Shown: in pieces, positions 1 to 64,000 of the stretch
How the letters are laid out: each line of letters starts with the position of its first letter
Position numbering within the stretch: the stretch's first letter is position 1
Assembly: GCF_024158035.1 (NCBI RefSeq)
Contig: NZ_JAMZEK010000005.1
Coordinates: 62,001 to 126,000, forward strand
Direction of reading: 5' to 3'
From: Dyella lutea
GTDB lineage: Bacteria > Pseudomonadota > Gammaproteobacteria > Xanthomonadales > Rhodanobacteraceae
Length of the DNA stretch: 64,000 nucleotides
Program-made: the position numbers and the translations under genes
Notes under the pieces: model-generated
What the model was told of the DNA's origin: nothing
The model's input: the letters and a program-made list of their open reading frames with translations, nothing else
Databases searched by the model: none

Positions 1-1238
1 TTGTTGTCCAGCTTCTGCCGATAGCAGGAGAAACAGGTCTCCAGCGGATCGCGCAGGCAGCCGACGATGCGCGCGCCCGGCAGCATGGCCCGGATCGCAT
101 CGCCATAGATCCAGTTGCTCGGCAGCTTGTCGGTGAAGCGCGGTCGCTGGCGGCGCCAGTGCCGGGTCCGCTCCAGGTAACGTTCGCCGAGCCGCTGCCA
201 GTCGGCGGGCTTCATCTGCGGTACCCAGCGTGGAAACGGCAGCCCGCGTCGCCGCGACTCTTCCGCCAGCACCTGCGGCAGGTCCGGCAGCTCGCCGGAG
301 CCCTCGACCAGGGGGTGCGAGGCGAGGATCTGTTCGGCCAGGGTCGAGCCGGAGCGTGGCAGGCCGACGATGAAGATCACTTCTTCGCCCAGTCGCGGAT
401 CGGAGGCACCGCCCGGCGGTGGAGCGAAGAAGCCCGCCAGTGCATCGACCGCCTGGGAATAGCCGACCGCGTTCCAGCGCTGGCGGTGCCGCGCGATCGC
501 GTTGGCCTGCTCGAGCGTCTGCAGCGATTCGGCGTAGCGACCGTGATCGTCGAGCGCGCGGGCCAACGCGAAACCCATGGCGATGCGATCGTCGTCGCTG
601 GCTCGGGGCGAGCGCAGCGCCTGCCGCAGGTCGCGGATGTCGGATTCGGCCATCTGCACCGTCTTGAGGTCCGCCAGGCCCCACCAGGCCATGCCCGCCC
701 AGGGACGCTCGGCCAGCACCTGGCGATAGCTGTCGGCGGCTTCCTGCGACTGTCCGTGCATGCGCAGCAGGTCGGCGAGCAGGGCGCGGGCGTCGACCGA
801 GTGCGGGTCGATCCGGATTGCCTGTTGCAGCGCGTCCGCGGCTTCTTCGTTGCGCACGCTGCGGGTGAGCATCACGCCCAGGTTGTACCAGGCCAGCGCC
901 ATGTTCGGTTGCAGTCGACAGACCGCCTGGAGCATTTCGATCGCGGCGTCGAAATCGCCTGCCTGGCCGAGCAGGGTAGCGAGGGTATTGAGGCCGGGAG
1001 CGTGCCCGGGGTGCCGGCGAACCACCTCGCGCATGAGTGCGATGGCGTCCTGGTGTCGCCCCTGCATGCCGAGCAGGCCGGCCTGCATCCGCCGCACTTC
1101 GGGATGGTCGGCGTGGCTCTTCAGCAAGGTGGGCAGCAGTTGCTCGGCGTCGTCGATGCGGCCGGCATCCAGCGCCTGGCCGATGCGCGAGAGCAATTGG
1201 GACTGGGCCGGATCGAGCCCGGGCTGGAACGATGACAT
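1..1238 (-). CDS. TPR-repeat sulfotransferase (3' end beyond the window)
   Basis: The protein starts MSSFQPGLDP at 1238 and reads off the left edge, so its C-terminus is missing. Roughly the first 270 residues are tandem tetratricopeptide repeats (motifs such as ALAWYNLGVML and AWWGLADLK). A sulfotransferase domain follows, with the PAPS-binding P-loop-like motif VGLPRSGST near residue 290 and SNWIYGDAIRAMLPGARIV downstream. Family members move sulfate from PAPS to a protein, peptide or carbohydrate; the TPRs probably recognise the acceptor. It is divergent from a TPR-hydroxylase gene across 123 bp, so the two may share a control region. The acceptor cannot be inferred from sequence. Confidence 0.85.
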   Translation of the reverse strand, partial: MSSFQPGLDPAQSQLLSRIGQALDAGRIDDAEQLLPTLLKSHADHPEVRRMQAGLLGMQGRHQDAIALMREVVRRHPGHAPGLNTLATLLGQAGDFDAAIEMLQAVCRLQPNMALAWYNLGVMLTRSVRNEEAADALQQAIRIDPHSVDARALLADLLRMHGQSQEAADSYRQVLAERPWAGMAWWGLADLKTVQMAESDIRDLRQALRSPRASDDDRIAMGFALARALDDHGRYAESLQTLEQANAIARHRQRWNAVGYSQAVDALAGFFAPPPGGASDPRLGEEVIFIVGLPRSGSTLAEQILASHPLVEGSGELPDLPQVLAEESRRRGLPFPRWVPQMKPADWQRLGERYLERTRHWRRQRPRFTDKLPSNWIYGDAIRAMLPGARIVGCLRDPLETCFSCYRQKLDN

Positions 1239-1361
1239 CGTAGGTCGCTTTTCCATCGAGCGGGCGACGCACTGCCCGAGGCAGCTATTATGCCCGGCGA
1301 TGGCAAGCCGCCGCGTCCGCGGCGGAGTGCGGCAGGGCCGCTATCCGGAGTATCACGATCG

Positions 1362-2684
1362 ATGAGTACGCAACCCCAGCCCGGTTCCGCTCCGCTGCAC
1401 GAGCAGGCGCGCGGCCACCTGCAGCGCGGCGAGATGGCCGCCGCCGAGACAGCCTACCGGCAGTTGCTGGAGCAGGCGCCGGACGACGCCGAGGCGCTGA
1501 TGTTCGTGGCCAACCGCGAGATGGCCCGCCGCAATGCGCCGGTTGCGATGATGATGCTCAGCCGCGCCGAGCGCGCCCATCCGGAGCACGCGGGCGTCGC
1601 CCACCAGATCGGCAGTGCACACCTGGCAGCAGGTGATTTCGAGGCGGCGGCGGTCAGCCTGCAGCGTGCGCTCACGCTGGCCCCGCGCCTGTTCGTCGCG
1701 CGCCTGCAGCTCGGTATTGCCCTTGAACAGCTGGGTCAGGCCGATGACGCGCTGCTGGCCTACTTCATCGCCGTGCGTACCGCGCAGGAGCAGGGGCGCT
1801 GGCTGAGCGATGCGAACACTGCGCCCGGGTTGCGCGATACGGTGAGGTACGCGATGGGCTATGCCAACGCCGGTCGGCGCCGCCTGTTCGATCAGGCGCT
1901 GGAGCCATTGCGTCAGCAATATGGTGCGGATGAGCTGCGCCGCGTCGAGCGTGCGCTGGCGATCCATGTCGGACTCGAGCCGATGCCCGCGATCGATCCG
2001 CGTCAGCGGCCGCTGTTCCTGTACTTTCCGGACATCCCGAGCCAGCCCTACTACCCCCGCCACCGTTTTCCCTGGCACGAGGCATTGGAGGCGGCGACCT
2101 TCGCGATCCGCGAGGAGCTGCTCGCGGTGCTGGCCGGCGAACAGCCGCTGGACTCGTTCCTGGGCGTGGACAGCCCGGAACAGGCCGCCAAGATGCTGCG
2201 CGGTTCGGGCGCCGAGGCGCCGGCCTGGGATGCATATTTCTTCCACCGCCACGGCCAGCGCTACGACGATCACGCGCGGGCCTGTCCACGCACCATGGCG
2301 GCGCTCGATGCCGCCCCGCTGGTACGCATCCGCGACCACGCGCCCGAGGCGCTGTTCTCGGTGCTGCGTCCAGGCACCCACATCCTGCCGCACACGGGGG
2401 TGACCAACACACGCCTGGTCACCCACCTTCCGCTGATCGTTCCCGGGGAGTGCGCGTTGCGCGTGGGTGGCCAGGAGCACCACTGGCGCGAGGGAAGCTG
2501 CGTCACCTTCGACGATACCTTCGAGCACGAAGCGTGGAACCACAGCGATGCGACCCGGGTGGTGCTTATCCTGGACAGCTGGAACCCGGACCTGACCGAG
2601 GTCGAGCGGGCCGCCGTGACCGACCTGGTCGCCGCGATCGGCGACTTCAACACCCGCTGCGAATTGCCGCCGGCGAGCGCCTGA
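1362..2684 (+). CDS. TPR-fused aspartyl/asparaginyl beta-hydroxylase family protein
   Basis: This 440-residue protein has an N-terminal TPR region (about residues 5-160), a linker and a C-terminal Asp/Asn beta-hydroxylase domain. The domain shows the hallmark ILPHTGVTNTRLVTHLPL (H344) and FEHEAWNHSD (H389), the two iron-ligand histidines of this 2-oxoglutarate oxygenase family, followed by VVLILDSWNP. The expected chemistry is hydroxylation of an Asp or Asn side chain using Fe(II), O2 and 2-oxoglutarate. The frame stays open upstream to 1290, but MSTQPQPG at 1362 fits the start of the TPR region better. It is divergent from a TPR-sulfotransferase, suggesting both act on a common target. Confidence 0.85.
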   Translation: MSTQPQPGSAPLHEQARGHLQRGEMAAAETAYRQLLEQAPDDAEALMFVANREMARRNAPVAMMMLSRAERAHPEHAGVAHQIGSAHLAAGDFEAAAVSLQRALTLAPRLFVARLQLGIALEQLGQADDALLAYFIAVRTAQEQGRWLSDANTAPGLRDTVRYAMGYANAGRRRLFDQALEPLRQQYGADELRRVERALAIHVGLEPMPAIDPRQRPLFLYFPDIPSQPYYPRHRFPWHEALEAATFAIREELLAVLAGEQPLDSFLGVDSPEQAAKMLRGSGAEAPAWDAYFFHRHGQRYDDHARACPRTMAALDAAPLVRIRDHAPEALFSVLRPGTHILPHTGVTNTRLVTHLPLIVPGECALRVGGQEHHWREGSCVTFDDTFEHEAWNHSDATRVVLILDSWNPDLTEVERAAVTDLVAAIGDFNTRCELPPASA

Positions 2685-2706
2685 AAAAAGCGCGCGGCCG
2701 ATACAT

Positions 2707-2738
2707 GACGGGCCGTCGCTGTGGGGCGACGGCCCGTC
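2707..2738. terminator. Perfect 13-bp hairpin between convergent genes
   Basis: GACGGGCCGTCGC (2707-2719) pairs perfectly with GCGACGGCCCGTC (2726-2738) across a 6-nt loop. It lies between the convergent hydroxylase and glutaredoxin genes. There is no T-run right after it on either strand, so it is a weak intrinsic terminator at best, but it could insulate the two transcripts. Confidence 0.4.
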
Positions 2739-2785
2739 GGATCCGGAGGGCCGGAGTGTCCCGGCGGTACCAGGACACGAGTGGG

Positions 2786-3682
2786 TCAGCGGCTGCAGGC
2801 TTCCATGCCGCCTTCCACGTTGAAGATCTGGCTGAAGCCGTGCGAGGCGAAGCGCTCGGCGACCCCCCGGCTGGAGATGCCCCGCTGGCAGACGAAGGCG
2901 ATCGGCGTGTCCTTGGGCAGCGCGGCAAACGCGTCGTAGCCCTCGTCTTCCAGGATGCGCGCTTCCGGCAGCGAGGGCAGCATGGCGCGTGCCGCCGCCG
3001 GGCGCACGTCCACCAGGACGAGGCCGCCATCGGCCAGCCGCTGGCGCAGCTCCTGCACGCTCATGTCGTGCACCTGCTGCGCGCCGGGGAACTTCAGGCT
3101 CAGGCCCTCGCCCTGCACGGTGGATACCCAGTCGATCACGATGCCCTTGGCGCGCTGTGCGCTGGCCGGGTCGAAGTGGATACGCAGTCCATTGGACTCG
3201 GCCACGATGTCGAAGTCGCCGGCCGGAGCCAGCTGGAACCCGGCGCTGAAGTCCGGGCCGATCTCCAGGTGGATCACCACGCCCTGCGCATCGGCAGTGC
3301 CCTGGCGGATCATCTCGGCGGCCTTGTCGGTGATGGCGATCTCCGGCGGCGTGCGGTCCGGCTGCACCGCGCCGAACAGGCTGTGCAGCTCACCGCTGGT
3401 GTACATCTGGCGGATGATGTCCGAGCCGCCGACCAGCTCACCCTCGACATAGAGCTGCGGGATGGTGGGCCACTCGCCGTAGATCTTGATGCCCTCGCGG
3501 ATCGCCGGATCTTCCAGCACGTTGACCGTGTGGTAGTCCTCCAGCAGCTCGTTCAGCGTATTGGTGGCAGCGGCCGAGAAGCCGCACATCGGCTGCTGGC
3601 GGGTGCCCTTCATGAACAACACCACGCGGTGCTCGCTGAGCAGGGACTGGATGCGTTCGCGGGTGGCGGGATCGAGGGACAT
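2786..3682 (-). CDS. Monothiol glutaredoxin (Grx4/GrxD type) fused to an IscA-like fold and a rhodanese domain
   Basis: This 298-residue protein has three domains. Residues 1-105 are a monothiol glutaredoxin with active site MCGFS (C33) and the glutathione/Fe-S features WPTIPQLYV and GGSDI. Residues about 110-190 resemble a HesB/IscA-type domain (EIAITDKAAEMI, GLRIHFDP) but contain no cysteine, so this part cannot ligate Fe-S as IscA does. Residues about 200-298 are a rhodanese domain with catalytic loop CQRGISSRG (C265). Grx4 proteins carry and pass on [2Fe-2S] clusters; rhodaneses handle sulfane sulfur. The start MSLDPATR was chosen because the glutaredoxin begins immediately. The gene diverges from a TetR unit. 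Confidence 0.88.
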   Translation of the reverse strand: MSLDPATRERIQSLLSEHRVVLFMKGTRQQPMCGFSAAATNTLNELLEDYHTVNVLEDPAIREGIKIYGEWPTIPQLYVEGELVGGSDIIRQMYTSGELHSLFGAVQPDRTPPEIAITDKAAEMIRQGTADAQGVVIHLEIGPDFSAGFQLAPAGDFDIVAESNGLRIHFDPASAQRAKGIVIDWVSTVQGEGLSLKFPGAQQVHDMSVQELRQRLADGGLVLVDVRPAAARAMLPSLPEARILEDEGYDAFAALPKDTPIAFVCQRGISSRGVAERFASHGFSQIFNVEGGMEACSR

Positions 3683-3753
3683 GAGCGCGTTTCCGGTTTG
3701 GGAAGGTGAGGTAGCGCTACATGGTAGCGCGCGGGCCAGGGGGCAAGTCGCGC

Positions 3754-3782
3754 TTGAAAAATGACCATGGGTCATTTATAAA
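3754..3782 (+). promoter_or_regulatory. Sigma70-type promoter of the TetR gene, predicted leaderless
   Basis: TTGAAA (3754-3759) and TATAAA (3777-3782) are separated by exactly 17 bp. The expected transcription start, about 7 nt past the -10, falls at 3789-3790, which is the A of the TetR ATG. No Shine-Dalgarno sequence precedes that ATG, which agrees with a leaderless mRNA. Confidence 0.7.
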
Positions 3783-3797
3783 TGACCCATGGTCATT
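3760..3797. promoter_or_regulatory. Perfect 38-bp palindrome: double TetR operator
   Basis: The 38 bp from 3760 to 3797 equal their own reverse complement. They contain two 15-bp near-palindromes, ATGACCATGGGTCAT (3761-3775) and ATGACCCATGGTCAT (3782-3796), whose centres are 21 bp apart, two helical turns. This is the spacing expected for two TetR dimers on one DNA face. The palindrome covers the promoter spacer, the -10 and the first codons of the TetR gene, so binding should block initiation. Confidence 0.78.
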
Positions 3798-4472
3798 AAA
3801 AAGACATGTCCGCTGGGGCGGGGGCGTCGTGCCGTGGACGAGCCGACGAAGGAGCGCCGTCGGCGCGACCTGCTTACCGCCGCGCTGCGGCTGCTCGAGC
3901 GCCAGCCGTACGAGACGATCACGATGAGCGCGGTGGCGGCCGCAGCGGACGTCGCCAAGGGCACCACCTACCTGTATTTCCCCACACGCGAGGCGCTGTT
4001 CCTGGCGCTGCTGGCCGAGCACTACGCCGCCTGGTTCGACGCCCTCGATACCTGTCTGCGCGAGGGGCCTGCGAGTGCCGAAGCCTGGGCCGCCTGGGTC
4101 GCCGCCGAGCTTTCCGGGCGGCCGATGTTCCTGCGCCTGGCGGCCCTGCTGCACGTCGTGCTGGAGGCGAACGTACCGGTGGCCGAGGTGGTGGCCTTCA
4201 AGCGATCGCTCGCCGGGCGCCTGGCTGCCAGCGGCGCCGGGCTGGAAGCCGCCCTCGAGCTGCCCCCGGGCTGCGGGGTGCGCCTGCTGCTGTGGCTGCA
4301 GGCCGTGGTGCCCGGTCTGGCGCAGATGGCGGCGCCGGCGCCCGAGTTGCATCAGGCCTTGCGTGGCGACGCGATGCTGGCGGGCCTGCTGATCGACTTT
4401 CCCAACGAATTGCGCGCCTTGCTGGGCGCTCTGATCCGCGGCCTCGAGGCCGCGAAGGAGCCTACGCCATGA
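3789..4472 (+). CDS. TetR-family transcriptional regulator
   Basis: A 227-residue one-component repressor. The N-terminal helix-turn-helix is clear: RRRRDLLTAALRLLERQPYE, then TMSAVAAAADVAKGTTYLYFPTREALFLALL. The C-terminal part is an all-helical ligand/dimerisation domain. The ATG at 3789 lies inside the 38-bp operator and coincides with the predicted transcription start, so autoregulation by occlusion is likely. The stop overlaps the next ATG (ATGA at 4469-4472), so the SDR gene is translationally coupled and probably the main regulated gene. The ligand is unknown. A GTG at 3834 is a possible alternative start, but the upstream residues are compatible with the family. Confidence 0.88.
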   Translation: MVIKKTCPLGRGRRAVDEPTKERRRRDLLTAALRLLERQPYETITMSAVAAAADVAKGTTYLYFPTREALFLALLAEHYAAWFDALDTCLREGPASAEAWAAWVAAELSGRPMFLRLAALLHVVLEANVPVAEVVAFKRSLAGRLAASGAGLEAALELPPGCGVRLLLWLQAVVPGLAQMAAPAPELHQALRGDAMLAGLLIDFPNELRALLGALIRGLEAAKEPTP

Positions 4473-5257
4473 GCATTTCCCCCTTGCAGGGCCGAACGGC
4501 CCTGGTCACCGGCGCCTCCAGCGGGCTCGGCATCGAGTTCGCCCGCGAGCTGGCCCGACGGGGCGCCGACCTGATCCTGGTCGCCCGCAGCGAGGCGCCG
4601 ATGCAGGCGCTCGCACAGGAGCTGCGCGCGTCCGGTCACACCGTCCACGTCAGGCCGGCCGACCTGACCGACCCCGCGGCGCGCGAGACGTTGATTGCAG
4701 GCCTGGCGGCCGAAGGCGTTGCGATCGATGTACTGGTCAACAATGCCGGTTTCGGCGTGTTCGGCGAGTTCGCCCAGACCCCGTGGCCGAAGCTGGAGGG
4801 CATGCTGGAGGTCGACGTGGTGGCCCTGACCCACCTCACCCGGCTGGTGCTGCCTGGTATGCGCGGGCGCGGATTCGGACGCGTGCTGCAGGTCGCCTCC
4901 ACCGGGGCGTTCCAGCCCACGCCCTACTACGCCGCCTACGCGGCGGCGAAAAGCTACGTACTGGAATTCAGTTACGCGATCGATGCCGAGCTGCGCGGCA
5001 GCGGCGTGCGCTGCACCGTGCTGTCGCCGGGGGTCACCGCGACCCGGTTTTTTGCCGTCTCCGGACAGCGGCCCACGCTGTATCAGCGGGTGACCCGCAT
5101 GCAGGCGCCGACGGTGGCGCGGCAGGGCGTGGCGGCAATGCTGCGGGGGCGCACCGGAGTGATCGCTGGCTGGTCCAACGCGCTGATGGCGCAGGGCACG
5201 CGCTTCATGCCGCGCCGGCTGGCCGCGCGGGTCGCGGGCCAATTGATGCGTAACTGA
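4469..5257 (+). CDS. Short-chain dehydrogenase/reductase (SDR), classical type
   Basis: A 262-residue NAD(P)-dependent oxidoreductase. It has the Rossmann motif TGASSGLG at residues 15-22, the NNAG motif, and the Ser-Tyr-Lys catalytic set around VASTGAF and YAAYAAAKSY. AAGGAG lies 8 nt upstream of the ATG, and the start overlaps the TetR stop. The substrate is not evident; SDRs of this group reduce aldehydes, ketones or lipid-derived carbonyls. The TGA stop is immediately followed by the reverse-strand stop of the neighbouring phosphatase gene (TGATCA at 5255-5260), so the genes converge with no intergenic base. Confidence 0.88.
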   Translation: MSISPLQGRTALVTGASSGLGIEFARELARRGADLILVARSEAPMQALAQELRASGHTVHVRPADLTDPAARETLIAGLAAEGVAIDVLVNNAGFGVFGEFAQTPWPKLEGMLEVDVVALTHLTRLVLPGMRGRGFGRVLQVASTGAFQPTPYYAAYAAAKSYVLEFSYAIDAELRGSGVRCTVLSPGVTATRFFAVSGQRPTLYQRVTRMQAPTVARQGVAAMLRGRTGVIAGWSNALMAQGTRFMPRRLAARVAGQLMRN

Positions 5258-6115
5258 TCACGCCGCGGGCCGGAGTTCGTCCAGGCTGCGCTGGCGTCGC
5301 GCCAGCGGGGCCAGCGCCAGCGCCGCGTCGGGCGAGGGCAGCACCAGCTCGCGGCTGGCGCGGCCCAGCGCAGTGGGCTGCTCGCTCCAGTGGATCAGCT
5401 CCATGGCGCCGGTGTGGTCCTCCACCAGCGCCGTGCAATGCTCGACCCAGTCGCCGTCGTTGAGATAGAGCAGGCCGTCCATCTCGCGCACTTGGCCGAA
5501 GTGGATGTGGCCGCAGATGTGTCCGTCGAAACCACGTTCGCGGGCGTCCGTCGCCACGCGCTCCTCGTAGGCGCGGATATAGGCCAGCGCCTTGCCGACG
5601 TGCGATTTCACGATGATCGACAGTGGCAGGTAGGGCATGTCCATGCGCCGGCGCCATGCATTCACCCGGCGATTGCTCCAGCAGATGAAACGGTGCATCG
5701 CCTCGCCCAGGTGCAGCATCCAGCTGCGGCCGACGTGCTCGGGGTCGTACTCGTCGCCGTGGCTGACCCGGTAGCGGCGGCCGTCGGCGCCCTCGTGCAC
5801 GGCCTCCAGCGCAATGTGCACGCCGCCGAAGTCCTGGCCGGCCAAGCCGCGCAGGGCGGCATCGTGGTTGCCGGGGATGTAGGTCACCTCGACGCCGCGC
5901 CGGGCCAGGTCGAGGATCTCGGCGATCACCGCGCCGTGGTCGGCATGCCACCACATGCGCTTGCCCAGTGCCTCGAGGTCGATGATGTCGCCGACCAGGT
6001 AGAGCCTGTCGCAGCGGAGCTGGCGGAGGAAGTCGAGCAGGTAGCGCGCCTTGCAGTCGGGCGTGCCCAGGTGCACGTCGGAGATAAAGGCGCTGCGGCA
6101 GCGGAGTGTGGCCAT
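5258..6115 (-). CDS. LpxH-like metallophosphatase (UDP-2,3-diacylglucosamine diphosphatase family)
   Basis: A 285-residue calcineurin-like phosphoesterase with the full metal-binding series: SDVHLG, GDIID, GNHD, SHGDEYD and CGHIHFG. The arrangement matches the LpxH/YbbF group, which releases UMP from UDP-diacylglucosamine in lipid A synthesis. It is longer than canonical LpxH (about 240 residues) and has an insert around the WSNRR region, so it could be an LpxH2-type paralogue with another substrate. No other lipid A gene is adjacent. The protein appears soluble with no signal peptide. Confidence 0.75.
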   Translation of the reverse strand: MATLRCRSAFISDVHLGTPDCKARYLLDFLRQLRCDRLYLVGDIIDLEALGKRMWWHADHGAVIAEILDLARRGVEVTYIPGNHDAALRGLAGQDFGGVHIALEAVHEGADGRRYRVSHGDEYDPEHVGRSWMLHLGEAMHRFICWSNRRVNAWRRRMDMPYLPLSIIVKSHVGKALAYIRAYEERVATDARERGFDGHICGHIHFGQVREMDGLLYLNDGDWVEHCTALVEDHTGAMELIHWSEQPTALGRASRELVLPSPDAALALAPLARRQRSLDELRPAA

Positions 6116-6205
6116 GGCGGCGGTTCCCGGTGGTTGCCCGGGGCGCCAGTATTCGTCGCGCGGATCACCGCGCGATGGCGGCGAGGTTGCAGCGCGGTTG
6201 CGGCG

Positions 6206-6808
6206 TCAGGCGGCCAGCGCGGCGCGGGCCGCCGGAGCGATGCGCGAAATCCAGCGAGCGTACTGCCGCGCATCCGGGTGCAGGCCATCGTCGGCGAGCT
6301 CGTCCGGGTGGGCCCGCGTGAGGTCGGTGATGTCGACGAACGCCGCGCCTGCCGTGTCGGCCTCGGCGCGCGCGATGGCGTTGAACCGGTCCAGCGCCGC
6401 ACCGACCGCCGCGCGGTCGCGTGCCGACTCGCGCGCGAAACGCGTCACGCCCCAGTCCGGGATCGACACCACCACCACGCGGCCCGCCTGTCCGTCCGCC
6501 AGCGCCACCGCGCGCGCGAGCAGGCTGGCGAACTCCCGCCGGTACTCGTCCTCGCCGCGACCGCGGTACTGGTTGTTCACGCCGACCAGCAGGGTCACCA
6601 GGTCCCAGCCCGGCGCCAGTGCGGCGGCGTCCATCCCGGCGGCCAGCTCATCCGTGGTCCAACCTGTTACGGCGACGATGTGCGGTGCCTCCACCGGGAT
6701 CCCGACGGTGGCGAGATGGGCGACCAGCTGCACCGGCCAGCGGCCGGCCTCCGGCACGCCCTCGCCGATGGTGTAGGAGTCGCCCAGGGCGAGGAGTCGC
6801 GAGGCCAC
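6206..6808 (-). CDS. SGNH/GDSL hydrolase
   Basis: A 200-residue protein with all SGNH blocks: nucleophile block LALGDSYT, block II GWTTDELAAG, block III LVGVNNQYRG and block V DGLHPDARQ (catalytic Asp and His). Such enzymes are small serine esterases or acyltransferases. There is no signal peptide, so it should be cytoplasmic. The GTG start at 6808 lies 2 nt after the stop of the upstream aminotransferase gene, so the two are almost certainly co-transcribed and translationally coupled. The substrate cannot be assigned. Confidence 0.82.
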   Translation of the reverse strand: MASRLLALGDSYTIGEGVPEAGRWPVQLVAHLATVGIPVEAPHIVAVTGWTTDELAAGMDAAALAPGWDLVTLLVGVNNQYRGRGEDEYRREFASLLARAVALADGQAGRVVVVSIPDWGVTRFARESARDRAAVGAALDRFNAIARAEADTAGAAFVDITDLTRAHPDELADDGLHPDARQYARWISRIAPAARAALAA

Positions 6809-6810
6809 CG

Positions 6811-8055
6811 TCAGGCGACGGCGGATGCGCGGGCCGGCTGTTCGGCGGCCATCGCGGCAAGCACGCGCTCGATCCGCACGAACACCTCGCGCAGTTCGGC
6901 CGGCTGCGGCAGCAGGGTGAGGCGGAACTGCCGGCTGGCCGGCACGTTGAAGCTCGCGCCTGGCACCACCAGCACCGATTCCTGCTCCAGCAGGCGCAGC
7001 GCGAACGCGCCATCGTCGAACACCGGCAGGCGGTCGGCACGCACGCCGGGGAACGCGTAGAGCGCACCTTCGGGTGCGGCCAGTTCCAGGTAGTCGCTGG
7101 CTGCCACGCCCTCGATCACGGCGCGGCGCGCTTCGTGCAGTCGTCCGCCCGGCGCGGTCAGCGCGTGGATGGTCGGCGCGCCCTGCAGTGCCGGAACCAC
7201 CGCCCATTGGGCAGTGGCGTTGGCGCACAGCCGCAGCGCAGCCAGCAACTGCAGCGCGTCGCGGTACTCCGCGGTGCGCGCAGGCTCGCCGGAAAGGCTC
7301 ATCCAGCCGACGCGATAGCCGCAGGCGCGATGCACCTTGGACAGGCCGCCGAAGCTCACGCACGGCACGTCGCCGGCCACTTCCGCCAGCGGCTGGAACA
7401 CGGCGCCGTCGTAGAGAATCTCGTCGTAGATCTCGTCGCACAGCAGCAGCAGTCGGTGCCGTGCGGCGATGGCGACGATCTGCTCGAGCAGTGCGCGCGG
7501 GTACACCGCACCGGTGGGATTGTTCGGGTTGATCAGCACCAGTGCGCGGGTGCGCGGGGTGATCAGGCTTTCGATCTCCGCCGGGTCGGGCTGGTGGCCG
7601 TTCTCCGGCAGGCAGCGGTAATAGCGTGGGCGGCCGCCGTTGAGGATCGTCGCGGCGCTCCACAGCGGGTAGTCGGGGCTCGGCAGCAGTACCTCGTCAC
7701 CCGGCTGCAGCAGAGCGCGCAGGCTGATGTCGATCAGCTCGCTGACGCCGTTGCCGATGAACACGCGGTCCATGTCCACGCCGCGTGCGCCACGGGCGCG
7801 CTGCAGGTCCGCAATGGCAGCTCGGGCTTCCTCCAGGCCCTGCTCGTGACCATAGGCTTCGCTCTCGGTGAGCTTGGCGGCGATGGCTTCACGCAAGTGG
7901 GGCGGCGTCTGGAAGCCATAGCGGGCCGGGTTGCCGATGTTGAGCTTGATGATCGGCAGGCCTTCGGCCTCCATCTCGCGGGCGCGGCGGGTCAGCGCGC
8001 CACGGATCTCGTAGCGCACGTTGGAAAGATGCGGGCTGGGTTTGATCGGGGCCAA
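6811..8055 (-). CDS. alaA: PLP-dependent aminotransferase class I/II, AlaA-like
   Basis: A 414-residue fold-type I aminotransferase. It shows substrate loop NIGNPARYGF, INPNNPTGAVY, CDEIYDEI and the PLP-lysine region SFGGLSKVHRACGYRVGW. The overall pattern resembles AlaA (glutamate-pyruvate aminotransferase) of enterobacteria, which makes alanine from pyruvate. The start is TTG at 8055, preceded by AGGAAC about 9 nt upstream; no in-frame ATG fits. It heads a two-gene unit with the SGNH hydrolase and diverges from rsgA. The exact substrate is inferred from family resemblance. Confidence 0.8.
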   Translation of the reverse strand: MAPIKPSPHLSNVRYEIRGALTRRAREMEAEGLPIIKLNIGNPARYGFQTPPHLREAIAAKLTESEAYGHEQGLEEARAAIADLQRARGARGVDMDRVFIGNGVSELIDISLRALLQPGDEVLLPSPDYPLWSAATILNGGRPRYYRCLPENGHQPDPAEIESLITPRTRALVLINPNNPTGAVYPRALLEQIVAIAARHRLLLLCDEIYDEILYDGAVFQPLAEVAGDVPCVSFGGLSKVHRACGYRVGWMSLSGEPARTAEYRDALQLLAALRLCANATAQWAVVPALQGAPTIHALTAPGGRLHEARRAVIEGVAASDYLELAAPEGALYAFPGVRADRLPVFDDGAFALRLLEQESVLVVPGASFNVPASRQFRLTLLPQPAELREVFVRIERVLAAMAAEQPARASAVA

Positions 8056-8193
8056 CGACGTAGGTTCCTGTGCTTTGCTGCACCGGCGCTTGCGGCCGGC
8101 AGTGCGGGCATGCTAACAGCGACCGGGCGGCCCGTGTGGGCCGGCCAAGAGTCGGATATCGGCCCGATCGGGGGCCGGGCATAATCGGGCCCC

Positions 8194-9249
8194 ATGAGCG
8201 AAGCCACCCTAATCGACCGACTGCGCCGTATCGGCTGGCGCGGCGAATCCCTCCCCTCCGGTGGATTGCGGCTGGCCCGCGTGGTGGCCCAGCACCGTGC
8301 CGGCTACGAGCTGCACGATGGCGAGCACCTGTTCGGTGCCCAGCCGGCCGGCCATTTCCTCAAACGCGGACTGGATCCCGCCGAGCGCCCGGCGGTGGGT
8401 GATTTCGTCGAGTTCGAGCCGGGGGCCCCGCCGCACATCCAGAAAGTGCTGGCGCGGCGCACCGTGCTCTCGCGCGCGGCCGCTGGCGAGCGCTACGAGC
8501 GTCAGGTGATTGCCACCAATATCGACTACGTGCTGGTGCTCACCGGCCTGGACGGCGACTTCAATCCATCGAGAATCGAGCGCTACCTGTCGCTGATCGA
8601 GGACTCCGGTGCCCGTCCGGTGGTGCTGCTGAGCAAGCTCGATCAGACCGAGGATGCGGCTGATCGAGTCGCCGAGCTGCGTGGCCGCCTGCCCGGCGAG
8701 GTGCCGGTGCACGCCATCAACGGCAAGGACCCGGCCAGCATCGCCGTGCTGGCGGAGTATCTGCGGCCGGGCGACAGCGCGGTGCTGGTCGGCTCTTCCG
8801 GAGCGGGCAAGTCCACCCTCACCAACACCCTGCTGGGCGTGGACCGCATGGCGACCAGCGCCGTGCGCGCCCACGACAGTCGGGGACGCCACACCACCAC
8901 CCATCGCGCCTTGCTGCAGCTGCCGACCGGCGGCTGCCTGATCGACACGCCGGGCATGCGCGAGCTCAAGCTCACCGGCGACGAGAACCTGGACCTGTTT
9001 TCCGATATCGACGAGCTGGCCGAGCTGTGCCGCTTTGCCGACTGCGGCCACGGCAGCGAGCCGGGGTGCGCGGTGCAGGAGGCATTGGACAACGGCGGGC
9101 TGTCCGCCGAACGCTGGCGCAACTACCTGAAGCTGCGCGACGAACGCGAAGACCAGGCCGCCACGCTCGAGGCGCGCCTGCGCCGCCAGCGCGGCGGCCG
9201 GCCGATCGACCGCCCGCATGGCCACCGCGGCCAGCGCGAGCGCGACTGA
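8194..9249 (+). CDS. rsgA: Ribosome small-subunit-dependent GTPase A
   Basis: A 351-residue circularly permuted GTPase that helps mature the 30S subunit. It has an N-terminal OB-fold, then G-motifs in permuted order: SKLDQT (G4 type), GSSGAGKSTL (P-loop) and DTPGMRELKL (G3). A C-terminal zinc knuckle follows, with Cys/His in CRFADCGHGSEPGCAV. A CATAAT hexamer at 8180-8185 would place the transcript start within about 2 nt of the ATG, and no clear Shine-Dalgarno is present, so a leaderless message is possible. It is followed after 23 nt by a small membrane-protein gene. Confidence 0.95.
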   Translation: MSEATLIDRLRRIGWRGESLPSGGLRLARVVAQHRAGYELHDGEHLFGAQPAGHFLKRGLDPAERPAVGDFVEFEPGAPPHIQKVLARRTVLSRAAAGERYERQVIATNIDYVLVLTGLDGDFNPSRIERYLSLIEDSGARPVVLLSKLDQTEDAADRVAELRGRLPGEVPVHAINGKDPASIAVLAEYLRPGDSAVLVGSSGAGKSTLTNTLLGVDRMATSAVRAHDSRGRHTTTHRALLQLPTGGCLIDTPGMRELKLTGDENLDLFSDIDELAELCRFADCGHGSEPGCAVQEALDNGGLSAERWRNYLKLRDEREDQAATLEARLRRQRGGRPIDRPHGHRGQRERD

Positions 9250-9272
9250 GCGGGCGTCGGCGGCGCGCCTTC

Positions 9273-9752
9273 ATGCAGCGACTCTCCTCCGCCGGCACCG
9301 TCTGGTACAAGCGGGCCTTCCCGCTGCTCTGGTTCGGTCTGCTGGCCGTGTTCCTGGCGATCGCCTGGCTGCAGCCCGGCGGTCCCGGCAAGGCCCCGCC
9401 GCGGGTCATGATGATCGTCCCGCTGGTCATGATGGGCTTCGGCTACGTGCTCATGCGCAAGCTGGTGTTCGACCTGGTCGACGAGGTCTGGCTGGACGGT
9501 GACCAGGTCGTGGTCGTCCAGCGCGGCGAGCGCACCCGCATCCCGCTGGCGCAGGTGATGAACGTGAATGCGACCACCATGGTCAACCCGCCGCGGGTCA
9601 CCCTGATGCTGCGTCAGCCGAATACGCGACTGGGCGACTCGGTGAGCTTCATTCCGGCCGGGCCGCGCGGCCTCTTCCGCAGCTTCAGGCCGAATCCGGT
9701 GGCGATGGACCTGATCCGCCGCATCGACGACCTGCGGCAGCGCTCGCCATGA
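9273..9752 (+). CDS. Small membrane protein with two N-terminal TM helices
   Basis: A 159-residue protein of unknown function. Two hydrophobic segments lie at about residues 13-34 (RAFPLLWFGLLAVFLAIAW) and 45-62 (MMIVPLVMMGFGYVLMRKL). A beta-rich cytosolic domain of about 95 residues follows (LVDEVWLDGDQVVVVQRGER, PRVTLMLRQP), resembling the PH-like domains seen in bacterial two-TM proteins. It lies between rsgA and the QEGLA gene, whose ATG overlaps its stop (ATGA at 9749-9752), so the three are probably one operon. Confidence 0.75.
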   Translation: MQRLSSAGTVWYKRAFPLLWFGLLAVFLAIAWLQPGGPGKAPPRVMMIVPLVMMGFGYVLMRKLVFDLVDEVWLDGDQVVVVQRGERTRIPLAQVMNVNATTMVNPPRVTLMLRQPNTRLGDSVSFIPAGPRGLFRSFRPNPVAMDLIRRIDDLRQRSP

Positions 9753-11023
9753 ACCTGCCGCCTGCGGAGGTTCCGCCCGGGCTGGCGCGCTATGCCGCGC
9801 TCGACCAGCGTCTGCTGGCCGCGGTGCGGCCGATCCGCATCCTGCCCACGGTCGCCTGGCCGGCGTCGCTCGAGGACCGCATGATCGGCGACTACGCGGT
9901 CGGTCGGCTGGCCTTGCCGGAGGTGCGCTATGTACCACCAGACCTCTCGGCCGCCCGTGCGGAGCTGGTGGCGATCGAGCGTGAGGCGGGACATGAGGAT
10001 CCGCTGGGCGACTACCTCTGCCGCACCGCCGAGTCGTGGCGGATCGCCGCCGAAATGCTCGAGGCGGCAGGCACGGCAGGCGTCACCGCGCCCTCGATCG
10101 TCCTGTATGGCCATCCGGGTGACCTGATTCCGGGCAGCAGCAAGAGCAACCTCGACGCCGCTCGCTACTTCGTCGACCTGGCCGACGAACTGGGTGCCGA
10201 TCTGCTGGCCGACGAGGTTGCCGGGACCATCGCGGCGGAACAGCTGCGCGGCGACCTCGCGCAGACCCTGGATGGCTTCTTCGGCGCGGGCGTGATCGCG
10301 GTGGAGGTGGATCCGGAGCTCACCGCCAAGGCGGCGGCCGGGGCGACCCGCATCCGGCTGCGGGGCGGTACCACGTTTACCGATTACGACCGTCACCAGT
10401 TGCTGGCACATGAGGCCTATGTCCACTCGCTGACTGCCCTGAACGGCCGTGCGCAACCGTTGCTGGCTTCGCTGGCGCGCACATCGCCGCGGGTCACGGC
10501 CACCCAGGAGGGCCTGGCCGTGTTCGCCGAGCTGATGTCCGGCGCCATCGACATCTCGCGGCTGAAACGCATCAGCCTGCGCATCCTGGCGATCGACATG
10601 GCCCTGCACGGGGCGGATTTCGTCGAGGTCTATCGCTTCTTCCTGGAGCGTGGCCAGTCGGTGGCTGACAGTTTCCACTCGGCCCAGCGGGTGTTCCGCG
10701 GCGTGCCGCCGACCGGTGGCGCGGTGTTCGCCAAGGACAACGTGTACCTGTCCGGCCTGCTGGCCGTGCACACGTTCTTCCGCTGGGCGCTGAAGCAGCG
10801 CCGGATGGACCTGCTGCGCCACCTGTTCGCCGGCAAGCTGGCGCTGCACGACGTGATCGCGCTCGAACCGCATTTCACCTCCGGCGCAATCGTCGCGCCG
10901 CGCTGGCTGCCGCCGTGGATGCAGCACGTACACGGCCTCGCCGGCAAGCTGGCGTTCTCGCTGTTCGTCAACCGCATCCACATGGGCCGGGTGCAGGCCG
11001 AGGAGCTGTCGCTGGGCCTGTGA
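9749..11023 (+). CDS. QEGLA-motif (DUF1704) metallopeptidase-like protein
   Basis: A 424-residue protein of the DUF1704 family (flavohemoglobin expression-modulating QEGLA motif proteins). The namesake motif is TQEGLAVFAE, with Glu about residue 254. It also has HEAYVH (H221, E222, H226), an HExxxH zinc-site pattern. Eukaryotic DUF1704 proteins (KIAA0895L/MATCAP) are metallo-carboxypeptidases that use HExxxH and a downstream Glu, so a zinc carboxypeptidase activity is plausible here; this is inference. There is no signal peptide. It overlaps the upstream membrane-protein gene by 4 nt. Confidence 0.82.
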   Translation: MNLPPAEVPPGLARYAALDQRLLAAVRPIRILPTVAWPASLEDRMIGDYAVGRLALPEVRYVPPDLSAARAELVAIEREAGHEDPLGDYLCRTAESWRIAAEMLEAAGTAGVTAPSIVLYGHPGDLIPGSSKSNLDAARYFVDLADELGADLLADEVAGTIAAEQLRGDLAQTLDGFFGAGVIAVEVDPELTAKAAAGATRIRLRGGTTFTDYDRHQLLAHEAYVHSLTALNGRAQPLLASLARTSPRVTATQEGLAVFAELMSGAIDISRLKRISLRILAIDMALHGADFVEVYRFFLERGQSVADSFHSAQRVFRGVPPTGGAVFAKDNVYLSGLLAVHTFFRWALKQRRMDLLRHLFAGKLALHDVIALEPHFTSGAIVAPRWLPPWMQHVHGLAGKLAFSLFVNRIHMGRVQAEELSLGL

Positions 11024-11070
11024 CCCGCCGTCCCGGTGCGGCGCCGCACAGCGGGCGGCAAGGAACGCGG

Positions 11071-11079
11071 TGCTACCAT
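11071..11079 (+). promoter_or_regulatory. Extended -10 promoter element for maeB
   Basis: TGCTACCAT is an extended -10 (TGn plus TACCAT, 11074-11079) with no good -35. It predicts a start near 11086 and a leader of about 32 nt before the maeB ATG. Confidence 0.45.
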
Positions 11080-11117
11080 GCGCGCCTCTTCGTCCCCCGG
11101 AAAACCGACCCGCTCAC

Positions 11118-13412
<2,295 letters not shown>

Positions 13413-13433
13413 GCGCCTTGCGTTGCCTGTCCC

Positions 13434-13473
13434 GGCCCCGGTCGCCCGCGCGGTGACCGGGGCCTTTCGTTTC
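13434..13473 (+). terminator. Rho-independent terminator after maeB
   Basis: GGCCCCGGTC (13434-13443) pairs perfectly with GACCGGGGCC (13455-13464) over an 11-nt loop. It is followed by TTTCGTTT, an adequate T-rich tail on the plus strand. It also separates maeB from the convergent glycosyltransferase operon. Confidence 0.8.
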
Positions 13474-13484
13474 CAGTGCGACCG

Positions 13485-15107
13485 TCAGACGGGGGCGGCC
13501 GGCACCATGCGGCACAGCTCGACCGGATGGATCGGTGGGCGACCGCGCCGGTCCCGCTCGAGGTTGCTGGTCACGGGTCGGCAGTCGTCCAGCCGGTAGC
13601 CCGGCAGGAGCTGTCCGAGCATGCCTTGATCCTGGGTGGTGGCATCCGGGCTGAGCAGCGCGTAACGCGGCCCGTTGTGTGCCCGTACCGCCTGCTCGAT
13701 CGCGTCATACAGGCGGTAGCCGCGTGTCGCATCAGTGAACCAGTTCAGGCCCACGTAGCGCGCGTGGGAATCCTGCGGCAACAGCGGTGGCAGGTAAGCC
13801 AGCGGCATCCCCACCAGCATCACCAGGCTGTGCGCCGGCAGGCGGGGGGCGCTCACCTCGACCGGCTGGCGCGAAAACGGCACACGACCCCAGTTCGGAT
13901 AGTGCGTCAGCGCAAGGCAGAGCAACGCGCATGCCCCGATGGCGCGGCGAGCGGTTCTGGAGACGCCTCCATCGGGATCGGGCCAGGCACGGCGCAGGAC
14001 GCCCAGCGCCATCACGCCCGAAAGGGATTCCAGCGGAATCGCGTAGCGCAGGATCGAGAACAGTCCCAGCCACTGCAGGTAGGCCAGTGCCCAGAACACC
14101 GCTAGAAATCCCAGCGCGGGTCCACCCGGCGGGTCGCGCCTGCTCCACAGGCGCAGGGCTGGCAGCGCCAGCACCGCCAGAAAAGCCAACGCATAGCGAG
14201 GATCGGCGAACCGAGCCTCGGTCACCAGCGCCTGGTTGCGGCGAAGCCAGTAGAACGGATAGGCCAGCCATTGCTCCGGACTGCGAGGCAGAAAGCGGGT
14301 ATCGGTCATGCTGGTGGCAGGCGCCCAGGGCGAGTGGAACCATTGGTTGAACATCGGGAATGCCGGGTTGCCGATGCTCTGGTACAGGTGCCAGCCCCAC
14401 CATCCGTAAGCCAGCAGGAAGCCGCCGCCGCTACCCAGCGCCAGCGCGATGAAGCCGCGTCCGGCGCATCGCCATGGACGCAGCGTGGCCGCTGCGGCGA
14501 ACCCGGCAGCCACCGGATAGACGATCGCCGTCGGCTTGAGTCCGGCGGCCAGCCCGGTGCAGAGGCCGGCCAGCAGCAAAGTTCGCCAGGGTGGCCCGTC
14601 GGGGTTGCCGAGCGCGTGCAGCAGCAACGCTATGCCGGCCAGGACCAGGCAGGCAGTCGGCAGTTCGTTGGTGGTCAGGCCGGTCTGCGATACCGCCATG
14701 GTGCCGGTGACGCCGATGGCCACGGCGATCGCGTCGGCCGTACCGAAGCGCCTTCGCTGCAGGCGCGCGAAAGTGGCGGCGATGCGGAACACCAGAAACG
14801 CCAGCAGGCCGAACCACAGCCCCTGCAGCGCCGCCAGCCAGCGCGGAGCATGCTGCAACGGACCGGTTGCTAGCAGGTAGTAAGGCAGATCGAGCGCGGG
14901 ATTGAACCAGCTCTGCAACCCCGCCGCGGCGATGTCGATCGACTCTCGCCCGTTCAGCCAGGCCCAGGCGTTGTACAGGTGGTAGTTGCGCAGGTCCCAG
15001 CTCGCATCCTGCCCGAGGCACAGGGCGAGCAGCGTGCCCGCGGCGAGGCAGCCGCCGAGCACCCAGGGCCAACGCTCGTCCAGACGCTTCCGGCGTGGCG
15101 CGGTCAT
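13485..15107 (-). CDS. Polytopic membrane protein, probable GT-C-type glycosyltransferase
   Basis: A 540-residue protein with about ten hydrophobic segments. An acidic motif follows the first TM helix (LGQDASWDLRNYHLYNAWAWL), as in GT-C enzymes that use polyprenyl-phosphate sugars, and a hydrophilic C-terminal domain starts around residue 430. Its ATG overlaps the stop of the upstream GT2 gene (ATGA at 15104-15107). The pair resembles systems in which a GT2 charges a lipid phosphate with a sugar and a membrane GT-C transfers it in the periplasm. No conserved family signature was certain, so the enzyme class is inference from topology and context. Confidence 0.65.
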   Translation of the reverse strand: MTAPRRKRLDERWPWVLGGCLAAGTLLALCLGQDASWDLRNYHLYNAWAWLNGRESIDIAAAGLQSWFNPALDLPYYLLATGPLQHAPRWLAALQGLWFGLLAFLVFRIAATFARLQRRRFGTADAIAVAIGVTGTMAVSQTGLTTNELPTACLVLAGIALLLHALGNPDGPPWRTLLLAGLCTGLAAGLKPTAIVYPVAAGFAAAATLRPWRCAGRGFIALALGSGGGFLLAYGWWGWHLYQSIGNPAFPMFNQWFHSPWAPATSMTDTRFLPRSPEQWLAYPFYWLRRNQALVTEARFADPRYALAFLAVLALPALRLWSRRDPPGGPALGFLAVFWALAYLQWLGLFSILRYAIPLESLSGVMALGVLRRAWPDPDGGVSRTARRAIGACALLCLALTHYPNWGRVPFSRQPVEVSAPRLPAHSLVMLVGMPLAYLPPLLPQDSHARYVGLNWFTDATRGYRLYDAIEQAVRAHNGPRYALLSPDATTQDQGMLGQLLPGYRLDDCRPVTSNLERDRRGRPPIHPVELCRMVPAAPV

Positions 15108-16054
15108 GCGGCGTCGGTGACCGCAGGGACCCGGTCGCAGGCCAGGTAGGCCAGCCATTTTTGCTCCCGCCGCCCGACGGTTACGGTATCGAGGATCAGG
15201 CCGCAGGCCAGGAACACCGAGCCGAGCACCACCAGCGAAGCGCACAGGATGGCGGTCGGGAAGCGTGGCACCAGTCCGGTCCGCACGTAGGTGGTGATCA
15301 GCGGCACGGCCAGCACGACGGCGGTTGCGACGGCCAGCCCGGCAAGGCTGGAAAAGAACAGCAGCGGCCGGGCGTTCTTGGCCAGCCGCACGATCGTCAT
15401 CAGGATCCGCCAGCCATCCCTCCACGTGTTGAGTTTGCTGTGCGATCCGGCCATGCGGCTGCCGTAGCGGGTAGGGACCTCGGTCACAGGCAGTCGCAGC
15501 TCCAGCGCATGGACGGCCAGCTCGGTCTCGACCTCGAAGCCACCCGACAGGGGCGGGCAGGAGCGCACGAAGCGTCGTGAAAACACCCGGTAGCCGGACA
15601 GGATATCGCTGAAGGATCGGCCGAACAGCCATGAGGTAAGTCCGGTCAGCAGGCGGTTGCCGAAGCGGTGACCCTGCCGGTAGGCCGTGGCCTCGTCGGT
15701 GCGGCGGCTGCCCACCACCATGTCCAGCCCGTCGCTGCGCAGCAGCCCGATCATCGCCGGTGCAGCGGCAGCGTCGTAGGTGGCATCGCCATCCACCAGC
15801 ACGTAGATGTCGGCCTCGACGTCGGCAAACATGCGGCGCACCACATGCCCCTTGCCCTGCAGCCGCTCCGTGCGCACGACCGCGCCCGCGGCGGCGGCCT
15901 TCGCCCGCGTGTCGTCGGTGGAATTGTTGTCGTAGACGTAGACCGTGGCCTGCGGCAGCGCCTGCCGGAAGTCGGCGACGACGCGCCCGATCGCCACGCC
16001 CTCGTTGTGGCAGGGCACGAGAACGGCGATGGTCGGCGAGACGGGGTTTCCCAT
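15104..16054 (-). CDS. GT2 glycosyltransferase, polyprenyl-phosphate sugar synthase type
   Basis: A 316-residue membrane-anchored family 2 glycosyltransferase. Features are LVPCHNEGVAIGRVV, YVYDNNSTDDT, the metal/nucleotide motif LVDGDATYD, SGYRVFSRRFVRS and GGFEVETELAVHAL. Two C-terminal TM segments follow (LAVATAVVLAVPLITTYV and SLVVLGSVFLACGLILDTV). The layout is that of dolichol-phosphate mannose synthase and GtrB-like enzymes, which load a sugar onto undecaprenyl phosphate. The frame opens to 16186, but MGNPVSPTIAV at 16054 has AAGGGA 9 nt upstream. It is coupled to the downstream GT-C gene. The sugar is unknown. Confidence 0.85.
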   Translation of the reverse strand: MGNPVSPTIAVLVPCHNEGVAIGRVVADFRQALPQATVYVYDNNSTDDTRAKAAAAGAVVRTERLQGKGHVVRRMFADVEADIYVLVDGDATYDAAAAPAMIGLLRSDGLDMVVGSRRTDEATAYRQGHRFGNRLLTGLTSWLFGRSFSDILSGYRVFSRRFVRSCPPLSGGFEVETELAVHALELRLPVTEVPTRYGSRMAGSHSKLNTWRDGWRILMTIVRLAKNARPLLFFSSLAGLAVATAVVLAVPLITTYVRTGLVPRFPTAILCASLVVLGSVFLACGLILDTVTVGRREQKWLAYLACDRVPAVTDAA

Positions 16055-16169
16055 GTCATTCCCTTGATGGCTGTGTTCCGGCGAGCGGGGAAGTATCGCA
16101 AATCCACGAAAACAACCCGCCCTCCCGGTTTTCATGCGGGTTTGGACGGCCATCCGCTGGCGTATCGCA

Positions 16170-16198
16170 TTGGCGCGCTGCGTCATTGGCGATAGACT
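16170..16198 (+). promoter_or_regulatory. Promoter of aceE
   Basis: TTGGCG (16170-16175) and TAGACT (16193-16198) are spaced by exactly 17 bp, giving a start near 16205 and a leader of about 75 nt. No PdhR-like operator was recognised. The rest of 16055-16279 shows nothing else. Confidence 0.55.
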
Positions 16199-16279
16199 CG
16201 GAAGGCTATTGGCCCGTCCGGGCGGCGTTCATACCCCCTACGGCGGCGTATCCCCTGACGCTGCGGAGACACAATCCCC

Positions 16280-19000
16280 ATGGATCAGCTCGACGACATC
16301 CTCCATCAGGACATCGATCCCACCGAAACCAACGAGTGGATCGAATCGCTCAATGCGGTCATCAGCCACGACGGCACCGAGCGCGCGCATTACCTGCTGG
16401 AAAAGATGGTCGACTCCACCCGGCGCGCCGGCGGCTACCTGCCGTTCGACCCGACCACCGAGTACGTCAACACCATCGCCCCGCAGAACGAGGCCAAGAG
16501 CCCGGGCGACGCCACCATGGAATGGCGCATCCGCACCCTGATCCGCTGGAACGCGATGGCGATGGTGGTGCGCGCCAACCGCAAGCCGGGCGAGCTGGGC
16601 GGCCACATCGCCAGCTTCGCCTCCTCGGCCACGCTGTACGACGTCGGTTTCAACCACTTCTGGCGCGCGCCCAGCGCCGACCACCCGGGTGACCTGGTGT
16701 TCCATCAGGGCCACTCCAGCCCGGGCGTGTATGCGCGTTCCTTCCTCGAAGGCCGCATCGCCGAGGAGCAGATGGACCTGTTCCGCATGGAAGTGGTGGG
16801 CAAGGGCCGCGGCCTGTCGTCCTACCCGCATCCGTGGCTGATGCCGGACTACTGGCAGGTGCCGACGGTGTCGATGGGCTTAGGTCCGATCCAGGCGATC
16901 TACCAGGCGCAGTTCTGGAAGTATCTGGAGCACCGTGGCCTGATCCCCAAGAGCGACCGCAAGATCTGGTGCTTCCTCGGCGACGGCGAGACCGACGAGC
17001 CGGAGAGCCTGGGCGCGATCGCGCTGGCTGGCCGCGAGGGCCTGGACAACCTGATCTTCGTGATCAACTGCAACCTGCAGCGCCTGGACGGCCCGGTGCG
17101 CGGCAACGGCAAGATCATCCAGGAGCTGGAAGGCGTGTTCCGCGGCGCCGGTTGGAACGCGATCAAGGTGGTATGGGGCAGCTACTGGGATCCGCTCCTG
17201 GCACGCGACACCTCCGGCACGCTGCGCAAGCTGATGATGGAAACCGTCGACGGCGAGTACCAGGCGTGCAAGGCGTTCGGCGGCAAGTACACGCGCGAGC
17301 ACTTCTTCAACAAGTACCCGGAGACCGCGCAGCTGGTCGCCAACCTGTCCGACGACGACATCTGGCGCCTCAACCGCGGCGGCCATGACCCGCACAAGGT
17401 CTACGCGGCCTACCACCAGGCGGTGAACACCCAGGGCATGCCGACGGTGATCCTGGCCAAGACGGTCAAGGGCTACGGCATGGGCGCGGCCGGCGAGTCG
17501 CAGAACCCGACCCACCAGCAGAAGAAGCTCGACGCCGATGCGGTGCGCCACTTCCGCGACCGCTTCAACATCCCGGTGCCGGACGACAAGCTGGCCGACG
17601 TGCCGTACTACCACCCGGGCAAGGACTCGCCGGAAGTGCAGTACATGCTCGAGCGCCGCAAGGCGCTGGGCGGTTCGCTGCCGCAGCGTCGCCGCAAGGC
17701 CGACCAGAAGATCACTGCGCCGGAGCTGTCGGCCTTCGAGCAGATCACCAAGGGCTCGGGCGAGCGCGAGATCTCCACCACCATGGCGCTGGTGCGCGGC
17801 ATGAACCTGTTGCTGCGCGACAAGCAGCTGGGCGAGCGCGTGGTGCCGATCGTCGCGGACGAGGCACGCACCTTCGGCATGGAGGGCATGTTCCGCCAGA
17901 TCGGCATCTATGCGCCGTTCGGCCAGAAGTACCGCCCGCAGGATGCCGACCAGCTGCTGTACTACCGCGAGGACATCAAGGGCCAGGTGCTGCAGGAAGG
18001 CATCTCCGAGGCCGGCGGCATGGGTGCCTGGATGGCCGCGGCCACCAGCTACAGCATCTCCAACGTGGCGATGCTGCCGTTCTTCATCTACTACTCGATG
18101 TTCGGCTTCCAGCGCATCGGCGACATGTGCTGGGCGGCGGGCGACATGCGCGCGCGCGGCTTCCTGGTCGGCGGCACCGCCGGCCGCACCACGCTGAACG
18201 GCGAAGGCCTGCAGCACGAGGACGGCCATTCGCACCTGATGTCCGGCGCGATCCCCAACGTCAAGTCCTACGACCCGACCTTCTCCTACGAGGTGGCGGT
18301 GATCCTGCAGGACGGCACGCGCCGGATGATGGCCGAGCAGGAGGACGTCTACTACTACCTGACCGTGATGAACGAGAACTACCAGCACCCGGACATGCCG
18401 GCCGGTTGCGAGGAAGGGATCATCAAGGGCATGTACCTGTTCCGCGACTGCGGCGTGTCGACCAACGGGAACGGCAAGGGCAAGGGCAAGGCGAAGGCGC
18501 CGTGCGTGCAGCTGCTGGGCTCGGGCACGATCCTGCGCGAGGTGATCGCCGCGGCCGAGCTGCTGGAGAAGGATTTCGGCGTGCACGCCGACATCTGGTC
18601 CTGCCCCAGCTTCATCGAGCTGCGTCGCGACGGTTTCGACGCCGAGCGCTGGAACCGCCTGCATCCGGAAGCCGAGCAGCGCGTGCCGTATGTCACCGGC
18701 CTGCTGCAGGACCGCGCCGGTCCGGTGGTGGCCGCGACCGACTACGTGCGCGAGTTCGCCGACCAGATCCGCGCGTTCATTCCCGAGGGTAAGCGCTACA
18801 CCGTGCTGGGCACCGACGGCTTCGGCCGTTCGGACACCCGCGCCCACCTGCGCGACTTCTTCGAGGTGGACCGCTACTGGATCGCCCACGCCGCACTGGC
18901 GTCGCTGGCGAAGGACGGCCTGGTCAACGCCAAGGACGTCGCCCGCGCGATCAAGGAGTACAAGCTCGATCCGGAGAAGCCGAATCCCATCACCCAGTGA
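16280..19000 (+). CDS. aceE: Pyruvate dehydrogenase E1 component (homodimeric type)
   Basis: A 906-residue thiamine-diphosphate enzyme that decarboxylates pyruvate and acetylates the lipoyl groups of E2. Length and sequence match the AceE family (E. coli 887). The ThDP site is GDGETDEPESLGA ... FVINCNLQRLDGPVRGNG; other landmarks are GGHIASFASSATLY, FHQGHSSPGVYARSF and GRTTLNGEGLQHEDGHSH. A glycine/lysine-rich insert (NGKGKGKAKA, about residue 732-741) is a lineage-specific loop. Unlike in E. coli, aceF and lpdA are not adjacent but lie about 21 kb downstream. It has its own promoter and a strong terminator. Confidence 0.97.
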   Translation: MDQLDDILHQDIDPTETNEWIESLNAVISHDGTERAHYLLEKMVDSTRRAGGYLPFDPTTEYVNTIAPQNEAKSPGDATMEWRIRTLIRWNAMAMVVRANRKPGELGGHIASFASSATLYDVGFNHFWRAPSADHPGDLVFHQGHSSPGVYARSFLEGRIAEEQMDLFRMEVVGKGRGLSSYPHPWLMPDYWQVPTVSMGLGPIQAIYQAQFWKYLEHRGLIPKSDRKIWCFLGDGETDEPESLGAIALAGREGLDNLIFVINCNLQRLDGPVRGNGKIIQELEGVFRGAGWNAIKVVWGSYWDPLLARDTSGTLRKLMMETVDGEYQACKAFGGKYTREHFFNKYPETAQLVANLSDDDIWRLNRGGHDPHKVYAAYHQAVNTQGMPTVILAKTVKGYGMGAAGESQNPTHQQKKLDADAVRHFRDRFNIPVPDDKLADVPYYHPGKDSPEVQYMLERRKALGGSLPQRRRKADQKITAPELSAFEQITKGSGEREISTTMALVRGMNLLLRDKQLGERVVPIVADEARTFGMEGMFRQIGIYAPFGQKYRPQDADQLLYYREDIKGQVLQEGISEAGGMGAWMAAATSYSISNVAMLPFFIYYSMFGFQRIGDMCWAAGDMRARGFLVGGTAGRTTLNGEGLQHEDGHSHLMSGAIPNVKSYDPTFSYEVAVILQDGTRRMMAEQEDVYYYLTVMNENYQHPDMPAGCEEGIIKGMYLFRDCGVSTNGNGKGKGKAKAPCVQLLGSGTILREVIAAAELLEKDFGVHADIWSCPSFIELRRDGFDAERWNRLHPEAEQRVPYVTGLLQDRAGPVVAATDYVREFADQIRAFIPEGKRYTVLGTDGFGRSDTRAHLRDFFEVDRYWIAHAALASLAKDGLVNAKDVARAIKEYKLDPEKPNPITQ

Positions 19001-19016
19001 CGGAGTCGTTCTTCGC

Positions 19017-19046
19017 AAAAAAGCCCGCCTTCCAGCGGGCTTTTTT
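19017..19046. terminator. Rho-independent terminator after aceE (bidirectional)
   Basis: AAAAAAGCCCGC (19017-19028) pairs with GCGGGCTTTTTT (19035-19046) over a 6-nt loop. T-runs on both strands let it serve aceE and the convergent small gene at 19083. Confidence 0.92.
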
Positions 19047-19082
19047 GTTTGTTGGGCGCGGAGACTGCAGCCGGCGGCGCGG

Positions 19083-19406
19083 TCAGTCCTCGTCGCGGCT
19101 GGCGAAAGCGCGACGCAGCAGCAGGAACGCACCGACCGTACCGGCCACGATGGCCACGGTCGCAGCCGGATGCCGCTTCACCTGCCGACGCAGCCGCCGG
19201 TACTGGTAGTTCGCCTCGTCGGCGAAATCCTCGGCGGCGCGGGTGATCTGCCGGCCGTAGTCATGGCTCTGGCGGCCCAGCCGGCTGGTGGCGCGGCGCC
19301 CGCGCTCGACCAGGTCGTGGGCGGTGCTGGCGGCACCATTGGCGTACTGGCGCACACGGTCGCCGGCATCGTCGAGATGGCGTTCGATATCGCGGGTTCG
19401 GCTCAT
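19083..19406 (-). CDS. DUF883/ElaB-YqjD-like membrane-anchored helical protein
   Basis: A 107-residue, highly charged helical protein (QYANGAASTAHDLVERGRRA, AEDFADEANYQYRRLRRQVK) ending in one hydrophobic helix, AATVAIVAGTVGAFLLLRR, near residues 80-99. This layout is that of ElaB/YqjD/YgaM proteins, which are tail-anchored in the inner membrane and bind ribosomes in stationary phase. GGAG sits about 10 nt before the ATG. Family assignment rests on architecture and composition and is moderately certain. Confidence 0.68.
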   Translation of the reverse strand: MSRTRDIERHLDDAGDRVRQYANGAASTAHDLVERGRRATSRLGRQSHDYGRQITRAAEDFADEANYQYRRLRRQVKRHPAATVAIVAGTVGAFLLLRRAFASRDED

Positions 19407-19531
19407 GGTCCTGGACTCCTTGAAGGGTGCCGCGGGAGACCGCGGCCAACGGCGGAGTCCCTACTTTGCGCCCGATCGCGTGACTGGGGCGTGGAAGCGA
19501 CAAATCGCCGCCCGGCGACCGTTCAGCCAGA

Positions 19532-20203
19532 TCAGCCCAACCGGTAGTCGCCGCCCCTCTCGATGGCGCGGCGGTAAGCCGGCATGGCGTGGATGCGGTC
19601 GAGGAAGGCGGACAGGCGAGGCCAGCGCGCGTCGGTCAGCCCACCCCGGGCAGCGGCGGCCTCCAGCGGGAAGCTCAGCTGGATGTCGGCGACGCTGAAG
19701 GCCTCGCCGGCGAACCACGCCGCCTTGCCCAGCTCGCCTTCCATATAGTCCAGATGCGTGGCGATCTGCGGGTCGACGAAGCCGCGCTGTGCCTTGGCCG
19801 CCACGTCCCTGACGATGGGGCGGGCGAAAAAGGGCGCGGGCGCCCTCCCCACGCGTTGGAACACCAGTTTCAGCAACAGCGGCGGCATCGCCGAGCCCTC
19901 GGCATAGTGCAGCCAGTAGGTCTGGCGCCGTCGCTCCGGCGTGGCCGGCGCGGCCAGCAACCGGCCGTCGCCGTAGCGGTCGGCCAGATACTCGACGATG
20001 GCGCCGGACTCGGCCACGACGAGCTCGTCGTCGGCGATGACCGGCGACTTGCCCAGCGGATGCACGGCACGCAATTCGGGTGGCGCCAGCATGGTCGTGC
20101 GGTCGCGGGCGTAACGCTTGATCTCGTAGGGCAGGCCGAGCTCTTCCAGCAGCCACAGGATGCGCTGCGAGCGCGAGTTTTCGAGGTGGTGGACGGTGAT
20201 CAT
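19532..20203 (-). CDS. Glutathione S-transferase
   Basis: A 223-residue GST. The N-terminal thioredoxin fold has SRSQRILWLLEELGLPYEI (catalytic Ser region), HPLGKSPVIADDELVVAESGAIVEYL (cis-Pro and the glutathione-binding ES motif). The helical C-terminal domain has FAGEAFSVADIQLSFPLEAA with the N-capping Asp. It probably conjugates glutathione to electrophiles or acts as a peroxidase. The frame extends upstream, but MITVHHLENSRSQ is the natural GST start. It is downstream of the GH43 gene's stop region and likely separately transcribed. Confidence 0.88.
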   Translation of the reverse strand: MITVHHLENSRSQRILWLLEELGLPYEIKRYARDRTTMLAPPELRAVHPLGKSPVIADDELVVAESGAIVEYLADRYGDGRLLAAPATPERRRQTYWLHYAEGSAMPPLLLKLVFQRVGRAPAPFFARPIVRDVAAKAQRGFVDPQIATHLDYMEGELGKAAWFAGEAFSVADIQLSFPLEAAAARGGLTDARWPRLSAFLDRIHAMPAYRRAIERGGDYRLG

Positions 20204-20258
20204 TTGCGCGATCAGAGCCGATTGGCCCCGATCCCGCAAGCGCGGTCGTCGACGATGG

Positions 20259-22106
20259 CTAGGGATCGAGCGTGATCGTGCGCGACAGCGTGGACACGCC
20301 CCGTTCGTCGAACGCCTCCACCGCCACCACATAGCGCACGCCCCTACTCAGCGCGCGCAGCTGCAGGCTGGTCGGCTGGTCGGCGAAGCGCTGGTAGGTC
20401 TCGTGCAGGCGATCGGCGGTGAGGCCCCAGCGCACGTTGTAACCCACCGCGCCCGGCACCGGCTTCCAGGTGATGGTGGCGTCACGGGTGTCCTTGTCGC
20501 GGGTTGCCGAGACCAGTACCGGCGCCGGCGGCGGCGGACCGTCTGCATGGCCGAACACGCGCAGGTCGGAGATGGCCAGGTGCTTCGCACCGACGTGCCG
20601 ATGCACATAGCGTACGTAGCGGATGTGGGCGGGGGTATCGAGTTCGACGTAGGCGTTGGCGTGGTCGCGCGTCTCGTGCGAAAGGTCGGCCAGGGTCTGC
20701 CAGTGGTTGCCGTCGCCCGAGCCTTCCAGCACGAACTGGGTCACGAGGTCGGGCGCGTCGCCGTAGCGGTCGGACTGGTAATCGGCATAGTTCACCTGGA
20801 TCGCGTCCACCGTGCGCGGGCCGCCGAGGTCGAGCGTCAGGGTCTGGCCGGGGGTGTTGGAGGCGGCCAGCCAGAAGCTGCGCGGGTTCTCGTCGGTGAC
20901 CTGGTCCGGACCATGGCCGGGCACTTCCGAGGACGCGGTGGCGTGCTTGTGCCAGGACAGCAGCATCCAGCCGGTGAAGGTGCTCTCGCCGGGCTTGAGC
21001 CGGTGGTCGGGCATGCGCTGCGGGAAATCGCCAAAGCGGGTGTCCACCCACATCTGGCCGTCGTCGTGGAAGCCGGCCGGGTAGAGATCGATGCGCCGCT
21101 CGAAGTTCCAGTTCAGGCCGATCCAGTTGGTGCCAGTGTTCCACACGTTGCCGTAGGCGTCATCGAAGGTGGAGCCGTGGCCGGCACCCTGCACGAAACC
21201 GCCCGGCTTGTAGCCGACCGGGTTGTACGGCGCGTAGGTGAAGGGACCCAAGGGGTGATCGCTGGTGTAAACGCCGGTGGCGTAGGCGTTGTACTCGGTG
21301 CCGGGTGCCGCGTACTGCAGGTAGTAGCGGTTGCCGTGGCGGTTCATCCAGGCGCCTTCGATGTAGGGCTTGGTGGTCTCGTCGGTGTGGTCGCGACCGA
21401 AGCGTTCCCAGCCGTGCTGCTCCGGGTGCAGCCGCAGCAGCGATTTCGCCGCGCCGAGCCAGGCCAGCCGCTTGCCTTCGCCTTCGGTCTCGTCGCCGAG
21501 CTTGAGGTCGATCTGCTGCCCGTACATCGGATAGACGTTGGACGAACCCCAGTACAGGTAGACCTTGCCGTCGTTGTCCTGGAACAGGCCCGGATCCCAT
21601 GGTCCGGGCGGCAGCTGGCCGGGCTTGATCCGGTATTCGGTGGAAGAGCTCACCGCATTCGGCAGCGGCGGCATCAGCCGGGTCCAGAACTTCCAGTGCC
21701 CATGCGCTGGGTCGGTGGAGTAGAGCAACGGTTCCGGGTCGGTGGTCGAGCGCATCAGGAACAGCTTGCCGTCGGCGACCAGGGTGGCCGGTGCCACCTC
21801 GCTGTCGAATGGCCACTTGTCGGGCGTGACGAAATCCCAGTGCACCAGGTCGGTGGAGTGCCAGTAGCCGTCGGCCAGGGTCTGGAACAGGTAGTACGCA
21901 TCGCCGTAGCGCACCACGGCCGGATCGGCGCCGGTGCGGTAGGAGATGCCCTGGTTCATCTGCTCGAAGTTGTAGCGGTAGCCCACGTCCACCGGGTTGG
22001 CCCAGGTGCGGCCATGCGGGTTGATCGCGGCGCTGGCGGCCGGGGCGATGAAAACCAGGGCCAGCGCCAAGGCGCGAGAGAGGCGGAAGCGAAGCCGTGT
22101 CGTCAT
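20259..22106 (-). CDS. Secreted GH43-like glycoside hydrolase with F5/8 type C and Fn3-like domains
   Basis: A 615-residue exported protein with a signal peptide (RALALALVFIAPAASA, cleavage near 26). The five-bladed propeller carries the candidate GH43 triad: D61 in RTGADPAVVRYGD, D171 in GPWDPGLFQDNDG and E250 in KPYIEGAWMNRHG. Residues about 395-525 form a discoidin/F5-8C (CBM32-like) module (VTDENPRSFWLAAS, LDLGGPRTVDAIQVNY). The last about 90 residues look like fibronectin type III. GH43 enzymes act on xylan, arabinan or related chains. It is followed in the genome by a secreted esterase on the same strand. Confidence 0.85.
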   Translation of the reverse strand: MTTRLRFRLSRALALALVFIAPAASAAINPHGRTWANPVDVGYRYNFEQMNQGISYRTGADPAVVRYGDAYYLFQTLADGYWHSTDLVHWDFVTPDKWPFDSEVAPATLVADGKLFLMRSTTDPEPLLYSTDPAHGHWKFWTRLMPPLPNAVSSSTEYRIKPGQLPPGPWDPGLFQDNDGKVYLYWGSSNVYPMYGQQIDLKLGDETEGEGKRLAWLGAAKSLLRLHPEQHGWERFGRDHTDETTKPYIEGAWMNRHGNRYYLQYAAPGTEYNAYATGVYTSDHPLGPFTYAPYNPVGYKPGGFVQGAGHGSTFDDAYGNVWNTGTNWIGLNWNFERRIDLYPAGFHDDGQMWVDTRFGDFPQRMPDHRLKPGESTFTGWMLLSWHKHATASSEVPGHGPDQVTDENPRSFWLAASNTPGQTLTLDLGGPRTVDAIQVNYADYQSDRYGDAPDLVTQFVLEGSGDGNHWQTLADLSHETRDHANAYVELDTPAHIRYVRYVHRHVGAKHLAISDLRVFGHADGPPPPAPVLVSATRDKDTRDATITWKPVPGAVGYNVRWGLTADRLHETYQRFADQPTSLQLRALSRGVRYVVAVEAFDERGVSTLSRTITLDP

Positions 22107-22236
22107 GCGAAGCAAGGTCCGGAGGGGCGGCCGGGGCGGGGTCTCCGTGACCCTTCGGCAGCTGGTACCAGGCGCGGCGACCATCCGTCGCCGCGGCATC
22201 GGCGGGCGCGCATGCGGGGCGCCCGGTCGGGCGGGA

Positions 22237-23868
22237 TCAGTAGATCCAGTCGGTAGCGGTCTTCGGTGCATGCTCGCGCATGTCGCCGGTCATCAACCCG
22301 TAGAGTGCCTCGCCGTCTGGCCCCCAGCAGTGCGGCGCCATCGGCTGGTAGGTGATCGAGCCCTCGAAACGCGGATGGCTGGCGGTCTTCAGGAACGCGT
22401 CCATCGCATGCACGCCCATGTTGAGGTTGAAGGTGTCGGCATCGCCCACGTAGATGTGCAGCTTGCTGCTTACCAGCGGACCGAGCGTGGCCCAGTGCGT
22501 CTGGAGCCTGTAGCGCAGGTCGAAGTGCTGCTTCCAGTACTCGGCGACCCGGTGGTCGATCACGCCGGTGCGCTTGTCCCAGAGCCGTTGCGGATAGCCG
22601 TCAGCACCGATCGGGCCCCAGGCGGCCTCCCAGATATCCCACTGGCCGCCCGAGCGGGAGTGGTCGCCGACCGCCAGCTCGTAGTGGTTCTCGTCCTTCA
22701 TCATCGCGTCGACGTTGCCGTCCGGCTGGCGCGTGTCCACACGCTCGACCGTCATCCAGCCCTTGTCGACGTAGTACGCGTTGGCGTCGTCGTAGATGTT
22801 CACCACCTGGTGATGGCGGAAGTCCAGCGAATCCGGGCACATCGCATAGGTGCCGCCGTAGAAGCGCGGATGGAACAGCTGCTGCGCCACCGCGATCCAG
22901 CCGCCGGTGGAACCACCGGTGAGGATGCGCGCCCAGGGCTGCTCGATGGTGCGGAAGCGGCGGGCGATCTCCGGGTACAGCTCCTGGTGGATGGCGTCGT
23001 CGAACGGGCCTTCGTTGGGCGAGTTCACCGCGTAGGAATCGTCGTAGAACGGCGAGGGATGTTGCAGCGTCACCACGATCACCCGCGGCCGCTTCGCGTC
23101 GTCCAGCCAGAACGCGCGCATCTTCGAATCCTTGCGCTCGAAGCCGAACGGCGCATCGGTGGAGAAGTGTCCCTGGTCGTAGACCACCGGGTAGCGCACG
23201 TTCGGATGCTCGGCGTAGCCCTTGGGCAACAGCACGGTGGCGCCGAGGTAGATCGGGTGGCCCCAGAACTTCGTCAGCAGCTTGCTCTGGATGCGGAAGC
23301 GCTTGACGTACTCGCTGTCCTTGGGGAACGGGATCGGCGCGATCACCTGGTCGGCGACCAGATGGATCGGCGTGGCCGCGGCCGGGTCGTAGTGCACCTT
23401 CACCGGCTTGCCGTAGAGATTGCCCGGCGACTGCTTCCAGTTCTGGCCTTCCCACTGGTCCATGTGCATCCACAGCGTGTGGCCGTCGGCGCGCTTGAAC
23501 TCGGTGTAGACGTTGACGAACGGCTGCATCCAGTAGTCGCCGGCCGGCAGGTCGCGCAGGCTGGCGAGCGGTGCGCCGTAATCGTTTACATCGATAGTCG
23601 CGAAATGACCGGGTTTCAGGCCGGCGACGTCGTGCCCGAACAGCGGCACGCCGGTGATGTCGGTCTGCTCGATCGGCGGGGCCTTGTCGTCGCGGCTGAC
23701 CGCCACGTAGACGCGGCCAGTGACCGGCTGGGCGTGTGCGTCGGCGGCGAAGCTCACCTCGATGCGTGGCGTGGCGGCCGCCGTAACGGCGGCGGATGCG
23801 TGGAAGGGCGCGGCGGCCAGCAGGCAGGCGGCGGCGAGCGAGGTCAGCGGCAGGTGGGCACGGGTCAT
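22237..23868 (-). CDS. Secreted alpha/beta-hydrolase, putative (carbohydrate) esterase
   Basis: A 543-residue protein with a signal peptide (LAAACLLAAAPFHASA). An N-terminal beta-rich region of about 200 residues precedes an esterase D/CE1-like alpha/beta-hydrolase domain, with nucleophile elbow TGGSTGGW (S320), upstream YPVVYDQGHF, and a candidate His in MAPHCWGPDGE. The Asp could be in VGDADTFNLNM. It is upstream of and co-directional with the GH43 gene (130-nt gap), so both may be one extracellular carbohydrate-degrading unit, for example removing acyl groups from hemicellulose. The specific ester is not determinable. Confidence 0.75.
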   Translation of the reverse strand: MTRAHLPLTSLAAACLLAAAPFHASAAVTAAATPRIEVSFAADAHAQPVTGRVYVAVSRDDKAPPIEQTDITGVPLFGHDVAGLKPGHFATIDVNDYGAPLASLRDLPAGDYWMQPFVNVYTEFKRADGHTLWMHMDQWEGQNWKQSPGNLYGKPVKVHYDPAAATPIHLVADQVIAPIPFPKDSEYVKRFRIQSKLLTKFWGHPIYLGATVLLPKGYAEHPNVRYPVVYDQGHFSTDAPFGFERKDSKMRAFWLDDAKRPRVIVVTLQHPSPFYDDSYAVNSPNEGPFDDAIHQELYPEIARRFRTIEQPWARILTGGSTGGWIAVAQQLFHPRFYGGTYAMCPDSLDFRHHQVVNIYDDANAYYVDKGWMTVERVDTRQPDGNVDAMMKDENHYELAVGDHSRSGGQWDIWEAAWGPIGADGYPQRLWDKRTGVIDHRVAEYWKQHFDLRYRLQTHWATLGPLVSSKLHIYVGDADTFNLNMGVHAMDAFLKTASHPRFEGSITYQPMAPHCWGPDGEALYGLMTGDMREHAPKTATDWIY

Positions 23869-23923
23869 CTCCCGATGCTAGCCGCCACCGTGGCACCGAC
23901 GCCACTGCCGGTCGATGGATCGG

Positions 23924-25156
23924 CTACGCAGGTTCCTGCAGCTGCTCGCGGCGTCGCAGCGAGGGGAACCAGGCCATCCACAGTGCCACCACGACCAGCG
24001 TGCCGATACCGCCGATCAGGGTCGCCGGCACCGCGCCGACCCAGGCCGCCAGCAGGCCCGACTCGAACTCGCCGAGCTGGTTGGAGGTGTTGATGAAGAT
24101 CGCGTTCACCGCGCTGACCCGGCCGCGCATGTCGTCCGGCGTGTCCAGCTGCACCAGCGCTCCGCGGATCACCATGCTGACCATGTCGAACGCGCCCAGC
24201 GCGAACAGCGCGGCCAGCGACAGCCACAGCGTGGTCGACACCGCGAACACCAGGGTGGCCAGGCCGAAGCCCGCCACCGAGGCGAACATGATCATGCCGA
24301 CGCGCTGCTGCATGGTGTGGCGCGCCAGCCAGAGCGACATCAGCAGCGCGCCCACCGCCGGCGCCGCGCGCAGCAGGCCCAGACCCCACGGGCCGGTGTG
24401 CAGGATGTCCCTGGCGAAGATCGGCAGCAGCGCGGTGGCGCCGCCCAGCAGCACGGCGAACAGGTCCAGCGAGATCACCCCGAGTACGTCGGGGCGCCGA
24501 CGGATGAAATGCACGCCGGCAAACACGGTCTTCAGCGTGGCCGGTTCGCGCCGCGGCGGCGTGCGTTCGTAGCGCAGCCAGGCCATCAGCCCGGCGGCGA
24601 CCAGGTAAAGCGTACCGGCCACCACGTACACCACGCCCGGCCCCGCCACGTAGAGGAAGCCGCCCAGCGCCGGACCCATGATCATCGCCGCCTGGCCGGC
24701 CGATGCGCTCATCGCCATCGCGCGCGGCAGGATCGGCGCCGGCACCAGCGCCGGCAGCATCGACTGCATCGCCGGGAATTCGAACGCCTTGGCCACGCCG
24801 ATCGCGAACACCAGCGCAAGGATCGTCGCCTCGTGCACGGCACCGGCCAGGGTGACTCCGGCGAGCACGGCGATCGCGGAAAACTCGACGATTTGCCCAA
24901 ACAGCACGATGCGGCGGCGCTCGAACTGGTCGGCCACGTGGCCGGCCGGCAGCGCCAGCAGCACCGAGGGAATGAATTGGGCCAGGCCGATCAGGCCCAG
25001 GTCCAGCGCGCGTCCGGTGATCGCGTAGACCTGCCAGCCGACGGCCACCGAGAGCATCTGGAAACCGAAGCCCGAGGCGATGCGGGCGAACCAGAACGCG
25101 ACAAAGGCGCGGTGCCGGAACAGCGCGTGGCCGGCGGGAGCGGGGGAGTCGGACAT
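23924..25156 (-). CDS. MFS transporter (MFS_3/EntS-like)
   Basis: A 410-residue major facilitator with about 12 hydrophobic segments. Motif A appears as LPAGHVADQFERRRIVLFGQ after TM2-TM3, and the second-half equivalent is near WLARHTMQQRVGM. The N-terminus HRAFVAFWFARIASGFGFQM and the loop DTPDDMRGRVSAVNAIFINTSNQLGEFESG are typical of the MFS_3 group that includes the enterobactin exporter EntS and macrolide exporters. An efflux role is likely. It lies 55 bp upstream of the esterase gene on the same strand and diverges from a lipoprotein gene; the substrate is unknown. Confidence 0.82.
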   Translation of the reverse strand: MSDSPAPAGHALFRHRAFVAFWFARIASGFGFQMLSVAVGWQVYAITGRALDLGLIGLAQFIPSVLLALPAGHVADQFERRRIVLFGQIVEFSAIAVLAGVTLAGAVHEATILALVFAIGVAKAFEFPAMQSMLPALVPAPILPRAMAMSASAGQAAMIMGPALGGFLYVAGPGVVYVVAGTLYLVAAGLMAWLRYERTPPRREPATLKTVFAGVHFIRRRPDVLGVISLDLFAVLLGGATALLPIFARDILHTGPWGLGLLRAAPAVGALLMSLWLARHTMQQRVGMIMFASVAGFGLATLVFAVSTTLWLSLAALFALGAFDMVSMVIRGALVQLDTPDDMRGRVSAVNAIFINTSNQLGEFESGLLAAWVGAVPATLIGGIGTLVVVALWMAWFPSLRRREQLQEPA

Positions 25157-25270
25157 GGGGAATCCTGGCGGGAGCGGCGATTATCGGGGCGCCCGCGGCC
25201 GCGGCCAAGCCGTCGCGGTTGCGCGCGCGGCTCGGCTCGTTCCACTCTAGGGATCTGTCCTGCCACGCGG

Positions 25271-26017
25271 ATGCATTCCATGACTGCCGGTTTCCTGCGC
25301 AACTCGCTCTTCTTCGTTGGCCTGGCCCTGCTGGCGGCCGGCTGCTCGCAGCAGGGGGGCGTCAATGCGCCGGCACCTGCGGCCTCCGCAGCCAAGGCGC
25401 CGGCCATCGACCAGGCGGCGCAGCGGGACCTGGACACCTACCGCCAGCTGGTGCGCATCCACAACGACGAGATGGCCACCACCTTCGGCGAGCAGATCGT
25501 GCACGACTACCCCGGCAGCGCCGCGGCGAAGGAGGTCCAGCAGACCTTGCCGGAGATCGCCAAGCGCTACCACGAGAACGCCGAGAAGAACCGTCTGGCC
25601 GGCCTGTGGCTGTACCAGGTGGCACCGATGGCCGGCGGCACGCAGTCCACCGCGGTGATCTACAACAGCGAGCCGGCGGTGGGCGACAAGGTGCGCATGG
25701 TGCTGCGCCGGCATACCGAGTGGGGGCAGAGCGCGTTCCTGTTCGGCAGCGGCAAGGGCTTCGTCTGCAAGGGCACCTGCACGCTGCCGGCCACCTTCGA
25801 CGGCAAGCCGGTCGGCATCAAGGCGTTCGCCCCGCCCTCGGGCGAGCCGGCGCTGATGATCAAGGACGACAGCGCCTTCATCGCCATGTTGAAGAAGGCG
25901 AAGAAGATCACTCTCAAGGTCACCCTCAAGGACAACGACCGCAGCGAGGAGCTGCTCTACGAAGTCGGCGGGTTCGACCCGGCGAAGTGGCTGCCGCTGG
26001 AGAAAAAGAAGAAGTAA
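25271..26017 (+). CDS. Putative lipoprotein of unknown function
   Basis: A 248-residue protein with a lipoprotein signal (LLFF-type hydrophobic core and lipobox LLAAGC, Cys about residue 25). A low-complexity Ala/Pro stretch and a soluble periplasmic domain follow. The domain contains SEPAVGDKVRMVLRRHTEWG, a CKGTC pair that could form a disulfide, and a basic C-terminus. No family was recognised. A second ATG at 25280 (MTAGFLRN) would shorten it by three residues; neither has a strong ribosome site. It precedes the DUF6491 lipoprotein gene by about 70 nt, possibly the same operon. Confidence 0.75.
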   Translation: MHSMTAGFLRNSLFFVGLALLAAGCSQQGGVNAPAPAASAAKAPAIDQAAQRDLDTYRQLVRIHNDEMATTFGEQIVHDYPGSAAAKEVQQTLPEIAKRYHENAEKNRLAGLWLYQVAPMAGGTQSTAVIYNSEPAVGDKVRMVLRRHTEWGQSAFLFGSGKGFVCKGTCTLPATFDGKPVGIKAFAPPSGEPALMIKDDSAFIAMLKKAKKITLKVTLKDNDRSEELLYEVGGFDPAKWLPLEKKKK

Positions 26018-26088
26018 ACCCCGTGGCCGCCGATGCGTTCGCATCGCGTGACCGTGGTCGACGCATCACGGAACGAAGGAGAACGGCG

Positions 26089-26550
26089 ATGAAGCACCTG
26101 CGAATGTTTGCCTGGCTTGCGCTGCCGATGGTCCTGGGCGCATGTGCCAGCCTGTCCGGTCGCCCCAGCGAACAGCAGCGTCGGGCCGACTACGAGGCGG
26201 CGGCCGGCCCGGCACAGACGAGTTTCCGCTTCTACAACTCGCTGTGGTCGTGGGAGCCGCTGGGCACCGATCTCGTAGTGGTCTACGCGCGTCCCAATCA
26301 GGCCTGGTTGCTCGATGTGCCGGGCTGCATCGACCTGCCGTTCACCAACGCGATCGGCCTCACCTCCAACCTGCACCAGGTCAGCGTCGGCTTCGACAAG
26401 GTGCTGACCGGGCGACGCGACTTCCCGTGCACGATCACGCGCATCCGGCCGGTGGACGTGGCCAAGCTGAAGCAAGCCGAAGTGGCACATCGCACCGTGC
26501 AGGAGAAGCCGCGCGACACGGCAACCGTGCCGCCGCCGGCGAGCCGCTGA
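26089..26550 (+). CDS. DUF6491-like lipoprotein
   Basis: A 153-residue lipoprotein with lipobox VLGACAS (Cys about 19) and GAAGGAG upstream of the ATG. The conserved region RFYNSLWSWEPLGTDLVVVY, PNQAWLLDV, CIDLPFTNAIGLTS and FPCTITRIRPVD, with two Cys likely disulfide-bonded, matches my recollection of the DUF6491 family common in Xanthomonadales. The function is unknown. The tail is Pro/Arg-rich. It converges on the ferritin-like gene with only 21 bp between the ends. Confidence 0.75.
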   Translation: MKHLRMFAWLALPMVLGACASLSGRPSEQQRRADYEAAAGPAQTSFRFYNSLWSWEPLGTDLVVVYARPNQAWLLDVPGCIDLPFTNAIGLTSNLHQVSVGFDKVLTGRRDFPCTITRIRPVDVAKLKQAEVAHRTVQEKPRDTATVPPPASR

Positions 26551-26571
26551 CCGGCGGCCGCTGCGCCTGCC

Positions 26572-27393
26572 TCAGTGCAGGAACAGCTTCTCGGCCAGCT
26601 TGGCCAGGGGCTTTTCCAGCGCGTTCTGCAGCCGTGCCGGGAAGTCCAGCGGCTTGAGCAGCATCTTCACTGTCATCTCGGCCGGGATGTTGCGCTTGAG
26701 GCGGGCCTGGGCGCGGGTGTTGATGCGGCGGAACTCAGCCTCGTCGCCAGCGTGCTGCGGGTAGCAGCGGTTGAATACGTGGCGCATGGCCACGTCGCCG
26801 TCCTCGCTCTTGATCTCGTTGACCCGCCGCAGGATCGCGCGGAACACCTGGTAGCGACCGAAACCCTCGCGTTCGCGGTACTGCCGGTAGTGCTGGTAGA
26901 AGTGCTTGTAGTGGCGCACTTCGTCGCTCTTGATGTGGTTGGTGAGCTGCTTGAGCACCGGCTCATCGGTGAGGTCGTTGAGCGCCCGGTAGAGGCTGGC
27001 GGTGCCGGTCTCGACCACGCAACGGGCGGCCAGCTCCAGCCCGCGCGAGGACTCGAGCTGTTCGCTGGTGCACATCGCGCCGTATTCGTCCCAGAACGCC
27101 TTGAAGCCGGCTTCCCAGTCGAACTCCGGCCACACCGCCCGCACGTAGGTGGCTAGCGCACGGCCGTGCTGCAGTTCCTCGTGCTCCCAGTGCTGGCTGA
27201 GCCAGGTCTGCAGTTCCTGGTCGCCGGCGAAATGGTCGACCAGGTTGTGGGTGTACAGGTCCGATCCGCTCTCGACGAACGAGGCGCTGCAGAGCAGGAA
27301 GAACAGGTCCTCGTCGTGACGAACGCGGGCCTTGTCGATGCGGCTGAAGTCGATGCTCTCCAGCGTCCAGGGAAGCGATTGGGTGTAACTCAA
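26572..27393 (-). CDS. Ferritin-like di-iron protein
   Basis: A 273-residue all-helical protein with two carboxylate/histidine motifs of the ferritin-like superfamily: HWEHEELQHGRAL and KSDEVRHYKHFYQHYR. Extra acidic ligands are probable in the helices containing ASFVESGSDLYTHNL and CVVETGTASLYRAL. This pattern suggests a di-iron oxygenase/desaturase-like fold rather than iron storage; the substrate is unknown. The best start is TTG at 27393 (LSYTQSLPWTLE) with AAGGAA upstream, because the next in-frame ATG would delete the first ligand helices. Confidence 0.75.
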   Translation of the reverse strand: MSYTQSLPWTLESIDFSRIDKARVRHDEDLFFLLCSASFVESGSDLYTHNLVDHFAGDQELQTWLSQHWEHEELQHGRALATYVRAVWPEFDWEAGFKAFWDEYGAMCTSEQLESSRGLELAARCVVETGTASLYRALNDLTDEPVLKQLTNHIKSDEVRHYKHFYQHYRQYREREGFGRYQVFRAILRRVNEIKSEDGDVAMRHVFNRCYPQHAGDEAEFRRINTRAQARLKRNIPAEMTVKMLLKPLDFPARLQNALEKPLAKLAEKLFLH

Positions 27394-27588
27394 TGGAGGA
27401 TTCCTTGCCGGGGCCGCGGGCACCGGGGTGCGCCGCATGACAGATCGATGACGCCAAGCATACGGCGTGGAATGGCCGCTGGAATTAACCCCTGCCGACC
27501 CCGGCCCACACGAAGTTGCCCCGTGGCCCCGACGCGGAGGCGGAACGGCCGCGGGCAAACCTTTCCGCCGGCCCGGCGGCGATGATGC

Positions 27589-28005
27589 CTAGCGTACGAC
27601 CGTAACGGGTACGTGGGCGCGCGCGAGCACGTCCCCGGAAACCGAGCCGAGCAACCAGCGCGCCAGCGCACCGCGCTCGGTGTGCCCGATCACGATGTGG
27701 TCGCAACCGTGTTGCTCCAGCTGGCCGATCAGCACGTCGCCCGGGCTGCCATGGGTGAGTTCCACGTCGACCAATGCCTCGGCGTCCGGCTGCAGCGCCT
27801 TCAGCTCATCCAGCAGTTCGCGCGCCCGCGCCATGCCCGAGTCGGCCATCATCAGCGCGCAGGCATCAGCCCCGGCCTCGGTGACCTGCAGCACCGACAC
27901 CACGCGCACGCGACCGTCGAATGCGCGCGCCACCGCCATGGCCAGCTCGAATGCGCGCTTGGACGTGTCCGAGCCGTCATAGCCGACCAGCGAATACTTG
28001 AACAT
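27589..28005 (-). CDS. Universal stress protein (UspA family)
   Basis: A 138-residue Usp. It opens with SLVGYDGSDTSKRAFELAM (ATP-binding Asp) and ends with the ATP-loop signature HIVIGHTERGALARWLLGSVSGDVLARAHVPVTVV, close to the G-2x-G-9x-G(S/T) pattern. GGAGGTG precedes the ATG at 28005. It is a small cytoplasmic stress protein. The 195 bp between its end and the next gene contain no recognised feature. Confidence 0.88.
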   Translation of the reverse strand: MFKYSLVGYDGSDTSKRAFELAMAVARAFDGRVRVVSVLQVTEAGADACALMMADSGMARARELLDELKALQPDAEALVDVELTHGSPGDVLIGQLEQHGCDHIVIGHTERGALARWLLGSVSGDVLARAHVPVTVVR

Positions 28006-28081
28006 CCGGACACCTCCGCGACCTGCCATGGACAACGGGTCGATCATGCCACGGCTGCCGCGTGGGAGAGACCCGGATCGC

Positions 28082-28432
28082 TCAGCGGCGATCGACCCAG
28101 TGGCAGCGCCGCTCGATGTGCGTGCCGGCGTGTTCGTCCTGATGGTGCTCCTGCACCTTCTTGCCGGCGTAGCCGCCGGCCACGGCGCCGCCGATGGTTG
28201 CCAGGGTCTTGCCCTTGCCGCCGCCGACCTGGTGGCCGAGCAGTCCGCCGGCCACGGCACCGATCGCCGTGCCGGCGATCTGGTGCCGGTCTTTCGGCGT
28301 GTTCTTCACCCGGACGTTCTCGCAGACCTGGTGACGGCCCTCGTGATGGTGATCCTGTGCGTGCACGGGCGAGATCCCGGCGAGCAGGCTGCCGGCGAGT
28401 ACCGAAACCAGCAGGCGACGAATAGTTGGCAT
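28082..28432 (-). CDS. Exported glycine-zipper (17 kDa antigen-like) protein
   Basis: A 116-residue protein with a signal peptide (LLVSVLAGSLLAGISPVHA) and a His-rich mature N-terminus (DHHHEGRH). A glycine-zipper hairpin follows (AGTAIGAVAGGLLGHQVGGGKGKTLATIGGAVAGGYAGKKV, given here only as its defining span, about residues 52-94), typical of the Rick_17kDa_Anti/glycine zipper 2TM group. The C-terminus has HIERRCHWVD. Such proteins sit in or at the outer membrane and often respond to envelope stress. GGAG lies 8 nt before the ATG. Confidence 0.82.
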   Translation of the reverse strand: MPTIRRLLVSVLAGSLLAGISPVHAQDHHHEGRHQVCENVRVKNTPKDRHQIAGTAIGAVAGGLLGHQVGGGKGKTLATIGGAVAGGYAGKKVQEHHQDEHAGTHIERRCHWVDRR

Positions 28433-28511
28433 GGCGGACTCCTCTGGCGTGACCGGAACGGAGTGCACAGTCTTCCGGTCGCATCGTGAGCGGACGGTGC
28501 AGCGGGCGTGC

Positions 28512-29418
28512 TCAGGGCGTCTCGGGATGTCGATGACGCCAGACCGCATGGGGCCGCGGCACGATCGGGTGGCCGCGCACCTCCGCGACCGCCTGGGTGA
28601 GCTCCGCCCCCAGCAGCAGGATCAGCGCCGAGTAGTAGACCCATACCAGCAACACCACCACCCCGCCGGCCGGCCCGTACGCACCCCCGACGTCGCTGCG
28701 GGAGAGATAGACGCCGATGCCGAACTTGCCTATGGCGAACAGCACCGCGGTCAGCGCCGCGCCCACCAGGGCGTCGGGCCAGGCGATCCGTGCGTCCGGC
28801 AGCACCTTGAAGATCGCCGCGAACAGTGCGCTGAACAGGGTGAGGGAAATCAGCGTCTCCAGCGCCTGCCAGGCCAGCGAGTCGCCGCGGACGAACATGG
28901 CGATCAGCGCGCTGGCGGCGAACGAAACCACCATCAGGAACGCAAGCGACAGCAGCAGTCCCAGGGCCATCATGCGTGCACGCAGCCAGTCCTTGATCGC
29001 TCCGCCCGGCCGGGGGGGCCAGGTTCCAGACCCGGTTGATCGCGCCCTGCAACTGGGCGAAAACAGCCGAAGCACCGGCCAGGGTCACTCCTAGGCCGAT
29101 CAACCCGGCCCAACTGCCTACCGTGGGTCGTTCGCGGGCATTGGCCAGCACCAGGGTCACCGCGTCGGAGGCGCGCGGGCCGACCAGTTGCTGCAGCGAG
29201 GCGGTCAGCTGCTGCTGCCATTCCGGCCGCAGCGATGCGGCGATCCACAGCAGCAACACCAGCAGCGGCGCAAACGACAGCGCCGAATAGAACGCCAGCG
29301 CCGCAGCCCGCGTACCGAGTTCGTCGTGGGCGAAGCCGTGGATCGTGCGTCGCAGGATCTCGCGGCCCTGGGCGAGGGCCGGTCGTGACGGGGCGCTGGG
29401 CTCGATACGGGACGGCAT
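28512..29418 (-). pseudogene. YihY/BrkB-family membrane protein, frameshifted at a G7 run
   Basis: The N-terminal half (29418 to about 29012: MPSRIEPSAP ... GAINRVWNLAP) and the C-terminal half (about 29011 to 28512: RPGGAIKDWLRARMMALGLL ... HRHPETP) are both good YihY/UPF0761 sequence but lie in different frames. The switch falls at seven consecutive G on the plus strand (29012-29018; C7 in the coding sense). Removing one base restores a continuous reading frame of about 301 residues, the usual length for the family, with six TM helices. Causes could be a sequencing error, phase variation by slippage, or real inactivation. As written, translation would run out of frame after NLAPPAGRSD. Confidence 0.85.
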
Positions 29419-29653
29419 GGCGCGGCTCCGTGTGCTCTCGTGACTGGGCGGTGTCGCCCGGAACATGAACGACAGCGTAGCTGCATCCACGGCCCCATTA
29501 GCGGATCACTGAACGCTCGCTTCGGCTGCACGCCTCCATCACGCCGGCGTCCCGATGCTGCCACCCCACCGCGGCCCGGCGACGACCCAAGCGAGGCCCG
29601 CCGCGGCCGGGGCCCCGACGGGGCGTTCTTCCAGACATCAACAGGAGATCACC

Positions 29654-30103
29654 ATGATCAAGCGCAATCACGCTCTCGCCGCCCTTCTGCTGGCCACGGC
29701 TGGCGCGATGGGCGCCACCGGCGCCCAGGCCGCCGAAGCCAGCGTCAAGTGTGACCTCACCTACAGCCTTTCCGGCTGGTCGATCCTCTACAAGCATGCC
29801 GAGGGCGCGGGCACGATCACCTGCGACAACGGCCAGTCCGCCCGCGTCAAGATCACGGTGGTCGGCGGTGGGTTGACCGCCGGCAAGTATCACGTCGACA
29901 ACGGCAAGGGCGAGATCAGCAAGGTGCACAGCATCGACGAGGTGTTCGGTTCCTACGCCCAGGCGGGCGCTGAGGCCGGCGTGGTCAAGAGCGGTACGGC
30001 CCAGGTGCTGACCAAGGGCACCACCTCGCTGGCGCTGGCCGGCACCGGCGAGGGCGTCAACCTCGGCGTCTCGGTGGGCAAGTTCACCATCACCCGGGAG
30101 TAA
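29654..30103 (+). CDS. Exported beta-rich protein of unknown function
   Basis: A 149-residue protein with a signal peptide (HALAALLLATAGAMGATGAQA). The mature part has two Cys (KCDLTYSLSG and TITCDNGQS) probably disulfide-linked, alternating beta patterns and a Gly-rich C-terminal half (SLALAGTGEGVNLGVSVGKFTI). No family was recognised with confidence. AGGAGA precedes the ATG at 29654. It is followed by a GC hairpin and then a separate promoter-like region, so it may be monocistronic. Confidence 0.75.
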   Translation: MIKRNHALAALLLATAGAMGATGAQAAEASVKCDLTYSLSGWSILYKHAEGAGTITCDNGQSARVKITVVGGGLTAGKYHVDNGKGEISKVHSIDEVFGSYAQAGAEAGVVKSGTAQVLTKGTTSLALAGTGEGVNLGVSVGKFTITRE

Positions 30104-30144
30104 GCCGTCGCTGCGCGGCTGGTCTGGCCCGCGAGCTTCGCCAG

Positions 30145-30163
30145 GGGCGCCCTCGTGGCGCCC
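30145..30163 (+). terminator. GC hairpin after the exported-protein gene
   Basis: GGGCGCC (30145-30151) pairs with GGCGCCC (30157-30163) over CTCGT. Only TT follows, so termination would be weak. A TACACT hexamer at 30181-30186 may be the -10 of the next unit. Confidence 0.4.
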
Positions 30164-30214
30164 TTGCGCGTTGTGGGGGATACACTGCGTGGTCTGTTCC
30201 AGAGGAATCCATCC

Positions 30215-30268
30215 ATGCGCACGTCGTCTGCTTCGCCCATCCGTTCCGCCTCGAGGGGGCGCGCCTGA
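30215..30268 (+). CDS. Possible 17-codon upstream ORF coupled to the next gene
   Basis: ATG at 30215 is preceded by AGGAA about 9 nt upstream. It encodes MRTSSASPIRSASRGRA and ends in a TGA whose A is the first base of the next gene's ATG (TGATG at 30266-30270). It could be a coupling leader peptide or chance. No family. Confidence 0.3.
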   Translation: MRTSSASPIRSASRGRA

Positions 30269-30780
30269 TGGACCGCATGCGCGATCCGGGACGAGGCTTT
30301 GCGTTCTGGCGTATCGGCCTGTGGCTGGTGCTGATGCTGTCGGCGTTCGGCGCGCTGCAATACGGCGTGCACGCCCGCCGGGTCTGGCTCGTGTTGGCCC
30401 AGCCCGCGCTGGCGGACGAGGCCCGGGCGGTGTTGCACGGCATGCTGGCATGGGATCTTGGCTATTTCGTCGCGGCCGCGGCGCTGGTGGTGTTCTGTGC
30501 CGCCGGCATCCTGCGCCAGGGCTGGTCGCGTCCCGTGCTGCGCGTCGCGCTGGGCTTGCTCGCCCTGGGCCTGTTCGCCAGCGGCGCAACGTTGTTGCGC
30601 CGCTGGCATGCCTGGAACAGCGCGCCGCACGACGTGCCCGCCACGCCGGCGCTGCTGGTTGAGCAGGCGCGCACAGTGCACCTGTCACTGGGGTTCGATG
30701 CGGTAGCCATCGTGCTGCTGGCCTGGCTGATCTGGCGGCTGGGCAGGCCGCAGGTGCGGGCGCAGTTCCGGCGGCGGTGA
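30268..30780 (+). CDS. Four-TM membrane protein of unknown function
   Basis: A 170-residue protein with four hydrophobic helices (about residues 13-34, 60-84, 92-112, 138-160) and a short basic C-terminus (RPQVRAQFRRR). GAGGGGG lies about 8 nt before the ATG. No motif suggests a function. Its stop is 54 nt before the TonB-C-like gene, so they may be co-transcribed. Confidence 0.7.
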   Translation: MDRMRDPGRGFAFWRIGLWLVLMLSAFGALQYGVHARRVWLVLAQPALADEARAVLHGMLAWDLGYFVAAAALVVFCAAGILRQGWSRPVLRVALGLLALGLFASGATLLRRWHAWNSAPHDVPATPALLVEQARTVHLSLGFDAVAIVLLAWLIWRLGRPQVRAQFRRR

Positions 30781-30834
30781 TGGTGCCATCCGCGCAGGCA
30801 TAGACTGCAGTGACATCCACAGGGAGGTGTGAGC

Positions 30835-31713
30835 ATGCGTCGGATTCTGGCGATCGGTATCGTTGCAGGCTTGGCATGGGCTGGCCTGCTCCTCGCTCCC
30901 CCGTCCGTGGCAGGGACGACAAAGATGCAACGACCCCAAGCGAGCATGCTCGTGCTGGGTTCGCTCACCGTCGGCAGCGATGGTCGGGTGGTTGGCCACG
31001 CGCTGGACAATGCGGCACAGCTGCCTGCGCCGGTGGTCGATGTGATCGACCGCAATATGGCGCGCTGGCAATTCCAGCCGGTGGTGCGTGACGGACACGC
31101 AGTGACGGCGCGCTCGCAGATGAGCCTGAGGGTGGTGGCGCAGCCCTCGGGCCAGCACGACTATGTGCTGTCGATCCGCGGTGTGCATTTCGGTGGCAGC
31201 ATGAACGGTCGTGGCGGGCTCGTCCGCAATATCGACCCGGAGTATCCGCCCCAGGCCGTCGCCGCGCAGGTGGCCGGCACGGTCTACCTGGCGTTGCGTA
31301 TCGATGCGCAGGGCCGGGTGCAGGATGTGGCGACCGAGCAGGTCGATCTGCGCTACCTCGGCAACCGCTGGCAGATGGAGCGCTACCGCAAGCTGCTCGG
31401 CCGGGCGGCCGAACGTGCGGCGCAACGCTGGTTGTTCAAGCCGCTGCCGGCCGGGCAGGCGGCGGCCGAGCGTTATGCGATGGTGCCGGTGGTCTTCGGC
31501 ATCCACGTGTTCGGCGTTCCGGGCATGCCTTCCGATGGACCCGGGCACTGGGTCAGCTACATGCCGGGTCCCGTGCAGACCGTGCCCTGGTTCGATGCAC
31601 CGCGCATGCTCCCGGGCCTCACCGGAAATCTCGACGCGCTGCCCGGCCAGGGCGTCTACATGGCTAACCCGGACGGCAGCCTGCACCTGCTCAGCAAGCT
31701 TGGCGGAGGCTGA
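30835..31713 (+). CDS. Exported protein with two TonB C-terminal-like domains
   Basis: A 292-residue protein with an N-terminal hydrophobic signal or anchor (ILAIGIVAGLAWAGLLL). The second domain has the TonB-C pattern DPEYPPQAVAAQVAGTVYLA, then RIDAQGRVQDVATEQVDL and AQRWLFKPLPAGQ. The first half (LVLGSLTVGSDGRVVGHAL ... ARWQFQPVVRDG) repeats the same logic, so it appears to be a tandem of TonB-C-type folds. It lacks the long Pro-rich spacer of true TonB, so energy transduction is doubtful. AGGGAGGT precedes the ATG at 30835; a GTG at 30829 is less well placed. Confidence 0.72.
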   Translation: MRRILAIGIVAGLAWAGLLLAPPSVAGTTKMQRPQASMLVLGSLTVGSDGRVVGHALDNAAQLPAPVVDVIDRNMARWQFQPVVRDGHAVTARSQMSLRVVAQPSGQHDYVLSIRGVHFGGSMNGRGGLVRNIDPEYPPQAVAAQVAGTVYLALRIDAQGRVQDVATEQVDLRYLGNRWQMERYRKLLGRAAERAAQRWLFKPLPAGQAAAERYAMVPVVFGIHVFGVPGMPSDGPGHWVSYMPGPVQTVPWFDAPRMLPGLTGNLDALPGQGVYMANPDGSLHLLSKLGGG

Positions 31714-31790
31714 CCCGTCGCCGGTGCGGTTCAGGGTGGGTTGACCCCACGCCGGTTATCGGTGAGCGCTTTGACCCCGGCACGGATTCG

Positions 31791-32546
31791 ATGCGCACCC
31801 GACTCCTTCTCCTCGCGATGTCCGCCGTTGCCGCCAGCGGTGCGGTAAAGGCAGCGCCCCTGGCGCTGCACTGCCCGGCCAGCAGCAGTTACGACCTCAC
31901 CGTGCAGCCGGATCGGCTGGTGTTCGACCGCGCCGGTCCCGCGCCGACACGGGTGGTGATGGGCCGGAGTTCGCTGGTCACCGACGGCGTGCCGGTGGCG
32001 CTGAATGCCGAGGACCAGGACCGCGTGGCGCTGTTCGACCGCGATCTGCGCGCGTTGCTGCCGCGGGTGCGCCGGGTGGCCGGCCACGGAGTGGACGTGG
32101 CGGTGCAGGCCATCCGCGACGAGGCTTCCGGGTTGTCGCTGGCGCCCGCCACGCGACAACTGCTCGACCAGCACCTGGCGACCGATGCCGATGCGTTGCG
32201 CCGGCGTATCGACACCAGCCAAAGCACGCACGACTGGCAGGGCGACACCGCCCGCCAGCTGGGCGACCAGTTCGCTGCCGATCTGGGTCCGATCGTGGCC
32301 GGCGACCTCGGTCAGCAGGCGCTGCAGGCGGCGATGAGCGGAGATCTCGATACGGCGGCCCGTCTGCGCGACCAGGCGACCGATCTGGCGGCCACGCTGC
32401 AGCCCCGGATTGCGCGTCGGTTGCAGGTGTTGCAGCCGCAGATCGATGCGCTGTGTCCTTCGATCGAGCGGCTGGCCGGGCTGCAGCAGGGCCTGCGTGA
32501 TGCACAGGGACGTCCGCTGCAGCTGCTCGACGCGGGTGGGAGATAG
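31791..32546 (+). CDS. DUF2884 (YggN-like) exported protein, copy 1
   Basis: A 251-residue exported protein (signal LLLLAMSAVAASGAVKA). Its architecture is that of the DUF2884/YggN family: an N-terminal Cys-containing beta part (LHCPASSSYDLTVQPDRLVF), a GVDVAVQAIRDEA helix, a long helical region and a final Cys (QPQIDALCPSIERL). The function is unknown. A paralogue lies 0.7 kb downstream. TTGACCCC occurs twice upstream (31741 and 31771), but no matching -10 was convincing, and no clear ribosome site precedes the ATG. Confidence 0.75.
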   Translation: MRTRLLLLAMSAVAASGAVKAAPLALHCPASSSYDLTVQPDRLVFDRAGPAPTRVVMGRSSLVTDGVPVALNAEDQDRVALFDRDLRALLPRVRRVAGHGVDVAVQAIRDEASGLSLAPATRQLLDQHLATDADALRRRIDTSQSTHDWQGDTARQLGDQFAADLGPIVAGDLGQQALQAAMSGDLDTAARLRDQATDLAATLQPRIARRLQVLQPQIDALCPSIERLAGLQQGLRDAQGRPLQLLDAGGR

Positions 32547-32665
32547 GCAAGGCAACCGCAACGGCAGCTAAAGGCCCGGATGGCGGCATCGGCAGGGTTA
32601 ATGCGTGGCTAAGCGCGGGCTGACGACCATGGTTGGCACCCCTTTCATCCCGGAGGCCAGACGCC

Positions 32666-33103
32666 GTGGCGCTGGCAACACAACCGCTCTACAACGCGCT
32701 GATCCGCCGCAGCATCGATCTGCAGCGGCTGTGCCAGCTGGCGGCGCAGCAGGTAGCCGAGCCGGGGTTGCGCGTGGTGCTGCTGGAGAACGCTTCTGCG
32801 CTGGAGCTGTTCGTGCTCGACCTGCAGATGGAGCTCAGCGCCCGCGGTGGCCGGCCGGCCACCACCGGGCAATGGCGCGGGCCGCTGCAGCGGCGGTTGG
32901 CCAGCTGGTGGGCGCGCGGCATGCCGCTGAAGGACACCCAGTGGATCCGGCTGCTCTCGCGCCGGGAGGCGGTGCTGGTGCGGCTGTTCGAGGAGACCGT
33001 GGCGCTGGCCCCGATCGACACCGCGCAATGCCTGCGCCGGCTGGCGCCGCGCCTGCAGGCGATCCACCTCGACATGGGCACGCTGGCTGGCGCGACCCAC
33101 TGA
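32666..33103 (+). CDS. Four-helix-bundle protein, DUF2383/PA2169-like
   Basis: A 145-residue helical protein starting at GTG 32666 with GGAGG upstream. The order of elements fits DUF2383: QPLYNALIRRSIDLQRLCQL, then LRVVLLENASALELFVLDLQMELSARGG (here as a span), a GPLQRRLASWWARG segment, REAVLVRLFEETVAL and LRRLAPRLQAIHLDMG. This ferritin-like family has no assigned role. It sits between two DUF2884 paralogues, which suggests a shared envelope or stress function. Family assignment is by pattern and is moderate. Confidence 0.6.
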   Translation: MALATQPLYNALIRRSIDLQRLCQLAAQQVAEPGLRVVLLENASALELFVLDLQMELSARGGRPATTGQWRGPLQRRLASWWARGMPLKDTQWIRLLSRREAVLVRLFEETVALAPIDTAQCLRRLAPRLQAIHLDMGTLAGATH

Positions 33104-33227
33104 GCGTATCCCCGCTGCAGTGACTGATGGCATGGCATGACGGCTGGCCCATGGCCGCCCGGTGCCACCGGTGCATCGTGATGCCGCAGGGTCGGCACTG
33201 TCGCCGGCCGCCACGGGGAGGCGCAGC

Positions 33228-34034
33228 ATGCGCACGACGATCTTTAGGCTGGCATTCGCCGCCGCTCTGGCGCTCACGGCGCCGCTCCAGGCACACGACT
33301 TCCACGGCTCCATGGGCCACTGCAGTTTCAACACCGATTACGACGTGCGCATCAGCGACGCCGGCATCGCGTTCAGCCGCGACGACGGCGAGCCCACCCG
33401 GGTGTTCATGCATGACGGCAGCCTGCGTATCGACGGCAAGCCGGTGGTGGTCGACGCTGCCGATGCCGCGCGCCTGCGCAGCTACGAAGGCTCGGTGCGC
33501 GCCCTGGTGCCCGAAGTGGCGTCGATCGCCCGCGAAGGGCTGGACATCGGCTTCGATGCGCTGACCACGGTCGCCACCACCTTTGCCGAGGACGGCGATG
33601 CGAGGAGCCGCCTGATCGATCGCCTCAACCGCAGCCGCACCCGCGCGATGGCACAGCTCGACGCGGGCATCGGCAGCGGTGTTTGGACGCGCCAGGCGAT
33701 GGAGGATTCGTTCGAGGGCGGCATCCAGGACGCGGTCTCCGAACTGGTCGGTACGGTCACCGCCGGCGCGGTGAAAGCGGCGCTCAGCGGCGATCAGGCG
33801 AAGATCGCCGCGCTGGAGGCGCGCGCCGATTCGCTCGACCAGGCGATCGACAAGGAGGTGAACGCCCGTGCCGACCGTCTCGGGGCGCGCGCCGAAATGC
33901 TCTGTCCGAAGCTGCGCGAGCTGGACCAATTGCAGCGCCAGTTCACTTTCCGTCTGACGGATGGATCGCCACTGCGACTTATCGGCGAGGATAAGGATCG
34001 CGTCGCGGACAAGGACAAACTCGCGACCCGCTGA
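33228..34034 (+). CDS. DUF2884 (YggN-like) exported protein, copy 2
   Basis: A 268-residue exported protein (signal IFRLAFAAALALTAPLQA). It shares with copy 1 the N-terminal Cys beta segment (GHCSFNTDYDVRISDAGIAF), the pattern VRALVPEVASIAREGLDIGFDAL, and the late Cys (GARAEMLCPKLRELDQLQRQ). It is a better match to DUF2884 than copy 1. GGGGAGG precedes the ATG by 6 nt. The C-terminus is charged (EDKDRVADKDK). Divergence between copies suggests an old duplication around the intervening helical gene. Confidence 0.8.
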   Translation: MRTTIFRLAFAAALALTAPLQAHDFHGSMGHCSFNTDYDVRISDAGIAFSRDDGEPTRVFMHDGSLRIDGKPVVVDAADAARLRSYEGSVRALVPEVASIAREGLDIGFDALTTVATTFAEDGDARSRLIDRLNRSRTRAMAQLDAGIGSGVWTRQAMEDSFEGGIQDAVSELVGTVTAGAVKAALSGDQAKIAALEARADSLDQAIDKEVNARADRLGARAEMLCPKLRELDQLQRQFTFRLTDGSPLRLIGEDKDRVADKDKLATR

Positions 34035-34163
34035 GGGTCGCGCCATGCGCCCACGAGCGCCGCCGATGCACGGTATCGGCGGCGTCTGCGTAAGCGCAGC
34101 CTGCAAAATCTTGATCTGCCGGCTGCTAGGCTCCTCGCGATTTCATTGCGAGAGAGCACGCCG

Positions 34164-35072
<909 letters not shown>

Positions 35073-35111
35073 CGACGGCGAGGCACGGGCCGGCAGCCCG
35101 CGCCCCCGGAG

Positions 35112-38100
35112 TCATTCCACCGTCACCGCATGGCGGTTGTCGGAGGGAATCCGGTCGATCAGTTCGTTGTACGGATCTACCCCTGCCTCGGCCGGCACGC
35201 CGTCCACGGTCACGGTCACCGTGCTGTCGCCGGCCGGGAGCACGCGCTTGGCCAGGTACAGCGGTTTGCCGTCGAGGCCCTTGCCGGGGGACTTGGCAAA
35301 CACGCCGATCTCCACCGGGATGTCCGGCGTGGCCGGGGTCTCCTTGCCGTGCTCGTCCACATACGACTTGCCGGCATGCACCTTCATCGTCACCTCGTAG
35401 CGCCCGTCCGGCAGTTTCTTCGCGGTGGCCTCGGTGGTGCGGTTGTCGAAGAAGGTGATTTTCCAGAACAGGTCGTCGATCAGGTGGTGCCACTTCGGAT
35501 CGACACCGCGCTCCAGGTAGCCCATGAACTCCTGCGAGGTGGTGTACGGCGGGTTCTGGTACGCCTTGTCGTGCAGGAACTGCTTCAGCACGGCGTCCAC
35601 GGTGTCCTCTCCGACGTAGTCCTGCAGCGCATAGAACACCAGCGACGCCTTGCGGTAATGGATGTAGAGCTGGTTCTGCTCGACCTTGGCCAGCGGCTCC
35701 TCCCGGGCCGGATCGCCGGCGCGGCTGGCCAGGTAGTTGTCCAGCTCGTACCGGAGGAATCGGCGCATCTGGTGCTCGCCATAGCGATGCTTCATCACCA
35801 TCAGCGCCGAATACTGCGCCAGCGATTCGCTGAGCATGGTCGAGCCCTGCATATCGGCACCGATCACCTGGTGCGCCCACCACTGGTGCGCCACCTCGTG
35901 GGCGGTGACGTAATACGGGTAGTCGATCTTTGCCGGGTCGCGCAGGTCGGCAATGAAGCCCACCGACTCGGAGAACGGGATGGTGTTGGCGAACGACTGC
36001 GCGAAGCTGGCGTAGTTCGGGAACTCCAGGATGCGCAGCTGGCGGAACTGGTAGGGTGAGAAGTGCGCGGTGTAGTAGCTCAGTGCATCCTTCGCGCCCC
36101 GCAGCATGTCGTCCACGTTCCAGTCGTGATCCGGGTTGTAGTAGACCTCCAGCGCAACGTCGTGCCAGCGATCCTTCCTCACCGCGTAGCGGCCGGATAT
36201 CCACGAGAAGAAGTCCAGCATCGGCTGGTCCATCACGTAGCGGAAGTAGTGTCGGCCGTTGGCGCGCCAATCCTTCTGCAGGTAGCCCGGGGCCATCGCG
36301 ATCTGGTCGTCGGCGGTCGAGACGGTGGTCTCGAAGTGGATCCAGTCCGAGTCGTTGCTGATGTAGGTGTCGGCGCGGGCGGCCTCGTCGCCCAGCGGCG
36401 GCATGCGCGGGACGTCCTCTTTCAGGCCGTACTTGCGACGGGTGTTTCGGTCCGTGAGCCGGTTGTCCGGCTGGTAGCCGAAGCGCGGCAGCACGGTGCT
36501 GTTGAAGAAGGTGCCGTTATGGGCCAGGAACTGGCCTTCCGGCGCGTTGGTGAAGCCCTTCGGGTCGTAGTCGAGGGTGGCATCGAATGGCATGGATGCA
36601 CCTGGCGCCAGCGGCGTCTTCAACTTGTAGATGGCGTAGCCGAGGCGGCGGTCCATCGACACCGTGTCGTGAGGGGCGAAGGCGAGTGTGGTCTTGAAGT
36701 CGGTGTCGGTGTTGACGTGCAGCTCGCTGATCGGTGCGTCATGCCGGTTCACCAGGGTCATGTGCGCGACGATGTGCAGGTGGCGTTGCATCGGGTCGAT
36801 ATCGACGTCGGCGTTCACAGCAGTGATGCGCGGCTGCGCCAAGCCGGCGTAGCGGGCGTACTGCTTCTCGTAGTCGGCGCGCTGCTGGTTCAGCTCTTCG
36901 CTGTTGCGATACGTGTTGAGCACGTTGGTGTTGTAGAAGATCCAGGCGCCGGTGGCGACGAAGGCCAGCAGGGCGACCGTGATCAGTATCCGGACCGTGC
37001 CGCGCAGCCGCGCGCATGCCTCGCGCCAGCGACCGCGCCAGCCATCCGGTGTGCCGCGCACCCAGAACAGGGCGGCGATGCCGGCCAGCGCCACGGCCAG
37101 GCAGGTCCAGTAGCCATCGAACCAGAGCACCGCCGGCAGGAAGTGACCGAAGCCGTTGAGATCCGAATAAGGCAGCGCCGGTGTGGTGCCGTAGTTGTAC
37201 AGGTGATGTTCCCAGTGCAGCAGGCCGAAGCCGATCAGGCTGGCCACCAGCCACAGCACGGTCAGCAGATAGCCGAGGAACTTGTTGTTCGCCAGCGTCT
37301 GGAAGAACACCGCCAGCACCGCCAGCAGAAGATAGGGCACCGCGTCCAGCAGGAGGGTCGCCAGGTACAGGCCGGGCTCCAGATGCGTGTAGCCGTGGGC
37401 AAGCTGCCAGCCGATACCGACCAGTGCTCCCAGGCCGAGGAAGCAGCCCACCACCGCGAACAGCGCCAGCAGCTTGGCCAGCAGCGGTACGAGGTCGGGT
37501 ACGGGAAACGCGTCGCTGACCTGGGCTACGCCGACACCGCGCTCGCGCCACACCAGCTCGCCGGCATAGAAGGTGATGATGATGTACAGCATCACCTGGA
37601 ACCCGCCCTCCACCGTTTCCACCATGCGATGGGTCACCGGATACGTCGGTGTGCCATAAAGCTGCCCCGACAGGGCGAGGATCGCCAGCACGTTGACCAG
37701 GGCCAGCGCCGCCATGACCACGAAGGGCACGCCGCCGAGCACCGCGCGGGTGTCGAAGGTCCATTGCGCCCGCAACTGCGCCATGGCGGCGCGCAGTCCG
37801 CTGGCCGGTTCGGTCGGGACGGCAACGGCTGACGGCGGCGCCAGCACCGGTGGCTCCGGGCGATGCCTGCGCAGCGTCGGTTGCCAGCCGGTGCGGTCGG
37901 CGCGGAAAAGGAGCAGCGAGGCGACCAACATCGCTGCACCGACGCCGCCCCAAAGCAGCCGGTTGAACAGCAGCACGCCGGATACCGCCGGCAGGTCGTG
38001 GTTGAGCTGGTCGGCCGACCAGTAGCGCGTGACGATCGCCAGGGTGCGACCGCCAAACGGGTCGAGCATGGCGGCCAGCCAGTGGTTGTTGACGTCGCGG

Positions 38101-38687
38101 GTGAGCAGGCCGGTGACGATCTGGAGCACGAAATACACCACCACGCCGATGTAGGCAGCGAGCAGCGAACGGGTGGTGGTGGCGATCAGGTACAGCAGGC
38201 CGGCGATGAACAGCATTGCCGGCGCCACCATCACGCCCAGCGACCACAGGTAGCCGGCCCAGCGCGACGGGCCCAGTCGGGCGGCGTCGACCCAGGGCAT
38301 CAATCCACCCAGCCACAGGCCTAGCGCGCACACCACGAGGATCCCCAGGCAGGCCAGGTAGCCGGCCACGAAGCGTCCGCCCACGTAGGCGCCGCGCGAG
38401 ACCGGCGTGCTGAACATCAGCTCGGCCGTGCGCGCCTCGAAATCGCGCAGCGCCGCACCAGCAACGAACAGCGTGACCAGGAAGATGCTGAAGACCGTCA
38501 GCACCGACATCAGCTTGACCGTCACCATCGGCGCGTTGCGCCAGACGTTGCCGGCGGCGCCACCGAGCGCGACCGCGTCGGTGCTGGTCAGGGTGAAGGC
38601 CATCGCGCCGAATACGGCGGCGACCAGCCAGAAAAGGGGCGAGCGCAGCTGCTGTCGCCATTCGAAGCGGAAGATCTCGAGAAACAT
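35112..38687 (-). CDS. ABC transporter permease fused to an M1-family aminopeptidase
   Basis: A 1191-residue membrane protein. The N-terminal about 570 residues contain two permease-like sets of TM helices (beginning EIFRFEWRQQLRSPLFWLVA, second half near RAVLGGVPFVVMAALALVNV). After a last TM (ILITVALLAFVATGAWIFY) comes a periplasm-facing M1 gluzincin with zinc site HEVAHQWW (H930, E931, H934) and a third ligand Glu in TMLSESLAQ (about E954), plus Tyr/His-rich C-terminal parts. Its ATP-binding partner gene is 34 bp upstream on the same strand. The fusion probably couples export or release of peptides with hydrolysis; the substrate is unknown. Confidence 0.9.
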   Translation of the reverse strand: MFLEIFRFEWRQQLRSPLFWLVAAVFGAMAFTLTSTDAVALGGAAGNVWRNAPMVTVKLMSVLTVFSIFLVTLFVAGAALRDFEARTAELMFSTPVSRGAYVGGRFVAGYLACLGILVVCALGLWLGGLMPWVDAARLGPSRWAGYLWSLGVMVAPAMLFIAGLLYLIATTTRSLLAAYIGVVVYFVLQIVTGLLTRDVNNHWLAAMLDPFGGRTLAIVTRYWSADQLNHDLPAVSGVLLFNRLLWGGVGAAMLVASLLLFRADRTGWQPTLRRHRPEPPVLAPPSAVAVPTEPASGLRAAMAQLRAQWTFDTRAVLGGVPFVVMAALALVNVLAILALSGQLYGTPTYPVTHRMVETVEGGFQVMLYIIITFYAGELVWRERGVGVAQVSDAFPVPDLVPLLAKLLALFAVVGCFLGLGALVGIGWQLAHGYTHLEPGLYLATLLLDAVPYLLLAVLAVFFQTLANNKFLGYLLTVLWLVASLIGFGLLHWEHHLYNYGTTPALPYSDLNGFGHFLPAVLWFDGYWTCLAVALAGIAALFWVRGTPDGWRGRWREACARLRGTVRILITVALLAFVATGAWIFYNTNVLNTYRNSEELNQQRADYEKQYARYAGLAQPRITAVNADVDIDPMQRHLHIVAHMTLVNRHDAPISELHVNTDTDFKTTLAFAPHDTVSMDRRLGYAIYKLKTPLAPGASMPFDATLDYDPKGFTNAPEGQFLAHNGTFFNSTVLPRFGYQPDNRLTDRNTRRKYGLKEDVPRMPPLGDEAARADTYISNDSDWIHFETTVSTADDQIAMAPGYLQKDWRANGRHYFRYVMDQPMLDFFSWISGRYAVRKDRWHDVALEVYYNPDHDWNVDDMLRGAKDALSYYTAHFSPYQFRQLRILEFPNYASFAQSFANTIPFSESVGFIADLRDPAKIDYPYYVTAHEVAHQWWAHQVIGADMQGSTMLSESLAQYSALMVMKHRYGEHQMRRFLRYELDNYLASRAGDPAREEPLAKVEQNQLYIHYRKASLVFYALQDYVGEDTVDAVLKQFLHDKAYQNPPYTTSQEFMGYLERGVDPKWHHLIDDLFWKITFFDNRTTEATAKKLPDGRYEVTMKVHAGKSYVDEHGKETPATPDIPVEIGVFAKSPGKGLDGKPLYLAKRVLPAGDSTVTVTVDGVPAEAGVDPYNELIDRIPSDNRHAVTVE

Positions 38688-38721
38688 GTGCGTGTCCTGT
38701 GCGAGGCGTGGCGTCCCGCGC

Positions 38722-39606
38722 TCAGGCGGCGCGGATGGTGGCCTGCGCGCGCAGGCGGCCGAAGTACACGTCTTCCAGGTCGGGCGCCACGGCGACGAAG
38801 CCTTCGCCGGGCGACTGGTCGGCCAGCACGTGGATCTGCGTGCGGCCAGCCAGCAGGCGGGTGGACAGGATGGTCATGCGGGCGCGATAGCCGTCCAGCT
38901 CGGACTTGTCGATGGTGCGGCGCCAGACCCGGCCCTCTAGGCTGGCGATCGCTTCCAGCGGCTCGCCGGCCAGCAGCACCTGGCCCTGGCCGAGGATCGC
39001 CATGCGCGGGCACAGGTCGGTAACGTCCTCCACGATGTGGGTAGACAGGATCACCACGCAGCGCTCGCCGATCTCCGCCAGCAGGTTGAGAAAGCGGTTG
39101 CGCTCCTCCGGATCCAGGCCGGCAGTGGGCTCGTCCACGATCACCAGCTTCGGCTCGCCGATCAGCGCCTGGGCGATGCCGAAGCGCTGGCGCATGCCAC
39201 CGGAGAAGGTGCCGAGCTTGCGCTTGCGCACGTCCCACAGGTTCACCTGGCGCAGCAGCGCCTGCACCAACTCCTGGCGCGGCCCGCGCGCGGTGATGCC
39301 CTTGAGTACCGCGAAGTGCTCGAGCATGGCCTCGGCCGTGACCTTGGGGTACACGCCGAATTCCTGCGGCAGGTAGCCGAGCAGGCGCCGGGTGGCCGGT
39401 TTGTCGGCCAGCAGGTCCTGGCCGTCGAGGGTGATGCTGCCGCTGTCCGGATCCTGCAGCGTGGCGATGGTACGCATCAGCGAGGACTTGCCCGCGCCGT
39501 TGGGTCCCAGCAGCCCGAACATCCCGCGCGGGATGTCCAGCGACACCTCGCGCAGGGCGCGCACGCCGTTGGGATAGGTCTTGGACAGGTCGCGAATGGC
39601 CAGCAT
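38722..39606 (-). CDS. ABC transporter ATP-binding protein
   Basis: A 294-residue ABC ATPase with Walker A GPNGAGKSS, Q-loop LPQEFGVYP, signature FSGGMRQR, Walker B LVIVDEPTAGLDP and H-loop LSTHIVEDV. It belongs to the CcmA/DrrA-like exporter group. AGGAGG is placed well before the ATG at 39606. It is the first gene of a two-gene operon with the permease-peptidase fusion, so it energises that transporter. The divergent neighbour is aceF. Confidence 0.93.
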   Translation of the reverse strand: MLAIRDLSKTYPNGVRALREVSLDIPRGMFGLLGPNGAGKSSLMRTIATLQDPDSGSITLDGQDLLADKPATRRLLGYLPQEFGVYPKVTAEAMLEHFAVLKGITARGPRQELVQALLRQVNLWDVRKRKLGTFSGGMRQRFGIAQALIGEPKLVIVDEPTAGLDPEERNRFLNLLAEIGERCVVILSTHIVEDVTDLCPRMAILGQGQVLLAGEPLEAIASLEGRVWRRTIDKSELDGYRARMTILSTRLLAGRTQIHVLADQSPGEGFVAVAPDLEDVYFGRLRAQATIRAA

Positions 39607-39814
39607 GGGGTCCCTCCTGCGCTGCGGATGCGGCGCCTGCGGGGCCAGCTTACGGTGGAAGAGCCGGGGTGGCATGCGCCCAAGGTCATGCCCATACGTC
39701 GGCGAACGGGTGTTGTGACAACGTTTTCAGTGCCGTCCGCGGCCCGGCTTGGTTATCATGGAAATCTTGCCGCGGTCGCATCCCCGCGCCCCGTCCCCAT
39801 CTGCAGGAGTCCCC

Positions 39815-41506
39815 ATGGCCGACCTCAAAGAAGCACGCGTTCCGGATATCGGCGGCGACAAGGTGCCTGTGATCGAGGTGCTGATCAAAATCGGCGACCG
39901 GGTGGAGAAGGAGCAGGGCCTGGTCACGCTGGAGTCGGACAAGGCCACGATGGAGGTGCCCGCGCCGTTCGCCGGCGTGGTGAAGGAGATCAGGGTCAAG
40001 CTCGGCGACGAGGTCGGCGAGGGCACCGTGATCGCGATGATCGAGGCCGAGGGCGCTGCCGCACCTGCCCCGGCGCCCGCCCCGGCCGCCGCTCCGGCCA
40101 AGGCCGAGGCACCCGCCAAGAGCGCGCCTGCCCCCGCACCTGCGCCAGTCGCCGCGCCGGCACCCGCCGCCAGCGGCGGCGTGCGTGAAGCCCGCGTGCC
40201 GGACATCGGCGGCTTCGATGCCGTTCCGGTGATCGAGATCCTGGTGCAGGTCGGCGATCGCGTCGCCAAGGACCAGGGCCTGATCACGCTGGAATCGGAC
40301 AAGGCCACGATGGAAGTGCCCGCGCCGTTCGCCGGCGTGGTGAAGGAACTCAAGCTCAAGCTCGGCGATGAAGTGTCCGAAGGCAGCCTGATCGCGCTGA
40401 TCGAGTCGGTCGAGGGCGCGCCCGCGGCCGCTCCTGCCGCGGCTTCGTCCCCGGCCCCGGCGCCCGCACCGGCCGCGGAGAAGCCGGCCCCGATCGGCGG
40501 TCGCGCGGTGCAGCCGGGTGTCGCGCCGGACGGTGACCCACCGCCGCAGGCGCGCCCGCCGTTCGACGCGAAGATCGTCATGCCCGGCGATGCGCCGTAT
40601 GCCAGCCCGGCGATCCGCGCCTTCGCGCGCGAGCTGGGCGTGGATATCCATCAGGTGAAGGGTAGCGGCCGCGGCGGTCGCATCCAGCGCGAGGACGTCA
40701 GTGCCTACGTCAAGCACGCGCTGGCCTCGGGCGCCCGCCCGGTCACCGGCGCGCCAGTGGCCGCCGGCGGCGGTCTCAACCTGCTGCCATGGCCCAAGGT
40801 CGACTTCGCCAAGTTCGGCGAGATCGAGGAGAAGCCGCTCTCGCGCATCCAGAAGATCTCCGGCGCCAACCTGGCGCGCAACTGGGCGATGATCCCGCAC
40901 GTCACCCAGCACGAAGACGCCGACATCACCGAGCTGGAGGCCTTCCGCAAGGCGCTAGGCGCGGAGAACAAGGATCTGAAGATCACTCCGCTGGTGTTCC
41001 AGATGAAGGCGGTGGTGGCGGCGCTCAAAGCCTTCCCGCAGTTCAACGCCTCGCTCGACGAGACCGGCGAGAAGCTGATCCTGAAGAAGTACTTCCACAT
41101 CGGCATCGCGGTGGATACGCCGGACGGCCTGGTGGTGCCGGTGATCCGCGACGTCGACAAGAAGGGCCTGCTCGACCTGGCCCGCGAGCTGGGTGAGATC
41201 TCGAAGAAGGCGCGCGACAAGAAGCTCGGCCCTAACGACATGTCCGGCGGCTGCTTCTCGATCTCCTCGCTCGGCGGCATCGGCGGTACGGCGTTCACGC
41301 CGATCGTGAACGCGCCGGAGGTGGCGATCCTCGGGGTGTCCAAGGCGGCCATGAAACCTGTGTGGAACGGCAAGGAGTTCGCGCCGCGGCTGATGCTGCC
41401 GCTGTCGCTGTCCTACGACCACCGGGTGATCGACGGCGCGCTGGCCGCGCGTTTCGCCGCCTTCCTCGCACAGCAGCTGGGCGACATCCGCCGCCTGCTG
41501 CTCTGA
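39815..41506 (+). CDS. aceF: Pyruvate dehydrogenase E2, dihydrolipoyl acetyltransferase (two lipoyl domains)
   Basis: A 563-residue E2. Two lipoyl domains carry ESDKATME with lipoyl-lysines K43 and K163, exactly 120 codons apart. Ala/Pro linkers follow each. The peripheral-subunit-binding domain is [20 protein letters not shown] ... GRIQREDV. The catalytic core ends with [10 protein letters not shown] (catalytic H536, Asp D540). It transfers acetyl from lipoyl to CoA and forms the complex core. E. coli E2 has three lipoyl domains, so this is a shorter form; the third lipoyl domain is on LpdA. AGGAG precedes the ATG at 39815. The unit continues to lpdA. Confidence 0.97.
39926..40347 (+). repeat. 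Near-identical 62-bp direct repeat inside the two lipoyl domains of aceF
   Basis: 39926-39987 and 40286-40347 are the same 62 bp with two differences (G/A at the third codon base twice), 360 bp apart and in frame. A related segment, about 50 bp with two mismatches to the second copy, occurs in lpdA near 42350-42410. Confidence 0.85.
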
Positions 41507-41519
41507 CCGGGGGCGCCGG

Positions 41520-42236
41520 GTGACCGCCCTCCGCTCGGGCGATCCACTGACCCAGGTGCGTGCCGTCGTGCCGCACATCCGGGGGGACGGCGTGCGCCAG
41601 TTCAACGAGCGGATGAACGTCAAACCGCTGGACATGAGCGGGGTTGAGGTCACCATCGGCTCGTTCGTGTCGGGCCTGATCCCGCAGTTCGACCGCCGCC
41701 TGAAGGTGGGGGACTTCGTCGAACTGGCCTCGGGCCTGCGCGGCAGCGTGCGGGAGGCCGCGCGCCGGCTCAAGCTGCCGTTCGCCGTGGCCTACGGCAC
41801 CGACAAGGAGCTGGTGAAGAAGGCCGCGCTGGAGGCCGCCGCCGCGGTGCCGTTCACGCTGGCCAAGGACGGCCCGCGCGCGCCACTGGTGTGGCTGGCC
41901 GGGTTCGGCGACTCGTCGCTCGATTTCCAGCTGGTGGTCTGGCTCGACGCGGAGGCGACCCGCCGTACCGGCTCGGTCACTGCCGCTTATGACTGGGCGC
42001 TGCACACTGCACTGGAAAAGTACGGCATCGAGATGCCGTTCCCCCAGCGCGACCCGCACGTGCGCAGCTGGGCCCGCCGTCCCGCGCCGGTACCGGCCGC
42101 AACGACGGATCGACGCGCGGCGTCCGACGTCGTCTACAAAGGCAATGACGCCGCGCGCGACGTCACCGAACACATGAAACCGTCCGCCGCGACGGCGCCC
42201 CGATCCCCCGAACCCGACCTGGGCGTCACCCGCTGA
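41520..42236 (+). CDS. MscS-like cytoplasmic cage fragment lacking membrane helices
   Basis: A 238-residue protein between aceF and lpdA. VTIGSFVSGLIPQFDRRLKVGDFVEL resembles the end of TM3 and the beta-domain start of MscS-type channels. KLPFAVAYGTDKELVKKAAL, VWLAGFGDSSLDFQLVVWL, and YGIEMPFPQRDPHVRS resemble the channel's cytoplasmic cage. The TM helices are absent, and about 40-60 residues normally between SGLRGSVRE and the cage strand are missing. The frame is intact. It could be a repurposed soluble protein or a decaying channel remnant. The start is GTG at 41520, with an alternative ATG at 41613. Its role in the pyruvate dehydrogenase operon is unknown. Confidence 0.7.
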   Translation: MTALRSGDPLTQVRAVVPHIRGDGVRQFNERMNVKPLDMSGVEVTIGSFVSGLIPQFDRRLKVGDFVELASGLRGSVREAARRLKLPFAVAYGTDKELVKKAALEAAAAVPFTLAKDGPRAPLVWLAGFGDSSLDFQLVVWLDAEATRRTGSVTAAYDWALHTALEKYGIEMPFPQRDPHVRSWARRPAPVPAATTDRRAASDVVYKGNDAARDVTEHMKPSAATAPRSPEPDLGVTR

Positions 42237-42263
42237 CGCCTCGCACCGCAAAGGAAACACGCC

Positions 42264-44054
42264 ATGGCCAACACACTCGAGATCAAGGTCCCCGACATCG
42301 GCGGTCACGACAACGTGCCCGTAATCGAGGTGCTGGTGGCCGTCGGTGACACGGTCGCCAAGGACCAGAGCCTGATCACGCTGGAATCGGACAAGGCGAC
42401 GATGGAGATCCCCGCCACCGCTGCCGGCGTGGTGAAGGAGCTCAGGCTCAAGGTGGGCGACGAGGTGTCCGAGGGCGCGTCGATCCTGCTGCTGGAAACC
42501 AGCGATGCCGCTGCGGCCCCTGCGCCGTCGCCCGCGCCCGCGCCCGCTCCGGCGGCTGCAGCCCCGGCGCCCGCCGCGGCGGCTCCGGCTCCCGCGCCCG
42601 CCAAGGCCCCGGCCGCCGCGGGCGCCTCCGGCCGCACGCCGGACATCACCTGCACGCTGGTCGTGCTCGGCTCCGGTCCGGGCGGCTACACCGCCGCCTT
42701 CCGCGCCGCCGACCTGGACGTGGATACCGTGCTGGTCGAGCGCTACGGCTCGCTCGGCGGCGTCTGCCTCAACGTCGGCTGCATCCCGTCGAAGGCGCTG
42801 CTGCATGCGGCCGCGGTGATCGACGAGGCCGAGGCGATGGCCGCCCATGGCGTGAGTTTCGGCAAGCCGACCATCGAGATCGACAAGCTGCGCGACTTCA
42901 AGTCCAAGGTGGTCGGCAAGCTCACCGGCGGCCTGGCCGGCATGGCCAAGCAGCGCAAGGTGCGTACGGTGCAGGGCACCGGCAGCTTCATTTCGCCGAA
43001 CGAGATGGAAGTGCAGACGGCCGAAGGCAGCAAGCTGATCCGCTTCGAGTACGCGATCATCGCCGCCGGTTCGCAGGCGGTGCGCCTGCCGGCGTTCCCG
43101 TGGGACGACGAGCGCATCATGGACTCCACCGGCGCGCTGGAACTGAAGGATGTGCCGAAAAAGCTGCTGGTGGTCGGCGGCGGCATCATCGGCCTGGAGA
43201 TGGCCACCGTGTACTCGGCGCTGGGCAGCGAGGTGACCGTGGTCGAGTTCATGGACCAGATCATCCCGGGCGCCGACGCCGACCTGATCAAGCCGCTGGC
43301 GCAGCGCCTGGGCAAGAAGCTCAAGGGCGTGCACCTGAAGACCAAGGTGGTCTCGGCCAAGGCGACCAAGAAGGGCATCGAGATCGGCTACGAGGGCGAA
43401 AGCATCCCCGAGACCTCGCTGTTCGACCGCGTGCTGGTCGCCGTGGGTCGTTCGCCCAACGGCAACAAGATCGGCGCGGACCAGGCCGGCGTGGCGGTCA
43501 CCGACCGCGGCTTCATCAACGTCGACACGCAGATGCGCACCAACGTGCCGCACATCTTCGCGATCGGCGACCTGGTCGGCCAGCCGATGCTGGCGCACAA
43601 GGCCACCCATGAGGCGCGCGTGGCCGCCGAGGTGGTGGCGGGCATGAAGAGCCACTTCGACGCGCGGGTGATCCCGTCGGTGGCCTACACCGATCCGGAA
43701 ATCGCCTGGGTCGGCGTGACCGAGCGCGAGGCGAAGGAGAAAGGCCTGCACGTCGGCGTCGGCAAGTTCCCGTGGGCGGCTTCGGGCCGCGCCATCGGCA
43801 TCGACCGCACCGAGGGCTTCACCAAGCTGATCTTCGACGAGGCGACCCACCGCGTGGTCGGCGCCGGCATCGTCGGTCCGCACGCAGGCGACCTGATCTC
43901 CGAGGTGGCGCTGGCGATCGAGATGGGCGCTGAGGCCGGCGACATCGGCATGACGATTCACCCGCACCCAACGTTGAGCGAGTCGGTTGGCATGGCCGCC
44001 GAGGCCTACGAGGGCACCATCACCGACCTCTACATCCCGAAGAAGAAAAAGTAA
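42264..44054 (+). CDS. lpdA: Dihydrolipoyl dehydrogenase (E3) with N-terminal lipoyl domain
   Basis: A 596-residue E3. Residues 1-78 are a lipoyl domain (ESDKATME, K44), then an Ala/Pro linker to about residue 125. The flavoprotein has FAD motif [18 protein letters not shown], redox disulfide [13 protein letters not shown] (C168, C173), NAD motif [16 protein letters not shown] and the C-terminal catalytic His region HPHPTLSES. It reoxidises dihydrolipoyl groups of E2 with NAD+. Lipoyl-bearing E3s are known in Neisseria and Xanthomonas relatives. AAAGGA precedes the ATG. It is the last gene of the aceF unit, ending at a terminator. Confidence 0.97.
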
Positions 44055-44075
44055 GCGGGATGCAGCATGCGACTT

Positions 44076-44100
44076 GGCCCGGGACTTCCCGGGCCTTTTT
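44076..44100 (+). terminator. Rho-independent terminator after lpdA
   Basis: GGCCCGGG (44076-44083) pairs with CCCGGGCC (44088-44095) over ACTT, followed by five T. The last T is also the first base of the reverse-strand stop of the GIY-YIG gene. Confidence 0.88.
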
Positions 44101-44459
44101 CATGCGTCGACAGTTGGGATTGACGGAGGGGGCGATCGCAGCAGGTAGGCCAGCTTGCCTTCGCGCGGCAGCCGCTTGATCGCCGCCTCGGCGCGGGACG
44201 CACTGGCGCGATCGGGGTGGGGACACCAGCCGAGCAGTCGCCGTGGCGGGTTGGCCCGCGTGTAGCGGGCACCGCGGCCAGCGGCGTGCGCATCGTAACG
44301 GCGCCGCAGGTGATTGGTGATGCCGGCGTACCACGCACCGTTGGCACACTCGATCAGATACAGGCACCACTGGCCGGGTTCCGGCCATGCCGGCGCGGTG
44401 GAACCTTCGGTTGCGGCGGGTGCTGTCGTAACAGCGCTGGAGACGGTGCGGCTGCGCAT
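44100..44459 (-). CDS. GIY-YIG domain protein (UPF0213/YhbQ-like)
   Basis: A 119-residue protein with an N-terminal extension of about 28 residues and a single GIY-YIG nuclease-like domain: [20 protein letters not shown] (the two GIY-YIG half-motifs appear as LYL and YAG), [17 protein letters not shown], and [16 protein letters not shown] with the conserved Glu-Lys. Small stand-alone members have poorly defined roles in DNA processing. Its stop overlaps the lpdA terminator T-run. Confidence 0.8.
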
Positions 44460-44510
44460 GACCTGATGTCATAGCGCAGCCGGTGCCCCGGCGATAGCCC
44501 CGTGAGGCCC

Positions 44511-44936
44511 TCAGACCACCGTCAGGGTCACGTCGATGTTGCCGCGGGTGGCATTGGAGTACGGACAGACCACGTGCGCCTTCTGCACCAGATCCTCGAC
44601 CATGGCGCGGTCCAGGCCGGGGATGCTGATCTTCAGCTCGACCTCGATGCCGAAGCCGGTGGGAATCGGGCCGATCCCGACGCTGCCCTCGATGCTGGTG
44701 CTGGCCGGCAGGGCGATCTTCTGCTGGCCGGCGACGAATTTCAGCGCGCCGATGAAGCAGGCCGAATAGCCCGCGGCGAATAACTGCTCGGGATTGGTGC
44801 CGTCACCGCCGGCGCCGCCGAGTTCCTTCGGCGTGGTCAGCTTGATGTCGAGCACGTTGTCGGATGACACGGCGCGGCCGTCGCGGCCACCGGTGGCCTT
44901 GGCATGGGCGCGATAGAGGACGTTTTCGATGGACAT
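44511..44936 (-). CDS. ohr: Organic hydroperoxide resistance protein
   Basis: A 141-residue OsmC-superfamily thiol peroxidase. Catalytic cysteines are C60 (GYSACF) and C124 ([11 protein letters not shown]), and the active-site Arg/Glu region is [10 protein letters not shown]. It reduces fatty-acid and other organic hydroperoxides using lipoylated proteins as electron donors; lpdA and aceF are therefore functionally relevant neighbours. AAGGAGAA precedes the ATG. Its promoter has palindromic OhrR-like operators, and ohrR is immediately upstream on the same strand. Confidence 0.96.
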
Positions 44937-44982
44937 GATGGTTCTCCTTTTCTAGGGTGCGGCAGCGGATGCTGCGGTGTGG

Positions 44983-45020
44983 ATAGCAAGCTATAAAATA
45001 GCGCGCTATATATATGGCAA
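44983..45020 (-). promoter_or_regulatory. ohr promoter with OhrR operators
   Basis: On the minus strand TTGCCA (45020-45015) and TTTATA (44997-44992) are 17 bp apart. The perfect palindrome ATAGCGCGCTAT (44998-45009) fills the spacer, and the related ATAGCAAGCTAT (44983-44994) overlaps the -10. Both share ATAGC-N2-GCTAT, as does the ohrR promoter, so this is probably the OhrR box. Confidence 0.75.
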
Positions 45021-45030
45021 ATGCAAACGG

Positions 45031-45486
45031 TCACCCGCTCTGCGCCAGACGCTCGCGCAGGCGATCGAGCCGGGTCTTCAGGTCGATCAGCTCGTCCAGT
45101 TCGCAGCCGGTGGCGCAGAAGATGGCCTCGGGCACTGCGCCAGCCTTGCGCTTCAGCGCACGGCCCTCCGGGGAGAGGCTGACCACCACCTGGCGTTCAT
45201 CCTCGGTGGAACGCTGGCGCTGTACCAGTCCCGCCGCCTCCAGCCGCTTCAGCAGCGGAGTGAGCGTGGCCGAATCCAGGAACAGGCGCTCGCCGATCTG
45301 CGACACGGTCACGCCGTCGCCTTCCCACAGCACCAGCATCACCAGGTACTGCGGATAGGTCAGTTCCAGCTCCGCCAGCAACTTGCGATAGACCTTGGTC
45401 ATCGCCAGCTGCGCCGAATACAGCGAGAAGCACAGCTGGTGATCGAGCTGGAGCGGCGACATGGCGATGGCGCGTCGGGAGGACAT
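45031..45486 (-). CDS. ohrR: MarR-family organic peroxide sensor/repressor
   Basis: A 151-residue OhrR of the 2-Cys type. The sensing cysteine is in [20 protein letters not shown] (C19), and the distal pair is in [11 protein letters not shown] (C124, C128), as in Xanthomonas OhrR. The winged helix is [20 protein letters not shown] and [20 protein letters not shown]. Oxidation by organic hydroperoxides releases DNA and induces ohr. [10 protein letters not shown] at 45486 is chosen because the promoter places the transcript start there and no Shine-Dalgarno is present; an internal ATG at 45462 is possible. Confidence 0.95.
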
Positions 45487-45493
45487 GTGGTGC

Positions 45494-45529
45494 AATATAC
45501 ATAGCGCACTATTTAATAGCAAGCGCTAT
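45494..45529 (-). promoter_or_regulatory. ohrR promoter with OhrR operators, predicted leaderless
   Basis: On the minus strand TTGCTA (45522-45517) and TATATT (45499-45494) are exactly 17 bp apart, putting the start at or next to the ATG (45486). The operator-like ATAGCGCACTAT (45501-45512) lies in the spacer and ATAGCAAGCGCTAT (45516-45529) covers the -35, matching the repeats at ohr. Confidence 0.72.
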
Positions 45530-45544
45530 CTCGCTCGCCGTCGT

Positions 45545-46627
45545 TCAGTACCCGGGGAACAGGTCGGCCTGGGTTGCCTCGTCGTCCGCATCGATGAACC
45601 CGGACAGCCCCACCCCCACCAGCCGGTAGCGCGTGCCTGCAGGGAGATCGACGCGGGCACGCAGCGCGCAGGCGATGTCCGCAAGCTCCCCCGCGGAGGC
45701 CGGGCGCACGGCTGGCGTCAGGCTGCGGGTCAGTGTCTGGAACTGGGCGGTCTTGAGCTTGAGCACCACCGTGCGCGCGACCCGTCCGGTCTCGCGCAGG
45801 TGCCCGCTCCAGGTCTTCTCGGCCAGCCGCCGGATGTGCGGTTCCAGCGCGTCGAGCGAAAGATCGTGCTCGAAGGTGTCCTCGGCCGACACCTGCACGC
45901 TTGGCCGCTCCGGCTGCACCGGCCGCTCGTCGATGCCCAGCGACAACTCGTGCAGGCGCCGACCCCAGCGGCCGAAGCGCTGCTCCATCTCGGCCAGCGG
46001 CAGGGTGCGCAGCTGCGCCACGGTCTCCACGCCGAGCTCGGCCAGCCGCGCCTCCATCACCTTGCCCACGCCGGGCAGCCGGCCGACCCTGAGTGGCAGC
46101 AGGAACGCGTCGACCTGGTGCGGACGCACCACGAACAGCCCGTCCGGCTTGCGGTGGTCCGAGGCGATCTTGGCTAGGAACTTGTTCGGCGCCACCCCGG
46201 CCGAGGCGGTGAGGAGGGTTTCGTCGCGGATCGCGGCGCGGATCGCCTCGGCGGTCGCGGTGGCCGAGCCCAGCCCGGTCTTGGTCGTCGTGACGTCGAG
46301 ATAGGCCTCGTCCAGCGACAGCGGCTCGATCAGGTCGGTGTGCCTGGCGAAGATCTCGCGGATCTGCCGCGACACCGCCTTGTAGCGGGAAAAGTCCGGC
46401 GGCACGAAGATCGCCTGCGGGCACAGGCGCTCCGCGCGCACCGCCGGCATCGCCGAGCGTACGCCGAAGGTCCGCGCCTCATAGCTGGCCGCGCACACCA
46501 CCGAGCGGGCGCCACGCCAGGCCACCACCACCGGTTTGCCGCGCAGCTCCGGTGCGTCGCGTTGCTCCACCGATGCATAGAACGCATCCATGTCGACGTG
46601 CAGGATCTTGCGGGGTGGCCGGTTCAC
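45545..46627 (-). CDS. dinB: DNA polymerase IV
   Basis: A 360-residue Y-family polymerase (E. coli DinB 351). Catalytic carboxylates are in HVDMDAFYASVEQ and SLDEAYLDV. Other landmarks are VCAASYEARTFGVRSAMP, SAGVAPNKFLAKIASD, and the little-finger domain from about residue 245 (EDTFEHDLSLDAL). It performs error-prone translesion synthesis. GTG at 46627 (VNRPPRKILHVDMD) is the best start, 11 nt after the stop of the upstream membrane-protein gene, so the two may be one unit. Confidence 0.94.
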   Translation of the reverse strand: MNRPPRKILHVDMDAFYASVEQRDAPELRGKPVVVAWRGARSVVCAASYEARTFGVRSAMPAVRAERLCPQAIFVPPDFSRYKAVSRQIREIFARHTDLIEPLSLDEAYLDVTTTKTGLGSATATAEAIRAAIRDETLLTASAGVAPNKFLAKIASDHRKPDGLFVVRPHQVDAFLLPLRVGRLPGVGKVMEARLAELGVETVAQLRTLPLAEMEQRFGRWGRRLHELSLGIDERPVQPERPSVQVSAEDTFEHDLSLDALEPHIRRLAEKTWSGHLRETGRVARTVVLKLKTAQFQTLTRSLTPAVRPASAGELADIACALRARVDLPAGTRYRLVGVGLSGFIDADDEATQADLFPGY

Positions 46628-46638
46628 GGTTGCCGCGC

Positions 46639-47595
46639 TCAGCCGACAGCGGACCACGCGCGGCGCCGCCGGAGGCGCCACTCGAACGCGCCGAACGCGA
46701 GGCTGCCCAGCACGAAGGGTCCCGCCGTGTAGGTCAACCGGTAGCACAGGATGGCGGCCAGCACATCCGGCCGCTGCGCCTGCGGGAAGGTCGCCAGCAG
46801 GATCGACTCGAACACGCCCAGCCCGCCAGGGGCATGGCTGACCAGTCCGGCCAGCACCGCCGCGACATAGACCGGCAGGAAATCGACGAACGACGGCGCG
46901 ATGGCCGCCGGCAGCAGTACATGCAGCGCAGCGATGGCGCCACACATCTCCACACCGCCGATCACCATCTGCAGCCCGGCCGCGCGCGCGTCGGGAAACT
47001 TCAGCGTCCACCCGAACAGCCGCAAGGTACGTGGTGAGCGCCCCAGCCACGCCAGCAGCCCGGCCAGCGCCAGCGCCAGACCCAGTCCCGGCCAGCGGCC
47101 CCAACCGTCGACGATCGTCGGCTGCCAGATCAGCGCGCCGGTGATCACCACGGCGAAGCCCAGCCCCACCCCCATGCCGGCGAGGCCGACGATGCGCGCG
47201 GTATCCCCCGCACCGAGGCCCACGGCGCCATAGATCCGATAGCGCACTGCGCTGGCGGTGATGGCGTGGAAGCCGAGCATGTTGCCGATCGCGTTCGACA
47301 CCACACCGGCGAAGGCGGCCCGGCGCAGCGACACACGCCCAGGTGCCCCCAGCCGCGCCGCTTGCATCTCGAACGCCGCCAGCATGGCGAAGCTCACGCA
47401 GGTGGCGCTGCTGGAAGCGACAATTGCGCGTGCGGGCAACGCCTGCCAGGCGGCGGCGAAGTCCCGCCAGCGCATCGCATGCAGGTAGCGGTGCAACAGC
47501 CAGGTGGCGACACCGATCACGCCCAGCGCGAGCGCGGCGGAGAGCAGCCGGCTCCAGGGCGGCGCGGTGCGGCTCATGCCGTCATGCGCCGGCAT
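46639..47595 (-). CDS. LPG synthase TM-like (UPF0104/YbhN) membrane protein
   Basis: A 318-residue protein with about eight TM helices and the family motifs NAIGNMLGFHAITASAVRYRIY and VSHAPGGLGVFESILL. This domain is the membrane half of MprF, which flips lysyl-phosphatidylglycerol; stand-alone versions likely move lipids. It has no synthase domain. MSRTAPPW at 47577 is an alternative start. It is divergent from the APC permease gene and upstream of dinB. Confidence 0.82.
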   Translation of the reverse strand: MPAHDGMSRTAPPWSRLLSAALALGVIGVATWLLHRYLHAMRWRDFAAAWQALPARAIVASSSATCVSFAMLAAFEMQAARLGAPGRVSLRRAAFAGVVSNAIGNMLGFHAITASAVRYRIYGAVGLGAGDTARIVGLAGMGVGLGFAVVITGALIWQPTIVDGWGRWPGLGLALALAGLLAWLGRSPRTLRLFGWTLKFPDARAAGLQMVIGGVEMCGAIAALHVLLPAAIAPSFVDFLPVYVAAVLAGLVSHAPGGLGVFESILLATFPQAQRPDVLAAILCYRLTYTAGPFVLGSLAFGAFEWRLRRRRAWSAVG

Positions 47596-47745
47596 GGTTG
47601 CAGTCGAAGAGGGAACGGGGCGTGTGGCATGGCAGCCATGGCGGTCGGCAAAGAGGACATTCTAAGGTCGCGTCTCCCGTGGCGAGGCCACAAACGCGGC
47701 ACTTCGTGTCAGTCTACGGAGGATTTCCGCCAATCCGCCGAACCC

Positions 47746-49083
47746 GTGACCCAAGACGATTCCTCATCCGGCAGCTACCTGCGTCGCCTCGGCACTTGGG
47801 ATGCAGCCGCCATCGTGATCGGAGGCGTGATCGGCGCCGGCATCTTCCGCAATCCGGCCACCGTGGCCGAACGCACCTCGGCCGGATGGCAAGTGCTGCT
47901 GCTATGGGGGATCGGTGGCCTGCTCACCCTCGCCGGGGTGCTCTGCTATGCCGAGCTCGGCGCGCGGCGCCCGCAGGCCGGCGGTACCTATGTCTACCTG
48001 CGAGAAGCGTTCGGCAAGTTGCCGGCGTTCCTGTTCGGCTGGACCATGGCACTGATCAACTACCCCGGCAGCGTGGCCGCCGTGGCCACCACGTTCGCCG
48101 ACTACTTCTGCGCGGCACTGGGCTTTCCGGACAGCTTCATCAAGCCGGTGGCGGTCGGGGCGATCGCCTTCATCGTCGGCATCAACTTCTTCGGCATCCG
48201 CGCCGGTGCCTGGGTGCAGAACCTGTTCACTGTCCTCAAGCTGGCCGCGATCGTGTTGCTGGTGGTGGTGGGATTGATCCTCGCCAGGGGCCACCTCGGC
48301 GGCGCGCTGGCAGCGGATCCGGCGCACCCGGTCTCGGCGGGTGCATTTCTCGGGGCGCTGCTGCCGGTGCTGTTTGCCTACGGCGGTTTCCATTACCTCA
48401 ACGACCTGGCGGGCGAAGTGCGCGAGCCGCAGCGCACCTTGCCGCGGGCCCTCACGCTGGGCATGGCCGGCGTGGTGGGCAGCTATCTGCTGGTTAATTT
48501 CGCCTATCTGGCAGGCCTCGGTCATGCCGGTCTGGCCGCCAGCTCCGCGCCGGCTGCCGACCTGCTGCGCAACCTGATGGGACCCAGCGGCGCGACCCTG
48601 ATGGCCGTGGGTATTGCCTGTTCCACCTTCGGCTACTGCGCGATCGCCATCGCCGGCGGTGCGCGTGTGCTTCAGACCATGGGCAAGGACGGCATGTTCT
48701 TCAGTGCAGTCGGTCGGATCGATCGCACCAGCCGTGCTCCGCAGGTCGCACTGGCCACGCTGGGCGCATGGGCGATCGTGCTGACCCTCTCCGGCAGCTT
48801 CGGCCAGTTGCTGGACTACACCACGGTCGGCGAGTGGCTGGCGCATGCTTTCGGCATCGCCACCCTGTTCTGGTACCGCCGCCATCTGGCGCAGGAGCCG
48901 TCGCCCTACCGGGTGCCGTTCTACCCGGTGCTGCCGCTGCTGTTCGTCGGCACTGTGCTCGGCGTGATCGTGGTGACCTCGATCCATGCGCCGCGCGATG
49001 CGGGCATGAGCCTGCTGATCATCGCCCTGGGGGTGCCGGCCTTCTATGGCTGGCGCTGGCTGGAGCGCCAGACCACCGGCTGA
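47746..49083 (+). CDS. APC-family amino acid permease
   Basis: A 445-residue transporter with about 12 TM helices. TM1 has WDAAAIVIGGVIGAGIFRNP (the GxG kink that binds substrate amino and carboxyl groups). Other landmarks are YAELGARRPQAGGTYVYLREAFGKLPAFL (given as a span), and AYGGFHYLNDLAGEVREPQR. It belongs to the amino acid/polyamine group; substrate unknown. GTG at 47746 gives the usual N-terminus. A GGAGG at about 47719 is too far upstream, so the start is uncertain; an upstream ATG at 47638 would add 36 codons. Confidence 0.85.
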   Translation: MTQDDSSSGSYLRRLGTWDAAAIVIGGVIGAGIFRNPATVAERTSAGWQVLLLWGIGGLLTLAGVLCYAELGARRPQAGGTYVYLREAFGKLPAFLFGWTMALINYPGSVAAVATTFADYFCAALGFPDSFIKPVAVGAIAFIVGINFFGIRAGAWVQNLFTVLKLAAIVLLVVVGLILARGHLGGALAADPAHPVSAGAFLGALLPVLFAYGGFHYLNDLAGEVREPQRTLPRALTLGMAGVVGSYLLVNFAYLAGLGHAGLAASSAPAADLLRNLMGPSGATLMAVGIACSTFGYCAIAIAGGARVLQTMGKDGMFFSAVGRIDRTSRAPQVALATLGAWAIVLTLSGSFGQLLDYTTVGEWLAHAFGIATLFWYRRHLAQEPSPYRVPFYPVLPLLFVGTVLGVIVVTSIHAPRDAGMSLLIIALGVPAFYGWRWLERQTTG

Positions 49084-49171
49084 CGTTCCGTCGCCACTGA
49101 CCTCCGCGCTACGCTGGGCGAGCCATCATCCAAGGCCGGAGCGTGCGTGGCATCCACTGGGAGAACGTGGA

Positions 49172-49597
49172 ATGGGCAGCTTGTTCGGAGTCCTCGCGGG
49201 CATGAGCCTGCTTGCCGTATTCGTGGTGATCGGACTGGGCCTGCTGATCGCAGCCATGCTGCAGGCGTTGTCGTTTCGCTGGGTGATGGGCTATATGCCC
49301 TCGCTGCTGCGCTCCTTGGGGGCGGTACTGCTGACCGCGGCCGCCTCAGCCGTGGTGCTCGGTCAGGCACGCGCGATCGGCGGCGACGGCCGCCTGCTCG
49401 GGCTGGTCGTGCAGTTCCTGATCGGTGCGGCCATGGTCAACCTGCTGCTGCCGGGGCGCGAGGGACGGCGCATCGGCTTTCCCAGGGCCAGCCTGGTCCA
49501 GTTGGTCTACACCGGCCTGTGCATCGTGGCGGGATTGGCGCTTGGTGTGGCCATGGTGACGATGCTCGGCAGCATGACGGCTTCGATGCACGGCTGA
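49172..49597 (+). CDS. Four-TM membrane protein of unknown function
   Basis: A 141-residue hydrophobic protein with four TM helices (about residues 8-32, 44-64, 72-92, 110-132). A basic loop GREGRRIGFPRAS separates TM3 and TM4. The start is ATG at 49172, just after GAGAACGTGGA. It is 88 nt after the permease stop. No family recognised. Confidence 0.65.
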   Translation: MGSLFGVLAGMSLLAVFVVIGLGLLIAAMLQALSFRWVMGYMPSLLRSLGAVLLTAAASAVVLGQARAIGGDGRLLGLVVQFLIGAAMVNLLLPGREGRRIGFPRASLVQLVYTGLCIVAGLALGVAMVTMLGSMTASMHG

Positions 49598-49616
49598 CGC
49601 CGCGCCGATGGATGGG

Positions 49617-50021
49617 TCAGACCAGGCTGGTGGCGACGCCGAAGGCCACCGCCATCACCGTCGCGACCGCCAGGCAGGCGCTGGTCGGACGGATGCGGCG
49701 CGCATCGCTGCGTGGGATCAGCCGCCAGAGCAGGGCCGCGCCGAGCAGCATGTCCACCACCAGTGCGATGCGAAGTCCGCCGGAGGCCAGCAGCGGGGCA
49801 AAGGGCGGACGCAGATGGCCCTCGCGCAACGCCACGCCAGCGACCATCGCCATGCCGGCCAGCGTCCACAGCAGGCAGGCGAGGTACACACGGTTGAACA
49901 CCACGTAGGTCCGCTCGATCCAGCGCAGCACGGGCCAGGCGATGAGGGCGGCGAAAAGGGCGAGGATGGATCCGTACAGCACCCACCAGACCAGGGTGCT
50001 CAGCAGGGTCAGTGCGGTCAT
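49617..50021 (-). CDS. Four-TM membrane protein coupled to the Mpo1-like gene
   Basis: A 134-residue protein with four hydrophobic helices (beginning LLSTLVWWVLYGSILALFAA) and few conserved polar residues. Its ATG (50021-50019) overlaps the stop of the upstream Mpo1-like gene by 4 nt (ATGA), so they are translationally coupled. No family was recognised. Confidence 0.7.
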   Translation of the reverse strand: MTALTLLSTLVWWVLYGSILALFAALIAWPVLRWIERTYVVFNRVYLACLLWTLAGMAMVAGVALREGHLRPPFAPLLASGGLRIALVVDMLLGAALLWRLIPRSDARRIRPTSACLAVATVMAVAFGVATSLV

Positions 50022-50488
50022 GCAGAAGCCCTGAAGCCGAGTCGACGAAGCAGCTTCTCCATCAGCCACGCCGGTCCGACCAGCAGGTAGGACAGGTCGG
50101 TGAGGAAGCTGGGACGGCGCCCCTCGTACATGTGCCCGACGAACTGGCCGATCCAGGCGACCACGAACACCGCGATCGCCAGCCAGCGCAGCTGGGCGGC
50201 GCCGAGCCGGTTGAACAGGAACCCGGTGAACACGGCCAACATGGCGAAGGCCAGCAGCAGGGCGATCCCCAGCCGGTGCGAGCGCTTCCAGTACCAGGCG
50301 AAGGCCGCCACCATGGCCAGCACGGCCCACGCACCGGGCTGCAGGAAGCGCGCGGGTACCGGAATCGTCCACAGCAGTGCCGTGACGCTCCACACGATCG
50401 GCGGTACGCAGAGCCAGTGCAGGCGCTGGTTGATCGGGTTCTGGTGATCGGCGCTGTAGCTGTCCAGCCAGTCCTGCATGGTGCGCAT
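50018..50488 (-). CDS. Mpo1-like (DUF962) membrane protein
   Basis: A 156-residue protein with about four TM helices and the DUF962 hallmarks: YSADHQNPINQRLHWLCVPP near the N-terminus and GHMYEGRRPSFLTD near residue 120. Yeast Mpo1 of this family is an Fe(II)-dependent dioxygenase in alpha-oxidation of 2-hydroxy fatty acids; the His residues in HQNPINQRLH and GHMYEGRRP fit metal ligands. ATG at 50488 is preferred because GGGGAG is 8 nt upstream; 50503 is an alternative. It is coupled to the next membrane gene. Confidence 0.8.
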   Translation of the reverse strand: MRTMQDWLDSYSADHQNPINQRLHWLCVPPIVWSVTALLWTIPVPARFLQPGAWAVLAMVAAFAWYWKRSHRLGIALLLAFAMLAVFTGFLFNRLGAAQLRWLAIAVFVVAWIGQFVGHMYEGRRPSFLTDLSYLLVGPAWLMEKLLRRLGFRASA

Positions 50489-50510
50489 GGCGTAGCTCCC
50501 CAAGGTTGCT

Positions 50511-51407
50511 TCAGTCGATGGTGATGCCGGCCAGTCGCTGCAGTGCCTCGGCGTACTTGGCCGAGGTGCCTGCGATCACCTCAGGCGGCACGTGCGGGCC
50601 CGGCGCGGTCTTGTTCCAATCCAGCGTTTCCAGGTAGTCGCGCACGAACTGCTTGTCGTAGCTGGGCGGGCTGATGCCTATCTGGTACTGGTCGGCCGGC
50701 CAGTAGCGCGAGGAGTCGGGCGTGAGCATCTCGTCCATCACATACAGCTTGCCGTCCTCGTCGGTGCCGAACTCCAGCTTGGTATCGGCCAGGATGATGC
50801 CGCGCTCGGCAGCGTAGGCGGCGGCCCAGCGATAGATCGCCAGCGTGGCCTCGCGGACCTTGTCGGCCAGCTCGCGACCGACCGCGGCGACCACGGCGTC
50901 GAAACTGACGTTCTCGTCGTGATCGCCCACGGCGGCCTTGGTCGAGGGGGTGAAGATCGGCTCGGGCAGCTGCTGCGCCTGCTTCAGGCCTGGCGGCAGG
51001 GCAATGCCGCAGACCGCGCCGGTGCGCTGGTAGTCCTTCCAGCCCGAGCCAATCAGGTAGCCGCGGGCGATCGCTTCCACCGGCACCGGCTTCAGGCGGC
51101 GCGTCACCACGGCACGCTTCGCGTACAGCGCCAGGTCGGTGCCGGCGGGCAGCACGTCGGCCAGCGGCATGTCGAGCAGGTGGTTGGGCACCAGGTGCGC
51201 GGTCCTGGCGAACCAGAAGTTGGAGATCTGGGTGAGCATCTCGCCCTTGCCCGGGATCGGGTCCGGCAGCACCACGTCGAAGGCCGACAGGCGGTCGGTG
51301 GCCACGATCAGCAGGCGCTGGCCGGGCAGGGCGTAGACGTCGCGAACCTTGCCGCGGTGGATCAGCTCCAGGCCGGGCAGGTTCGATTGGGACAGGGTGG
51401 TGGGCAC
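50511..51407 (-). CDS. purC: Phosphoribosylaminoimidazole-succinocarboxamide synthase
   Basis: A 298-residue SAICAR synthase of the longer, yeast-like type. Signatures are [11 protein letters not shown] (ATP loop), [42 protein letters not shown] and [19 protein letters not shown]. It catalyses the aspartate-addition step of purine synthesis. Start is GTG at 51407 ([13 protein letters not shown]). It diverges from the cytochrome c gene across 107 bp. Confidence 0.96.
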
Positions 51408-51459
51408 GATTCGGTTCCGGGATGAGGCGGGCGCGGCATAGTGTAACGGGTGCGCCGGG

Positions 51460-51486
51460 TTGCACCGCGCGGCCGGCTGCTAGACT
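51460..51486 (+). promoter_or_regulatory. Possible promoter of the cytochrome c-djlA unit
   Basis: TTGCAC (51460-51465) and TAGACT (51481-51486) are 15 bp apart, somewhat short. TAGACT is the same -10 as at aceE. Predicted leader is about 22 nt. Confidence 0.4.
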
Positions 51487-51514
51487 GACGCGTCTCCAAC
51501 CCCATGTGTTGCCG

Positions 51515-51829
51515 ATGCGAAACGTCCTGATCGTGGCGCTGAGCCTGGCTGCCGTCGCAGCGCCGCTCCGGGCCGAAATGCCCCCCAAACCCGCCCGACT
51601 CGGGCTCTGCGCTGCCTGCCACGGCGAACATGGCATGGCGCAGATACCCGGTGCGCCGAATCTCGCCGGCCAGCGTCTGGACTACCTGCGCGAGGCGCTG
51701 CGTCAGTACCGCGATGGGCGCCGCAATGTGGCGCTGATGAAGGCCGCCATCGGCCCGATCAGCGACGAGGAACTGGACCAGCTCGCCCGCTGGTACAGCG
51801 CGCAGACGCCGGTGGCGCCGCGTCCATGA
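51515..51829 (+). CDS. Small periplasmic c-type cytochrome
   Basis: A 104-residue protein with a signal peptide (LIVALSLAAVAAPLRA) and a class I cytochrome c fold: heme motif CAACH (C32, C35, H36) and probable axial Met M75 in RNVALMKAAIGPIS. It resembles the c553/half-c4 group and could shuttle electrons to a terminal oxidase. Its stop overlaps the djlA start (ATGA at 51826-51829), so the two genes are coupled. Confidence 0.88.
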   Translation: MRNVLIVALSLAAVAAPLRAEMPPKPARLGLCAACHGEHGMAQIPGAPNLAGQRLDYLREALRQYRDGRRNVALMKAAIGPISDEELDQLARWYSAQTPVAPRP

Positions 51830-52629
51830 GTTACACCTATACGTTCTGGCTCGCGGTGGTCGGTCTGTTCCTGGGCCACGGCCTGCCCGGTGCGATCGTC
51901 GGCGCGCTGATCGGCTTCGTGCTCGACAACATGCGCTACAGCCAGCGCCGCAGCGCGGTGCCGGAGGCCGGTGGATTCATTCGTCCGTTGTTCGAGCTGC
52001 TTGGTGCGGTGGCCAAGAGTGACGGCCGCGTATCGGAGGCGGAGATCGCCATCGCCGAGCGACTGATGACCCGCATGGGCCTGGAGCAGGCCCAGCGCCA
52101 GGAGGCGATCGCCAGCTTCAACCGTGGCAAGGCGCCGGAATTCGACGTGACCCGCTCGATCCACGAGCTGCGAGACTGGGTGGGCCTGCGTCGCGATCAC
52201 GCCTTCCCGGTACTCGACGTGGTGATCGAGACGGTGCTGGCCGAAGGCAATCCGCCGCCGGAGAAGATGGCGATCCTGCGCCAGCTCGCCTTCGCCATGC
52301 GGGTCAGCGACATGGAGCTGATGGCGCTGATGGCGATGAAGGGTTACGCCTGGAATGCCACCGGTGGCGGCCCGCGCGGTGGCCACGGTGGCGGCGGCTA
52401 CGTGCCGCCCCAGCGAAGCAGTCGCGGTCCCGATCCCTACGCGGTGCTCGGCATCTCGCGTGACGCCGACGAGCGGGCGATCAAGCGCGCCTACCGCAAG
52501 CTGATTTCCGAGCACCACCCGGACCGTCTCGGCGACCTGCCCGAAGACATGCGCAGGCAGGCCGAAGCGCGGGCCAGCGAGATCAACGCGGCCTACGAAC
52601 GCGTCAAGGCCGAGAAGGGCTTCAAATAA
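51826..52629 (+). CDS. djlA: Membrane-anchored co-chaperone DjlA
   Basis: A 267-residue J-domain protein. An N-terminal TM ([20 protein letters not shown]) precedes a TerB-like helical domain ([20 protein letters not shown]), a Gly-rich linker ([14 protein letters not shown]), and a C-terminal J-domain with [13 protein letters not shown] and the essential HPD tripeptide in SEHHPDRLG. It stimulates DnaK at the inner membrane. It is coupled to the cytochrome gene and followed by a REP-like element. Confidence 0.93.
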
Positions 52630-52636
52630 AACCCGC

Positions 52637-52717
52637 GTAGGAGCGCACCGAAGTGCGCGAATAGCCTACGAAGAGGTAACGCCGCACATTCCGGTCGCGC
52701 ACACGGTGCGCTCCTAC
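52637..52717. repeat. REP-like inverted repeat between djlA and rpe
   Basis: GTAGGAGCGCACC (52637-52649) and its exact reverse complement GGTGCGCTCCTAC (52705-52717) bound an 81-bp element. The 5' GTAG and GGAGCGC core are typical of REP elements mobilised by RAYT transposases in Xanthomonadales and Pseudomonas. Only this copy was seen here. Confidence 0.72.
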
Positions 52718-52729
52718 AGAGATCAAGCC

Positions 52730-53398
52730 ATGAGCAAGCAGTCCCCGATCATCGCCCCATCCATCCTCTCAGCCGATTTCGCCCGGCTCGGCGAGGACAC
52801 CGCAAGGGTGCTCGCCGCCGGCGGCGACTGGGTCCATTTCGACGTGATGGACAACCATTACGTACCCAACCTGACGATGGGGCCGATGGTGCTCAAGGCG
52901 CTGCGCGACTACGGCATCAGCGCGCACATCGACGTGCACCTGATGGTCAAGCCGGTCGACCGCATCGTGCCGGACTTTGCCAGGGCCGGCGCCAATTCGA
53001 TCAGCTTCCATCCCGAAGCGAGCGAGCACGTCGACCGCACCATCGGCCTGATCAGGGAGGCCGGCTGCCAGGCTGGGCTGGTGTTCAACCCGGCCACGCC
53101 GCTGAACTGGCTCGACCATGTATTGGACAAGCTCGACTTCGTGCTGCTGATGTCGGTGAACCCGGGCTTCGGCGGGCAGAAGTTCATCCCCTCGGCGCTG
53201 GACAAGCTGCGCGAGGTGCGCCGCCGCATCGACGACAGTGGTCGAGCGATCCGGCTGGAGGTGGACGGCGGCGTCAGCGCGGACAATATCGGGGCCATCG
53301 CCGCGGCTGGCGCGGACACCTTCGTCGCCGGCTCGGCGATCTTCAATGCCCCCGACTACGCCGCCGCGATCTCTGCGATGCGCGCCGCGATCGGCTGA
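52730..53398 (+). CDS. rpe: Ribulose-phosphate 3-epimerase
   Basis: A 222-residue TIM-barrel enzyme interconverting ribulose-5-P and xylulose-5-P. Motifs are [55 protein letters not shown] and [11 protein letters not shown], including the metal-binding His/Asp pairs. The ATG at 52730 lies 12 nt past the REP-like element, so this element forms part of its leader; no strong ribosome site is visible (AGAGATCAAGCC). Confidence 0.96.
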
Positions 53399-53406
53399 AA
53401 AAGAAA

Positions 53407-53428
53407 TCCCGGTGCCGGAGCACCGGGA
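53407..53428 (-). terminator. Reverse-strand hairpin with T-rich tail
   Basis: TCCCGGTGC (53407-53415) pairs with GCACCGGGA (53420-53428). On the minus strand it is followed by TTTCTTTTTC; on the plus strand by A-rich sequence. It therefore terminates minus-strand transcription, although rpe lies on the plus strand just before it. Confidence 0.6.
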
Positions 53429-53594
53429 AAAGCGTCGCAGGACGCGTTCAGGGAGATCACCTGGATGGGCGTCGCGCTACCGCCCGCCGGTTGGCCAGGC
53501 GGAAGCGTTCCACGGCTTGGCGCGACGCGCCATCCACCGGGTTGGATCGGCGTGGCGCCCATTTGTTCCTGCCCGTTCATCTTTCTGCAGCCCC
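53429..53594. other. Non-coding stretch with long imperfect inverted repeat
   Basis: No convincing gene. GGATGGGCGTCGCG (53463-53476) is an imperfect inverted repeat of 53521-53535 (CGCGACGCGCCATCC), leaving a 44-nt loop with GCCCGCCGG and GGCCAGGCGG-type pairing. It lies between two minus-strand terminators, so a structured minus-strand RNA is possible. A minus-strand frame starting MNGQEQMGATPIQ at 53579 runs through the distal terminator into rpe and looks non-genic. Confidence 0.4.
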
Positions 53595-53622
53595 AAAAAA
53601 AGCTCCCCTCATCGAGGGGAGC
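53595..53622 (-). terminator. Rho-independent terminator of the tiny-gene unit
   Basis: On the minus strand GCTCCCCTC (53622-53614) and GAGGGGAGC (53610-53602) form a 9-bp stem over a 3-nt loop, followed by seven T (53601-53595). It lies 26 bp after the stop of the 40-codon gene. Confidence 0.9.
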
Positions 53623-53647
53623 AAGAGGAACGTCCATGAAGGGCGGG

Positions 53648-53770
53648 TCAGAGCGGGTGCCAGTCCGGATCGGGCTCCTGCCCCTGGTCTCCCATCGCGC
53701 ATCCCTGCGCGGCCGGGAGTGGCGAGCCGTCCGTGGCAAAGCTGTCGAGCCAGTGGTCGAAATGGGACAT
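53648..53770 (-). CDS. Tiny acidic protein (40 residues)
   Basis: The gene encodes MSHFDHWLDSFATDGSPLPA followed by AQGCAMGDQGQEPDPDWHPL. GAGGAG-like sequence is 8 nt upstream of the ATG. It is acidic, soluble-looking, and has one Cys. It follows the 37-residue membrane peptide gene by 11 nt and ends before a strong terminator, so both form a compact transcription unit. No family recognised. Confidence 0.6.
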   Translation of the reverse strand: MSHFDHWLDSFATDGSPLPAAQGCAMGDQGQEPDPDWHPL

Positions 53771-53781
53771 GATGGATCTCC

Positions 53782-53895
53782 TCAGTGCAGCGCCATCAAC
53801 AGCCCGAGCGCGAGCCCGCCGATGGCCAAAACCACGCGCAACGGCTCGAAGCCCTGCAGCTCGTTGTTTTCCTCTGCGTCGTCGAACTTCTTCAT
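53782..53895 (-). CDS. Tiny membrane peptide (37 residues)
   Basis: It encodes MKKFDDAEENNELQGFEPLR followed by a single hydrophobic helix (VVLAIGGLALGLLMALH). The charged N-terminus would be cytosolic and the helix inserted in the membrane with the C-terminus out. AGGGA is about 9 nt before the ATG. It is the first gene of a two-gene unit with its own terminator. No family recognised. Confidence 0.6.
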   Translation of the reverse strand: MKKFDDAEENNELQGFEPLRVVLAIGGLALGLLMALH

Positions 53896-54087
53896 GTCGA
53901 TGATCCCTGTGGCGCCTGGGTGCATCTCAACGCGCCGGTCTGATGCGGCGGTGCTCAAAACATGGCGAGTTGCGGGCATCGGCTGGTGGGAGCCCGGCAT
54001 GCCCGGTGGGGGGAAGCAGCGCCCCGGGCAGCCAGTGCCGCGCATCGCGTCTGGAGAACGGGCGGAACCCAGGGAAGGGAGTTCTGG

Positions 54088-54831
54088 ATGAATGTTCGAG
54101 CCCGTATCGTGGTGCTGGCGGTGTCCGCCTTGGTCATGCCCCGCCGTTCAGCCCGGTCAAGCCGGCGCGGGCAACCGGATACCGCTGGCTGATGTGGCCA
54201 GGGCGAACTGCCCGCAGGGTCTGGAGCGCCATGTGCCGGGTGAGTACTACTGCTGCGTCGGCGTGAGGGATCCGGCCGCGGGGAAATTCGCGCGCGCCGG
54301 GGAGATGCTCGATGAGGCCGCCCGGTGGGACAACAAGCGGGCGCAATTCCTGCTTGGCGTGGGTTATTTCGAGGGCGATGCCGGCCAGCTCAATCGCCCG
54401 CTCGGGCTGGCTTACCTGCAACTGTCCAGCGAGAGGGATACGCCTTTCTATCTCGCGGTGTACCGTTCGGCCGCGAAGAGGCATCGGTGCAGGAGCAGGG
54501 GCAGGCCCGGCATCTTCTGCAGGCGATGATGCCTGTCTACGGCGATGCCACGGCGGCGCGGAGAGCCGAAAGGCTCTATCGCCACGGGCGGTCCGACCTG
54601 ACCAGCCAGGCGGGCTTCGACGAGAAGGTATGCATTGACGGGATCACCGGTGAAAAGGTCCCGCCGCTGCATCCACTAAAGGACCCCTCGGTTACCGTGC
54701 TCTGCCCGTCGGCGCAACCGGTGGATCACGTGCTCGTCCGGCTCGACCGCTATGCAGATCGCCTGCTCGAAGGGTGGGGCGGACGTGTTACGGTCGGCGA
54801 CGCCCAGCGGATGTCTGCACCTGGCAAGTAG
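54088..54831 (+). pseudogene. Exported Sel1-repeat-like protein with two compensating frameshifts
   Basis: A start at 54088 with GGGAAGGGA upstream reads a signal-like N-terminus (VVLAVSALVMP). A +1 shift near CCCC (54139-54142) is needed to continue as AVQPGQAGAG ... GEYYCCVGVRD and the Sel1-like EMLDEAARWDNKRAQFLLGVGYFEGDA. A second shift near 54470-54480 returns to the first frame (EEASVQEQGQARHLLQAM ... RVTVGDAQRMSAPGK). Net length is 248 codons including stop. As written, translation stops at 54192. Two close indels suggest either sequence error or decay. Confidence 0.7.
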
Positions 54832-54960
54832 GCCGGAAGCGGCGAAACGATTTCCGTTCTGTGGCTAAGCCGTGGCAGGTGCGGGTATGTGCCTTGCGCA
54901 AGGCGAAGCCACCATGCACGCTGCGCGCCACCACGAACCGGATTGCACAGGGAAACCGCC

Positions 54961-55650
54961 ATGGGACGCAGCGTCGCGATCGTCGAGGACGAACCGCTCA
55001 TCCGCGCCAACTATGTCGAGGCGCTAAACCGCTTCGGCTACGACACCCGCGGCTACGGCTCGCGGCAGGAGGCCTCGAGCGCCTTCGCGATGCGCCTGCC
55101 GGAGCTGGTGATCATCGACATCGGACTGGGCGATGAGCCCGAAGGTGGCTTCGATCTGTGCCGCGAGCTGCGTGCCAAGTCGGACACGCTGCCGATCATC
55201 TTCCTCACCGCGCGTGATTCGGATTTCGACGTGATCTCCGGCCTGCGGCTTGGGGCTGACGATTACCTCAGCAAGGACACCAGCCTGCATCAGCTCGCGG
55301 CGCGCATCGCCGCGCTGTTCCGCCGCATCGCCTCGCTGCAGGCGCCGGCGGCGAGCGAGACGGTGATCGAGCACGGACCGCTCAAGCTCGAGTCCGAACG
55401 CATGCGCATCACCTGGAACGGCGAGGAAATTCCGCTCACCGTCACCGAGTTCTGGATGGTGCACACGCTGGTGCGCTTCCCCGGTCACGTGAAGAACCGC
55501 GACCAGCTCATGCGCGAGGCCGAACTGGTCGTCGACGACGCAACCATCACCTCGCACATCAAGCGCATCCGCAAGAAATTCGTCGCGGTGGCGCCGGATT
55601 TCGACGCGATCGAAACCGTGCACGGCGTGGGCTATCGGTGGAAACCGTGA
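54961..55650 (+). CDS. OmpR/PhoB-type response regulator, dedicated-sortase-system-like subfamily
   Basis: A 229-residue regulator. The receiver has acidic pocket EDE (9-11), phosphoacceptor D53 in VIIDIGLGDEPEGGFDLCRELRA (span), and FLTARDSDFDVISGLRLGADDYLSKD. The C-terminal winged helix is ITWNGEEIPLTVTEFWMVHT and TITSHIKRIRKKF with GVGYRW at the end. The receiver resembles the subfamily named after proteobacterial dedicated sortase systems, though no sortase gene is in this window. The next gene's GTG overlaps its stop, and a histidine kinase gene follows. Confidence 0.88.
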   Translation: MGRSVAIVEDEPLIRANYVEALNRFGYDTRGYGSRQEASSAFAMRLPELVIIDIGLGDEPEGGFDLCRELRAKSDTLPIIFLTARDSDFDVISGLRLGADDYLSKDTSLHQLAARIAALFRRIASLQAPAASETVIEHGPLKLESERMRITWNGEEIPLTVTEFWMVHTLVRFPGHVKNRDQLMREAELVVDDATITSHIKRIRKKFVAVAPDFDAIETVHGVGYRWKP

Positions 55651-56225
55651 GGCATGCCTGGCTGGTTCCGGTGATCGCACTGATGCTGGCCAGCCAGGCG
55701 CTCGCCGCCGAGCGGGTCGTCGCCAGCGGTCGCGCGGACGGTAATGTGCCGGCCTGGACCGTGAGCGCACGAGCTCCGGATGGCTGGACGGCCGATTGCT
55801 GCACCTATGCCCGCGCCATCGGCGTGGACGCGGTGGTGTATCGCGGTGAGTGGAGCGGGGAGCCCCAGCGGGTGATGGTGCTCAACGTCTGGCCGGCCAG
55901 GCTGGCGTCGCTGGATGACGAACTCACGGCCGACCGGACCCATTATCTGCACCGCGATCCGGCCGGGCGCGTGCTGGCTCTTCCGATCGCGCACCCGGCG
56001 ATGCGTTGCGCAGCGAACGTCTACGAGGGCAGCGACCGGCTGGACGACATGGTCGTGTTCTGCGACCCGGGCAAGGCGTCCGGAGTCCGTCTCAGCTGGT
56101 CGATGACCCTGGCTGCCGACGACGACCAGCGTCGCGCGCTGCTGGAGGAGCTGCTGGCGCTGGTCCGGAGCACGAGCTATCGGCGCGGTGCGACGCCCCT
56201 GCCGGGGCCTGCCGCGCCGCACTGA
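55647..56225 (+). CDS. Secreted protein encoded between response regulator and kinase
   Basis: A 192-residue exported protein (signal WLVPVIALMLASQALA). The start is GTG at 55647, overlapping the regulator stop (GTGA). Mature features are WTADCCTYARAIG, PAMRCAANVYEG and VVFCDPG, four Cys able to form two disulfides. No family recognised. Its position in a two-component operon, 7 nt before the kinase start, suggests it acts in signal input or is a partner of the kinase's periplasmic domain. Confidence 0.75.
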   Translation: MRHAWLVPVIALMLASQALAAERVVASGRADGNVPAWTVSARAPDGWTADCCTYARAIGVDAVVYRGEWSGEPQRVMVLNVWPARLASLDDELTADRTHYLHRDPAGRVLALPIAHPAMRCAANVYEGSDRLDDMVVFCDPGKASGVRLSWSMTLAADDDQRRALLEELLALVRSTSYRRGATPLPGPAAPH

Positions 56226-56232
56226 CCCAGAC

Positions 56233-58254
56233 ATGACCCTGCGCCGCAAGCTGTTGCTGGTTGCCCTCTGCACCCTGGCGCTGCCGGTGGCCGGCTGGCT
56301 GTACGTGCGGCAGATGGAGAACCTGTTGCGCGATGGCCAGGCGCAGGCGCTCACCGCGTCCGCGCGCGCGGTGGCACGTAGCCTTGCGGTGGCGGGAGCC
56401 GGGCTTCCCGAGGGGGATCAAGCCTGGTACGTGCAGCCGGTGCAGACACCGATTACCGTCGATGGCTACGGCGACGACTGGGCGCCACTCACCCCCTGGA
56501 GCCAGCCGGTGGGGGCGCGCGGCAAGCTTCTGCTGGCGCAGGATGCGAGCGGTCTCTATCTGTGGCTCGATGTGCGCGACAGCCGGCGCACCCGTGCCGA
56601 CGTGGATGACCCGCTGGTGCTGCGCGCCGATCACGTGGTGCTGGCGCTGTCGCGCGGCGATCTGCAGCGGCGCTACCTGTTGGCCAGTTCCGGGCCCGGG
56701 CCGGTGGTCGCCAGGGCGCTCGACCCGCCGGTGGCGGGCCTGCCGGATTCGCTCGGCGCGCAGTGGCAGGAGGACGGCAGCGGCTACCGCATCGAGCTTC
56801 GCCTGCCTGGGAGCGCCGGTATCACCGGCGTGGGCGTGGGTGTGTTCGATCCTGCCGATGGCGGCAATCCGCTGGCGGTCGAGCAGCGCCCGTTGCTGGC
56901 CTATTCCGATGCGCTGTCGGCCGAACTCGCGCGACTCGCGCCGGACGATGTCTATGCTCGCGTGCTCTCGCCTCAGGGCTGGTTGATGGCACGCAGCGGG
57001 CGACTGCGGCCGGAGGGCGGCGGCAGGCAGCCCGGTTGGTTCGCCGCCCTGATCTACCGCTCGCTGCTGGCCGACCGGGTACAGGCAGCCGAGCCATGGA
57101 TGCAGGACACGCCGCGGCTGGAATCTCCCGAGGTCGTCCAGGCGCAACACGGGCAACCAGCGGCGGTCTGGCGTGAGGGCGAGACGCGCGCTTCGGTGGT
57201 GCTCGACGCGGCCGTGCCGATCGAGCGCGGCGGCAAGGTGCATGGCGTGTTGTTGCTGGAACAAACCAGCCGGGCCGTGCCGCTGTTGGCGAACCGGGCA
57301 TTGTTTGGCCTGCTGCTGACCAGCTTTGCCGTGCTGCTGGTGGCCGGCGGCATCCTGCTCGCGTTCGCCACCCGGCTCAGCCTGCGGCTGGGCAAGTTGC
57401 GCGACGCGGCCGAGCGGGCACAGGCAGCCGACGGCCGTCTGGACGGACTGTTCCAGCGCGGCCGCTTTCCGATGAGCGATGCCCCGGACGAGGTCGGCGA
57501 CCTCGCACGCAGCTTCGAAAAGCTGTTCGAGGCGGTCGGCGGCTACACCGACTATCTGCGTACGCTGGCATCCAAGCTCTCGCACGAGCTGAACACGCCG
57601 ATCGCGATCGTCAAATCCTCTCTGGACAACCTCGAGCACGCGTTGGAGGCCGGGGGCGGCGTGCCGCCGGAGGCAGCGTCCTACCTGGCGCGTGCCCGCG
57701 ACGGTACCGCCCGGCTCGGCATGCTGGTGCGGGCGATGAGCGAGGCCAGCCGGATGGAGCGCGCGATCGCCGCCGCCGAGCCGGAGGACGTGGACCTGCG
57801 AGAGGTGGTGCGCGGCTGCGCCGAGTCGTACCGGGCACTCGCCGGCACGCGCAGCTTCGAATGCGTGCTGCCGCCGACGCCACTGCCGTTCCACGGCGCG
57901 CCCGAACTGGTCGCGCAGGCGCTGGACAAGCTGTTCGACAACGCATTGTCGTTTACCCCGGCGGACGGCTGGTTGCGGCTGGAGCTGCGTCCGCTCGAGC
58001 GTGGCGCGGAGATCACCCTTGCCAACCAGGGGCCGCCGCTACCGGAGGCCATGCAGGGGCGGCTGTTCGATTCGCTGGTCAGCCTGCGCGACAAGGCCAC
58101 GCCGGGCGATGCGCCGCACCTGGGCCTGGGCCTCTACGTGGTACGGCTGGTAGCCGAACGACACGGCGGGCAGGCGCTGGCCCGCAACATCGACGACGGG
58201 CAGGGCGTCGCCTTCACCCTGCAACTGCACGGGATGGCGCGCGCGCGGCTATAG
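56233..58254 (+). CDS. Sensor histidine kinase with large extracytoplasmic CBM9-like sensor
   Basis: A 673-residue kinase. TM1 is near residues 8-24. The about 340-residue periplasmic region contains ITVDGYGDDWAPLTPWSQP, LYLWLDVRDSRRTR and RIELRLPGSAGITGVGVGVFD, resembling CBM9-like or DOMON-like carbohydrate/heme-binding folds. TM2 is near 360-382, then HAMP-like sequence, H-box TLASKLSHELNTPIAIVKSS (H451), N-box LDKLFDNALSFTPADG and G-box LGLGLYVVRLVAERHGG. It should phosphorylate the preceding regulator. The sensor fold is inferred by pattern. The last stop base abuts the stop of the convergent TonB gene (CTATAG). Confidence 0.87.
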   Translation: MTLRRKLLLVALCTLALPVAGWLYVRQMENLLRDGQAQALTASARAVARSLAVAGAGLPEGDQAWYVQPVQTPITVDGYGDDWAPLTPWSQPVGARGKLLLAQDASGLYLWLDVRDSRRTRADVDDPLVLRADHVVLALSRGDLQRRYLLASSGPGPVVARALDPPVAGLPDSLGAQWQEDGSGYRIELRLPGSAGITGVGVGVFDPADGGNPLAVEQRPLLAYSDALSAELARLAPDDVYARVLSPQGWLMARSGRLRPEGGGRQPGWFAALIYRSLLADRVQAAEPWMQDTPRLESPEVVQAQHGQPAAVWREGETRASVVLDAAVPIERGGKVHGVLLLEQTSRAVPLLANRALFGLLLTSFAVLLVAGGILLAFATRLSLRLGKLRDAAERAQAADGRLDGLFQRGRFPMSDAPDEVGDLARSFEKLFEAVGGYTDYLRTLASKLSHELNTPIAIVKSSLDNLEHALEAGGGVPPEAASYLARARDGTARLGMLVRAMSEASRMERAIAAAEPEDVDLREVVRGCAESYRALAGTRSFECVLPPTPLPFHGAPELVAQALDKLFDNALSFTPADGWLRLELRPLERGAEITLANQGPPLPEAMQGRLFDSLVSLRDKATPGDAPHLGLGLYVVRLVAERHGGQALARNIDDGQGVAFTLQLHGMARARL

Positions 58255-59514
58255 CGTGGGCTTGTCCAGGTGGAAGCGCACCGGCACGCGGGTGCTCGCC
58301 GTGGTGGCATGGCCGTCCGGTCCCAGTGCGCGAAAGCGCCACTGCCGGGCCGCATCCAGTGCGGCCGCATCCAGTTCCGCGAAGCCGCTGGATTGCGCGA
58401 CCCGGATGTCCAGCGGGCTGCCGTCCGAACCGATCGTGAAAGCCAGCAGCACCGTACCCTCATGGCGTTGGCGCACGGCTTCGGCCGGGTATTTCGGCGC
58501 GGTACGGCTGACGATCTCCACCCTCGCCGCGCCGGGCGCACCGCCGTAGGTGAGCGCCCAGCCGCCGTCGCCCGGCTGCAGGCGCACGCGGTAGTGCTCC
58601 GCCGGATTGCACGAGGTGCCGGGGCTCTCGCAGCGCTGCACCGTGTAATCGAGCTGACCCTGCGCATCGAGAGAGAAATCCAGCCGGGTATGTCGAGGGT
58701 CGACCGGCGGGTCCAGCGGCGTGCCGACGAAGACGCCGTCGTGGAACACATACAGCTGCACCGCGTCCGCGCGGCAGCGATCATCGCGTCCGACCACCGC
58801 CTCGGCCACATAGTTGTCTCCCTGGCGCTGGGCGCGACCGGTGAGCGAGCGCTCGCCTCCGGCCAGGAGGAAGCGGTCCTCGTCGCCAGTTGCCGCGGCG
58901 CCGGCCGCGTCCGGGCAATGCGTGGTCGGTGCAGCGGCCGCCATCGGCTGCAGCGGGCGTGGCATGTAGTGCACCGGAGGCGTGGCGGGCGGGGCAGGTG
59001 TGCGCAGGTGTAGCCAGATGCCGGCCAGGGCAATCACGACCGCCGCAGCCGCCAGCCAGCGTCCATGGCGACGCAGCAACCCCTTCGGCGGTTGCGGTTG
59101 CGCCGGCAGCGGTGGTGGTTCGCCAGCGCTCGGCAGCGGCGGAGGCGCGATCGACGAGGGCAGGTCCTGCCAGCTGTCGTCACCGTCATGGCACCAGCGG
59201 TCGGCCGGCTTGCCGAAACGGCCCAGCACGCTGTCGGGCAGCGGCCCCAGCACGCGCTCGCCACGCAGCAGCCAGATCAGCGGCTGTCCGCCGGGTAGGG
59301 TCTCGGCCTGCGCGCCCAGCTCGCCGAGCTGCCCGCGCTGGCGCGTCGCGGTATCGACATCGAGACCCTGGCGAATGATCAGCGGCGCCCGCTGCCACAC
59401 CTTCTGCTCGAACGCCTCGGGAGTCATGCCGAATGCCGCGGCCAGCCGGGCGCGGGCGGCCGTAGGGCCCGGATCGGTGAATTCGCCGGTGAGGATCAGG
59501 CAGTACGTGTCCAT
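58249..59514 (-). CDS. Membrane-anchored TonB-C domain protein with cytosolic N-terminal domain
   Basis: A 421-residue protein. Residues 1-120 form a cytosolic domain (TGEFTDPGPTAARARLAAAF, LLRGERVLGPLPDSVLGRFG, WCHDGDDSWQDL) that vaguely resembles GYF_2. A Pro-rich stretch, one TM (WLAAAAVVIALAGIWLHL) and a periplasmic part with two Cys pairs follow. The C-terminal TonB-C domain is VSRTAPKYPAEAVRQRHEGT ... DGSPLDIRVAQSSGF. The Cys-containing middle domain is not part of TonB. It is the downstream neighbour of the GYF-pilin fusion gene on the same strand; a joint envelope role is likely. Confidence 0.78.
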   Translation of the reverse strand: MDTYCLILTGEFTDPGPTAARARLAAAFGMTPEAFEQKVWQRAPLIIRQGLDVDTATRQRGQLGELGAQAETLPGGQPLIWLLRGERVLGPLPDSVLGRFGKPADRWCHDGDDSWQDLPSSIAPPPLPSAGEPPPLPAQPQPPKGLLRRHGRWLAAAAVVIALAGIWLHLRTPAPPATPPVHYMPRPLQPMAAAAPTTHCPDAAGAAATGDEDRFLLAGGERSLTGRAQRQGDNYVAEAVVGRDDRCRADAVQLYVFHDGVFVGTPLDPPVDPRHTRLDFSLDAQGQLDYTVQRCESPGTSCNPAEHYRVRLQPGDGGWALTYGGAPGAARVEIVSRTAPKYPAEAVRQRHEGTVLLAFTIGSDGSPLDIRVAQSSGFAELDAAALDAARQWRFRALGPDGHATTASTRVPVRFHLDKPTL

Positions 59515-59611
59515 GCGCCACGCATTCCTCGGAGGTTTGTCCGCAAGCTTACCCAAGGCCGCGGGTGGACCGCGCCGGCCTGCGACCCGACGCGGCACCG
59601 CGCCTGTCGCC

Positions 59612-60751
59612 TCAGGGGCGACAGCGGACCGGCAGGTACTGTGGCCGGATCGTGGTCTCGGGGCTGTCGCAGCTCCATTGCAGTTGTCCTTGGCCATCGC
59701 GGTGCGGTTCCAGCACCAGGACCTTGTCGCGCAGCGTGGCAGTCGCCTGCGGCGAGTCGAAGTGGATCACCAGCTTGCCCGCGTCCACGTCGACGGCGGA
59801 CACGTAGCGGCCCATCAGCGAGTCCGCCGCGCCGATTCCCGCGTCGGCGTTGTCCTTCGGCAGGTCGCCATGCCGGGCGTAGTACTCGGCCACGGCCGTC
59901 TGGGCGCCGCGGGCGACCGAAAAAGCCTCCGATACCTGTGCCCGCACCACGTAACCCTGGTAAGACGGAATGGCGATCGCGGCGAGAATGGCCAGTCCGA
60001 AGGGAAACGCCCACAGCAGATAGAATACGCCTTTCGGCGGTGGCGGGGCGTTGCGGCCGGTCTCCTTCCAGCGGGCCAGCCAGCGTAGCTGGCCCTGCAG
60101 GTAATACATGTTGAAGAAGAACAGGGTGATCCCGCCGATCCTCACCGTGGGGTTCCCGCGGCTGAAGTTCCGCTCCAGCGAGCCGGCCATCGAGAAGTAC
60201 GCCGCGATGAACAGCACGAAATACGCCAGCATGAGCAGCGACCCGAGCATCGCGGTGCCGCTTGCCGATTGCCCGCGCGGGGCCGCGCCGGCGATGACCA
60301 AGCCGTAGCCGAGAACGAAACTTCCGAAGGCCAGCCCGAGCAGCAGCGTGGCGCGGCTGCGTGGATCGACCTTGCGCACCCAGCTGGACTGGACGAACGG
60401 CCAGATCAGGCCGAACAGGCCGAAGGTGACCATCACCAGCAGCAGTAGTACGCCCCAGTGCATCGAGGGCGGGGCGGGCAGGTCCGCGCGTCGCCGCTCG
60501 GATGCATCGGACGGGTCGCCGCTGAAGAAGTTCGCGGGCGGTGCGGCCGGAGCGCTGAACGGTGGTGGCGCGGCCGGGGTCAGGTCGGGGAACACCTGCG
60601 CCAGCGGTAGCCAGGTGGCCATGCCGTCGCGCCAGGCCAGCGTCTCCGGGTCGAAGCGGCCCTCGCCGATCCACTGGCGGACGTTCGTCTCGCTGTAGGG
60701 TCCGAACTTCTGGCCGTTCCGGCCGATCCAGTATTTGGCCTCGCTACTCAC
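59612..60751 (-). CDS. GYF_2 (DUF4339)-multi-TM-type IV pilin fusion protein
   Basis: A 379-residue protein. Residues 1-60 are a GYF_2/DUF4339 domain (YWIGRNGQKFGPYSETNVRQ, PETLAWRDGMATWLPLAQV). A Pro-rich linker precedes about five TM helices (from VLLLLVMVTFGLFGLIWPF). The C-terminal about 130 residues are type IV pilin: ILAAIAIPSYQGYVVRAQVS, AEYYARHGDLP, then two Cys in WSCDSPETTIRPQYLPVRCRP (typical pilin disulfide). The prepilin leader and Glu5 are absent, so it cannot be processed as a pilin. Start is GTG at 60751 with AAGGAG 8 nt upstream. Confidence 0.85.
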   Translation of the reverse strand: MSSEAKYWIGRNGQKFGPYSETNVRQWIGEGRFDPETLAWRDGMATWLPLAQVFPDLTPAAPPPFSAPAAPPANFFSGDPSDASERRRADLPAPPSMHWGVLLLLVMVTFGLFGLIWPFVQSSWVRKVDPRSRATLLLGLAFGSFVLGYGLVIAGAAPRGQSASGTAMLGSLLMLAYFVLFIAAYFSMAGSLERNFSRGNPTVRIGGITLFFFNMYYLQGQLRWLARWKETGRNAPPPPKGVFYLLWAFPFGLAILAAIAIPSYQGYVVRAQVSEAFSVARGAQTAVAEYYARHGDLPKDNADAGIGAADSLMGRYVSAVDVDAGKLVIHFDSPQATATLRDKVLVLEPHRDGQGQLQWSCDSPETTIRPQYLPVRCRP

Positions 60752-60990
60752 TGCAACACTCCTTTCCATGGTGATCGACAGGCCCGTTCCACCGGGTCGG
60801 CGGTCGGGTATGCGAGGTTCTCCGGGATGTCCGTCTGCGGGCACATGCGCGCCGCCGCGGCGACACCCGACAAGTGCCGCCCGGACCAAGGGCGATGGAT
60901 CGGTGACCCCCTGAGCTCCCCCCTCACGCAGCCTAGGAGCCCCGCCCCGCCGCCGCAACACCGGCGCGCCGTGCCCCGGGCCCGACGGGC

Positions 60991-60999
60991 TGGTATCTT
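60991..60999 (+). promoter_or_regulatory. Extended -10 element of trpE
   Basis: TGGTATCTT is TGn plus TATCTT; predicted start near 61006 and a leader of about 29 nt, too short for a trp attenuator. No leader peptide rich in Trp was found upstream (60752-60990). Confidence 0.45.
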
Positions 61000-61034
61000 G
61001 GCGCGGCTGTTTTTCCTGCCTGGATCGCTCCCCC

Positions 61035-62510
61035 GTGATTTCCCGCGACGAATTCGACGCGCTGGTGGCCCAGGGCCACACGCGCATCCCCCTGGTACGC
61101 GAGGTGTTCTCCGACCTCGACACGCCACTGTCGGTGTACCTGAAGCTGGCCGATGGCCCGTACACGTTCCTGTTCGAATCGGTCGAGGGCGGGGCGACCT
61201 GGGGACGCTATTCGATCATCGGCCTGCCGGCACGCCGTGTGTACCGCCTGCGGGGGCACGAGCTGGAGGTGGAGGACGCCGGCGAGGTCACCGAGCGTCG
61301 CCAGCTGGCCGATCCGCTGGCCGAGATCGAGAAACTCCGCCAGCAGTACGACGTGCCGCGGTTGCCGCAGCTGCCGGCCTTCTCGGGCGGCTTGGTCGGT
61401 TACTTCGGCTTCGAGACGATCGGCTACATCGAGCCGCGACTGGCGCAGTGGGATCGCGCCGACGAGCTGGGCACGCCCGACGTGCTGCTGATGCTGGCCG
61501 AGGAAGTGGCGGTGTTCGACAACCTCAAGGGCCGGCTGTACCTGATCGTGCACGCCGATCCCTCGCAGCCGCACGCCTACGCGCAGGCGCAGCGCCGGCT
61601 CGACGCGCTGGTCTATCGCCTTCGCCAGGGCGGCGCCTCGTATCCGCAGCTCACGCAGTCGGTGGCGCTGGACGAAAGCGACTTCAAATCCTCGTTCACC
61701 AAGGCCGAGTTCGAGGCGATGGTGGAGAAGGCGAAGGAATACATCCGCGCCGGCGACATCTTCCAGGTGGTGCCCTCGCAGCGCCTCAGCGTGGGCTTCA
61801 ACGCGCGGCCGGTGGACGTCTACCGCGCGCTGCGCGCGTTGAACCCGTCGCCGTATATGTACTTCGTCGACCTTGGCAAGACGCAGATCGTCGGCTCCTC
61901 GCCGGAGATCCTGGCGCGGCTGAAGGACGGCAAGGTCGTCGTTCGCCCGATCGCCGGCACGCGCAAGCGCGGCGCCGACGAGGCCGAGGATGCCGCGCTC
62001 GAGGCCGAGCTGCTGGCCGATCCGAAGGAGCGCGCCGAGCACGTGATGCTGATCGATCTTGGCCGCAACGATGTGGGCCGCATCACCGAGACGGGCAGCG
62101 TGGCGGTCACCGAGTCCTTCGTGGTCGAGCGCTACTCGCACGTGATGCACATCGTCAGCCAGGTCGAGGGCGAGTTGCGCGACGGGCTGTCCTACATGGA
62201 CGTGCTCAAGGCCACTTTCCCGGCCGGCACGGTCAGCGGTGCGCCGAAGATCCGCGCGCTGGAAATCATCCAGGAGCTGGAGCCGGTCAAGCGCAACATC
62301 TACGCCGGCGCGATCGGCTGGATCGGCTGGTGGGGCGACGCCGACACCGCCATTGCGATCCGCACCGCGGTGATCCAGGACGGCCGCCTGCACGTGCAGG
62401 CCGGCGCCGGCATCGTCTACGACTCCGATCCCGCATCGGAGTGGGAGGAGACGATGAACAAGGGCCGCGCGCTGTTCCGCGCCGTGGCCCAGGCGGCGAA
62501 AGGACTGTGA
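61035..62510 (+). CDS. trpE: Anthranilate synthase component I
   Basis: A 491-residue TrpE. N-terminal feedback region has LESVEGG-type sequence FLFESVEGGATWGRYSIIGL. The catalytic chorismate/Mg site includes DIFQVVPSQRLS, NPSPYMYFVD, IVGSSPEILARLKDGKVVVRPIAGTRKRG (span), DLGRNDVGRI and TFPAGTVSGAPKIRALEII. It makes anthranilate from chorismate and glutamine-derived ammonia. GTG start at 61035. The partner trpG is not in this window; the next gene is a secreted protein, unlike common trpE-trpG order. Confidence 0.97.
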   Translation: MISRDEFDALVAQGHTRIPLVREVFSDLDTPLSVYLKLADGPYTFLFESVEGGATWGRYSIIGLPARRVYRLRGHELEVEDAGEVTERRQLADPLAEIEKLRQQYDVPRLPQLPAFSGGLVGYFGFETIGYIEPRLAQWDRADELGTPDVLLMLAEEVAVFDNLKGRLYLIVHADPSQPHAYAQAQRRLDALVYRLRQGGASYPQLTQSVALDESDFKSSFTKAEFEAMVEKAKEYIRAGDIFQVVPSQRLSVGFNARPVDVYRALRALNPSPYMYFVDLGKTQIVGSSPEILARLKDGKVVVRPIAGTRKRGADEAEDAALEAELLADPKERAEHVMLIDLGRNDVGRITETGSVAVTESFVVERYSHVMHIVSQVEGELRDGLSYMDVLKATFPAGTVSGAPKIRALEIIQELEPVKRNIYAGAIGWIGWWGDADTAIAIRTAVIQDGRLHVQAGAGIVYDSDPASEWEETMNKGRALFRAVAQAAKGL

Positions 62511-62515
62511 GTCGC

Positions 62516-63202
62516 ATGGTCCGTCACGGAGGCGCCGGCGTGCTGCTGGCCGGCGTGCTGGCTGCGGGCGTGCACGCCGACGAGGTGCCGCGGGCACCGG
62601 CCTGGCCCGACACCGCGCTTGCCCGCACCGAGGCGCTGGCCCTGCTGCAGACCCTCAATGCGGACCTGCTCAGCCACGACAGTGCCACGCTGACGCTGGA
62701 GCGCTGGTGCGCGGCACACGGCATGGCCTCGCCCGCGAAGGTCACTGCCGAGCACGTGCATGGCCCGGCCCGCCCCCTGCCGGACGATCTGCGCGCGCAG
62801 CTCGGCATCGCCGCCGACGAGCCGGTCGCCTACCGCCGGGTCGCGCTGCGCTGCGGCGGGCGCACATTGTCCGAAGCGGAGAACTGGTACGTGCCGTCGC
62901 GCCTGACCGCCGCCATGAACCACACCCTGGAAACCACCGACACGCCCTTCGGCAAGGTCGTCCGACCGCTGCATTTCCGCCGCCGCACGTTGTCCGCCAA
63001 GCTGCTCTGGTCGCCGCTGCCATCCGGCTGGGAGCAGGCCGCCGAACTGCCGGCCGATCATGCCGGCCTGCTGCCGATACCGCCGCGCCTGCTGCAGCAC
63101 CGTGCGCTGTTGTTCGATGGGGAAGGGCATCCCTTCAGCGCGCTGATCGAGACCTATACCGACCAGGTGCTGGCGTTCGAGCCCCCCTCCGCGCACCCGT
63201 GA
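62516..63202 (+). CDS. Exported protein with a chorismate lyase/UTRA-like fold
   Basis: A 228-residue protein with an N-terminal signal (GAGVLLAGVLAAGVHA). Its core, VAYRRVALRCGGRTLSEAEN, WYVPSRLTAAMNHTLETTDTP, FGKVVRPLHFRRRTLSAKLLW, follows the order of secondary structure and Arg/Glu spacing of UbiC/UTRA domains, which bind or cleave chorismate-like ligands. It carries a signal sequence, so it would act in the periplasm. It starts 6 nt after trpE; GTG at 62507 is an alternative start overlapping the trpE stop. Activity is inferred from fold pattern only. Confidence 0.6.
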   Translation: MVRHGGAGVLLAGVLAAGVHADEVPRAPAWPDTALARTEALALLQTLNADLLSHDSATLTLERWCAAHGMASPAKVTAEHVHGPARPLPDDLRAQLGIAADEPVAYRRVALRCGGRTLSEAENWYVPSRLTAAMNHTLETTDTPFGKVVRPLHFRRRTLSAKLLWSPLPSGWEQAAELPADHAGLLPIPPRLLQHRALLFDGEGHPFSALIETYTDQVLAFEPPSAHP

Positions 63203-63267
63203 AAGCGGGTTAACATGCTGATCGGCGCTGCCCAGGCGTCGAACCGCAAGGCCCGTCCGAGACCGCC

Positions 63268-63639
63268 ATGTACGATCACGAACTCGCCCGTCTGCCCTAT
63301 CGTCGCCCACCGATGAACCGCGGGATCGATCCGCAGCGGTTGAACTGGCTGTGGCGCCTGATCTGCGAACTGGGCGAGGTGCAGCCGGACGAAGTGGTCG
63401 AAGCCCTGCACGCGGCGGTGGTACCGGTCGATGCGCATCGCGCGCGCAGCTGGACGGTCGGCGATCGGGACCCGGGCTTCTTTCCGATCACCCTGGCCGA
63501 ACTCGAGCGCAACATGCGTGCGCTGATCGCCCTGCGCCAGGCCCGCGAACACACCGAGCGTGGCCTGCAGCGCGCCGTGGCCGACTCGGCCGCCCTTGAC
63601 GGCGACCCGCCCGCCCGGGATCTGCCGCTGGAGTGGTGA
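63268..63639 (+). CDS. Small soluble protein of unknown function
   Basis: A 123-residue protein, mostly helical and acidic at the ends (PQRLNWLWRLICELGEVQPD, EVVEALHAAVVPVDAHRARS, FPITLAELERNMRALIALR). It has no signal or TM. The WTVGDRDPGFFPIT segment is the only conserved-looking turn. No family was recognised. It lies 66 nt after the previous gene and 77 nt before recC. Confidence 0.65.
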   Translation: MYDHELARLPYRRPPMNRGIDPQRLNWLWRLICELGEVQPDEVVEALHAAVVPVDAHRARSWTVGDRDPGFFPITLAELERNMRALIALRQAREHTERGLQRAVADSAALDGDPPARDLPLEW

Positions 63640-63703
63640 ATCCCGCCACCGTCGCAGCCACTGCGATGCCCCGGTGATGTGATGGCGGCCTCCTGCCGCC
63701 GGC

Positions 63704-63709
63704 TATCAT
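63704..63709 (+). promoter_or_regulatory. -10-like element immediately upstream of recC
   Basis: TATCAT at 63704-63709 would place transcription start at or 1 nt before the recC ATG (63717), implying a leaderless message. The -35 is weak. Confidence 0.35.
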
Positions 63710-63716
63710 CCCGACG

Positions 63717-64000
63717 ATGCGTACTGCCCCCACGGACGAATTCCACCGCGGCCTGGTGATCTACCGGGCCAGCCGGCTCGAGGCCCTGCTCGACCCGCTG
63801 CTGCAGCTGCTCGACAGCGCGCCGCCGGCCCACGTGCTGGCGCCGCAGACGGTGATCGCCGCGCACCCGGGCATGCGGCACTGGCTGGCCGGCGCGCTGG
63901 CTCGGCGGCGCGGCCCGGGCGGCATCGTCGCCAACCTGCGCATCTCGCTGCCCAGCAGCTGGCTCGACGAGCTGGCGCTCAGCGTGCTCGGCAGCGGCGC
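63717..64000 (+). CDS. recC: Exodeoxyribonuclease V subunit gamma RecC (5' part)
   Basis: The first 94 codons of a long gene cut by the window end (RecC is about 1100 residues). The N-terminus matches RecC: LVIYRASRLEALLDPLLQLL, TVIAAHPGMRHWLAGALA, and IVANLRISLPSSWLDELAL. RecC is the Chi-recognising subunit of RecBCD in double-strand break repair. The remaining subunits probably follow outside the window. Confidence 0.9.
   Translation, partial: MRTAPTDEFHRGLVIYRASRLEALLDPLLQLLDSAPPAHVLAPQTVIAAHPGMRHWLAGALARRRGPGGIVANLRISLPSSWLDELALSVLGSG

Follow-up and report, generated by a model that had tools for sequence, protein, structure and literature searches.

Type IV pilins are usually understood as cleavable filament subunits, whose Glu5 is needed for docking into the filament. 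Cytosolic GYF domains are known from a different setting, GltJ/AgmX of Myxococcus, in which a GYF/zinc-ribbon part is followed by a transmembrane (TM) segment and a periplasmic TonB-C-like end; GltJ is not known to have a pilin head. Two proteins from related bacteria come closer to the one described here. XAC3805 of Xanthomonas citri 306 carries a DUF4339 (GYF_2) annotation, is pilin-like, lacks a prepilin leader and is encoded well away from the pil cluster (PMC10333488). A further leaderless pilin-like protein is AZ78_3612 of Lysobacter capsici. The passages that deal with these two proteins mention neither a fused layout nor a role, and the carrier may be an RDD domain, as in the Xanthomonadaceae examples given below, and not a DUF4234-like core. 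Literature searches on GYF, DUF2628 or RDD together with pilin returned the XAC3805 papers only, with nothing on mechanism. The leaderless GYF_2-pilin oddity is thus partly known and uncharacterised; what is new, as far as these searches reach, is a series of architectures, their occurrence on several carriers, a general loss of Glu5 and a Rosetta-stone link to a second gene.

The gene that we analysed lies on a 64,000-nucleotide stretch of the Dyella lutea genome (the window; NZ_JAMZEK010000005.1, positions 62,001 to 126,000). Its product runs from a GYF_2 domain through a proline-rich linker and a multi-TM module to the alpha-1 helix and head of a type IVa pilin (Table 1). An earlier note, made from the window's sequence, had proposed a GYF-like domain at one end and a pilin head with a disulfide Cys pair at the other, and domain searches bore out both: PF14237 scores 51.4 bits against a cut-off of 25.8, and the full Pilin model (PF00114) matches at an E value of 8.5e-19. 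The score for ComP_DUS, the family of the ComP DNA-uptake minor pilin, is below the Pfam gathering score (16.6 versus 27.3 bits). The membrane module is harder to place. It reaches 17.2 bits against DUF4234 (gathering score, 25.3), one relative reaches 23.2, and when the class and order were sampled, no convincing match appeared outside its own family.

Table 1. Features of the fusion gene and its downstream neighbour (window coordinates; aa, residues of the product)
Feature	Position	Strand	Residues	Remarks
Downstream neighbour	58249..59514	-	421 aa	cytosolic 1-120, PPPLP-rich segment, TM 154-172, periplasmic region, TonB_C 339-416
Neighbour's N-terminal cytosolic domain	59155..59514	-		fused to GYF-TM-pilin in genome G120 (L086)
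GYF_2 - multi-TM - leaderless pilin fusion gene	59612..60751	-	379 aa + stop	GTG start; ORF exact
Pilin head PF00114 with Cys361/Cys377	59618..59947	-	269-378	Pfam, structure match, conserved Cys pair
Last TM helix running on as pilin alpha-1	59870..60031	-	241-294	without G-1/E5; pilin identity from about pilin residue 13-14
Polytopic membrane module	60032..60463	-	97-240	hydrophobic segments 101-119, 136-154, 168-186; DUF4234 E 0.0056, sub-cut-off
Proline-rich cytosolic linker, PAAPPPFSAPAAPP	60518..60583	-	57-78	PPP or PPxPP in 29/29 GYF-bearing relatives
GYF_2 domain	60593..60733	-	7-53	Pfam PF14237 E 9.5e-14; GltJ GYF structure 7z3c by sequence and Foldseek
Probable ribosome-binding site AAAGGAG for the GTG start	60759..60765	-		read from sequence

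Structural comparison agreed with these assignments. In a search of PDB sequences, residues 253-367 aligned with residues 13-126 of mature Neisseria PilE (E value, 4e-22), and the N terminus matched the GltJ GYF domain 7z3c (E value, 1.9e-5). An AlphaFold model built from four sequences, with a mean pLDDT of 61 and a low-confidence TM part, places an unbroken helix at residues 241-294, the length of a pilin alpha-1, ahead of the head (head pLDDT, about 73-88). PilE was the top structural match to this model (Foldseek E value, 5e-9; VIA Z score, 14.3, with model residues 241-379 on chain residues 1-153), so the pilin fold expected for the C terminus was found. The GltJ GYF domain and the proline-rich-peptide complex 3fma were also among the fold matches. 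Matches to the TM region (model residues 125-198; Z scores of about 7-9) were weak, and we took them as generic helix matches. The earlier note had seen just the end of an alpha-1 helix in this protein. That holds for the sequence, where recognisable identity starts near pilin residue 13-14, but not for the model, in which the helix has its full length; there, the module's last TM helix stands in for the first 13 or so residues of alpha-1.

In an ungapped alignment on P22 of the pilins (P262 here), K240 falls at position -1 and L245 at position 5, and both features of a prepilin leader are therefore absent, as had been proposed. A type IVa pilin has a short leader that closes with Gly-1, with a hydrophobic residue at +1; here some 240 residues stand before alpha-1 and the last of them is Lys, and Leu245 takes the place of the Glu at +5. 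The loss of Glu5 is general. The P22-register comparison comprised 42 rows, and after exclusion of L064 (misplaced match) and L114 (lipoprotein carrier), no acidic residue stands at or near +5 in any of the 40 members with a membrane carrier (DUF4234-like, RDD or DUF2628). The canonical GFTLIEL motif is present in free pilins from these genomes and from relatives. Compared with Neisseria PilE and Pseudomonas PilA, the fusion protein thus shares the head fold, the alpha-1 helix and the C-terminal Cys pair (C361/C377, conserved across heads) but lacks the cleavage site and Glu5, and it has a multi-TM anchor and a cytosolic domain in addition. Could the TM module instead be an extra-long leader, cut near K240-G241 to release the head as a pilus subunit? 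A K-G pair does stand at the expected place in many members, but Gly occupies position -1 in only 7 of the 42 rows, K-A, K-V, K-L and other pairs replace K-G, head-less relatives have K-G too, and Glu5 is missing; we regard such a cryptic prepilin as extremely improbable. A PilD site at K-G was rejected, being unconserved and present where there is no head. The permanent membrane anchor that had been envisaged for the head is supported.

The fusion is not an artefact of assembly joining two genes, because the order of its parts is kept in each of the four genomes of the genus (75-91% identity to the window protein), Dyella ginsengisoli LA-4 among them, and in several other genera of Rhodanobacteraceae (44-55% identity). 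An identical junction in the four congeneric genomes and in other genera rules out a misjoined contig. Four architectures occur in the family: GYF-core-head, GYF-core with an alpha-1 stub, GYF-core, and core-head lacking GYF. Mapped on the core tree, these labels require 5 changes, compared to 18.9 when labels are shuffled. Thirteen of 16 fused heads group together apart from free PilA, with moderate support, and three long-branched heads fall outside; this pattern is best read as one old capture that was inherited vertically. In genus g16, head-less GYF-core paralogues (L083, L084, L087, L092) lie within a conserved cluster of about 10 genes.

The head is cut to an alpha-1 stub or absent in several relatives and is therefore not always needed, which raises the possibility that it is an expendable leftover on a GYF-membrane protein. 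At least two lineages have a shortened head or none, GYF has been lost once, and in Rhodanobacter sp. L36 (L009:4001-5199) the fusion is split, the membrane part ending at 4897 and the head lying in a separate overlapping frame. Against such a leftover, purifying selection acts on head, alpha-1, core and GYF alike, dN/dS of the head is below 1 throughout (0.14-0.51), and most heads have been kept as one lineage across many genera. We consider this explanation very unlikely. On DUF4234-like carriers, C-terminal alpha-1 stubs (L027-L029, L036, L071, L073) end soon after IPxYQxYVxR.

Leaderless pilin heads were also found on other carriers, in limited samples from which carrier frequencies cannot be derived. 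Plasmid records led to a zinc-ribbon-DUF2628-pilin protein of Variovorax (WP_068674268.1), and a class-wide search added one more (L137). In the Variovorax protein a polytopic membrane domain is likewise joined to a leaderless head at the same point of alpha-1, but a zinc ribbon takes the place of GYF and the membrane domain is unrelated. A search of Xanthomonadaceae returned zinc-ribbon-RDD-pilin (L157), RDD-pilin (L160) and GYF-RDD-pilin (L168, L170, L171) proteins, together with GYF-RDD proteins that end in an alpha-1-like stub (L174, L175, L177, L178); D. lutea itself encodes a head-less GYF-RDD protein. On DUF4234-like, RDD and DUF2628 carriers alike, recognisable pilin sequence begins near residue 13-14 (ILAAIAIPxYQ). 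Retention, on two unrelated membrane carriers (RDD and DUF4234-like), of stubs that end soon after IPxYQxYVxR suggests that the stub itself may matter. A fourth carrier, found in Rhodanobacteraceae and Xanthomonadaceae, is a protein of about 720 residues with a lipobox-like N terminus and a C-terminal pilin head (putative lipoproteins at L136:3762-5918 and L212:760-2967, both on the minus strand, and at L213 and L134); its large N-terminal part has no Pfam match. It is a different case, with the head following a presumed periplasmic region and Asp at the +5 register in one member.

The recurrence of the head on several unrelated carriers suggests that it has been reused in the periplasm as a fixed domain for docking or sensing. 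We would tentatively go further, at rather long odds: tethered leaderless pilin heads may make up a general class of envelope proteins that has gone unrecognised, built independently on DUF4234-like, RDD, DUF2628 and lipoprotein carriers, whose members would act as non-polymerising pilin receptors or regulators linking the periplasmic state of pilins or pili to cytosolic GYF or zinc-ribbon adaptors.

How closely such heads are tied to the pilus is a separate matter. The fused head is 39% identical to PilA of its own genome, and within its genus, PilA from the same genome takes rank 12, 13, 15 and 8 of 15 in the four genomes as a match to the head. Over all genomes the own-PilA mean exceeds that of most permutations (32 of 5,000 as high), which shared ancestry can explain. 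The earlier suggestion that the protein is a decoy for the pilus therefore loses ground and finds no support here; the other roles that the note named, sensor and assembly scaffold, may still apply. In a broader form of that idea, a tethered pilin would cap or compete at the pilus assembly platform as a negative regulator or decoy. The full-length alpha-1 of the model and the pilin-like head would suit this role; the absence of Glu5 in all proteins compared, and a head no more like its own PilA than like those of others in its genus, make it unlikely. Failure to track the own PilA also speaks for the main rival to our reading, in which the head serves as a general-purpose binding domain in the periplasm, with DNA, polysaccharide or cell wall as examples of what it might bind, and has no tie to the pilus left. 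The several unrelated carriers, lipoproteins included, agree with this, as does the distance from pilus genes: in the neighbourhoods surveyed, fusion genes were not near any. A generic binding domain would not need the AAIAIPxYQxY motif, which is kept in head-less stubs on two unrelated carriers, where it may alternatively belong to the last TM. On balance we hold this rival to be possible but not probable.

The downstream neighbour has the parallel layout that the earlier note described, a cytosolic domain, one TM and a periplasmic region ending in TonB_C, and the two genes had been proposed to form a signalling pair. They are adjacent in all four genomes of the genus but, among the neighbourhoods surveyed, nowhere else, and a conserved operon was rejected on that ground. 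In genome G120, which belongs to another genus, the neighbour's N-terminal domain and GYF-core-pilin are however encoded together in a single 521-residue ORF (BLAST E value with the window protein, 4.5e-12; hhalign probability, 98.7%), and this Rosetta-stone fusion is the best evidence that both gene types act together. The signalling pair is thus partly supported, with adjacency within the genus and the G120 fusion in its favour and the lack of adjacency elsewhere against it. The second half of the neighbour's N-terminal domain could itself be a GYF in degenerate form (hhalign, 70%). GltJ/AgmX, with its cytosolic GYF/zinc-ribbon part and periplasmic TonB-C-like end, resembles this gene pair split in two; the fusion protein shares with it the fold of the GYF domain (7z3c) and falls far short of the NCBIfam GltJ equivalog cut-off (21.8 versus 450). 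Outside the genus, the slot between trpE and a histidine kinase holds one gene type or the other, or two membrane-pilin genes in tandem; across species (L078, L081, L090, L094-L097), GYF-TM-pilin, TM-pilin and TonB-C-type genes appear there in varied combinations. Next to the pair in the window (54889-58254) are a response regulator and a histidine kinase of the 'proteobacterial dedicated sortase system', with TIGR03787 above its cut-off and TIGR03785 below.

Taken together, we read the fusion protein as an adaptor or sensor that does not polymerise, presents a pilin head on a membrane tether and has a cytosolic domain predicted to bind polyproline, and we give this reading a probability of roughly one-half. 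A type IVa pilin, from about residue 14 of alpha-1 through the head, would have been captured onto the last TM of a multi-TM GYF protein. Prepilin peptidase is not expected to release the product, which also lacks Glu5 and so should not enter a filament, and its head would stay displayed in the periplasm. Two features point to that location, the conserved Cys pair and the positive loop at residues 223-240, ahead of the last TM. Loop 120-135 is also positive, though periplasmic under a simple topology model, and the number of membrane spans is therefore uncertain. In the periplasm or within the membrane, the head, alpha-1 or both could bind a partner. On the cytosolic side, the domain is of the bacterial GYF_2 type, and the proline motif stands straight after it in every GYF-bearing relative examined. 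Eukaryotic GYF domains bind PPP/PPxPP-like motifs; by this analogy, and with 3fma among the fold matches, a polyproline ligand, either within the protein or on a partner, is likely. Binding of the protein's own linker might represent an off state, and binding of a partner, such as the neighbour's PPPLP stretches, would be the other option; PAAPPPF and APPPLPSAGEPPPLP are candidate peptides. The protein would then act as a trans-envelope adaptor or sensor.

Conserved proteins that combine an unprocessable head with alpha-1 would mean that the pilin fold has a second use, as a fixed receptor or adaptor domain. Tethered heads would account for genes such as XAC3805 that bear a 'pilin' or 'pilA' annotation without encoding pilus subunits, and they offer defined candidates for relaying the state of the pilus or envelope to the cytosol in Xanthomonadales.
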